Positions 1 through 34,129 of a DNA stretch of 34,129 nucleotides are shown here, one piece after another. How positions within the stretch are numbered: the first letter of the stretch is position 1; each line of letters starts with the position of its first letter. A model generated the notes under the pieces. That model searched no databases and was not told where the DNA came from. It was given only the letters and a program-made list of their open reading frames with translations. The DNA lies in the IMG/VR virus record IMGVR_UViG_3300031566_000210, positions 1 through 34,129 of that record. The stretch is one strand, 5' to 3'. The stretch is from a virus. The translations under genes and the position numbers were made by a program.

Positions 1-171
1 ACGACTGTGCTGGTCAACAGCGCCACGACTGTCTTGGACAACACACCCGCTTGGGGCATGGCTCTCAGCGCAGACACTACCAACGGTGGCTTGAAGATCG
101 AAGTCACTGGTGCTGCCGCTACGAACATTCGGTGGGTTGCCACCATCAACACCTCGGAGGTTACATACTAA
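1..171 (+). CDS. Tail fibre protein, C-terminal end only (5' truncated by window edge)
   Basis: Open from the first base in frame 1 to a TAA at 169-171, giving 56 residues. The translation differs at a single residue (N for H near the end) from the last 56 residues of the large fibre encoded at 31620-33611, so this is the distal tip of a second, paralogous fibre. It ends in a WVATI-TSEVTY motif. The stop overlaps the next ATG (TAATG), so translation is probably coupled. Most nucleotide differences between the two copies are silent, which suggests the tip is under constraint. The upstream part of the gene is outside the window. Confidence 0.85.
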   Translation, partial: TTVLVNSATTVLDNTPAWGMALSADTTNGGLKIEVTGAAATNIRWVATINTSEVTY

Positions 172-470
172 TGGCTATTCAACTCGACCTGACTGACAGT
201 CAATACGGAACACCCTTTGCCGGCGCTTACTTCCGCATCGTGACTGCGAGCATCTACCGTATGCGTGAGGGTGGCCCCAAGTTCACCGTGATGATTGATG
301 TCGCTGGCTATGCCACTGCCACGCCCGGTGATGACACCCGTGAGGTGGACTTCCGCCGCTACCATGCCGATCTGACTGAGGTTGAGGCACAGGCTGGGGG
401 CAACTTCCTCGACAAGTGCTATGCTTGGGTCATGGCGCAAGAAGATATGGCAGGGAGCATCGCGGTCTAA
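171..470 (+). CDS. Fibre-associated conserved phage protein, copy A (99 aa)
   Basis: The ATG overlaps the fibre stop codon. The product matches the protein encoded at 33611-33910 in 86 of 99 residues. It begins MAIQLDLT, has a beta-strand-like N-terminal half (AGAYFRIVTA, KFTVMIDVAGYATA) and an alpha-helical C-terminal half ending in QEDMAGSIA. Its position directly behind the fibre in both cassettes suggests a tail-tip or fibre-assembly role, which is inference. No characterised domain is recognised. The stop overlaps the next start (TAATG). Confidence 0.85.
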   Translation: MAIQLDLTDSQYGTPFAGAYFRIVTASIYRMREGGPKFTVMIDVAGYATATPGDDTREVDFRRYHADLTEVEAQAGGNFLDKCYAWVMAQEDMAGSIAV

Positions 471-859
471 TGGCAATCAGCGTCAACCACCAGACGAATG
501 AAATAGCCTCTACTAGCGGCTCTCTGACGGTGACAGGTGCTATCCTAAACGACGGCTACACCGAAGAAGTCTTTGCCGTCACTGGTGCAACCCCAGCCTT
601 GTCGCCTACCAACGGGTCTATTCACACGTGGACGCTTTCTGGCAACTCTACCCCTACTGCTGGGACATGGGCGGCTGGTCAGTCGATCACACTGCTGGTT
701 GACGATGGCTCTGCCTTTACGATCACTTGGACAACTCTTGCTGTCGTGTGGAAAACAGATGGTGGTTCTGCCCCTACGCTGAACACCTCTGGTGATACAG
801 TTATTGCGCTCTGGAAGGTCGGCACGACGATCTATGGTGCAAGAGTGGGGGATGCGTAA
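470..859 (+). CDS. Small beta-rich tail-tip protein, copy A (129 aa)
   Basis: The ATG at 470 overlaps the preceding TAA and was chosen over an upstream in-frame start that would run inside the previous gene. The protein is rich in Thr, Ser, Gly and Val, with alternating strands (FTITWTTLAVVWKTDGG) and a C-terminal GARVGDA. It occupies the same place as the partial protein at 33910-34129, to which it is at best distantly similar; both look like small beta-sandwich proteins. A role as a fibre accessory or receptor-contacting domain is inferred from context. It overlaps the following gene by TAATG. Confidence 0.8.
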   Translation: MAISVNHQTNEIASTSGSLTVTGAILNDGYTEEVFAVTGATPALSPTNGSIHTWTLSGNSTPTAGTWAAGQSITLLVDDGSAFTITWTTLAVVWKTDGGSAPTLNTSGDTVIALWKVGTTIYGARVGDA

Positions 860-1593
860 TGCTGTGGCATAGGTTGGCCTCGGCCTCGGCCCCATCAGAC
901 ATCATTGAAAGCGTGACCTACACAGGAAATGTGAATACGACCAACAACCCAACATCGCCATTTACTTCTGCCACTGTATCTTTTGGCGCAGCGCCAGCAG
1001 CAGGAAAGCGCAGGTATTTGCTTGCTGTAATTTCTTTCACCCAAGGAGGCACTAGTGGAGATCAAACCATAACATCCGGCTCGATTACAATAGGCGGTCA
1101 AGCTGCCAGTATGGCTGTGCAGGCAAAAGCAACAAATCTTAACAATTTTATAGCCTTGGCATTTGCGGAAGTGCCCACAGGCACCTCAGGTCAAGTAGCG
1201 TTTACTTTTACAGGAAGCGGGGCCACCTCTTCTTTTGTCGCAATTTATTCGGTTGTAGTTTTGGGAACTAGAAATCTCACACCAAGAAGCACTTTTTCCC
1301 AAGGCCCCCTCGCAGCAGCGTCCACGACCATTACACTTGATGTTGACGTTGGAGATGTGGCGTTTGTTGGCATGGTCGTAAGAAATGGAAGTCCGACGCC
1401 TACGCTTACAGATAATAGCGGTTTTGGCTTTTCTGGCTTCAATTTTGTAATAGATCAGGCGTCCAGTGAGTATACTTCTGGGGCGGCTATACTATCCTTG
1501 ATTTCCGGCACAGCTCAAACAGTAACAATCACTGACACTATTGCAGACAGAACATCTTCCGCGATAATTGGAACAACATTTTATTTAACTTAA
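859..1593 (+). CDS. Beta-rich putative receptor-binding or tail protein (244 aa)
   Basis: Start ATG at 859 overlaps the previous stop. The product is almost entirely Ser/Thr/Gly/Ala/Val with repeated strand patterns (VTYTGNVNTT, VAFTFTGSGATSS, TVTITDTIADRTSS) and few charged residues, as in phage tail distal or adsorption proteins. The N-terminal stretch WHRLASASAP may be the virion-attachment part. Base composition is visibly more AT-rich than the neighbouring tail genes, so it may be an exchanged module. No specific family is assigned. Transcribed with the fibre genes. Confidence 0.75.
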   Translation: MLWHRLASASAPSDIIESVTYTGNVNTTNNPTSPFTSATVSFGAAPAAGKRRYLLAVISFTQGGTSGDQTITSGSITIGGQAASMAVQAKATNLNNFIALAFAEVPTGTSGQVAFTFTGSGATSSFVAIYSVVVLGTRNLTPRSTFSQGPLAAASTTITLDVDVGDVAFVGMVVRNGSPTPTLTDNSGFGFSGFNFVIDQASSEYTSGAAILSLISGTAQTVTITDTIADRTSSAIIGTTFYLT

Positions 1594-1614
1594 AAATAGA
1601 AGAGGCTTATAGCT

Positions 1615-2046
1615 ATGCACATCTACGCCCCCAACGGAACTGCCGAGACATACCCCTACTCAATCGGCCAGCTTCGGAAAGACAATCCTCAAGTCTCGTT
1701 CCCCAAGAACCCGACTGACGAACTGCTTTCGTCTTATGACTTGTTCCCTGTCACGCGCACGGATCGCCCTGAGTATGACACCATCACCCAGAACATGACC
1801 GAGGGCACACCAGCCTTAGTCGGAGAAATCTGGACGCAGGTATGGGAAACCTCGGAAGCCACGCCAGAGGAAGTCGAACAGCGCAAAGCGGACCAGCTTG
1901 AAAGCATCCGCCAGCAACGCGCAAGCGCCTACACCCAAGAAGCCGACCCCTTGTTTTTCCAAGCCCAACGCGGAGAGGCGACAATGGAGGAGTGGTCTGC
2001 TAAGGTGGAAGAAATCCGCGCCCGCTACCCATACCCTACGGAGTAA
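1615..2046 (+). CDS. Tail fibre assembly/chaperone-type protein (143 aa)
   Basis: Starts with ATG after a purine-rich stretch (agaagagg). The N-terminus (MHIYAPNGTAETYPYSIGQL) and the C-terminal helical part (DPLFFQAQRGEATMEEW, then KVEEIRARYPYP) resemble the small proteins that follow tail fibres in many podoviruses and siphoviruses and are thought to help fibre folding or attachment. Residues about 75-110 (TPEEVEQRKADQLESIRQQR) look coiled-coil. Function is inferred from type and from position between receptor-binding genes and the lysis cassette. Confidence 0.7.
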   Translation: MHIYAPNGTAETYPYSIGQLRKDNPQVSFPKNPTDELLSSYDLFPVTRTDRPEYDTITQNMTEGTPALVGEIWTQVWETSEATPEEVEQRKADQLESIRQQRASAYTQEADPLFFQAQRGEATMEEWSAKVEEIRARYPYPTE

Positions 2047-2049
2047 ACG

Positions 2050-2091
2050 ATGCTCGGCTTCTCCCCATTAGCTTCATTTCTGCCGGAGTAG
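2050..2091 (+). CDS. Possible 13-codon minigene before the holin-like gene
   Basis: ATG at 2050 has a well-placed GGAG seven bases upstream and encodes MLGFSPLASFLPE before a TAG at 2089-2091. The end of this reading frame carries the GGAG that serves the next gene, whose ATG lies five bases after the TAG. It could be a coupling leader for lysis gene translation or a remnant of a longer fibre-linked gene. Expression is unproven. Confidence 0.35.
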   Translation: MLGFSPLASFLPE

Positions 2092-2096
2092 ACTGC

Positions 2097-2321
2097 ATGG
2101 ACGCCCTCGACATGATTCTCAAGTATATCATACTGCCGGTCGGCGGTTTTGTGTGGATGCTGTTCACGCGCCAGCAGTCGCACCACACCGACATTGAGGT
2201 GTTGAAGGCGCAGGCTGCGGCCACCAAAGAGGCGCACGACCGAGAGTTCAAGGAGGTGCGCGAAAATTTTAAGCGCCTCTTCACCAAGCTCGACGGCATC
2301 GAAGAGGCATTACGCAAATGA
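2097..2321 (+). CDS. Small membrane protein, holin-like (74 aa)
   Basis: Start ATG is preceded by GGAG at good spacing. One hydrophobic segment spans about residues 6-24 (MILKYIILPVGGFVWMLF). A charged helical cytoplasmic or periplasmic tail follows (residues 30-74, EVLKAQAAATKEAHDREFKE and onward), likely coiled-coil. It lies immediately before the endolysin with a 4-base stop/start overlap, the usual place for a holin. One transmembrane helix plus a coiled coil would also fit a lysis regulator, so holin is a contextual call. Confidence 0.6.
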   Translation: MDALDMILKYIILPVGGFVWMLFTRQQSHHTDIEVLKAQAAATKEAHDREFKEVRENFKRLFTKLDGIEEALRK

Positions 2322-2968
2322 GACCGATCAACGAGATCATTATTCACTGCACCGACACGCCCTCATCGTGGGGCGCAACGCTTACGCCGCAGCAGCAAGT
2401 TGCCGAGATCAAACGCTGGCACGTTGAGGATAACTTCTGGAAGGACATCGGCTATCACTACGTCATCACCCGCGATGGCACTGTGGTTGCGGGCCGACCC
2501 GTCGATCAGGTTGGCGCTCACGTTAAGGGTCACAACACTGGGACCGTTGGTGTGTCTCTCGTCGGTGGCAAGGGTGGCTCGGCTGACGACACCTTTTCTC
2601 AGCACTTCACTGACGCCCAGAATGCTGCGCTGCGGAATTTGATTGACGCACTGCGGCGAGACTTCCCTGCGATCAAAAAGATCAGCGGACACAACGACTA
2701 TGCCGCCAAGGCTTGCCCGTGTTTCCGCGTTGCAGCATGGAAAGATTACGCGCCAGCCCCCGCTCCGCGCAATAATGTTTCGCAGAGCAAGACTGTGCAA
2801 GCCAGTGCCGTGCAGATTGTCAGCGCGGGGACCGCTGGCATTGGCGCATTTGCTGCGCTCGACGGAACCGCGCAGATTGTGGCGATGGTCATTGCTGGCG
2901 TGATCGGCTTGGCCGCGCTGTTCATTATTCGTGAGAGGGTGAGGGCATGGGCCTCTGGCTGGCGTTAA
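2318..2968 (+). CDS. N-acetylmuramoyl-L-alanine amidase endolysin with C-terminal membrane anchor
   Basis: Amidase_2 / T7 lysozyme-type enzyme that cleaves the bond between muramic acid and the peptide stem. Residues 1-137 hold the catalytic domain: IIIHCTDT with zinc ligand H10, GYHYVI with Tyr46/His47, and SGHNDYAAKACPCF with H125 and C133, matching the T7 lysozyme ligands H17/H122/C130, with K131 near the position of the catalytic Lys. A linker follows, then a hydrophobic C-terminal segment at about 180-203 and a basic tail (RERVRAWASGWR). The anchor is absent from T7 lysozyme and would tether the enzyme to the inner membrane. Start overlaps the holin-like stop (ATGA). Confidence 0.92.
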   Translation: MRPINEIIIHCTDTPSSWGATLTPQQQVAEIKRWHVEDNFWKDIGYHYVITRDGTVVAGRPVDQVGAHVKGHNTGTVGVSLVGGKGGSADDTFSQHFTDAQNAALRNLIDALRRDFPAIKKISGHNDYAAKACPCFRVAAWKDYAPAPAPRNNVSQSKTVQASAVQIVSAGTAGIGAFAALDGTAQIVAMVIAGVIGLAALFIIRERVRAWASGWR

Positions 2969-3189
2969 GCTCCAAACTTCGCACTTGGCTTGCTGCCGCT
3001 GGTGCGGTTATTGTTGCTTTGACTTGGGCTTACTTTAAGGGCAGGAGCGACAAGGGCAATGATCAAGCTACAGAAGAGCTTAACGAATATGTTGAGACGC
3101 GCCGCAGGATTGATGATGCCGCCATTCCTAGCGATGCCACTGATGCTCTTGACTGGCTGCGTAAGCGTCAATCAGGCGGCGATATGTGA
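2947..3189 (+). CDS. Inner-membrane spanin (Rz-like, 80 aa)
   Basis: The ATG at 2947 overlaps the end of the amidase gene by 22 bases. An N-terminal signal-anchor spans about residues 11-29 (TWLAAAGAVIVALTWAYF), followed by a charged helical periplasmic domain (EELNEYVETRRRIDDAA) and ending in WLRKRQSGGDM. Size, topology and the embedded lipoprotein gene fit an i-spanin, which joins an outer-membrane partner to fuse the two membranes at the last step of lysis of a Gram-negative host. Confidence 0.8.
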   Translation: MGLWLALSSKLRTWLAAAGAVIVALTWAYFKGRSDKGNDQATEELNEYVETRRRIDDAAIPSDATDALDWLRKRQSGGDM

Positions 3190-3310
3190 TGGCACAAAGG
3201 GGTCCAGATCGGAACTTGCTAATTCTATACTTGATGGCGCTAGTGATAGCGTTATTCTTAGCGGCACTAAGCTCATTGCCCAAATAGACGCAGCGTGTGG
3301 TGACCAATGA
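3089..3310 (+). CDS. Outer-membrane spanin lipoprotein (Rz1-like), nested in the Rz-like gene
   Basis: Read in a different frame inside and beyond the i-spanin gene. The start at 3089 gives a basic n-region (MLRRAAG), a hydrophobic core and the lipobox LLTGC, so the mature protein would start at Cys and be a lipoprotein of about 50 residues. Other ATGs in frame lie at 3059 and 3110; 3110 has AGGA just upstream. Overlapping Rz/Rz1 organisation is well known in lambda and many phages. The stop overlaps the next start (ATGA). Confidence 0.78.
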   Translation: MLRRAAGLMMPPFLAMPLMLLTGCVSVNQAAICDGTKGSRSELANSILDGASDSVILSGTKLIAQIDAACGDQ

Positions 3311-3582
3311 TTTCCGAAGTAGACATCGAAGCAATGCGGGACGACTTTGAAGCCGCAGATAAAGTCTGCCGCAGAGCAAAGCGCGGAATACCTGTTGACA
3401 GGTGGACTATTGGTGAGCGAGAAATGAAACAATTCGTAAGGGCATATCTCGGAATGTCCTCTCTTTGCATGGAGTTATCTGTCGCTCTTGAAGTAATGAC
3501 TGACGAGATCAGGAAGCGCGGACTCGAATCAATGGATTGTGGAGATGCCAACACCACCACTTTCGGAGGAGCTTCTTCTTGA
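3307..3582 (+). CDS. Hypothetical small protein (91 aa)
   Basis: ATG overlaps the spanin stop (ATGA), so it is translationally coupled to the lysis cassette. The protein is mostly helical and charged (residues 1-75), with a flexible C-terminal tail (NTTTFGGASS) that overlaps the beginning of the metallophosphoesterase gene in another frame. No signal peptide, membrane segment or known domain is seen. Function unknown. Confidence 0.65.
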   Translation: MISEVDIEAMRDDFEAADKVCRRAKRGIPVDRWTIGEREMKQFVRAYLGMSSLCMELSVALEVMTDEIRKRGLESMDCGDANTTTFGGASS

Positions 3583-4681
3583 AGCCGTAGAAGCAAGGCA
3601 AAGTTTTTCTAAACTATCCGAAGCCGCAAACTCACTAGGACTAAACGTCAATACATTCAGGTCTAGACTCAGAGTAGCGGAAGCCTCTGGTCTTTACTTG
3701 TCTGAGGGCGCTCGAAAGTCTGCTCTCTCTGCTGAGTTAAACTATGCGGAAGCGAAGAGCGGGTGGATCGTTGAGGTTGATCCCGATACTGGCTCTCGCA
3801 GATCAACCTACTGGCAGGCGCAACCGCTGCCGACAGAGACACTGATCGACCTCATTGAATCTTCTTTTTCTAAGATACAAGTTGCCGATCCGATCCAGCC
3901 ACCCAAGCAAACGGCAGACAATCTTTGCACAGTGTATCCTCTTATGGACGTTCACTATGGCATGAGGGCTTGGGGCAAAGAGACTGGATCAACAGACTAT
4001 GACACTGACATAGCCAAGGACCAGTTGCTCAAAGCCTTCTCCAAGATTGATGTGCTAACGCCAAGCAGCAACACTGCGATACTAATTATCGGCGGTGATT
4101 TTTTTCACTCTGACGACAACAAAGCTGAGACACCCGCATCGAAGCACAAGCTAGATGTCGATGGTAGGCACTGGCGTGTGCTGGATACTGGCATTGAGAT
4201 TGTGATTACAATCATTGAGATACTGGCAAAGAAACATAAGAACCTAAAGGTCAGGGTTCTGCGCGGGAACCATGACGAACACTCGCATCTGGTTCTAACC
4301 TTTGCTCTCTGTCAGAGATACAGAGGGCATGACCGGATAGAGATTGAGAAGACGCCACGCGATTTGTTTATGCACCAGTGGGGCAAGGTTTCTATCTTTG
4401 CCCACCACGGCGACAGGATCAAACCGCAACAAGCTGCGCTGTATATCTCCGATGTCTGCCCGTTCTGGTCTAGCACATCTCATAGGTATATGTTGACAGG
4501 CCATGTGCATCACGATCAGGCCAAGGACATAGGGCCGCTGAGATGGGAAAGCCTTCGCGCCTTTGCCCCGCCTGACGCCTACGCTGCGTCAATGGGTTAC
4601 GGTGCTAGGCGAGCCTTGCAGTCAATTACATTTGACGCAGAAGATGGCATGGTGTTGAGGGCTATTGATCCAATAGCGTGA
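3545..4681 (+). CDS. Calcineurin-like metallophosphoesterase with N-terminal HTH-like region
   Basis: Numbering below counts from the GTG two codons upstream (3539); ATG 3545 is preferred. Residues about 10-50 form a helical segment resembling a helix-turn-helix (SKLSEAANSLGLNVNTFRSR). Residues 130-380 carry the metallophosphatase signature: DVH at 137-139, GGDFFH at 185-190, GNHD at 243-246, HHGD at 289-292 and GHVHH at 321-325, so the two-metal site is complete. Such phage enzymes act on phosphodiesters or phosphomonoesters, often nucleic acid; the substrate here is unknown. It is the last rightward gene and its end overlaps the convergent early operon. Confidence 0.88.
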   Translation: MPTPPLSEELLLEAVEARQSFSKLSEAANSLGLNVNTFRSRLRVAEASGLYLSEGARKSALSAELNYAEAKSGWIVEVDPDTGSRRSTYWQAQPLPTETLIDLIESSFSKIQVADPIQPPKQTADNLCTVYPLMDVHYGMRAWGKETGSTDYDTDIAKDQLLKAFSKIDVLTPSSNTAILIIGGDFFHSDDNKAETPASKHKLDVDGRHWRVLDTGIEIVITIIEILAKKHKNLKVRVLRGNHDEHSHLVLTFALCQRYRGHDRIEIEKTPRDLFMHQWGKVSIFAHHGDRIKPQQAALYISDVCPFWSSTSHRYMLTGHVHHDQAKDIGPLRWESLRAFAPPDAYAASMGYGARRALQSITFDAEDGMVLRAIDPIA

Positions 4682-4760
4682 GGCAGTGTCTACTCCTCGG
4701 CGCAGTCTCAATCGGTTGCCACTTGAAGTCGATCCAAATACGTTCTGGTGCTTTACTCAT
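4662..4760 (-). CDS. Short, probably C-terminally truncated 'WQPIETAP' phage protein (32 aa)
   Basis: ATG at 4760 overlaps the stop of the upstream gene in an ATGA junction, the same coupling used by its neighbours. The product reads MSKAPERIWIDFKWQPIETA followed by PRSR and ends at TAG 4664-4662, inside the 3' end of the convergent metallophosphoesterase gene. The W-PIETAP pattern is common in small phage proteins that normally continue with a Asp-Gly-Thr core, which is missing here. The gene therefore seems cut short at the convergent junction. Last gene of the leftward operon. Confidence 0.5.
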   Translation of the reverse strand: MSKAPERIWIDFKWQPIETAPRSRHCLTLLDQ

Positions 4761-4978
4761 TTACGAAACTCCCACCAGATCGGCTTGCCATCAACGAACA
4801 GTCCTATGGAAACAGCTCTTGCAAACACTAAGCCACCAAGTCCACCGAAGAACGCAATATACCGTCGTGCTTCCTCGGTGCTGTAGCCAAGCATCCATGC
4901 CCCGATCAGAGCGATTACTCCCGGCGCATAGAACGACAGAACGACCAGTGGGTATCTCAGATCAATTCGTTTCATCAT
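4757..4978 (-). CDS. Small membrane protein with two predicted helices (73 aa)
   Basis: Two adjacent ATGs (4978 and 4975) follow a GGAG. Hydrophobic segments at about residues 10-28 (LVVLSFYAPGVIALIGAWML) and 40-60 (YIAFFGGLGGLVFARAVSIG) suggest a two-helix inner-membrane protein; the ends are basic. No family recognised. Its place at the distal end of the early operon hints at a host-interaction role, but there is no direct evidence. Confidence 0.65.
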   Translation of the reverse strand: MMKRIDLRYPLVVLSFYAPGVIALIGAWMLGYSTEEARRYIAFFGGLGGLVFARAVSIGLFVDGKPIWWEFRK

Positions 4979-4988
4979 ACTCTCCGGT

Positions 4989-5222
4989 CTATCTTTTTGG
5001 GTTTGTCGCGCGGTTATTCTTTATCTGGGGGTCTTCGCTATTAACGGATGCGCCTTCATACTTTAATAGCTTTGCCTCAAGCTCCTTGATGCGGTCAGCA
5101 GCCTCGACATATAGGCTTCCCTCCGGTTTGCTTTCGTCGCAAGGGAATACTCTCTCCCACGCCAGCAGGCGCTCTACCAGTGTGTCGATCATCTTCCTGT
5201 TGGGTTGCTCCAGTTCGCTCAT
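4989..5222 (-). CDS. Hypothetical small charged protein (77 aa)
   Basis: ATG 5222 is chosen because it overlaps the stop of the upstream 38-aa gene (ATGA); an upstream in-frame start at 5234 exists. Sequence MSELEQPNRKMIDTLVERLL then a helical EAADRIKELEAKLLKYEGA segment (coiled-coil-like, residues 45-65) and a polar tail. Function unknown. Confidence 0.65.
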   Translation of the reverse strand: MSELEQPNRKMIDTLVERLLAWERVFPCDESKPEGSLYVEAADRIKELEAKLLKYEGASVNSEDPQIKNNRATNPKR

Positions 5223-5335
5223 TCTAATGCCCACGCAGAAGCAAGGTCATAGATGGCAAGCAAAGCGGCACGTTCCTTTTCAGTGCCCTCCACAGCATAT
5301 AGCCAGTTGAGCCTGCTCTTGATTTCCTCGGTCAT
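5219..5335 (-). CDS. Very small hypothetical protein (38 aa)
   Basis: ATG 5335 has a strong GAGGAG six bases upstream and overlaps the previous stop (ATGA); its own stop overlaps the next ATG in the same way. The product starts MTEEIKSRLNWLYAVEGTEK and ends in a helical ALLAIYDLASAWALE. The two ATGA junctions and the strong ribosome binding site make it credible despite its size. No function assigned. Confidence 0.6.
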   Translation of the reverse strand: MTEEIKSRLNWLYAVEGTEKERAALLAIYDLASAWALE

Positions 5336-5523
5336 GGTCTACTCCTCGGTCTGATAGTTGCGGTAAGGATATTGGTTTTGTCACAGGCAATGTAGATACT
5401 GGGATCATACAGTTCTGCGTATGCTATCCGCATACCATCAACGCACCCCTGATAGCTCTTCATCGCTAGGCTCACGCACTCGCCATGAAGGCAAACCGTC
5501 AGTATCGTAAGATAGGTAGTCAT
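5332..5523 (-). CDS. Small hypothetical protein with hydrophobic N-terminus (63 aa)
   Basis: ATG 5523 follows GAGGAGAAAGCCT, a near-ideal ribosome binding site, although it lies inside the 3' end of the DnaA-domain gene in another frame (86-base overlap). The N-terminal 13 residues (MTTYLTILTVCLH) are hydrophobic and could be a weak signal or anchor. Three further Cys-containing patches are present (GECV, QGCVDG, IACDKT). The stop makes an ATGA overlap with the next gene. Function unknown. Confidence 0.55.
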   Translation of the reverse strand: MTTYLTILTVCLHGECVSLAMKSYQGCVDGMRIAYAELYDPSIYIACDKTNILTATIRPRSRP

Positions 5524-5839
5524 AGGCTTTCTCCTCTATTACCTCGCACATCCTGACGAAGTTAATATTGTTTAGTCTCCAGCCGTTCACTCGTCGTATT
5601 GCATTCATGACAGAGGTGTGGTCCCTATTAAACACAGAGCCTATCTGCAATAGCGAGTAGTTCTTATTGTAATACAGAATCCACATGACGATGGCTCTGC
5701 CCCTAAACTGCGGAGCTTGTCTGTCCTTCCATATCTCATGCGGCTCCATGCCAGACAGATCAGAGGCAGAGCTGACCAGCGCATTAGCTTCCTGAAATAT
5801 CGGCCTTGATGACAGCAGAAATTTTTCTTTCGAGTTCAT
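5438..5839 (-). CDS. DnaA domain IV-like DNA-binding protein 1 (133 aa)
   Basis: Residues about 48-84 match the C-terminal HTH domain of bacterial DnaA: RGRAIVMWILYYNKNYSLLQ, then IGSVFNRDHTSVMNAIRRV. The D73-H74-T75-S76 run corresponds to the DnaA signature (RDHTTV), the residues that read DnaA boxes. No AAA+ domain is present, so it can bind but not act as an initiator by itself. ATG 5839 is chosen (56-base overlap with the upstream gene); an ATG at 5905 would extend the overlap. It may compete with or mimic host DnaA, or use DnaA-type boxes as operators; both are inference. A second such gene lies at 6270-6791. Confidence 0.78.
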   Translation of the reverse strand: MNSKEKFLLSSRPIFQEANALVSSASDLSGMEPHEIWKDRQAPQFRGRAIVMWILYYNKNYSLLQIGSVFNRDHTSVMNAIRRVNGWRLNNINFVRMCEVIEEKAYDYLSYDTDGLPSWRVREPSDEELSGVR

Positions 5840-6101
5840 GTTCGATTTCCCATAGTTCTCCAGCCAAGGCGAGATAGCCAATGGCATCTGCGATTGAATC
5901 CTCATGGTATCCGTTGGCTAGTCGGGCCATCTTTAGCTCAACTAAGATAAGCGCAGCTTGCCATGAGGATATGTTCTTGTTGATGTGTTGGCTGATTCTT
6001 AGCGCCAGCCTTGAGAAGTTTACTGTAGCTTCTCCATAGTTTGCCTGCCGCTCTCCGTTAATAAGTTCAGCAGCCATGTCTAAGAAGTCATCTCTACGCA
6101 T
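5784..6101 (-). CDS. Conserved phage protein, DUF6378-like (105 aa)
   Basis: ATG 6101 follows GGAGAAAAGA. The sequence MRRDDFLDMAAELINGERQA then NYGEATVNFSRLALRI and ARLANGYHEDSIADAIGYLA fits a widespread small phage family (DUF6378, recalled from memory) with conserved ER-NYG, MARL and DSI-D-IGY motifs. All-helical; some members are suspected to be MazG-like nucleotide-binding proteins because of the helix layout, but no activity can be claimed. It overlaps the upstream gene by 8 bases and the downstream gene by 56. Confidence 0.75.
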   Translation of the reverse strand: MRRDDFLDMAAELINGERQANYGEATVNFSRLALRISQHINKNISSWQAALILVELKMARLANGYHEDSIADAIGYLALAGELWEIEHELERKISAVIKADISGS

Positions 6102-6312
6102 TCTTTTCTCCGCGCATCCACTGAACAGTGTCTGCTAGTTTGTTTTTTTCATACATTAGGGCGTCAATGGTCTTGGTCATCCGAGCGATGTCAGTCTTTT
6201 GCTTTGCGTTTTTGCTTTGAAGGTTGGAGACTTGACGCTCAAGCAATGACACCTTAGCCATTGAATCTGTTAGTCTTTTTTGAAGACGTGCGAGATTGGA
6301 TGCTTCATCCAT
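6094..6312 (-). CDS. Coiled-coil protein (72 aa)
   Basis: ATG 6312 follows AGGAG with 7-base spacing and lies inside the end of the upstream DnaA-like gene (43-base overlap). Nearly the whole chain has a heptad pattern (LARLQKRLTDSMAKVSLLER, QVSNLQSKNAKQKTDIARMT, KTIDALMYEKNKLADTVQWM), so it should form a parallel coiled-coil oligomer. It sits between the two DnaA domain IV-like genes, which raises the possibility that it bridges or oligomerises a DNA-binding partner. Function unknown. Confidence 0.7.
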   Translation of the reverse strand: MDEASNLARLQKRLTDSMAKVSLLERQVSNLQSKNAKQKTDIARMTKTIDALMYEKNKLADTVQWMRGEKNA

Positions 6313-6791
6313 TGTTCGACTCCTGACTTAATTAGGATTTGCTCTATGACCATCTTGATGAGCGGTTGCTTTTCAAGCTGGTCGCTTACTCGCTTAACTG
6401 CACTGCTCGCCGTGCTGTCATTCCTGTGGAAGAAGGCTCCGGTTTGAACGTAGTTAAGGCCGACAACATTTTTCATAATCCACATAGCACACATCCTCGG
6501 CATCAAGAATTCTTGGCTTTGGTTGTGAGCCGTGAAGTCATCTCTGGATTTTCCGACTATGCTGGCGGCGGCTTCAATTATAAGATCACCGACCATGTGC
6601 TTGTCAACAGAATCAAGAAGCATAGTCTTTGCAGCTTCTTGCATTTTGGGTTTGCCACCCAATTTGCCAGTCGATTTGCTTCTGTTCATTGTGTGAAAGG
6701 TTGGGTCAGTGTCCATTACCTTACGCATACGCGCATTACATTTTGGTGCATCGCCCTCCAAAAGCTGGCGATACATATCCTCTCTGTGCAT
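6270..6791 (-). CDS. DnaA domain IV-like DNA-binding protein 2 (173 aa)
   Basis: Residues about 68-140 align with DnaA domain IV including its linker helix: GDLIIEAAASIVGKSRDDF, then PRMCAMWIMKNVVGLNYVQT, then GAFFHRNDSTASSAVKRV. At the DHTT position it has N124-D125-S126-T127, so box recognition has probably diverged from DnaA and from the protein at 5438-5839. The N-terminal 60 residues are basic and lack an AAA+ fold. ATG 6791 follows AGGAACATCAG. A terminator hairpin sits just upstream, so expression may be limited by read-through. Confidence 0.75.
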   Translation of the reverse strand: MHREDMYRQLLEGDAPKCNARMRKVMDTDPTFHTMNRSKSTGKLGGKPKMQEAAKTMLLDSVDKHMVGDLIIEAAASIVGKSRDDFTAHNQSQEFLMPRMCAMWIMKNVVGLNYVQTGAFFHRNDSTASSAVKRVSDQLEKQPLIKMVIEQILIKSGVEQWMKHPISHVFKKD

Positions 6792-6804
6792 CTGATGTTC
6801 CTAG

Positions 6805-6849
6805 AAAAAAGCGGCGGGAGTCTGGAAAGGAGAGAAACAGACCCCCGCC
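6805..6849 (-). terminator. Rho-independent terminator inside the leftward operon
   Basis: On the minus strand a 12-bp stem, GGCGGGGGTCTG (6849-6838) with CAGACTCCCGCC (6824-6813), one wobble or mismatch, encloses a 13-base loop and is followed by GCTTTTTT (6812-6805). It lies between the SSB-like gene (stop 6893) and the DnaA-like gene starting at 6791, so it should separate or attenuate transcription of the promoter-distal early genes. Confidence 0.85.
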
Positions 6850-6892
6850 TAGTTGTGCAGCAGGCGGTGCTGCACTAGGAGAACGACTTATC

Positions 6893-7252
6893 CTAGAACG
6901 GGATAGAGTCGTCAGGCAACCCCGAAGTCCTTGCGCCTTCACGCTTGTCGGATACGGCAAAGGTCATGTATGGCTTGTCTTCTTTCATTCGACGCCATGC
7001 TGCCAGCCGACGAAGGCTTCCAAGAGAACCTGTGTAGTCTGGCGCACTCTCGTTGCCGTTCTTCTCATTCTCAAAGAGGACACCGACTTTCTCGTAGACC
7101 TCAATGATAGTCTTGCCATCACGGGTTTTATCCCTGACAAAAACTGATTTCATTTCCTTGCCAGCGTCATTGATCTTTCCCTGAAGGATCATTTGCTGCG
7201 AATCAAAGGGGCGGAAGGCTGCGCCTTTGTCGGTGTCGTCGTAATCTGCCAT
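6893..7252 (-). CDS. SSB-like / DUF736-like protein with C-terminal DDSIPF tip (119 aa)
   Basis: ATG 7252 has AGGAG nine bases upstream and is preferred to an in-frame start at 7297. The C-terminus D114-D115-S116-I117-P118-F119 is the classic acidic tip by which SSB recruits PriA, RecO, exonuclease I and the clamp-loader chi subunit. The body (NESAPDYTGSLG, AAWRRMKEDKPYMTFAVSDK) recalls DUF736 proteins, with small beta-barrel-like strands. It lies directly downstream of the ERF annealing gene and exonuclease, the place of phage ssDNA-binding proteins. Single-strand binding is inferred, the tip is seen. Confidence 0.75.
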   Translation of the reverse strand: MADYDDTDKGAAFRPFDSQQMILQGKINDAGKEMKSVFVRDKTRDGKTIIEVYEKVGVLFENEKNGNESAPDYTGSLGSLRRLAAWRRMKEDKPYMTFAVSDKREGARTSGLPDDSIPF

Positions 7253-7277
7253 GCTTCTGGCTCCTGTGTTAAAGTTA

Positions 7278-7350
7278 GTGGGGTGGATTCGTGGCAACCC
7301 GCCACCCCGTCAGGCTCAATAAGGGACCGATGAAACCCCACGCCACGAAT
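7278..7350 (-). promoter_or_regulatory. Structured leader upstream of the SSB-like gene
   Basis: The 97 bases between the ERF stop and the SSB-like start hold three perfect inverted repeats on the minus-strand RNA: ATTCGTGGC (7350-7342) with GCCACGAAT (7295-7287); GTGGGGT (7341-7335) with ACCCCAC (7284-7278); and GGGGTGG (7308-7302) with CCACCCC (7286-7280). The second and third share a strand and exclude each other; the first places its 3' strand in the loop of the third. The SD of the SSB-like gene follows directly. Confidence 0.55.
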
Positions 7351-7769
7351 TAGAATCCTGCGTCCTTGACAAACTTAGTAACTGGTGCAGGCCCGCTCTT
7401 CACGGCTGCGTTACCATCGTCGTCTTCTGCTGCCAGTCCTGCCAGCGAGAGAAGCCCATACCTGCGAGCATAGGTGATTGCACTGCCGAGTCCTTGCATA
7501 TCGTTCTTGGATAGAACCAGATAAACTTTGGACTCGAACCGCTCGCCACTGGTGTGAACCAGAGAGGTGGCAACGTATTGTCCATGCTCGTCCGCTCCAT
7601 TGTGCTGGATCATTGCGAAGTTGTTGGCATGGAATGCGTCAAGCGAAGCCTCAAGGACAGCGCCAAGATCAGCATACTTGTTGCGGAAGTGCGGGTTCAC
7701 TGCGTTCTTAACCAGAGGTGCGGTCTGCTTCTGGGCTTTGATTAGGTCTTTGATTGCGTCAGTCATCAT
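7350..7769 (-). CDS. erf: ERF family single-strand annealing protein (139 aa)
   Basis: Recombinase that anneals complementary single strands, partnering the exonuclease next to it. Residues 1-115 show the ERF superfamily pattern: ALIKAQK-type start (MMTDAIKDLIKAQKQTAPLV), NPHFRNKYADLGAVLEA, and SAITYARRYGLLSLAGLAAE followed by DDDGNAA. At 139 residues it is shorter than P22 Erf (204 aa), keeping the annealing core and a short tail. ATG 7769 overlaps the exonuclease stop (ATGA) and follows AAGGAGAAC. Together the pair resembles lambda Red. Confidence 0.88.
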   Translation of the reverse strand: MMTDAIKDLIKAQKQTAPLVKNAVNPHFRNKYADLGAVLEASLDAFHANNFAMIQHNGADEHGQYVATSLVHTSGERFESKVYLVLSKNDMQGLGSAITYARRYGLLSLAGLAAEDDDGNAAVKSGPAPVTKFVKDAGF

Positions 7770-8536
7770 GTTCTCCTTGGTGTGATGCGAAGCGATCCAC
7801 GCTTGTCGCGCTTGATTGTAATCAGGTCGCAGTAGACTTCTCTCTCATTATCTGCGACCATGTTCTTTAGGTCTGTCTTTGCTATCTCGAATAGACGAGC
7901 CTGATCTTGGTTCTCGACGTAACGGTTGGCCGCGTCGATAAACTCGTTGTCTGTTCCGGCGTCACGGCAGACCATTTGGTCCACCTCGATCTTGTCCATT
8001 TCAATCTGTATGGGACCAATAGCAATCGGCTCTTCATCGCGTATAACGTAACCCCAGAAGTCAGACACCACTGCCCACATTGAATTGAAATACTCTTCAT
8101 TGTAGCCGACATAGGCAGAGTCCCATTTGTTATTGCCGAAGATTGCAGACAGGTGTGCGCCATCGCTGCCAGCTAGGTGACAGTATAGCTGAAGCTGCGG
8201 CATATAGTATTGGATCAGAGTGTCCATAGTATTGAAGTTGTTGGTGTGCTTGGCTTCAACAATAGCTCCACCCCACCTTCCATCTATAGTTCCCTTGACG
8301 GGAACCGATCCGATCTGCTTCTCGAATTGCATCTGGTGGTTCTTGATTACAGCACCATGCTGACGCTCGAACCATCTCAGGTTAAAGTTCTCAGTCCAGA
8401 TGCCAAGCTGAACAGCCACGTTATCTGACAGATCGTCAGGCTCCAGCCTGCCAGTCTTTACCTGCCAAAGTTCTAGCCAGTTCCCCTGCATAATCTTCAC
8501 GCAGTCGGAACCTCCGATGAATCCTTTACGTTCCAT
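7766..8536 (-). CDS. YqaJ-like viral exonuclease (256 aa)
   Basis: Lambda-exonuclease / YqaJ fold nuclease that should resect double-strand ends for the annealing protein. The start MERKGFIGGSD matches the family (R-GIGGSD). E50 (GIWTEN), D85 in GTIDGR, E94-A95-K96 in VEAKHT and Q114 in YYMPQLQLY give the complete PD-(D/E)XK set. ATG 8536 follows GGAGGAGAACAC. Length is typical. Its stop overlaps the ERF start. Confidence 0.9.
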   Translation of the reverse strand: MERKGFIGGSDCVKIMQGNWLELWQVKTGRLEPDDLSDNVAVQLGIWTENFNLRWFERQHGAVIKNHQMQFEKQIGSVPVKGTIDGRWGGAIVEAKHTNNFNTMDTLIQYYMPQLQLYCHLAGSDGAHLSAIFGNNKWDSAYVGYNEEYFNSMWAVVSDFWGYVIRDEEPIAIGPIQIEMDKIEVDQMVCRDAGTDNEFIDAANRYVENQDQARLFEIAKTDLKNMVADNEREVYCDLITIKRDKRGSLRITPRRT

Positions 8537-8581
8537 GTGTTCTCCTCCACATCAGGACGCTACTGCTTATTCGCAGCAGAG

Positions 8582-9136
8582 TCAATACTCTTCCTGAATC
8601 GGTTGCGACTCATTCAGGAAATCATCCTCCTCGGTGATCCATTCAGCCATTGTCTTGTCGTATGCGGCAAGATCACTGAGCGTTACCGAGGTCTCGGCAA
8701 GCAGTTCCTTTCTGCGCTCACCTTTAAGCCAGCTTTCCGGCACCGCTTTTCTGTCCCGTATAAGCCGCTCTATTCTTCGTAGCTGCCCAGAGTCGTTGAA
8801 GGTAGAGACGGCCCCTGTAGGCTCCTCTCTGTAGCTCCTAGAGGCATTTGCGGCGGCGGTTATAAAGTCCTTGGGTTGGGGTAGGGTTCTGGTCCGCGCA
8901 GATTGCACCACCTCTTTCGCTATGGAGGCGACGAGGTGCTGCATCTGCGCCTGCGTTATGTTCAGAGGTAGGTTATTGTTTACTGCGTCGAGCGTGTCCG
9001 TGATGGATAGCTTGGGGTCAATGCCTGTCGGCATTGTGAACCGCGTTGCGATCTCCTTGCTGAACCAGAGTTTGAGTTCAGACATTCTTTGTTCATAGGT
9101 CATTGAGGACATCTTGCCACCCCGCTTCATATTCAT
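8582..9136 (-). CDS. Replication-module protein of unknown family, possible helicase-loader position (184 aa)
   Basis: Overlaps the end of the O-like initiator gene by 44 bases; ATG 9136 has GGAGAG ten bases upstream, with other starts at 9130, 9112 and 9103. The chain is helical (MTYEQRMSELKLWFSKEIAT, QMQHLVASIAKEVVQSARTR) with a basic central part and an acidic C-terminus (ITEEDDFLNESQPIQEEY). No P-loop is seen. Lambda encodes its helicase loader P directly after O, so this is the natural candidate for that job, but similarity to P is not evident. Confidence 0.65.
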   Translation of the reverse strand: MNMKRGGKMSSMTYEQRMSELKLWFSKEIATRFTMPTGIDPKLSITDTLDAVNNNLPLNITQAQMQHLVASIAKEVVQSARTRTLPQPKDFITAAANASRSYREEPTGAVSTFNDSGQLRRIERLIRDRKAVPESWLKGERRKELLAETSVTLSDLAAYDKTMAEWITEEDDFLNESQPIQEEY

Positions 9137-9683
9137 CTAGCCAACGCTCTCCGTTCAGCCATGTCGAAGCATGGGCAATGAACCGAGTCTCAGTTCCCTG
9201 CGAAGAAGAGACAAACTTATCCAGTCCATCCATCAGTTCAGCGAGGGTCGCCTTCTTCATAGCAGAGTCGAATGCCTTGCGAGCCTGACCCTTGCCAGTC
9301 TTCCTTGGATACTTCGACCAGAAGTCTTCGAAGTATATATTATTCTCTGATAGATTATTACTTATAGGTTTGTCTCTCACTGTGAGACACCCCCCTGTCT
9401 CTGTGTGAGACACCCCCTGTCTCTCTGTGAGATAGGGTAGAGTGTATAAAGTAGAGGTCGCATTGCGCTGCGTTCTATGGATTAGCTGACGTTCTTCTAG
9501 GTATCTGAGCTTACGAGCAACGGTTGCGCTGCTCATCTCTGTGTCTTGTGCCAAGCGACCAAGGCTCGGCCAGCACTGACCTGTCTCTTTATCGGCGCGG
9601 TCAGCTAGGGATAGAAGCAACAGCTTGGCAAGTGGATCGCCAATGCTGTTGCTCCATGCCCACGCCATGTGAGCGAAGGACAT
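9093..9683 (-). CDS. Lambda-O-like replication initiator, winged-helix N-terminus (196 aa)
   Basis: Residues 1-75 form a HTH_36-type winged helix typical of phage initiators (MAWAWSNSIGDPLAKLLLLS, CWPSLGRLAQDTEMSSATVA, RKLRYLEERQLI). Codons about 83-104 are made of iteron-like repeats, and residues 117-196 hold a FEDFWSKYPRKTGKGQARKA domain common at the C-terminus of such proteins. This is the lambda O plan: DNA binding, origin repeats inside the gene, then a partner-recruiting domain. It should bind its own gene and help load host helicase. ATG overlaps the previous stop (TAATG). Confidence 0.85.
   Translation of the reverse strand: MSFAHMAWAWSNSIGDPLAKLLLLSLADRADKETGQCWPSLGRLAQDTEMSSATVARKLRYLEERQLIHRTQRNATSTLYTLPYLTERQGVSHTETGGCLTVRDKPISNNLSENNIYFEDFWSKYPRKTGKGQARKAFDSAMKKATLAELMDGLDKFVSSSQGTETRFIAHASTWLNGERWLDEYEAGWQDVLNDL
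9330..9437 (-). other. Candidate replication origin: AT-rich stretch plus iteron-like repeats inside the O-like gene
   Basis: Three repeats begin at 9372, 9397 and 9419 (+ strand), each GTCTCT followed by TGTGAGA, with GTCTC/GAGAC arms forming a small palindrome; spacing is 25 and 22 bp, about two helical turns. The first two are followed by ACACCCCC; the third is diverged. Directly beside them, 9330-9371 is strongly AT-rich (aagtatatattattctctg and onward), fitting a DNA unwinding element. In lambda the origin has the same arrangement within gene O. Confidence 0.75.
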
Positions 9684-9964
9684 TAGGCTCTCTTCATTTC
9701 CTTGGTTGCAAAGAAGCCTTCGTGTTGGGGGTAGTCTGCCATAAACTTTCGGGCATACAGAGCGATGAAATCATTGCTGACTTTATAATCATCGCCGTGT
9801 GTAATGATGGAAGTTTCCCATCGAATGCGGCCAACGACAAGCCATGCAGACAGGCGCTTGTGACCTCGTCTGATTGCTTCAAAAGCAAATTGCTTGAACA
9901 ACTCGTATACTTGCGGGTTGTCCCTATGCCAGTCGTTGAATTTATTTAGTAGGTTCTTTTCCAT
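9683..9964 (-). CDS. Conserved phage protein of unknown function (93 aa)
   Basis: ATG 9964 follows GGAGAACAGCA. The sequence MEKNLLNKFNDWHRDNPQVY then FKQFAFEAIRRGHKRLSAW, VVGRIRWETS and FIALYARKFMADYPQHEGFF follows a pattern common to small phage and prophage proteins near replication genes (W/FH--NP-VY, RW, ND--/Y-R). The family has no established role as far as I can tell. It overlaps the upstream nuclease gene by 23 bases and abuts the initiator. Confidence 0.72.
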   Translation of the reverse strand: MEKNLLNKFNDWHRDNPQVYELFKQFAFEAIRRGHKRLSAWLVVGRIRWETSIITHGDDYKVSNDFIALYARKFMADYPQHEGFFATKEMKRA

Positions 9965-10280
9965 TGCTGTTCTCCATAAGTTTGGCGAATGTCTCGCCGC
10001 TGATTATGACTAAGGTTTGCGGAGTTCCCCTCCGTCTTTTGTATAGTGCCAAGTCCCTGTTTTCTAAGACAGAAAAGGGGCTTGGGAAATTGCTGGCATC
10101 CCGATACTTAACCTCGGCTACCAGTTCAAGTCCGAAGAGTTCGAGCTTGATGTCGCCGCTATATTCTCCTCCCAAACTTCCTGAGAGGGGCTGGCGTTTC
10201 GCTTTGATGCCGAGCTTTTGGAGCCAGTCCACGAACCACTTTTCATGGTAGCTTCCTTTGAGCTTATTCTTGTTTGCCAT
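9942..10280 (-). CDS. Hjc-like PDDEXK nuclease, putative Holliday-junction resolvase (112 aa)
   Basis: E13 in GSYHEKWF, then RQPLSGSLGGEYSGDI with D43, and LVAEVKYR with E56-V-K58 give the E...D...ExK core of archaeal-Hjc/phage resolvase-type nucleases. GSYHE and RxPxSG are typical of that group. It would resolve branched recombination or replication intermediates before packaging. ATG 10280 follows the zinc-ribbon protein coding part; the 163-base overlap with that longer frame is unusual. Confidence 0.8.
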   Translation of the reverse strand: MANKNKLKGSYHEKWFVDWLQKLGIKAKRQPLSGSLGGEYSGDIKLELFGLELVAEVKYRDASNFPSPFSVLENRDLALYKRRRGTPQTLVIISGETFAKLMENSNGKEPTK

Positions 10281-10432
10281 AGGTCGGCCTCATAACAATC
10301 AGTGCAGATAAACCAATGCTTGTTATTGGTTCGTGCATGATCGTGTTTCAGTATGGCAACGAAGTTTCTCACAACAAAGTTGCAAGAGTCACATTTCGCT
10401 GTCTCTTTTTTTAACTTCGATTTCGTAGCCAA
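10118..10432 (-). CDS. Zinc-ribbon protein with a long overlapping tail (104 aa, TTG start)
   Basis: The first 52 residues look like a real small zinc protein: C14-x2-C17 and C43-x2-C46 with H30, H32 and H39 between (KCDSCNFVVRNFVAILKHDH, WFICTDCYEAD). After residue 52 the frame continues for another 52 residues across the start of the resolvase gene, and this part is Ser-rich and low in information. Only a TTG start keeps the first Cys pair. Either the tail is translated as a true overlap, or the stop codon was lost by mutation or sequencing error. Confidence 0.5.
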   Translation of the reverse strand: MATKSKLKKETAKCDSCNFVVRNFVAILKHDHARTNNKHWFICTDCYEADLWQTRISSKEATMKSGSWTGSKSSASKRNASPSQEVWEENIAATSSSNSSDLNW

Positions 10433-10643
10433 GTGCGTCCAACCAACAGATCAACATGAAACCAGATGGCAACCGCTTGTGTGTTTCCCACTTGTGGATC
10501 AACGAGTTAGTGCATCCGATTTTATAGGCCAAAGATTCCTGACTAATGTTCATGCTAGTTCGAGCGGTAGTCAACTCAGAAACTAGAAGCTCATAGTCTT
10601 TAGGTATCTTGATTGGCTTGTTGAATCTTGTAAAGTTCGTCAA
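10389..10643 (-). CDS. Xre-family HTH protein (84 aa, TTG start)
   Basis: Residues about 20-75 form a Cro/CI-type helix-turn-helix: LVSELTTARTSMNISQESLA, YKIGCTNSLIHKWETHKRLP, then LICWLDALGYEIEVKK. The only start that precedes the domain is TTG 10643, weakly preceded by AGGG. It overlaps the upstream HTH gene by 44 bases. Two consecutive small DNA-binding proteins suggest an early regulatory pair; the operator is unknown. Confidence 0.72.
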   Translation of the reverse strand: MTNFTRFNKPIKIPKDYELLVSELTTARTSMNISQESLAYKIGCTNSLIHKWETHKRLPSGFMLICWLDALGYEIEVKKRDSEM

Positions 10644-10806
10644 TGGATTTTTTTACCCTGTCGGCAGTGTCATGCCGAAGCTCAGTCACCCCGTTGATCG
10701 TCCGATAGTAGGTTGATGTTGGCAAGCCAGCAGCTTGGAAGGCTCGAAGCAGAGGCACGTTGTGCGCCTCTGCTATTTGTTTAAGACTGACGAGGTATGA
10801 TTTCAT
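10600..10806 (-). CDS. Small HTH regulator (68 aa)
   Basis: The pattern LKQIAEAHNVPLLRAFQAAG followed by LPTSTYYRTINGVTELRHDT and ADRVKKSIDEL fits a lambda-repressor-like fold with recognition helix around STYYRTI. ATG 10806 lacks a good SD; instead a 14-bp palindrome sits at 10811-10824, where ribosomes would bind, so the protein might control its own expression. Likely a Cro- or CII-like early regulator; which, cannot be told. Confidence 0.65.
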   Translation of the reverse strand: MKSYLVSLKQIAEAHNVPLLRAFQAAGLPTSTYYRTINGVTELRHDTADRVKKSIDELYKIQQANQDT

Positions 10807-10810
10807 ACCA

Positions 10811-10824
10811 CTGCATTAACGCAG
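10811..10824. promoter_or_regulatory. Palindrome next to the small HTH gene
   Basis: CTGCATTAACGCAG is a 14-bp palindrome with one asymmetric pair, ending five bases from the ATG at 10806 and filling the gap after the previous gene. It may be an operator for one of the two adjacent HTH proteins. No second copy was found by eye. Confidence 0.35.
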
Positions 10825-11064
10825 CTACTCGTCGTCGTCAAGAAGATCGTCTTGCCTGATCTCTACAGTGCCGTGTCCGTCACAGTTCCAGCAGGCTTCA
10901 ACGATGTCTTCATAGTCTACATCTCCGTCGAGACGATACTTTGTTTTCTCATACTCAAGTTCGCCTGATCCTCCGCACTCTGGACAATCCCTGATGACGT
11001 AAACGTCAGGGTCGTCATGCTTAATAAGGAATGTAGTCGTCCACTCGTGGCGCGTTTTGTGCAT
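10825..11064 (-). CDS. DnaJ-type zinc-finger protein (79 aa)
   Basis: Two CxxCxGxG motifs, CPECGGSG at 27-34 and CWNCDGHG at 58-65, as in the zinc domain of DnaJ, are separated by an acidic, Tyr-containing stretch; the tail is acidic (DDLLDDDE). There is no J-domain. Such isolated motifs occur in small phage proteins and probably bind protein or RNA. ATG 11064 follows GGGAAGAACGCT and lies 44 bases inside the upstream gene. Confidence 0.75.
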   Translation of the reverse strand: MHKTRHEWTTTFLIKHDDPDVYVIRDCPECGGSGELEYEKTKYRLDGDVDYEDIVEACWNCDGHGTVEIRQDDLLDDDE

Positions 11065-11224
11065 AGCGTTCTTCCCATTTCTCTGTGGCTCGACGGATAA
11101 ACTTATCGCGGTCGAAGCGTGGGTTGGTTGTTGCTAAGATGTCTGCGGCTTCTGCTATTGCTGTCGGATAGTGGAACAGCGGAGCCAACTTGTCGCAGAT
11201 TAGTTCATAGTCTTTGCGTGTCAT
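11021..11224 (-). CDS. Conserved small phage protein (67 aa)
   Basis: ATG 11224 overlaps the DUF932 gene stop (ATGA) and is preferred to a TTG four codons upstream. The start MTRKDYELICDKLAPLF and the helical core (AIAEAADILATTNPRFDRDK, FIRRATEKWEERYAQ) match a type of short phage protein commonly placed among early genes. Function unknown. Confidence 0.7.
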   Translation of the reverse strand: MTRKDYELICDKLAPLFHYPTAIAEAADILATTNPRFDRDKFIRRATEKWEERYAQNAPRVDDYIPY

Positions 11225-12051
11225 TGCATCTCCCAATGCTTTGATTTCATTGCGTTAGTGATTGCATCCTCACGGTTGCGGCGGGCTACCTCTGGGTTCT
11301 TGAGGTCGTAGGTATGCGATGCCCAGTAGGTCATGCAGTTATACAAGGCCCACTTGTTGCTGCCCAACTGGCTGCGCTCGTCGTGCCAGATGCCAAGCAA
11401 TCTTTCCAACTGCTTGTCGTTGGTTTTCTCGACCAGCTTCTGGTAGCTTGGTGCTTTGGCAAGCGTGGTCTTGAAGAACAACTCAGCCATCTCGTCGCTG
11501 ACTTGCACGTTCATCCAGTCACGCCATACATCACGCTGCTCAATGAAGGTTTGCATACCGAGCGCCATCTTGTCTGCACTGCCATCGACACTGATCGACT
11601 GAGTGTGTTTTAATTTGGATCGGGCTGTTGCGATTGCGTGAGTGCATCCGTTCAGACAGAAAAGGCGAAGGCCATCGGCTGACTGCTGGAAGGACCAGCT
11701 TCCATCGTAGCTGTTGAAGAACGAGATGCGAAACTTAACGAAGTCTCCGACTACTGGCTCAACAGTCAGATCGTTAAACAGAATCTCACCTCGAAACTTG
11801 CGACCACCTTCTGCGGTATAGGTTTTTAGTGTCCAGTCTGCGCTGATGTTTGCAGCTTTGACTGCATCGGTGATGCTGTTCACTACCGTGTCGTGAGTTA
11901 CGACTTGATAGCGCGAGCCATGCACACCGAGAACCTCATTGGTATCGGTGCGAACCACAGCCTGATTGCCTTGGATCGGTTGGTTCAGCCTGTCATAGAT
12001 GGGCTGCATTTCGACTGGGAAAGACCAGTCAGTATTGAGTGCGTCAAACAT
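11221..12051 (-). CDS. DUF932 protein (phage/plasmid-like, 276 aa)
   Basis: ATG 12051 is preceded by AAGGAGAACACCA. The chain carries the DUF932 hallmarks: VLGVHGSRYQVVTHDTVV near residue 45, KFRGEILFNDLTV, FKFRISFFNSYDGSWSFQ-type strand region and LRLFCLNGCTH (residues about 125-140), then a helical C-terminal half ending in YWASHTYDL. Homologues are abundant in phages and plasmids; some are linked to anti-defence or replication regions, but the activity is not settled. Second large gene of the leftward operon. Confidence 0.85.
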   Translation of the reverse strand: MFDALNTDWSFPVEMQPIYDRLNQPIQGNQAVVRTDTNEVLGVHGSRYQVVTHDTVVNSITDAVKAANISADWTLKTYTAEGGRKFRGEILFNDLTVEPVVGDFVKFRISFFNSYDGSWSFQQSADGLRLFCLNGCTHAIATARSKLKHTQSISVDGSADKMALGMQTFIEQRDVWRDWMNVQVSDEMAELFFKTTLAKAPSYQKLVEKTNDKQLERLLGIWHDERSQLGSNKWALYNCMTYWASHTYDLKNPEVARRNREDAITNAMKSKHWEMQ

Positions 12052-12262
12052 TGGTGTTCTCCTTTATGTATTCGCCTTGAATAATCATAGCTGTTGCAGT
12101 CTTTTGCATAGCTTCGCGCAAGATATTTGCGGTATTCGAAGCAAACCATTTGCATTCATCGCCAGTATAATCTTCTAGGATTTTTATGAGGCGGGTCATG
12201 TCGTTAGGCGTCATGCCTATTGAAACATTAACCTCGTCAGCGTGCGTGTATTGGTATTGCAT
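12044..12262 (-). CDS. Hypothetical early protein (72 aa)
   Basis: ATG 12262 follows AAGGAGAACACC, the same leader seen before DUF932. Sequence MQYQYTHADEVNVSIGMTPN then DMTRLIKILEDYTGDECKWF, mostly helical and acidic, with a single Cys. It overlaps the DUF932 start by 8 bases. Function unknown. Confidence 0.7.
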   Translation of the reverse strand: MQYQYTHADEVNVSIGMTPNDMTRLIKILEDYTGDECKWFASNTANILREAMQKTATAMIIQGEYIKENTNV

Positions 12263-12275
12263 GGTGTTCTCCTTG

Positions 12276-12425
12276 TTAGTGCTGCGAGTATGCAGCGATT
12301 GGTTGAAGAAGTAAAGATAGTATTTTATCTAGGTTCGCTAAGACTAGGGCAGAAAGCAGGAAGCCCAGAGAAATCAGGCACAGGTCTGAGATAGCGAATA
12401 AGATTCTTTGCTTGATGTTGTTCAT
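12276..12425 (-). CDS. First gene of leftward operon: small membrane protein (49 aa)
   Basis: ATG 12425 follows AAAGGAGAAACT; the longer in-frame start at 12536 (GTG) would run through a large inverted repeat and is rejected. Residues about 9-40 are hydrophobic (FAISDLCLISLGFLLSALVL, LSLLLQPIAA), enough for one long or two short membrane helices. Early, abundant membrane peptides in phages are often superinfection-exclusion or host-takeover factors; nothing specific can be claimed. Confidence 0.65.
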   Translation of the reverse strand: MNNIKQRILFAISDLCLISLGFLLSALVLANLDKILSLLLQPIAAYSQH

Positions 12426-12463
12426 AGTTTCTCCTTTATTATGTGATCCCGCAAATGACAGAC

Positions 12464-12518
12464 GATGCGCAAAGTCAAGGCCGCGAAGCGCCGAAGGGAA
12501 GCCTTGACTGGGCGCATC
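12464..12518. repeat. Large inverted repeat in the divergent control region
   Basis: Arms GATGCGC-aa-AGTCAAGGC (12464-12481) and GCCTTGACT-gg-GCGCATC (12501-12518) match in 16 of 18 positions around a 19-base loop. It lies between the first leftward gene and the rightward small terminase gene. Each arm carries TTGACT on one strand, so it could hold divergent -35 boxes, or act as operator or RNA hairpin. Confidence 0.7.
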
Positions 12519-12551
12519 GACTGGCATAGCGGACACAGTTTCTTTCGGACT

Positions 12552-12595
12552 GTAACATTACGTTACTTGACAGGGGCCATGATAAGCGTGGTAAA
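12552..12595 (+). promoter_or_regulatory. Candidate rightward promoter with palindromic operator before the small terminase gene
   Basis: A perfect palindrome GTAAC-attac-GTTAC (12552-12566) directly precedes TTGACA (12567-12572), an ideal -35 box; 17 bases later is GGTAAA (12590-12595), a weak -10. The TerS gene starts 39 bases further on. The layout suggests a repressible or activated late promoter; the weak -10 leaves doubt. Confidence 0.45.
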
Positions 12596-12634
12596 TGGGG
12601 GGAGAGAGGGAGAGGGGGGCTTCTGGAGGCGCAT

Positions 12635-13012
12635 ATGAAGACCATTGGACAACAGAAGTTGACTGCAAAACAGATGGCGTTGGTTGATCATCTTGTAGCA
12701 ACGGGTGAACCACTGGCTAGGGCCGCTGAGGCTGCTGGATACGCAGCGGGCGAGAGCGGTAGAGTCACTGCCAGCAAGACGATCAGGCTTCCGCACGTGC
12801 AGGTATACATGATGCAGCGGGTGACAGAGACACTCGGACTCAACGCTACGGTAGCGGCAGCGAAGGTATTGCACTTGGCCTCAGGTGCTAAGAGTGAGTA
12901 TGTCCAGCTAGAGGCAGCGAAGGACATACTAGATCGGGCAGGGTTCAAGCCAATCGACCGAAGCCAAGTGCAGGTAGCTGGTGACATCAGGGTCAGCATA
13001 GACTTGTCATAG
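12635..13012 (+). CDS. terS: Terminase small subunit (125 aa)
   Basis: ATG 12635 follows GGAGGCGCAT. Residues 8-60 (KLTAKQMALVDHLVATGEPL, ARAAEAAGYAAGESGRVTAS) match the N-terminal DNA-binding HTH of small terminases, in which LT-KQ-A-V and AA--AGY are typical. The middle helices (GLNATVAAAKVLHLASGAKS, QLEAAKDILDRAGFKP) resemble the oligomerisation core, and the C-terminal strands (DIRVSIDL) the TerL-contacting part. It selects phage DNA for packaging. TerL lies 1.9 kb downstream, an unusually large gap. Confidence 0.82.
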   Translation: MKTIGQQKLTAKQMALVDHLVATGEPLARAAEAAGYAAGESGRVTASKTIRLPHVQVYMMQRVTETLGLNATVAAAKVLHLASGAKSEYVQLEAAKDILDRAGFKPIDRSQVQVAGDIRVSIDLS

Positions 13013-13118
13013 GTTTTTTTAACCAACAACATAAGACTTTTTTTTCAGCCAGCCTGAACAACGGGATCACGCCCCGCGCAAAACCACTATCACCCCTGCG
13101 CCGGATGTTGAGGTCGAG

Positions 13119-13140
13119 GGAGGGGTTGCCCCCCCCCTCC
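13119..13140. repeat. GC-rich hairpin between convergent genes
   Basis: GGAGGGG (13119-13125) and CCCCTCC (13134-13140) form a short hairpin between the small terminase and the convergent gene ending at 13147. There is no T-run directly after it on either strand, so terminator activity is uncertain. T-runs without a good stem occur at 13013-13019 and 13038-13045. Confidence 0.35.
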
Positions 13141-13146
13141 TTGGTG

Positions 13147-13635
13147 TTAGGCGCTGCGCCGCTTCAGCATGGCCAGTCGGTCGGCGGGGGTGGCGATGCG
13201 GGCGGTCGGTGTCTGCTTCTCGAAGTCGCCGGGGTTATACTTCGATCCGGTCACTGCCTCGAATGCCAGGCGAGAGGCGTCCCGCATGGCCAGCGCGGCG
13301 TAGTAGTTCTCCTCTGCCTCGTTGCGGTCGCGCCGCTTGTAGGCAAGGCGGGTCGGGTCTGCGCTGGGGTTCTCTTCCAGAAGGACTAGCTCTGCCTCCA
13401 CGCGGTCTAGGCGCGTCTTGCTGCTGCTGGCTTCGTAGTCTGACTGACGGCAGAAGCCATAGCCCATCAGTCCCTTGCGGCGATACTCGGACGGGCCGAA
13501 TGCGTAGGCTAGGACCATGTAGGCCTCTACCGCGTCCTTCTGGATGTCGGCATAGGCCCCGGCGGTCCCGCTGATGCGCGGGGTGTGGGCTTCGGTCTGC
13601 TCAAGTGCTTTGGTGTCGGTCTTGGTGCGTGCCAT
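13147..13635 (-). CDS. GC-rich hypothetical protein, oriented against the packaging genes (162 aa)
   Basis: ATG 13635 has AAGGAG eight bases upstream and is preferred to an ATG at 13692. The protein is Ala/Arg/Glu-rich and mainly helical (TRLDRVEAELVLLEENPSAD, RDRNEAEENYYAALAMRDAS), with one Cys and a Pro/Thr-rich C-terminus. No domain is recognised. It is the only leftward gene right of the control region, is clearly richer in GC than its neighbours and has operator-like repeats upstream at 13702-13732. That combination suggests an independently regulated, acquired gene (moron). Confidence 0.75.
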   Translation of the reverse strand: MARTKTDTKALEQTEAHTPRISGTAGAYADIQKDAVEAYMVLAYAFGPSEYRRKGLMGYGFCRQSDYEASSSKTRLDRVEAELVLLEENPSADPTRLAYKRRDRNEAEENYYAALAMRDASRLAFEAVTGSKYNPGDFEKQTPTARIATPADRLAMLKRRSA

Positions 13636-13701
13636 GATGGTTCTCCTTGTCACAGCGTTGGCGGGCGGATTGCCCCATAGAAACGTTAGCATCTCTGGTT
13701 G

Positions 13702-13732
13702 GTATAGGTGAACCTATCCTGAAGTATAGGTG
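13702..13732. promoter_or_regulatory. Operator-like repeats upstream of the isolated leftward gene
   Basis: GTATAGGTG occurs at 13702-13710 and again at 13724-13732, 22 bp apart (two helical turns). The first copy also forms the palindrome ATAGGT-GA-ACCTAT (13704-13717). The group lies 67-97 bases upstream of the ATG at 13635. A further palindrome, ATAGTT-gtttg-AACTAT, lies at 13778-13794. Confidence 0.5.
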
Positions 13733-14139
13733 CGTTCTGGATTCTGCCCTTTCTTCTATTCTCAGCATTTACTTGGCATAGTTGTTTGAACTATAGACCC
13801 CCGCAGGCCTCGGCACCGAACGATCTGCAACAACAATCCGCGCAGCCCCCAGTCGAGCTTAGACAAAGGCAGCAGCAAGAGCCGCCCTACGAGCTACGAG
13901 AGGATTGTTGTTGAAGAGCGGGCGGAGCCGTGGCAGCGGGTGTGGGGCTGGGTGATAGGGTGGTGTGGTGGCTGCGCCGGATTGGGTCTTGCTATACGAA
14001 GGGGGGTGGGGGAAAACCGAGGGCCTCTGGTCCGCTATAGGACCACCACTCGTATTTTTTCCCACCAAGGTTCATCAATTAGTGCGTTGCCCCTGAAAAT
14101 ATTTTGGGCGTAAAAAGGTTCGTGTATCAGGAGGCGAGG
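13733..14139. other. GC-rich non-coding stretch with several inverted repeats
   Basis: No credible gene is seen on either strand. It contains ATAGTT/AACTAT (13778-13794), a perfect 12-bp inverted repeat CAACAACAATCC (13828-13839) with GGATTGTTGTTG (13902-13913), GGTGGG (14005-14010) with CCCACC (14061-14066), and TGGTCC-gctata-GGACCA (14028-14045). Lying between the terminase subunit genes, it is a candidate packaging-recognition or regulatory region; no tRNA fold was recognised. Confidence 0.55.
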
Positions 14140-14253
14140 ATGTATAAGCTCAGTGAGAATGCCGAGAAAGCGCCGAAACCAGACAGTGAAGCGACTGCTC
14201 GTGCGAAGAAAGCTATCAAGGGTGCGACCAATGGCAATACCGCCGGGGGTTAA
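14140..14253 (+). CDS. Very small hypothetical protein (37 aa)
   Basis: ATG 14140 is directly preceded by GGAGGCGAGG, a strong ribosome binding site, and the frame encodes MYKLSENAEKAPKPDSEATA and a basic KKAIKGATNG tail before TAA. Its end overlaps the next gene by 23 bases. It is hydrophilic and probably unfolded or helical; it opens the late gene run leading to TerL. Function unknown. Confidence 0.6.
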   Translation: MYKLSENAEKAPKPDSEATARAKKAIKGATNGNTAGG

Positions 14254-14527
14254 AAGCAAGATGGTTCGTGCTGGTCTTCGTGGCATTAACAAGCCGCAGG
14301 GACTGAGAGATAGCACCTCCAAGTCACATCATGTGATGGCTCACTCTGGTGGTGAGTATAAGTATATCAAGTTTGGTGACGAGAGCGCGACGACTGCTGG
14401 CGCACCGAAGGCGAATGAATCCGAGGCAATGAAAGCAAAGCGTCGAGCCTTTAAGGCGCGTCACGCCAAGAACATTGCCAAGGGTAAAATGAGCGCAGCC
14501 TATTGGGCTGACAAAGTTAAATGGTAA
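14231..14527 (+). CDS. Conserved basic phage protein before TerL (98 aa)
   Basis: ATG 14231 is preceded by AGGG; another ATG lies at 14261. The protein reads VRAGLRGINKPQG in its N-terminal part, SHHVMAHSGGEYKYIKFGD centrally, and ends with AMKAKRRAFKARHAKNIAKG then KMSAAYWADKVKW. This strongly basic C-terminus is a pattern I associate with small proteins near the packaging genes of marine podoviruses. It likely binds DNA or another virion protein; no tested function known to me. Confidence 0.75.
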   Translation: MAIPPGVKSKMVRAGLRGINKPQGLRDSTSKSHHVMAHSGGEYKYIKFGDESATTAGAPKANESEAMKAKRRAFKARHAKNIAKGKMSAAYWADKVKW

Positions 14528-14536
14528 GGATCAGAT

Positions 14537-14737
14537 ATGCCTAAAGGAACTGGAAGACCCTCGAATAGCAACATGAGAGCCGCAGGCCGCGCACTTCAAC
14601 GTGCTAACAGGGCGTCCCGCAGGGAGGCTTATGACATGAGCAGCACCGGACGTTCTGCTGCCCCGACTAAAAGCCCCCGCCCCCGCGCCCGTCCTTCTGC
14701 GCCCCTAACTAGCCTGCGACCAAAGGCACGACCGTGA
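14537..14737 (+). CDS. Basic, proline-rich small protein (66 aa)
   Basis: ATG 14537 follows AAGGA. N-terminal part is Arg-rich helical (MRAAGRALQRANRASRREAY), the C-terminal half is Pro/Arg/Ser repeats (SPRPRARPSAP, LRPKARP) and probably disordered. A nucleic-acid-binding or head-internal role is possible. Its TGA overlaps the GTG of the next gene. Confidence 0.65.
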   Translation: MPKGTGRPSNSNMRAAGRALQRANRASRREAYDMSSTGRSAAPTKSPRPRARPSAPLTSLRPKARP

Positions 14738-14940
14738 GCTTTCTTTCTACGCTAAAGCCAGAAGAGCTTGGGCTATTGCGTGGGATAGTTCGCAAGGTCC
14801 ACTTCGCAGAGGTGGTTAAGAAGTTTGGGCCTAACCACCCTGCGGTAACTGATAAGGAATGTGATCGCCTTATCGAAAACATTGGCCCTGAGATTGTCGA
14901 GCGGATCATTAGGTTCGGGGTCGATAAGGGTCTGCGCTAA
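14734..14940 (+). CDS. Small protein coupled to TerL (68 aa, GTG start)
   Basis: GTG 14734 overlaps the previous stop (GTGA), and its TAA overlaps the TerL ATG (TAATG), so all three are likely translated together. Sequence MSFLSTLKPEELGLLRGIVR then EVVKKFGPNHPAVTDKECDR and IENIGPEIVERIIRFGVDKG, helical throughout. Tight coupling to TerL suggests a packaging-related accessory, which is inference. Confidence 0.7.
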   Translation: MSFLSTLKPEELGLLRGIVRKVHFAEVVKKFGPNHPAVTDKECDRLIENIGPEIVERIIRFGVDKGLR

Positions 14941-16463
14941 TGGTGGACTTCAAATACAAACCGGACGGCGAAGTCCTGAAAACCTTTATGAAGGATAACA
15001 CCTTCTTTCGTGGCATTCGTGGTCCGGTAGGTTCTGGCAAGTCTGTGGGGTGCTGCATCGAAGTGTTCCGCAGGGCGCTTGGTCAGAACAAGGGCGACGA
15101 TGGTATCCGCAAGAGTAGGTGGACTATCATCCGGAACACCAACCCGCAGCTTAGAACGACCACTATCAAGACTTGGCTTGACTGGTTTCCTGAGAACGAC
15201 TGGGGTAAGTTTACTTGGTCGGTTCCTTATACCCACCACATTAAGAAGGGGGACTTAGACCTTGAGGTTATATTCTTGGCTCTTGACCGGCCTGAAGACG
15301 TTAAGAAACTTCTGTCCCTCGAACTTACAGGAATCTGGATTAACGAGGCGCGAGAAATTCCTAAGAGTATTATCGATGCCTGCACGATGCGCGTTGGGCG
15401 CTACCCTTCTATGCGTGATGGCGGTCCTACTTGGACTGGCGTTATTGCCGATACCAACGCGCCTGAGGAAGATCATTGGTGGCCCATTATGTCTGGTGAG
15501 GTTCCAATCCCAGATCATATACCGCGTGAGCAAGCTAAGATGCTGGTTAAGCCAGACAACTGGCGTTTCTTTACCCAGCCCTCTGGGATGGTTGAAGTAA
15601 AGAACGAGCAGGGTGAGATTGAGAAATATCAGCCAAACAAGAAGGCTGAGAACGCCAAGAACATGATGGATAGCTACTATCCTAATCTTATTCAGGGTAA
15701 GACTAAATCATGGATAGACGTATATGTGATGAATCGTCTAGGCCACATTCAGGACGGGAAGCCAGTGTATCCGATGTTTGCCCCAGAGGTCCACATTGCC
15801 AAGGAAGAAGTCCCGATTGCAGCGGGCCTGCCTGTCTACGTTGGCGTGGACTTTGGGCTAACTCCGGCAGCGACGATTGGTCAGAAGGTGCGTGGCCGCT
15901 GGTTGATCCAATCTGAAATCGTTGCCATTGACATGGGCATTGTTCGTTTCGCTGAAGTGCTTCGCAATGAGCTGGCTTCGCGCTTTGCGGCCTGCTCTGA
16001 GGTCCACATCTTTGGTGATCCGGCTGGCGACTTCCGCGCACAGACAGATGAATCTACTCCTTTTCAAATACTCCGAGGCGCAGGACTGCGAGCCTTTCCT
16101 ACGCACTCCAACTCGGTTGACCTTCGACTAGAGGCAGTCTCCTCCCAACTGACCAAGATGGTCGAAGGCAAGCCAGCGTTTATCGTAGATCGGCGCTGTT
16201 CTCAGCTTATCAAAGGCTTTGAGGGCGGATACTCCTACAAACGCATGGAAGTGTCGGGCGAGAGATACGCCGATAAGCCCGATAAAAATATGTTCAGCCA
16301 CGTTCACGACAGCTTGCAATACCTTCTGCTTGGTGCTGGAGAGGGTAGGGCGTTGATGAATAATCAAAAACCAGCTAATGTCGTAGTTGCCAAGCGCGAC
16401 TTCGATGTGTTTGCAAAGAGTAAGAAGCCGCAGCGTAGACAGGGGCTATGGGCTAGAATGTAA
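14940..16463 (+). CDS. terL: Terminase large subunit (507 aa)
   Basis: DNA-packaging motor ATPase and nuclease. Walker A is GPVGSGKS at 28-35. The Walker B-like segment GIWINEA spans 131-137, with Asn135-Glu136 where many terminases have Asp-Glu. The RNase-H-like nuclease has D304 in YVGVDFG, D360 in HIFGDPAGD and D457 in HVHDSLQYL, the usual three acidic residues. Length is normal for the family. It cuts concatemers and threads DNA through the portal at 16810-18342. ATG overlaps the preceding TAA. Confidence 0.95.
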   Translation: MVDFKYKPDGEVLKTFMKDNTFFRGIRGPVGSGKSVGCCIEVFRRALGQNKGDDGIRKSRWTIIRNTNPQLRTTTIKTWLDWFPENDWGKFTWSVPYTHHIKKGDLDLEVIFLALDRPEDVKKLLSLELTGIWINEAREIPKSIIDACTMRVGRYPSMRDGGPTWTGVIADTNAPEEDHWWPIMSGEVPIPDHIPREQAKMLVKPDNWRFFTQPSGMVEVKNEQGEIEKYQPNKKAENAKNMMDSYYPNLIQGKTKSWIDVYVMNRLGHIQDGKPVYPMFAPEVHIAKEEVPIAAGLPVYVGVDFGLTPAATIGQKVRGRWLIQSEIVAIDMGIVRFAEVLRNELASRFAACSEVHIFGDPAGDFRAQTDESTPFQILRGAGLRAFPTHSNSVDLRLEAVSSQLTKMVEGKPAFIVDRRCSQLIKGFEGGYSYKRMEVSGERYADKPDKNMFSHVHDSLQYLLLGAGEGRALMNNQKPANVVVAKRDFDVFAKSKKPQRRQGLWARM

Positions 16464-16464
16464 T

Positions 16465-16493
16465 TTGTGCATTGCCCGTGCTTCTTTTCTATG
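16465..16493 (+). promoter_or_regulatory. Candidate late promoter motif after TerL
   Basis: TTGTGC (16465-16470), 17 bases, then TCTATG (16488-16493). A closely similar arrangement, TTGTGC, 18 bases, TCTATG, precedes the fibre gene at 31561-31590, and both continue with GCRTTG or similar after the first box. Both sit in the only clear gaps of the structural operon. Confidence 0.45.
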
Positions 16494-16524
16494 CTTTTGA
16501 ATTTAGAAATGTCAGGAGATTGTC

Positions 16525-16806
16525 ATGTGTCTTAAGAAGAAAGCTTCTGCTCCAACTCAACAAGAGCAGGCTGTAGATCAGCAACAGGTTGCTGCCGAGG
16601 AAGTTAAGCAAGAAGAGATTGCTGCGACCCGCGAGCAAAAGACTGCGGACATCCAAGCAGAAGCTCCACTAACCCAAGAGCAAATTAAACTTGGGCGGCG
16701 TGGCGGAACTGGTCGTCGCTCTTTGCTTAACTCTGGCGCTGGCGGTGCTGGCTATCTTGATAGGTTTGGACGGACCGCCAATACCCTATCTCGTATGTGG
16801 GGTTAA
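16525..16806 (+). CDS. Small virion-region protein (93 aa)
   Basis: ATG 16525 follows AGGAGATTGTC. Gln/Glu/Ala-rich helical N-terminal two-thirds (QQEQAVDQQQVAAEEVKQEE), then a Gly/Arg-rich tail (RRGGTGRRSLLNSGAGGAG). MCLKKKA is not a lipobox. Similar short proteins with a Gly-rich end commonly sit between TerL and the portal of podoviruses; role unknown, perhaps head completion. Confidence 0.72.
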   Translation: MCLKKKASAPTQQEQAVDQQQVAAEEVKQEEIAATREQKTADIQAEAPLTQEQIKLGRRGGTGRRSLLNSGAGGAGYLDRFGRTANTLSRMWG

Positions 16807-16809
16807 AGA

Positions 16810-18342
16810 ATGGATCAAGCTGCAAAGAAGTATCTTAAGCGATACACCAAAGCAAAGGCGTTCCGCGAAAACTGGGTTCCTTTGTTCGAGGAGTGCTATG
16901 AGTATGCTCTGCCGCAGCGCGAGTCGTTCTATTACGAAGAGCATGGTCAACGGCGCGACGACAGAATCTTTGACGAGACTGCCGTTGTTGGTGTTCAAGA
17001 GTTTGCAAGCCGTCTTCAGTCTGGCCTTGTTCCCAACTTTGCACGTTGGGCCGACCTTATGGCTGGTAGCGAGGTTCCTCCGGAACAGCGTGAAGCCATT
17101 GACAACGAGCTTGATGAAGTAACTGAATACGTCTTCGAGATTCTCCAGAACTCCAACTTCAGCCAAGAGGTGCATGAGTCGTTCATGGACCTAGCGGTAG
17201 GCACTGGTGTGCTTGCCGTTGAAGAGGGTGACGCGATCAACCCAGTCAACTTCTCGGCAATCCCCCTGCCTCATGTGGTTCTTGATGTTGGTCCTGACGA
17301 CCGCATCGACCATGTGTTCCGCGAGCGGAAGAAGATCAGGTATTCTGATCTGGAAATCCTTTATCCCAAGGGCAAGTTTGACGAGAAGGTAAAGCGCCAG
17401 ATGAACGGCGAAGGGACCACCACGGTCCTTGAAGTTGTTTGCCGAGACTACTCCGTCAAGAACGAAGAGGCGTATACACACTACGCTATCTGTATGTCCA
17501 CTGAGACTATCCTGTATGAGCAGAAGATGCGTGGGCTAGGCTCCAACCCATTTGTCTGCTTCCGCTGGTCTAAGTGTGCTGGCGAAGTCTATGGGCGTGG
17601 CCCGCTTCTCAATGCCTTGTCTGCCATCAAGACGACTAACCTGACCATCGAACTCATTCTGGAAAATGCTCAGATGCAAATCTCTGGCATCTACCAGATG
17701 GAAGATGATGGGGTCATTAACCCAGATACTATCCAACTCGTTCCGGGGACCATCATTCCCAAGGCTATGGGTAGCTCCGGTTTGCAGCCGATCAATGCCG
17801 CTGGTCGCTTCGATGTTGCCCAACTTGTCCTCAACGATATGCGACTGAACATCAAGCGGGCGCTTTACAACGATATGCTTGGCGATCCGAACCGGACACC
17901 TGCAACTGCCACCGAAGTTGCCGAGCGCATGGCCGACCTTTCTCGCCGCATCGGTTCCGCATTTGGCCGCTTGCAGGCAGAGCTTGTCCAGCCCGTTCTT
18001 CAGCGCGTGATCTATATTCTGAAGAAGCAAGGCCGGATTGAAATCCCGACAGTCAATGGCCGCGAAGTCAAGATTCGCTCTGTATCTCCACTTGCCCAAG
18101 CCCAAGCCAATCAGGACATTTCAAGCGTTGCTCGCTTCTTGGAACTGGTCGGTGGCGTCTTTGGACCGGAGATGTTGCAGATGCTTATTGATGGCGAGCG
18201 CACAGCTATTCACCTTGCTAAGAAGTTTGGTGTGCCTGAGAGCTTGATTCGTGATGAAGATCAGCGTAAACAAATAGCTGCAATAGCGCAGCAGATGGCG
18301 CAGCAACAAATGAGTCAACAGGTTGGAACGCCCCAAGGTTAA
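16810..18342 (+). CDS. Portal (head-tail connector) protein, T7 gp8-like (510 aa)
   Basis: Dodecameric ring at one vertex through which DNA enters and to which the tail attaches. The N-terminal region (KRYTKAKAFRENWVPLFEEC, YEYALPQRES, FDETAVVGVQEFASRLQSGL) is the hallmark of head-tail connector proteins of T7-like podoviruses, as is the length of about 510 residues. The helical C-terminus (LPMLQML-type core, then Gln-rich AQQMAQQQMSQQ) fits the barrel. ATG 16810 comes just after the previous stop. Confidence 0.92.
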   Translation: MDQAAKKYLKRYTKAKAFRENWVPLFEECYEYALPQRESFYYEEHGQRRDDRIFDETAVVGVQEFASRLQSGLVPNFARWADLMAGSEVPPEQREAIDNELDEVTEYVFEILQNSNFSQEVHESFMDLAVGTGVLAVEEGDAINPVNFSAIPLPHVVLDVGPDDRIDHVFRERKKIRYSDLEILYPKGKFDEKVKRQMNGEGTTTVLEVVCRDYSVKNEEAYTHYAICMSTETILYEQKMRGLGSNPFVCFRWSKCAGEVYGRGPLLNALSAIKTTNLTIELILENAQMQISGIYQMEDDGVINPDTIQLVPGTIIPKAMGSSGLQPINAAGRFDVAQLVLNDMRLNIKRALYNDMLGDPNRTPATATEVAERMADLSRRIGSAFGRLQAELVQPVLQRVIYILKKQGRIEIPTVNGREVKIRSVSPLAQAQANQDISSVARFLELVGGVFGPEMLQMLIDGERTAIHLAKKFGVPESLIRDEDQRKQIAAIAQQMAQQQMSQQVGTPQG

Positions 18343-18583
18343 CATTGGGATCGACGGAATACAGCGAACTAAAGAGCTTGACCGCCAGATCAGCATGATG
18401 GTGGCTGAGATATTCAGCGCACCAACAGGCAAAGAAGTCCTGAAGTATTTTAGGTCGATGACCATTGAGATGGTAAACGGCCCTAATGTTTCTACGGAAG
18501 AACTGCGACACTTGGAGGGGCAGCGATACTTCGTTGCCCTGATTGAACAACGAATTGCCCACGGACACAGGAGCAAGCAATGA
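18323..18583 (+). CDS. Bbp19-like small head-region protein (86 aa, TTG start)
   Basis: The TTG start at 18323 overlaps the end of the portal gene; no ATG precedes the conserved part, and the SD is weak. The sequence AEIFSAPTGKEVLKYFRSM and HLEGQRYFVALIEQRIAHG resembles the short Bbp19-type proteins found next to portal and scaffold genes (phage-G--VL--LR and EG-R-----I patterns). The stop overlaps the scaffold ATG (ATGA). Exact role unknown. Confidence 0.7.
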   Translation: MERPKVNIGIDGIQRTKELDRQISMMVAEIFSAPTGKEVLKYFRSMTIEMVNGPNVSTEELRHLEGQRYFVALIEQRIAHGHRSKQ

Positions 18584-19317
18584 GTGAAAGTTTGATGCAA
18601 GCAGCGGAGGCCACTGAGGCTCCGGAAACTACAGAGCCGCAGCAGGAGGCTGCGCCTGTATCTGATCGGCCAGAGTGGCTACCAGAAAAATACAAGAGCG
18701 GTGAAGACCTAGCCAAAGCCTACAAGGAGCTTGAGTCCAAGCTCGGCGGCAAGGAAGAAGACCTTCGCAGCAAGATCGTGGAAGAGTTGCAGACGGAGGC
18801 GTTCAAGGATCGTCCCGCCTCGGCTGGCGAGTATCAGCTTCCGGAAACTGTTGATGAAGAAGCTGGCGTAGACAGCAAGCTCTTGCAGTGGTGGTCTGAG
18901 CATTCCTTTGAGAACGGATACAGTCAGGAAGAGTTTCAGCAAGGCATCCAGATGTATATGGAAGCTATTGGTCAGAGCGGACCAGACCTTGACTCAGAGG
19001 TTAAGAAACTTGGTGAGAATGCAAGCCAGCGCATTCAAGCTGTTTCTTTGTTTGCCAACAAGTTCTTCCCAAGCGAAGTCATGCCAGCCCTTGATCGGCT
19101 TTGTGAGACTAGCGAAGGCATCGTCGCCCTTGAGCATATTATGGATTCGATGAAAGATGTAAGCGTTGCCGAATCAGCTAACTCTGCATCCGGTATCAGC
19201 GAGCAATCTCTAAGGGAGATGATGAAGGATGAGCGATACTGGAAAAACGGTTCTCAAGATCGTGACTACATCCGGCAAATCGATGAAGGTTTCCGCAAAA
19301 TCTATGCACGAGGTTGA
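18580..19317 (+). CDS. Capsid scaffolding protein (245 aa)
   Basis: Acidic, Glu/Gln-rich, helical protein directly upstream of the capsid module, as for T7 gp9. Residues 1-30 are Pro/Glu-rich and flexible. RPEWLPEKYKSGEDLAKAYK followed by ELESKLGG (about 28-55) is the common scaffold start. A helical middle follows, then a C-terminal DERYWKNGSQDRDYIRQIDE segment that usually contacts capsid or portal. It guides procapsid assembly and is released afterwards. Confidence 0.88.
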   Translation: MSESLMQAAEATEAPETTEPQQEAAPVSDRPEWLPEKYKSGEDLAKAYKELESKLGGKEEDLRSKIVEELQTEAFKDRPASAGEYQLPETVDEEAGVDSKLLQWWSEHSFENGYSQEEFQQGIQMYMEAIGQSGPDLDSEVKKLGENASQRIQAVSLFANKFFPSEVMPALDRLCETSEGIVALEHIMDSMKDVSVAESANSASGISEQSLREMMKDERYWKNGSQDRDYIRQIDEGFRKIYARG

Positions 19318-19828
19318 GGTTCTTCGGCGGGGTAAGTGCTATCTTACCCCGTTTACTGTCGCCCACATTGACGATGTTGCCAGTATTCTATCGAAGGAAA
19401 ACCTAGAAGAGATTTTCATACTTGGATTTGACAGTCCGCATGAAGCTCTTCTGGATATGGTTGAATCCTCAGACTGCTATATCGCCCGACTGGATTCGGG
19501 CGATATTCTTTTTGTGGGTGGGCTTTGGTATGGAGAGGATGCAGAGCTTCCGCAAATGTTTGCGATGTTCTCTTCTAAGCTGAAAAAAAACTTTACTATG
19601 ATGGCTCGTGGCTCAAAGATGCTCCTGCATTTCTTTGAGAAGGGCCATGATGCACTGACGATGACTATTCTTACCAAACATCAAGCAATGGTTCAGTGGG
19701 CTGTATGGCTAGGCTTTGAGCCTGTGGGTGTTTACGAATACGCAGGACATCAGTATATTGATTTTGTGCGTTGTAATCCAAACTCAAAAAGTGTTTACGA
19801 TGACACACTACGGCCCGCTATGCACTGA
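19307..19828 (+). CDS. T7 gp13-like protein, GNAT-type fold (173 aa)
   Basis: ATG 19307 overlaps the scaffold stop; an ATG at 19229 would add 26 residues in a frame overlapping scaffold, and the conserved part starts only at YLTPFTVAHIDDVASIL. The chain resembles Phage_T7_Gp13 proteins, with acyltransferase-like strand-helix order (SGDILFVGGLWYGE, HQAMVQWAVWLGFEPVGVYE). T7 gp13 is needed for virion morphogenesis; catalytic activity is doubtful. In T7 this gene is after the tail genes, here it lies between scaffold and capsid. Confidence 0.75.
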   Translation, partial: HEVEVLRRGKCYLTPFTVAHIDDVASILSKENLEEIFILGFDSPHEALLDMVESSDCYIARLDSGDILFVGGLWYGEDAELPQMFAMFSSKLKKNFTMMARGSKMLLHFFEKGHDALTMTILTKHQAMVQWAVWLGFEPVGVYEYAGHQYIDFVRCNPNSKSVYDDTLRPAMH

Positions 19829-19907
19829 GAGGCCCGCAAGGACACCCTCGCCGAAGTGCCAGAATGGATACCCGTCACAGCTTTAACCTCAACAAAGGAC
19901 TCTTGAA

Positions 19908-20717
19908 ATGGCTAATACGATTGACCAAGCCTTCATCAAGCAGTTTGAAACCGAGGTTCACCTTGCCTATCAGCGTATGGGTTCCAAAATCCGGAACACT
20001 GTCCGCACTAGCAACGTGACGGGTTCGACTGCTCGATTCCAGAAGATCGGCACTGGTGCCGCTTCGACCAAATCGCGTAACGGCAACGTAACCGCAATGG
20101 AACTGGCGCACACCTACGCCGAAGTTACCATGGCTGACTACTATGCTGCCGAATACATCGACAAACTGGATGAACTGAAGATCAACATCAACGAGCGTCA
20201 GGCCGTTGCTCAGTCGGCTGCTGCTGCCCTTGGCCGCAAAACCGACGAGCTTCTGACCACCGCTATGGACGCTGGTGCTAACGGCACTCAGATCGCTGAC
20301 ACTTCCGGCGCTCTGGTAAAGGCTGATCTTCTCACCCTGTTCCAAACCTTTGGCACTGCCGACATTCCGGAAGACGGACAGCGTTACCTCGCCATGTCGC
20401 CCGCTGGCTTTGCCGATCTCTTCAACATCACCGAGTTTGCTTCGTCGGATTATGTTGGCCCGCAGAACCTCCCGTTCGCTGGCGGCATGACCATGAAAGA
20501 GTTTCTCGGCTTCAAGATTTACTCGACCTCGGCTGTTGCTGGCGGCAAGAACTTTGCCTACCACACCTCGGCTGTTGGCCTCGGCGTGAATGCTGATGTT
20601 TCGACTGAGATTAACTACGTTGCGGAAAAAGTTTCGCACCTTGCAACTTCGATGATGTCGATGGGCGCTGTTGTTATTGATAGCAACGGTGTCTACGAAG
20701 TCCTCGACAACAACTAA
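19908..20717 (+). CDS. Major capsid protein (269 aa)
   Basis: The gene follows scaffold and gp13-like genes and has the strongest codon bias of the window (frequent gct, gcc, aac, ctc), as expected for the most abundant protein. The start MANTIDQAFIKQFETEVHLA, YQRMGSKIRNTVRT and ELAHTYAEVTMADYYAAEYI, KLDELKININERQ are typical of small HK97-fold capsids of podoviruses, and the C-terminal domain runs through LGFKIYSTSAVAGGKN. The ribosome binding site is AAAGGA. 79 bases without a gene precede it. Confidence 0.9.
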   Translation: MANTIDQAFIKQFETEVHLAYQRMGSKIRNTVRTSNVTGSTARFQKIGTGAASTKSRNGNVTAMELAHTYAEVTMADYYAAEYIDKLDELKININERQAVAQSAAAALGRKTDELLTTAMDAGANGTQIADTSGALVKADLLTLFQTFGTADIPEDGQRYLAMSPAGFADLFNITEFASSDYVGPQNLPFAGGMTMKEFLGFKIYSTSAVAGGKNFAYHTSAVGLGVNADVSTEINYVAEKVSHLATSMMSMGAVVIDSNGVYEVLDNN

Positions 20718-20732
20718 GGGAAGGATTGAATC

Positions 20733-21002
20733 ATGGCTTTTTCTGCTTCTGGTCTGACCCGCCTCGCTGGCGCTTCTGGTGTTTCGCTGTGGCACTACGC
20801 CACCACGGACGCCATCGCCACCGTCAACACTGCTGGCTACTTCAACGATGCCTCGGCTATGATGAGCGTCAACGACGTTATCATTGCTGTGACTTCGACG
20901 GCTGGCACTCCGGTCGTGAGCCACACCTATGTCAACGCCAACTCCTCCGGGACTGTTGATGTTGTCGATGGCGTGGCGATCACCAGCACCGACAGCGACT
21001 AA
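20733..21002 (+). CDS. Putative head decoration protein (89 aa)
   Basis: Follows the capsid gene by 15 bases with AAGGA as SD. Beta-rich sequence, with LAGASGVSLWHYATTDAIAT, then VNTAGYFNDASAMMSVNDVI and VDVVDGVAITSTDSD. The W-Y-TTDAIATV-TAGYF pattern is very common just behind phage capsid genes. Strong codon bias like the capsid suggests high expression. A role as decoration or stabilising protein is inferred from context. Confidence 0.78.
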   Translation: MAFSASGLTRLAGASGVSLWHYATTDAIATVNTAGYFNDASAMMSVNDVIIAVTSTAGTPVVSHTYVNANSSGTVDVVDGVAITSTDSD

Positions 21003-21005
21003 GAA

Positions 21006-21041
21006 AAGGAGCGGGGGGCTTCGGCCCCCCGAACTTACATG
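21006..21041 (+). promoter_or_regulatory. SD and start codon separated by a GC hairpin with UUCG loop
   Basis: AAGGAG (21006-21011) is immediately followed by CGGGGGGC-TTCG-GCCCCCCG (21012-21031), then AACTTAC and the ATG (21039-21041). The linear SD-ATG distance is 27 bases, but only 7 if the hairpin is folded. No T-run follows, so a plain rho-independent terminator is unlikely; the hairpin may also limit read-through or protect the capsid mRNA 3' end. Confidence 0.75.
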
Positions 21042-21620
21042 ACAGCAGCAAACACTCCGATCAAAGTATGCTCCCGCGCATCAATTCTGATGGGCGGCTC
21101 TCCCATTACATCCTTCACTGATGGAACTGTAGAGTCGGATGTGTGTGATGCAATGTATGAAGATGTTGCTCGCGCAGCATTGACGAATACTCGCTGGCGC
21201 TTTGCAACCAATCAGTCTGTTCTTAACCGACTGGTTTCTGCGCCTACTGGCCGCTTCGATGCAGCGTATCAGCTTCCGGCTGGCATTCTCATGTTGAGCG
21301 CAATCACGGTTAATGATTTCCCAATCCAGTATGACACCTATGGAAACAAGGCATACTGCAACGCAGCATCGACCGACTCTGTAATTTCTGACTACATCTA
21401 CAGGGCTGACGAGGCTGACTGGCCCGCGTTCTTTACAATCGCCGTTGAGTTTCAGATGGCAGCGGTTCTCGCTGTGGCCGTAGCCCGCGATCAGGGTCTA
21501 GCTAATCTGATGGAGCAAAAGGCAAACATCTTGATGATGCAGGCCCGTAGACTTGACTCTCAACAGCAGACTACGCGCAAGCTACATACGTCGAGGTTCA
21601 TTGCACAAAGGCGTAGCTGA
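21039..21620 (+). CDS. Tail tubular protein A, T7 gp11-like (193 aa)
   Basis: Adaptor between portal and nozzle. The start MTAANTPIKVCSRASILMGG, then SPITSFTDGTVESDVCDAMY and TRWRFATNQSVLNRL, is typical of gp11-type gatekeeper proteins, and 193 residues is the usual length. Translation probably depends on the hairpin-spaced SD described at 21006-21041. Stop overlaps the next ATG (TGATG). Confidence 0.9.
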   Translation: MTAANTPIKVCSRASILMGGSPITSFTDGTVESDVCDAMYEDVARAALTNTRWRFATNQSVLNRLVSAPTGRFDAAYQLPAGILMLSAITVNDFPIQYDTYGNKAYCNAASTDSVISDYIYRADEADWPAFFTIAVEFQMAAVLAVAVARDQGLANLMEQKANILMMQARRLDSQQQTTRKLHTSRFIAQRRS

Positions 21621-23884
21621 TGCAGAAGGTCCGTGTCCCACAGAACAGCTTTAACTTCGGTGAGGTAAGCGATACGGCAATCATGCGGACTGATAGTCCG
21701 GTTTATGCTGCATCGGCTCAACGAGTTGAGAACCTGATGGTTCAGAGCGATGGTGGATTGCGGTCCAGAGTCGGAACCGAACACATCTATACATATTCCG
21801 ATATTACATACAGTGCGAACTACGTTAAGCAGTCTCGCCTTATTCACTTTACGTTCTCGGACGACGAACAGTATATAATCTCCATTGAGAATGGTAAGGT
21901 TCGTTGCTTCTTCTTGGATGATACTGGCGCTCTAGGTCTTGGCGTTGGCGTCCATTTGGTAGAGACAATCACTCTAGATACTAGCTCTAACGCTCTTCCG
22001 TTCACCCATAACTACCTGCACGAATATACATTCGCTCAGTCTGGCGATGTTATGTTTATCTGCCATCCGCTCTTTATGCCGCGTATGCTGGTGCGGACTG
22101 CGCTGGATGCCTTTGAGGTAACTCCGTATTCCTTTGATGCCCGTGCAGACAACAACGTTATCTATCAACCGTATAGCACATTCCAGAATACGGAGATGAC
22201 GCTAGACCCTTCTGCGACTACTAGCTCAATTACACTGACTACAAGTAGCGCATACTGGGATACCACTGGAACACAGACTGGCGGCGACTATCTTGACTCG
22301 CTTCATGTTGGCGTTGTCGTAAGATATGATTATGCAGAGGTTGAAATAACTAGCGTTCAGTCTAGCACTCAGGCGACTGGAACTGTTGTTGATGAACTCA
22401 AGAGAAGGCTCACAATCCTTAACCCTCTCAGAACTATTGATGGCTCTGCGACAGTTGAGGTTACTCACTTGGGTCATGGTTTCTCTGGTGGCGAGGCAAT
22501 CACAATAGAAGATGCTTCTGCCGTTGGTGGTCTTAATGCTGCTCAGATCAACGGGGCAAGAACCGTTGGCAGCATTATAGACGAAAACACTTATACCATT
22601 ACGGCAGGCTCAACGGCCAATACATCTGAGGATGGTGGCGGCTATATTAAGGTTGTTTGCCATGCACCGACTAGAAACTGGGACGAGCAGTCCTTCTCAG
22701 CAAAGCGTGGATACCCAACCGCAGTTGTGTTCCATGAGAATCGCCTAGTATTTGGCGGAACGATCCAAGAGCCTGATGCTCTTTGGTTTTCTAAGATTGG
22801 CAAGTATTTCAACTTTGATGTTGGAACTGCCGCCGACGATGATTCGATCAACCTAGTAGCTGCCACTGGCGACATCAACGCAATCAGATACTTGGTATCC
22901 AACCGAGACCTACAGGTATTTACTGACTCTTCGGAGCTTTATGTTCCGACCTATCTCAATCAGGCAATCACTCCGGTCAACGTCCAGATCAGGAAGCAAA
23001 CTCCTTATGGGTGTAATTTTGTTGCTCCACATCCCTTTGATGGCGCAACATTGTTTGTTCAGGCTGGCGGCAAGGTTGTTCGGGAATATCTCTATACTGA
23101 TGGTGAGGACGCCTATACATCAACAGCGGTATCTACTATTGCGCCGCACCTGATAAACTCACCAATCGGTCTGGCCGTTGTAAACGCTGGCCTTGAGAGT
23201 GCAGAGTCCTATGCCGCTGTCGTAAACAGCGATGGCATTATCTCTCTGTTCAACTCTGCCCGTGCAGAGCGCCGCGCCTCTTGGGTTCGAATGACTATCG
23301 CCAATGGATACTTCCTAGATGCAGTCGGTATTCAAGACCGTCTCTTTGCAAACATCTATCTGAATGGCACGATATATTTCGTAGAGTTTGGGGACAGGGT
23401 TGGCCTTGACAACTATGTCTACTCAGCAATCTCTAGCGGGTATGCAGACGTTAGCGCAGCCTATGCAGTCGCTGATACTGTTTCTGTTCTGGGCCAGAAC
23501 GGAAGCACCATCGACTATCTTAGCTCTATGACTGTAGTGAGCAATGGCGGAACCGCATCTGTGGATGTGTCCGGTTATACTGGATACACTCATGTGTTCG
23601 TTGGCGTCCCGTTTACCGTGAACCTGACAACCAATCCCGTTGATGGCAATGGACCTAATGGCCCGTTCACCGGATCGGTTCGTGGCATCTCGGCTGCTAT
23701 CGTTGACTTTAGGGATACACGATCTGCCAGCGTCAATGGCAGACCCTTGGTTACAACCGCAGAATTTAATGGTAAGAAAGAGTTCCGGCTCAATGGATAT
23801 GGCCGCGATCCTCAAGTTACTATTACTCAGAATGAACCTCTGCCGATTCATATCAACGGCATAATCTCGGAGCTAGTAGTCTGA
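21620..23884 (+). CDS. Tail tubular protein B (nozzle), T7 gp12-like (754 aa)
   Basis: Large beta-propeller-like protein forming the tail nozzle. The first residues (VPQNSFNFGEVSDTAIMRTD, SPVYAASAQRVENLMVQSDG, GLRSRVGTEHI) are the conserved N-terminus of podoviral nozzle proteins (NF--G--S, R-D---Y--G). FHENRLVFGGTIQEPDALWF and KIGKYFNFD occur mid-chain as in the family. Length is close to T7 gp12 (794 aa). Its stop overlaps the next start. Confidence 0.92.
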   Translation: MQKVRVPQNSFNFGEVSDTAIMRTDSPVYAASAQRVENLMVQSDGGLRSRVGTEHIYTYSDITYSANYVKQSRLIHFTFSDDEQYIISIENGKVRCFFLDDTGALGLGVGVHLVETITLDTSSNALPFTHNYLHEYTFAQSGDVMFICHPLFMPRMLVRTALDAFEVTPYSFDARADNNVIYQPYSTFQNTEMTLDPSATTSSITLTTSSAYWDTTGTQTGGDYLDSLHVGVVVRYDYAEVEITSVQSSTQATGTVVDELKRRLTILNPLRTIDGSATVEVTHLGHGFSGGEAITIEDASAVGGLNAAQINGARTVGSIIDENTYTITAGSTANTSEDGGGYIKVVCHAPTRNWDEQSFSAKRGYPTAVVFHENRLVFGGTIQEPDALWFSKIGKYFNFDVGTAADDDSINLVAATGDINAIRYLVSNRDLQVFTDSSELYVPTYLNQAITPVNVQIRKQTPYGCNFVAPHPFDGATLFVQAGGKVVREYLYTDGEDAYTSTAVSTIAPHLINSPIGLAVVNAGLESAESYAAVVNSDGIISLFNSARAERRASWVRMTIANGYFLDAVGIQDRLFANIYLNGTIYFVEFGDRVGLDNYVYSAISSGYADVSAAYAVADTVSVLGQNGSTIDYLSSMTVVSNGGTASVDVSGYTGYTHVFVGVPFTVNLTTNPVDGNGPNGPFTGSVRGISAAIVDFRDTRSASVNGRPLVTTAEFNGKKEFRLNGYGRDPQVTITQNEPLPIHINGIISELVV

Positions 23885-24390
23885 TGCTTCAATTACTTGC
23901 CCTTTTGCTTGGTGGTGGCAGTGCAGCCGCCGGAACTGCGGCGACTGTCGCTGCGGTAGCTGGACTTGCTGGTTCTGCCGTTTCAGCGGCTGGTCAAATT
24001 AAAGCTGGTCAAGCAGCCGGAGAAGAGTCGCGCATAAACGCCAAGGCTCTTGAAGCTGAGAAGACGATGAATGCAGCGGTAGCCAAGCAGAATATGAACC
24101 GCAGGATTGCGGACTATCAACAGAATATGTCCGCAAATATTGCACAGTTTTCTATTGGCGCTGGCCGCGCCGATAAGTCCGTCGAGGCTTTTATGAAAGC
24201 CCAGAAGGAAACTCTTGGAAAAGACATTAAGGCAATCCAGACGCAAGGCTATCTACAGCAACAGGCGGATACAGTCGCAGTTTCTTCTGAGAGAGCTAGA
24301 GGGAAAGCTGCTATGACCGCTGCCCGCATTGGTGCATCTACTACGCTTCTTAGCGGTGTCAGCAATTACTATACAACAAAGGGCGGCTAA
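23884..24390 (+). CDS. Internal virion protein B-like (gp14-like), 168 aa
   Basis: Ala/Gly-rich hydrophobic N-terminus (residues 1-36, LLALLLGGGSAAAGTAATVA then AVAGLAGSAV) followed by a helical Gln/Ala-rich body (KALEAEKTMNAAVAKQNMNR) and YYTTKGG end. T7 gp14 is ejected first and forms a pore in the outer membrane; size, composition and position before two giant internal proteins match. ATG overlaps the nozzle stop. Confidence 0.82.
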   Translation: MLQLLALLLGGGSAAAGTAATVAAVAGLAGSAVSAAGQIKAGQAAGEESRINAKALEAEKTMNAAVAKQNMNRRIADYQQNMSANIAQFSIGAGRADKSVEAFMKAQKETLGKDIKAIQTQGYLQQQADTVAVSSERARGKAAMTAARIGASTTLLSGVSNYYTTKGG

Positions 24391-24392
24391 TA

Positions 24393-27300
24393 ATGGCAGT
24401 TATTCGTGAGCAACGTCAGTTTGGTATAAGCCCAGTTCGAGTCGTAAGGGCCGATACTGGTGGTCAACTTATTGGGCAGGCGATGGCTCAAGCTGGCGAA
24501 ACATTCTCTGACATTATGTTCACGCGGGCTGCGGTCCAAGCCGAGAAGGCTGGCAAAGAAGCGGCTCTGTCCGTTGAAGCTGAGAAGGTTGTTACCTTTG
24601 ATCCCATTACGCAAAAACCTGTTGCACACACGCTACCAAAACCTTTTGGCACTATTGCAGCCGAAGCGTATCAGAATGTAATCAATCAGCGGTTCAATCA
24701 AGAGATTGAGTCTGACATTAAATTGAGGGCAGCAGAGCTTGCCTCTCAGTTCCAAAACAGTCCGAATGGTTCCGAGCTTTATAAGCAGGCAATGGATGAT
24801 TACGTCAACCAGCTAAAAGAAAATGCTGGCGGTATGTATGGCGAGTATATCTCTGGTGTCGGCACTGATTACACAGAGATGACCTACCTTAATCTCAAAG
24901 AGAATGAGAGGGCTAGGGCTAGGGCGCAGCAAGTATCTGCGATGAATGACAATAACCTTGATGTAATTTCTCAGGTTCAAGCCGCTGCCGTTCAAGTTGG
25001 CGCACAACAAGCGGCAGAAATGTTTCCTGAAACCGCTTTGTCTTTGGGTGCTGCTGCCGGACTTTCGGATAGTTCTTCCGACAAGAGGATTCGTGAAGCA
25101 TATAGAATCGCACTAGCTCAAGGCGATGCTGAATATATTTTGAATCAAGCAGTTAATAGCGGACTATATACCGCAGAAGAGCTTGTGTTAAATCGTGCAG
25201 CCATTAGCACTAACAGTGGTTATTCACGAATTACCATTCCAGAGCTTCAGCAGGCACTTGCCCCGTTCAGTTCTAACTATAGTGACTGGTCCGAAATTAC
25301 AGGCCCGCTTCTCGACACGTTCAACAACTTAATCGTTGAGAGAACAAATCGCATTCAGTTTGAGAATATGGCTGCTGTGTCTCGTATCACAACTCGTCCG
25401 ATGGATTTTGGACTTGATCCTAATGGTTACTTTACTGACCCCCCATCCTCGATTGGAATGCTGACTGAAACAGCCCAAAACTGGAGAGCTATTAGCACTA
25501 AAGGAGTTGGCGCTTGGCAGCGAGATAGTGCTGAATATCAAGCAAAGTATAACGCCGCACAAAGAAATTACTCTGAAGCTATTGCCACTTCTGTTAATGC
25601 TTACACACTCTCATTGCCGTCCGGAATTGATGGCGTAGAAGAAGCCTTAAAGCTACAGACCGTTATTCAAATGGGTGGTCGAGGCAGGGAGGATTTAAGT
25701 GAGGCATCGCGCACATTGCTTTCTCAAATGGAAGCAGTAGATGGCGTTACTGGACTAAAAGATTTTGAATCCGCTCTTCTTGATAAGCTTGGTGTCTCCA
25801 AAAATCTTTTGGGAGAACAAGAACAAATTGACAACATTGCTGCCGCGCAAAAAGAAGCCCTAAATGAAAACCAAGCTCGAATTATTGTTCAAGGAGTTAG
25901 GGCGGAAATCTTCAATGCTTCTTCTATTGAAGAGGTTGAGGCTTTCAGACAGTCGGCCATCAATGATCTTGAATCTATTCTTGGAGGGAGGGAGGATAAT
26001 GCCTTCCTTATTGGCCTAAAAAATAGAATCGAAGACGTTACTGCTGAAGTTTATGTGCGGAGCATACTGACTACAGCTGACAATCGCGGAGAGTTTATGA
26101 CCCTCATGTATGCACTTGGGGGTGATGAAAAGTCGCTAGAAATTCTTAAGGATGATCCAAGGCTAGATCAAATCAAGCAGGCCAGAACGTATGGCAGTGC
26201 CGATACGGACTCATACTCCAGTAACCTCAATCGCATTTCTCGCGATCTTATAGATCAAGCCAATGCTATTGAAGCTCAGTTTGAATACCAGCTAACAGTT
26301 GACAGAATTCTTAATGGCTTTGGCAATCCGGAAAGCGCAGAACACCAGATGATTGCGGAGCAGGCTCTTGGACCCGGCTTTACCGACAGATTGATTGGTG
26401 GTCGTATTAGCCCAACGGAACTTAATGTTGCTCGCAATGCGCCTCCCACTGGTCTGATAAACTCTCTTAATACAATTCAGAATCAACCGATTGAGCGTCA
26501 ACTTGAGCTTCTTAGCGCGTATTCTAAGCTTGGCTTTATTGAGAGCAGGGGCCAGCTAATTCAATCTAGGGCTGCTACCGCCATAGACCCTAGTGCTGTA
26601 GCTTACATGGACAGCTTGCAACAATTCCTTGAGTCAAGTGGCGCAACAACTCAACAAGGTATGCTGTTCCACGCAGAACAATTTAGGCAAGTTAGAACTC
26701 CGGAAGTGGTTGAGAAGGTAAACAGCTATTACCAGAAAAATCCACCCAGTGTTGATGGGGAAGAATACAGCAGTGTCAATGATTTCCTTGCCTATCGTTT
26801 CTACGAGCATGGACTGAATGACAGAACCATGCAGTATATACGCGACAGGTTTTATATGGATGCTGTTGCCAAGCAAAATACTGGACAATCCCTTGATCTA
26901 AAAACTTGGGCCGAAGGCATTGATATGTATATCAATGCAGACTTGTCTTATGATCCCCGCGTTTGGGATGGCGGCATTTGGCCTGCTGATTTTGAAATGT
27001 CTGATCTTAGCACTTCTACTTCTATTAGTTTTATTCTTTCTCCAATAGGTGTGCCAACGAAAATCCAATCTCGCCCAACTGGATTGGTTCTACAAGAAGG
27101 TCGTCGATGGGCTAAGACAGAATTTGGTCTTGTGAAAACACTTGGAGGTGAAGAGCAAGCTGCTTTATTTGAGCAGTATGTTGCTCAAACTGTTGGTCAC
27201 GACAGGTGGGTTCTTCGCCCAGCCTCAAATGTTTCCTCGGATGGCGGCGTTGTTTATGAAGTCCTTGATGTTACTAGCGGTGTGCCTATTCCCGCAATAG

Positions 27301-27776
27301 CGCGATCTGGCGGACGGAATGAGCCGGAACTTATCGTTGAGCCTGTCTATGTTTCAACAAGGGGGTCAGCTTTCTCTGGATTAAAAGTTGCTGCTGAAAA
27401 AGCTGCCATTGCTGCCAACATGGAAGAAGCAGAAGAAAGGTTGAGTGCGCCAGTAACTCAACAAGATCAGAATATTATCGAAAGAACTGTCAAAGGCTTT
27501 GGCGCTTTCTTTGGTGGTCGTTCTCGTTCAGATCAGGCATTGTCTGACTCAATCAGCACTTTTGGTAATACATTCTCCAGCCAAATCGAAACTCTTGGTG
27601 TGGGCGATAGATCGACCCAAGGAGGCTTGATCTCTGGTGGCATTGGTTCTTTGGATAGATATAAAACCAAACTTGAAACAGCTTTGGCAACTACCCCGCA
27701 GGGAACTCCACGTTATAACGAAATTCAAAATCTTCTTGGAGAAATCCAAAAGATAAACGAACTTCACGGAAGGTGA
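24393..27776 (+). CDS. Large internal virion protein, gp15-like (1127 aa)
   Basis: Starts three bases after the previous gene. Long, mostly helical chain with Gln-rich N-terminus (QLIGQAMAQAGETFSDIMFT, SQFQNSPNGSELYKQAMDDY, VNQLKENAGGM), typical of podoviral inner-core proteins that are ejected and form the trans-envelope channel. T7 gp15 has 747 residues, so this is longer. No lytic transglycosylase motif was noticed. The C-terminus (GGIGSLDRYKTKLETALATT) is helical. Confidence 0.85.
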   Translation: MAVIREQRQFGISPVRVVRADTGGQLIGQAMAQAGETFSDIMFTRAAVQAEKAGKEAALSVEAEKVVTFDPITQKPVAHTLPKPFGTIAAEAYQNVINQRFNQEIESDIKLRAAELASQFQNSPNGSELYKQAMDDYVNQLKENAGGMYGEYISGVGTDYTEMTYLNLKENERARARAQQVSAMNDNNLDVISQVQAAAVQVGAQQAAEMFPETALSLGAAAGLSDSSSDKRIREAYRIALAQGDAEYILNQAVNSGLYTAEELVLNRAAISTNSGYSRITIPELQQALAPFSSNYSDWSEITGPLLDTFNNLIVERTNRIQFENMAAVSRITTRPMDFGLDPNGYFTDPPSSIGMLTETAQNWRAISTKGVGAWQRDSAEYQAKYNAAQRNYSEAIATSVNAYTLSLPSGIDGVEEALKLQTVIQMGGRGREDLSEASRTLLSQMEAVDGVTGLKDFESALLDKLGVSKNLLGEQEQIDNIAAAQKEALNENQARIIVQGVRAEIFNASSIEEVEAFRQSAINDLESILGGREDNAFLIGLKNRIEDVTAEVYVRSILTTADNRGEFMTLMYALGGDEKSLEILKDDPRLDQIKQARTYGSADTDSYSSNLNRISRDLIDQANAIEAQFEYQLTVDRILNGFGNPESAEHQMIAEQALGPGFTDRLIGGRISPTELNVARNAPPTGLINSLNTIQNQPIERQLELLSAYSKLGFIESRGQLIQSRAATAIDPSAVAYMDSLQQFLESSGATTQQGMLFHAEQFRQVRTPEVVEKVNSYYQKNPPSVDGEEYSSVNDFLAYRFYEHGLNDRTMQYIRDRFYMDAVAKQNTGQSLDLKTWAEGIDMYINADLSYDPRVWDGGIWPADFEMSDLSTSTSISFILSPIGVPTKIQSRPTGLVLQEGRRWAKTEFGLVKTLGGEEQAALFEQYVAQTVGHDRWVLRPASNVSSDGGVVYEVLDVTSGVPIPAIARSGGRNEPELIVEPVYVSTRGSAFSGLKVAAEKAAIAANMEEAEERLSAPVTQQDQNIIERTVKGFGAFFGGRSRSDQALSDSISTFGNTFSSQIETLGVGDRSTQGGLISGGIGSLDRYKTKLETALATTPQGTPRYNEIQNLLGEIQKINELHGR

Positions 27777-27780
27777 GTAA

Positions 27781-30700
27781 ATGCCAATTGATCGTAGCCA
27801 GTTTGTTCTTGGCAACTTTTCTGGGGTCAGGCGCGGGCCGATTGAGAGGCCAGAGTTTTCTGAAACCGTTGGTGCAACGATTGGTTACACATACGATCCT
27901 GCCTATGAGTTTGTTCGCAATAGGATAATCTATGGCAATGTTCGCCAGAGGGATTACAACCCTATGGCCGACATGGAGGGCTACGAGCAATACGCAGTTC
28001 ACTTAACTCGTGCGGTAAGTCCCGAACACATGGTCGATTTGAAGCGCGGGATTGATGAGTCTGCTAAACGTAGACAGGTTCTTGCAAGCTCTTCGCTTTC
28101 GGCTCAGTTCTTTGCGGGCCTGTTTGATCCAATAAATTTGGTTGCATTGCCTTTGGGTGGTCCTACTGTTGGCGCTCTCCGCTCTGCCGCTCGCGTTGGG
28201 GTGGGCGTGGGCGTGTTGCAGGCTGGCACTGAGCTTGCCATGATTCAACCTTTCGATCCGCTACAGACCGCCAAAGAAAGCGCGATGAATGTTGCTTCTG
28301 CTACATTGTTCGGTGGTGCGCTTGGTGGCGTTGCGAGCATTCCCATTTCTCGTAGAGCTAGAGCGTTGACCGCTTTTGAAGAAAACTTGGCAGGAACACT
28401 TGAGTTTACTCAGAGGATGGAATTGTTCCGGACTCTTACTCCGGAAGACCTCACTACTCTTAATCGACAGCAAACCAGAATACTTGGCAATGTCAGTGAG
28501 AATCAATTACGGCTTGATCGAACAAAGGCTTACAACCAAATAGATCAGCTAAGACGATCTTCTGGTGCGTCTGCAAAGTTAGCTTCTATCGATCGGATTG
28601 AAGTTAAAACAACATATATCAATTCAATAGAAAAAGAGTTAGCTCTCAGGGCGCTTGAGGCTGGTGGATACAATAAGAAAAACGCTTTAGACTTTGCTAT
28701 CAATGCGTTTATAGATAGCCCCCTTTATCAGACCCTCACCACGCCGTTCAAAAGAATTATTCAATCCCCCCAAACGCCAGCAAAAGTAAAAGAGTATACT
28801 ATCAGACTTGCTGGCGACAGCGCACTGAACCATGCCTACAGCGCTGTTCTTGGTGTGCCTTCTACTCAATCCGTTCATTCAAGAGCGCAGATGCGTAGGG
28901 GTCAAGTTGCTGCGTCCTACGACAACCTTCATCAAATATATAGAGAAGAATATGGCGTAAAGGATACACGTTTCCTTGACATTGATCTTATGAATACTGC
29001 AAGGAAAGCATTTGATTATGATAATTCTTTTGAAGGTTTTATGCGGAGGGTAAACGAAAAGCGAGTTAAGAAACTTCCCTTCTCAGCCTCAGAGGCTAAA
29101 GCGGCCAAGGTTATTGATGATTTCTTTAAGGGCGCAGAGCGAGAGCTATACGATCTGGGCCTGATTGGCCTTACTGGTCGATTGAAGAAACAACTCGAAA
29201 GTATTGAGTCCGCAATCTTTAACCTTGAAGACGAGGCCAAGTCTATACGTCTTGCTTTGGGTAAGAACGCAGCGGGTGATCCTGAGTATCAGCGTATCGC
29301 AGGCGAGCTTGGTCGCCTCAATTCAGATAGGGGTGGCATCGAAAGAGACTTGGGTATGGCCCTTAATGCCCCGCCTACTTTAACTGAGAATTGGACTCCT
29401 CGGTTTTATGACAAGGCAAGAATAAAGAAGAATATGGCAGAGGTTGTTCAAATCTTTGAGGACCATTACCGCGCCAATCCAGAAGTATGGGACCTCAAAG
29501 ATGGGAAGTGGGTTAAGGAAATTCTTCCGGCCGATCCTGTCTCTATAAATAAAAGAGCAAAGGATACTGTTGCAGCCATCTTGGAGGAAGATGATCTTGT
29601 TTCTGTTGTTGCCGGAACCAGCCGCAAGAAACACTTCAACGGAAGGATTGACATCGAAACCGAAAAGGTTTGGGACTACATCATTAAAGACCCCATTAAC
29701 ATTATGCGGGCATACTCTTCTCGCATCTCTCCGACAGTAGAGTTTAATAAAGCATTCGGTGGCCGCAGCATTCAGAAGGTTGATCGTGAGCTTCGTGAAG
29801 AGCTTGCTCTTGCTGGCGTTAAAGAAGGCGAAGCCAACAGGATTATGTCAGACTTTCTGCATCTATATGATTCTATTGCTGGCATTATCATGAAGGAACC
29901 GGATCGATGGGATAACAAGATTGCTTTTGGTTTGAGAAAACTTGCTGAACTCAACTACATGGGTTCGGCTTGGCTGTCTGCATTTCCTGATACCGCTAGG
30001 ATTGTTGCGGAGCATGATCTTGGCAATATGTCTAAAGCTATCAACCTTCTGGTGGATAAAAACATGAGGCCGATGCTCATGAAGGACGCCAGACTATCCG
30101 GTGAAGCTCTTGATTATTTCCATAACTCTGTGGGCTTAAGGCTTACGGAAGACTTGATGAATGATCCCTCGACGCAAACTATTTGGGATACAGCTACTAG
30201 CGGGTTTTATGTTCTAAACGGACTAACTCCAATGACCCAAGCTCTCAAGGTATTGGATGGTATTGTCACTGGTCACGAAATTATTGACACCGCTATAAAA
30301 TACACCGAGGGCAAGGCGACAAAGCAAGACCTAACCAAGATGTTGCGCTACGGAATTTCCGTAGACCAGATGGAAAAGATTGCCAAATCTCCTTGGATTA
30401 AAACTCAAAATGGCTTGTATATACCGAACACTACACACTGGGAGGGTCACATCTCTATACCAGACTTTGATGCTATTGGCCTCAAAGTTGTTGAGATTGA
30501 TATTTATGGATCAACCCGTGTTGGTGTAATTTCCAATGGCGTATATCAACCTGTTGCTATCGACATTAGAAAGAAAACTTTTAGGTTTGATCGGGAGTAT
30601 ATCGAAAGCACAGAGTTTGATGCAAAGCCTTGGTTCCACCAAACTCAAATGATTCAGGGCAGAACTGTTTTCCCAAAGGATGCCTTCGTTACACCGAAGG

Positions 30701-31545
30701 ATTGGGCAAACTTTAGAATGCTTAGAGCGGCTGCAGAAATCAAATTGGGAGCAAAGGGCGCACTATCTGTTGCTCAAGAAAATGCTTTGGACAAAGCGGC
30801 TTGGAATAGGCTCAAGAAGGCCAGCAAGATTACGCAAGAAACTGTTGATACATTCAGGACTGCTCTTGGCAATTCCATCCTCAACACTGTCATGTCCGCA
30901 ACTCCAGCGGATAAACCAATGGCTGTGTCCGGTCGCTTCCGTGTTCCGCATAAGATTGGAAAGCAATTCGGTTTCGAAGAAGACCCAATGCACAAGGGAT
31001 ACAGCATTATCCAAAGTCAGTTTCTTGGACTACCATTCCAGTTCTACAACTTTGCCCTAGCAAATGCGAACAAGACGATTGCTGCGTTTGGTCACGGTCA
31101 ACTAAAGAACCAACTATTTGCAACATCAATGGCTCTTTCGTTTGGCTATATGTCTACAAAGCTAAGAACCCCAGAGTTTGCTTGGGAAGAAATGAGCTAC
31201 ACTGATAGGTTTGCCAGAGCTTTTGATGCAAGTGGCATTCTCTCTATATACAGCGGATTGTTCTATACTGGACTGCATACATCTCTTGCCCTTGGCGGGC
31301 CTAATATTTCCGGTGGCGTTATCAATCCAAAGTTTCCCGTTGTGCCAGATAAGGTCAGAGGCGCTGTTGGGATTTTGGGTGCTGGTCCGTCTATTGGATT
31401 CGACCTTGGGGCTGGCGCTTATGAGCTAATGCTTGGGGATAATCGGGGCGAAGGCGCAAAGCAAATATTTAGGAACCTTCCATATGCTCGGCTATGGTTC
31501 TGGAAAGATCAGATGAACGCAATGACTAGAGCTTGGGGATTGTAG
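27781..31545 (+). CDS. Largest internal virion protein, gp16-like (1254 aa)
   Basis: ATG 27781 follows GGTGAGTAA. Residues about 100-195 hold hydrophobic segments (FFAGLFDPINLVALPLGGPT, VGVGVGVLQAG, SATLFGGALGGVASI) that may enter the host membrane during ejection, followed by long helices (KKQLESIESAIFNLEDEAKS). In T7 gp16 the N-terminus is a transglycosylase; no such catalytic pattern is visible here. Position just before the fibre and length (T7 gp16 is 1318 aa) support the call. Confidence 0.85.
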   Translation: MPIDRSQFVLGNFSGVRRGPIERPEFSETVGATIGYTYDPAYEFVRNRIIYGNVRQRDYNPMADMEGYEQYAVHLTRAVSPEHMVDLKRGIDESAKRRQVLASSSLSAQFFAGLFDPINLVALPLGGPTVGALRSAARVGVGVGVLQAGTELAMIQPFDPLQTAKESAMNVASATLFGGALGGVASIPISRRARALTAFEENLAGTLEFTQRMELFRTLTPEDLTTLNRQQTRILGNVSENQLRLDRTKAYNQIDQLRRSSGASAKLASIDRIEVKTTYINSIEKELALRALEAGGYNKKNALDFAINAFIDSPLYQTLTTPFKRIIQSPQTPAKVKEYTIRLAGDSALNHAYSAVLGVPSTQSVHSRAQMRRGQVAASYDNLHQIYREEYGVKDTRFLDIDLMNTARKAFDYDNSFEGFMRRVNEKRVKKLPFSASEAKAAKVIDDFFKGAERELYDLGLIGLTGRLKKQLESIESAIFNLEDEAKSIRLALGKNAAGDPEYQRIAGELGRLNSDRGGIERDLGMALNAPPTLTENWTPRFYDKARIKKNMAEVVQIFEDHYRANPEVWDLKDGKWVKEILPADPVSINKRAKDTVAAILEEDDLVSVVAGTSRKKHFNGRIDIETEKVWDYIIKDPINIMRAYSSRISPTVEFNKAFGGRSIQKVDRELREELALAGVKEGEANRIMSDFLHLYDSIAGIIMKEPDRWDNKIAFGLRKLAELNYMGSAWLSAFPDTARIVAEHDLGNMSKAINLLVDKNMRPMLMKDARLSGEALDYFHNSVGLRLTEDLMNDPSTQTIWDTATSGFYVLNGLTPMTQALKVLDGIVTGHEIIDTAIKYTEGKATKQDLTKMLRYGISVDQMEKIAKSPWIKTQNGLYIPNTTHWEGHISIPDFDAIGLKVVEIDIYGSTRVGVISNGVYQPVAIDIRKKTFRFDREYIESTEFDAKPWFHQTQMIQGRTVFPKDAFVTPKDWANFRMLRAAAEIKLGAKGALSVAQENALDKAAWNRLKKASKITQETVDTFRTALGNSILNTVMSATPADKPMAVSGRFRVPHKIGKQFGFEEDPMHKGYSIIQSQFLGLPFQFYNFALANANKTIAAFGHGQLKNQLFATSMALSFGYMSTKLRTPEFAWEEMSYTDRFARAFDASGILSIYSGLFYTGLHTSLALGGPNISGGVINPKFPVVPDKVRGAVGILGAGPSIGFDLGAGAYELMLGDNRGEGAKQIFRNLPYARLWFWKDQMNAMTRAWGL

Positions 31546-31560
31546 TTTGTCCTAGTGCTT

Positions 31561-31590
31561 TTGTGCGTTGAGTTCACTGCCTCTTCTATG
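31561..31590 (+). promoter_or_regulatory. Candidate late promoter motif before the fibre gene
   Basis: TTGTGC (31561-31566), 18 bases, TCTATG (31585-31590), in the 74-base gap before the fibre gene. It matches the motif at 16465-16493. A related string, GTGCGTTGCCC, occurs at 14082-14092 ahead of the pre-TerL genes, where the second box is not clear. Confidence 0.45.
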
Positions 31591-31619
31591 CAATTCATAG
31601 ACGAAACAAAGGGCATAGC

Positions 31620-33611
31620 ATGACCATTAACGCGGCAGACAACTCACCACGCATTGAGTATGCGGTAGCGCAGGGCGTCACTCAGACGACCTTCTCAGTT
31701 CCGTTTGAGTTCTTTGACACTGGCGATCTAAACGTCTACGTTGATGGCGTCCTCAAGGCCGAGGGTTCTGACTACACTGTCACTGGCGGCGAAGGATCGA
31801 CTGGTTCGATCATCTTTGTTGAAGCTGATCCGGGTGAAGTGCAGCAAGTCACTGGTGCCACTGGTGGAAGCCAAGTTGTCATTACCCGTGACATTCCCAT
31901 TGAGCGCACGACTGACTTCAACGCTGGCTCTGACATCAATCGCGCTGCGCTGAACGAGCAACTCGACACGATCATTGCCCTCATTGCTGACGTTGATGAC
32001 AAGGCCAGCCGCGCCATTCAGATTCCTGACTATGAGGTTGCGCCAAGCCTGTCTCTGTCTGACATCAATGACCGCAAGGGTAAGGTTCTTGCCTTCGACG
32101 CCTCGACTGGCGCTGTCGAGGCCGTTGACATTGTAACTGATGCGGCTATCGGAACTGTTACCACCTTGGCCTCTGGCACCCCTGCCACAGCCGCTGCTAC
32201 CGCCCTTGATGGAACTGTTACTTTTGACTTTGGCATTCCCGCAGGGGCCACAGGAGCTACTGGGGCCACAGGAGCTACAGGCCCAGACGGCACTAACGGC
32301 ACTGATGGCACTGATGGCACTAACGGCACTAACGGCACTGATGGTATTGGCTGGACTGGTGGTAGTTACAATGCCTCGACGGGTATTGTTACATTTACAT
32401 CTGACGATGGACTGGGCTTTGTCACGGGTGATCTTCGTGGCGCAGACGGGGAGGGGTCTGGTAGTGTTACTTCCGTTGCCGCCACAGTTCCTACTGGCTT
32501 TACTGTCACTGGTTCGCCAATCACTACATCCGGCACTCTTGCTGTGTCTTATGATACTGGATACCAAGGGTATACAGCAGCAGAGGCAAGTAAACTTTCT
32601 GGAATTGAGGCTAACGCTGACGTAACTGATGCAGCCAACGTCGAGCCTCTGGTGGACACGCACCTTAACACAGGCACAGCCACCACTGGTGAGGTTCTGT
32701 CGTGGACTGGGTCGGACTATGACTGGATTGCTGCGGGTGGTGGTGGCTCCGCCCTAGAACTGTATGCTGAGAACCCGTCTAGCCCTACTGCGCCAATTGC
32801 AACGGGTAATAATGCTGTTGCGCTTGGGAGTGGCTCTCTTGCTTCTGCGGCCAATTGCTTTGCTGCTGTGATCGGCAGGGACAGCACCTCTTCTTATGGG
32901 GCTATTTCAAACGGTGCCGTTGCCATTGGTGAGGACAATAAATCAAGTTCTCTAGCTGCCGTAACGGTAGGGAATGACTGTATTGCAAGCGGTGCTTATT
33001 CCGTTGCATTAGGCAAGAATGCTTCAGCAACTGGCACTTATGCGTATTGCCTTGGCGGGTTCGCTTCTGCTTCTGGCTACGGGGCGATTGCTATAGGCAA
33101 TTCTACTAACGCCAGTGCCAAGTATTCTGCTGCACTGGGTCGCCGGGCCAAGACGACTATTGAAGGTCAGTTCGCTTTTAGCGGTGAGTGGATTAGCAGT
33201 CAGGGTGACAGCCAAACGTCTATTTATGTTTTGCGGTCTGACACTACGGATGCTACGCCAGAGGCAATGGTGACTAACGGGCCAGACACTACACGTGGCA
33301 CCACCAACCAAATCATCCTCCCCAACAACTCTGCCTATGCCTTCCACGGCACCATCGTGGCCCGTCAGCAAGCCTCGGCAGGCACTGCATCGGCAGCGTG
33401 GAAGATCGAAGGTCTGATCCGCAGGGAAGGCTCGGCAGGCACGACTGTGCTGGTCAACAGCGCCACGACTGTCTTGGACAACACACCCGCTTGGGGCATG
33501 GCTCTCAGCGCAGACACGACCAACGGTGGCTTGAAGATCGAAGTCACAGGCGCAGCCGCTACAAACATTCGGTGGGTCGCCACCATCCACACGAGCGAGG
33601 TTACATACTGA
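31620..33611 (+). CDS. Tail fibre with T7 gp17-like N-terminus, collagen-like and YadA-like repeats (663 aa)
   Basis: Residues 1-150 match the virion-attachment domain of T7 gp17-type fibres (RIEYAVAQGVTQTTFSVPFE, VYVDGVLKAEGSDYTVTGGE, DFNAGSDINRAALNEQLDTI). Residues about 208-242 are Gly-X-Y collagen-like repeats. Residues about 394-517 contain YadA-head-like repeats (SVALGKNASATGTY, GAIAIGNSTNASAKYSAALG), which form a trimeric beta-roll in adhesins. The final 56 residues are almost identical to the partial fibre at 1-171. It should bind host surface receptors as a trimer. ATG follows AAAGGGCATAGC. Confidence 0.9.
   Translation: MTINAADNSPRIEYAVAQGVTQTTFSVPFEFFDTGDLNVYVDGVLKAEGSDYTVTGGEGSTGSIIFVEADPGEVQQVTGATGGSQVVITRDIPIERTTDFNAGSDINRAALNEQLDTIIALIADVDDKASRAIQIPDYEVAPSLSLSDINDRKGKVLAFDASTGAVEAVDIVTDAAIGTVTTLASGTPATAAATALDGTVTFDFGIPAGATGATGATGATGPDGTNGTDGTDGTNGTNGTDGIGWTGGSYNASTGIVTFTSDDGLGFVTGDLRGADGEGSGSVTSVAATVPTGFTVTGSPITTSGTLAVSYDTGYQGYTAAEASKLSGIEANADVTDAANVEPLVDTHLNTGTATTGEVLSWTGSDYDWIAAGGGGSALELYAENPSSPTAPIATGNNAVALGSGSLASAANCFAAVIGRDSTSSYGAISNGAVAIGEDNKSSSLAAVTVGNDCIASGAYSVALGKNASATGTYAYCLGGFASASGYGAIAIGNSTNASAKYSAALGRRAKTTIEGQFAFSGEWISSQGDSQTSIYVLRSDTTDATPEAMVTNGPDTTRGTTNQIILPNNSAYAFHGTIVARQQASAGTASAAWKIEGLIRREGSAGTTVLVNSATTVLDNTPAWGMALSADTTNGGLKIEVTGAAATNIRWVATIHTSEVTY
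32244..32346 (+). repeat. Tandem repeats encoding the collagen-like fibre segment
   Basis: GGGGCCACAGGAGCTAC is repeated exactly at 32244-32260 and 32262-32278 (18-bp period), followed from 32289 by six near-tandem 9-bp units GGCACTAAC or GGCACTGAT. In-frame gain or loss of 9- or 18-bp units by slippage would change fibre length without frameshift. Confidence 0.8.
33441..33517 (+). repeat. 77-bp stretch identical to the first 77 bases of the window
   Basis: Bases 33441-33517 equal bases 1-77 exactly; the first mismatch is at 33518 versus 78. Similarity continues at lower identity to about 33910 versus 470. It lies in the fibre-tip coding region. Confidence 0.95.
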
Positions 33612-33910
33612 TGGCTATTCAACTCGACCTGACCAACAGCCAGTATGGCACCCCGTTTGCTGGTGCTTACTTCCGCATCGTGACTGCGGCTGTCTCCCGT
33701 ATGCGTGAGGGTGGCCCCAAGTTCACCGTGATGATTGATGTCGCTGGCTATGCTACAGCTACACCTGACGATGATACTCGTGATGTAGACTTCCGCCGCT
33801 ATCATGCTGACTTGGCTGACGTAGAGGCTGCTGCTGGTGCTACATTCCTCGACAAGTGCTACGCTTGGGTGATGACGCAGGAAGATATGGCAGGGAGCAT
33901 CGCGGCCTAA
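33611..33910 (+). CDS. Fibre-associated conserved phage protein, copy B (99 aa)
   Basis: Same length as the protein encoded at 171-470 and identical in 86 of 99 residues; the differences cluster at 27-29 (ASI to AAV, Y to S) and 69-78. Both copies are intact and keep the TGATG/TAATG coupling to the fibre in front and the small tail protein behind, so both are probably made. Function unknown. Confidence 0.88.
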   Translation: MAIQLDLTNSQYGTPFAGAYFRIVTAAVSRMREGGPKFTVMIDVAGYATATPDDDTRDVDFRRYHADLADVEAAAGATFLDKCYAWVMTQEDMAGSIAA

Positions 33911-34129
33911 TGAGCATTGTCATCGACTACACCAAGGGTTTCTTTGAGCCATCGCCTGCTGGTGAAACAGTCGGTGACATCACCTCAAGCACCCTAGACC
34001 TGTCCACGGGCAACGTGTTCTCGGACGCCCCCGCATCTAACCCGACCTATGTGTTCAGCAACCCGCCTGCCACTGGCACTGCCTACGGCTTCACGCTCAA
34101 GGTGACGCCCTCTGCCACCGTGACGATCA
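33910..34129 (+). CDS. Small beta-rich tail-tip protein, copy B (3' truncated by window edge)
   Basis: ATG 33910 overlaps the previous TAA; 73 codons are open to the window end. The product begins MSIVIDYTKGFFEPSPAGET and contains STLDLSTGNVFSDAP and YVFSNPPATGTAYGFTLKVT, a pattern common in short phage tail proteins. It sits where the cassette at 1-859 has the 129-aa protein, but sequence identity between the two is low. Probably a beta-sandwich that decorates the fibre; the end is missing. Confidence 0.82.
   Translation, partial: MSIVIDYTKGFFEPSPAGETVGDITSSTLDLSTGNVFSDAPASNPTYVFSNPPATGTAYGFTLKVTPSATVTI

Follow-up and report, generated by a model that had tools for sequence, protein, structure and literature searches.

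A leftward gene between the terminase genes of a marine phage is probably a re-sited member of a fast-evolving early gene family

The window analyzed here, i.e., the complete 34,129-base record of a marine virus of bacteria, contains a leftward early cluster with genes for a RecE-like exonuclease, an Erf-like annealing protein, a replication initiator and a RusA-like resolvase, and T7-like late genes for TerS, TerL, a head-tail connector, a capsid assembly protein, a major head protein and tail proteins. ORF162 is located on the minus strand between TerS and TerL (Table 1). The first-pass annotation had described it as the only leftward gene of the late half, GC-richer than its flanks and preceded by a strong Shine-Dalgarno sequence, and all of this is borne out. 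The start codon is the ATG at 13635 on the minus strand, within a longer mechanically called ORF that extends to 13692, and the Shine-Dalgarno sequence is AAGGAG. Other long leftward ORFs of the late half, such as 19875-20924, are antisense to structural genes as judged by overlap. The GC content of ORF162 is 0.648 and its GC3 is 0.81, versus GC3 values of 0.37-0.67 for the 30 other ORFs measured. Two viral contigs, L002 and L003, encode proteins of 93% and 91% identity, respectively, at the same place. Third codon positions account for 42 of the 55 differences between ORF162 and its L002 counterpart and for 43 of the 60 differences from that of L003. As dN/dS ranges from 0.06 to 0.12 for the three pairs formed by the window, L002 and L003 (NG86 and YN00), ORF162 is a real gene under selection on its protein. 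Consensus scans, of a kind that misses other types of promoters and terminators, returned neither a promoter-like site just upstream of ORF162 nor a leftward terminator-like site directly after it.

Table 1. Position of ORF162 and of the features surrounding it in the window.
Feature	Position	Strand	Basis or remark
Hydrophobic ORF of 49 aa where relatives have their head gene, membrane-like by eye	12276..12425	-	conserved in L002
Second inverted repeat, at the canonical head-gene site	12455..12527		27-nt arms, 85%; precedes the 49-aa ORF
Terminase small subunit (TerS), left neighbour of ORF162	12635..13012	+	its stop borders the inserted unit
Inserted unit, approximate extent	13013..14000		TerS stop to G-run element
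ORF162, probable displaced member of the TerS-adjacent early head-gene family	13147..13635	-	predicted helical protein, 162 aa
Shine-Dalgarno AAGGAG of ORF162	13643..13648	-	read from sequence
Operator-like element, two copies of GTATAGGTG and ATAGGT/ACCTAT palindrome	13702..13732		repeat search, comparison with L002 and L003
Long imperfect inverted repeat/hairpin	13807..13934		inverted-repeat search, folding, comparison of three sequences
G-run element (GGGGGGTGGGGGAAAA...), conserved, delimiting the inserted unit on its right	14001..14125	+	comparison with relatives

The relatives used for comparison were the best 80 of at least 599 stretches related by TerL plus the best 80 by TerS, and thus represent the most similar relatives and not a census; merging of identical TerS sequences reduced 127 loci to 111 distinct ones. 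In most of the listed relatives, an element with the order GGGGGGTGGGGGAAAA ... CACTCGTATTTTTTCC ... AATATTTT closely follows the 3' end of TerS. This G-run pattern was found in 85 of 95 distinct loci, with 10 giving no match, and its distance from TerS is at most 60 nt in 68 loci, 61-150 nt in 13, 151-600 nt in one and more than 600 nt in three (the value of 1200 nt scored for L156 is a pattern miss, a variant G-run being visible in its sequence). The element starts 988 nt after TerS in the window and 1038 nt after it in L002. Since it lies close to TerS in the relatives, the intervening stretch of the window is inserted. A count with all start codons in the 86 distinct listed loci that have both terminase genes showed SD-led leftward ORFs of 90 aa or more between TerS and TerL in the window and L002 alone, in both cases ORF162. 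The contig of L003 carries the ORF162 homologue at the same site and ends before TerL, so that it falls outside these 86. The site of ORF162 is therefore an insertion, occupied by a separately oriented unit with its own upstream region. The G-run element itself is a candidate packaging site (cos/pac). Just before TerS, the stretch 12552-12621 is matched by blastn in L002, L003 and 20 further relatives and could be a rightward promoter. Beyond the G-run element, about 80 bases (14446-14532, within the gene at 14153-14527) have matches of 75-88% identity in roseophages, SIO1, a cyanophage and a Vibrio phage, which is high for such distant phages.

Upstream of ORF162, the first-pass annotation had noted repeats two helical turns apart plus the ATAGGT/ACCTAT palindrome, and both are indeed present. 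The copies of GTATAGGTG lie at 13702-13710 and 13724-13732, i.e., 22 nt or about two turns from start to start, and the palindrome has 9-nt arms that match at 89%. Each is modestly unusual, because shuffling of the 160-nt upstream region yielded a 9-mer direct repeat within 30 nt in 7 of 500 cases and an equally good palindrome in 23 of 500. With up to one mismatch, GTATAGGTG occurs 10 times in the window versus 3.8 expected occurrences, and it is therefore not special to this site. The element is only partly conserved in the window, L002 and L003: all three keep the half-site ACCTATACTT, while L002 has lost the second GTATAGGTG repeat. The palindrome of L002 is a perfect 16-mer, CTATACTTAAGTATAG, and with up to three mismatches this 16-mer finds the palindrome site as its sole match in the window (0.02 expected).

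The strongest feature of the region upstream of ORF162 is absent from the earlier description. It is a hairpin with 33-nt arms (13807-13839/13902-13934), 172 nt from the ATG. In a scan of the window in steps of 25, no 150-mer was more stable for its GC content than the minus strand of 13801-13950; the minus strand of 13795-13960 folds with -79.5 kcal/mol (z -4.9) and its plus strand with -70.0 kcal/mol (z -2.5). Of 53 hairpin pairs followed through the window, L002 and L003, one has changed on both sides in a compensatory manner and none is broken. A 12-nt arm, TCAACAACAATC, is common to this hairpin and that of L024, whose ORF162-type gene is located left of TerS, which suggests that gene and hairpin travelled together; the link is loose, because three other loci with ORF162-type genes (L096, L105, L108) carry different hairpins. 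An integron attC site was considered for the hairpin and dropped as an explanation, as the hairpin lies 5' of the gene and the core motif is missing. In the window, L002 and L003, a boxA-like CGCTCTTCAACA is found inside the hairpin (position 13920 of the window, minus strand).

Who, then, are the kin of ORF162? A jackhmmer search with ORF162 against the 2,624 ORFs (80 aa or longer) of the listed loci returned 66 matches at an E value of 0.1 or better, all of which are leftward and, with the exception of those in the window, L002, L003 and L085 (the same contig as L003), lie left of TerS. At an E value of 0.001 or better, a family member is present in 56 distinct loci among the relatives listed; it is leftward in 56 of 56, left of TerS in 53 and right of it in three, namely the window, L002 and L003. 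The sequence left of TerS extends for 1,500 nt or more in 67 of the distinct listed loci, and 46 of these have a member, which holds the left position in 44, the other two being the window and L003. The remaining 21 loci gave no family match; in 16 of them an SD-led leftward ORF of 131-182 aa that scored below the threshold lies left of TerS. In the listed relatives, the usual place of the family is thus at the head of the leftward early cluster, directly left of TerS. Relatives lacking the gene had been raised in the first-pass annotation as a point to check: the insertion site is empty in them, but the family itself is widespread, in its usual place.

Further comparisons bear on the homology. 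Profile-profile comparison of two disjoint sub-alignments (9 and 22 sequences, one of them the ORF162-type set) gave 97% with an E value of 1e-10, versus at most 1% for 11 control families of 1 to 40 sequences. A reverse search starting from the member L074 yielded 62 matches with none outside the family. Against the homology, it reached L002 only at 0.0096 and L003 only at 0.0023 and did not recruit the copy of the window. Pairwise identity of ORF162 to members outside the clade of the window is 15-34%. The clearest common motif, (F/Y)E..TG..(W/Y).P, is located near the C-terminus, and its glycine is the sole column conserved at 90%. The folds predicted for ORF162 and L074 (pLDDT 83.7 and 86.6) are both helical with two long consecutive helices. 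These alignments and models place ORF162 in a divergent, fast-changing helical family. In the window, ORF162 was the sole member that the profile search detected.

Names for this family were not returned by any of the searches. At an E value of 1, tblastn of ORF162 against the collection of phages found no homologue, and none of 85 candidate stretches in the collection of genome contigs was confirmed. None of the families in Pfam, PHROG or PADLOC was matched by ORF162, and no single family of Pfam or PHROG was hit by more than two of 47 head-gene members; one member hit phrog_36962 (unknown function) at 3.4e-5 and other matches had E values of 0.00096 or weaker, while four PADLOC families were each matched by one or two of the 47 at E values of 0.001-0.007. 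Rfam gave no match at gathering scores, and a tRNA search found none. In a search of solved structures by sequence, the best E value for ORF162 was 0.077. Foldseek against PDB and BFVD gave no match at 0.001 or better, the nearest BFVD matches being unnamed phage proteins (0.0019 and 0.0049); P4 Psu (E 0.92) and T4 UvsY (E 1.0) also appeared in the lists. VIA-align 2 aligned ORF162 with an F-BAR protein (Z 10.8, 1.6 A over 80 residues) and a lengthened ROP variant (Z 10.7, 1.6 A over 81 residues) and the L074 model with Z values of up to 10.3, values that helical bundles can attain by chance. The earlier statement that there is no homology clue to function thus stands insofar as the homologues lack names, but not insofar as homologues exist.

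Structured upstream DNA is common among the head genes of the relatives. Their upstream regions have a median z of -2.6 (50 regions) versus -0.3 for 100 random segments of the same loci, and 64% of them beat all 12 shuffles versus 21% of the controls (p 1.6e-11; related sequences entered as independent data points, and control segments could also fall outside intergenic DNA). The upstream region of ORF162 itself has a z of -1.2 in the structure test with 120-nt segments, which are shorter than its hairpin. For the 200 nt before the ATG, z is below -2 in 41 of 55 leaders and -0.4 for the copy of the window. Two sets of five relatives have compensatory double changes in 11 of 65 and 12 of 60 hairpin pairs. 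At 24 and 19 of these pairs, respectively, one or more sequences of the set show a break or gap, and both sets have slightly unfavorable covariation terms (+0.68 and +0.76). Burial of the Shine-Dalgarno sequence was rejected as a general rule for the leaders: pairing of it more than 100 nt upstream has a probability above 0.5 in only 18 of 55 (0.36 in the window). At the canonical head-gene site of the window, the second inverted repeat has the apex GTCAAG that is also seen before head genes of several relatives. The extended apex GTCAAGG is common to this repeat and the head-gene hairpins of L028, L047 and L123, and those of L016 and L120 have GTCAAGT.

How are these findings best explained? 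The first-pass annotation had likened the gene to morons, which are often anti-defense, exclusion or host-fitness genes. On such a reading, ORF162 would be an accessory cassette with its own promoter that entered from outside the lineage. The opposite orientation, the deviant GC3 and a site occupied in just 2 of 86 distinct listed loci all speak for an inserted unit, and this part of the proposal holds. The gene, on the other hand, is kin to the early head gene of the group itself, and as the family is the usual head of the leftward early cluster (46 of 67 loci), the reading of ORF162 as an optional extra is not supported; moreover, no second member was found in the window. Composition is weak evidence of foreign origin, because head genes of the relatives also tend to have a higher GC3 than TerS (40 of 51, mean 0.51 versus 0.45), albeit a higher one than the next long early gene in only 16 of 27 cases; in none of the 51 is GC3 raised as far as in ORF162. 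Taken together, an unrelated moron appears unlikely. Whether the hairpin is a DNA element such as a replication origin or a terminase or nuclease site, with the nearby gene being incidental, is a related question. Of 52 head-gene upstream regions, only 20 have their best fold more stable on the strand of the mRNA, such that a role purely as RNA is not favored, and both a packaging gene and the G-run element adjoin. Furthermore, if TATACT within 13725-13730 marked the transcription start, the hairpin would be left outside the mRNA. Against an incidental DNA element stand the long-range pairing of the Shine-Dalgarno sequence in part of the leaders (18 of 55) and the presence of a hairpin upstream of the head gene in canonical and displaced arrangements alike, and we rate this explanation as rather doubtful.

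For the protein, an anti-defense or host-takeover function with rapid divergence driven by host targets has to be considered. The first-expressed genes of phages often target host factors, and the leading position of the relatives' copies in the early cluster, the low identity to members outside the clade of the window and the predicted helical fold are consistent with such a function. Conversely, ORF162 matches no PADLOC family and Foldseek gave no match for it at an E value of 0.001 or better; we consider this reading conceivable, if not the one to expect. A further candidate is an early regulator of the lambda N type, that is, the product of the first leftward gene would act on the structured leader of its own transcript. 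It would fit the position, the leader hairpin and the boxA-like sequence within it. ORF162 has only two arginines in its first 20 residues and no cluster of them (by eye), however, an arginine-rich N-terminus is also missing from the rows of the family alignment inspected, and YGCTCTTNA is present in just one other of 52 upstream regions (L089). This leaves the lambda N type as the least likely of the alternatives.

With homology, usual position, insertion, selection on the protein and paired structure upstream established, we consider it probable that ORF162 belongs to a core, fast-evolving family of early genes and was re-sited together with its control region. In the relatives, the family occupies the first place of the leftward early cluster beside TerS, for the most part preceded by a large hairpin. 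In the lineage of the window, ORF162, the operator-like element and the hairpin lie instead between TerS and the G-run element as a one-gene leftward unit, and the canonical site is now taken by the 49-aa ORF, which follows a different hairpin. What we infer is the function: early expression, use of the operator, mode of the hairpin and target of the protein. Early leftward transcription of ORF162 may start at a promoter of its own, a regulator may bind the palindrome, and the hairpin may act either in the leader RNA, by shielding or processing, or as a DNA site. The protein, a putative helical bundle, is most likely an early regulator or a host-takeover factor; an anti-defense role is conceivable. 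The first-pass annotation had thus recognized a real unit, for which the re-siting of a core early gene along with control elements is a better explanation than an unrelated moron. A bolder version, which we regard as improbable, is a portable self-regulating cassette in which each small helical phage protein is paired with its own large hairpin. The protein would recognize its hairpin as RNA or DNA and thereby time early expression, and the cassette would jump between the sides of TerS, exchanging early control for that of the late region.

Given at least 599 TerL-related stretches in viral contigs, this phage group is common in the collection, and yet no Pfam or PHROG family matches the head gene of its early cluster in more than two of 47 members. 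From the displaced copy, it seems that gene and upstream DNA work as a separable unit, which makes the action of hairpin and protein directly testable.

Three known systems invite comparison. Morons of lambdoid phages are single-gene units with their own upstream regions among late genes and of deviant composition, and ORF162 resembles them in all of these respects; it differs in stemming from the core family of the group, and the consensus scan picked up neither promoter nor terminator at its sides. Lambda N is the first gene of the leftward early operon, has a structured leader, in which the RNA effects shielding or processing, and differs greatly in sequence between relatives. The head-gene family is similar with regard to first leftward position (in the relatives), structured leader and strong divergence, and unlike it in that no arginine-rich motif and no family-wide boxA were seen and that ORF162 sits beyond TerS. 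The third system is the head gene, encoding the hypothetical protein WDQ27543.1, of Pelagibacter phage EXVC031P Hodr, for which no paper was found under the names Hodr or EXVC031P; we make no wider claim that family or hairpin are undescribed. In the record concerned (L084, OQ414635.1), which is named EXVC031P Hodr, the locus tags read EXVC032PBaldr. The Hodr protein joins the family weakly (E 8e-5), and a search starting from it recruited three ORFs, ORF162 not among them. It has 147 aa, a GC3 of 0.31 and 29% pairwise identity to ORF162 over 129 aligned residues. Like ORF162, its gene is leftward and located behind a long hairpin; unlike ORF162, which lies right of TerS, it is the first gene to the left of TerS.
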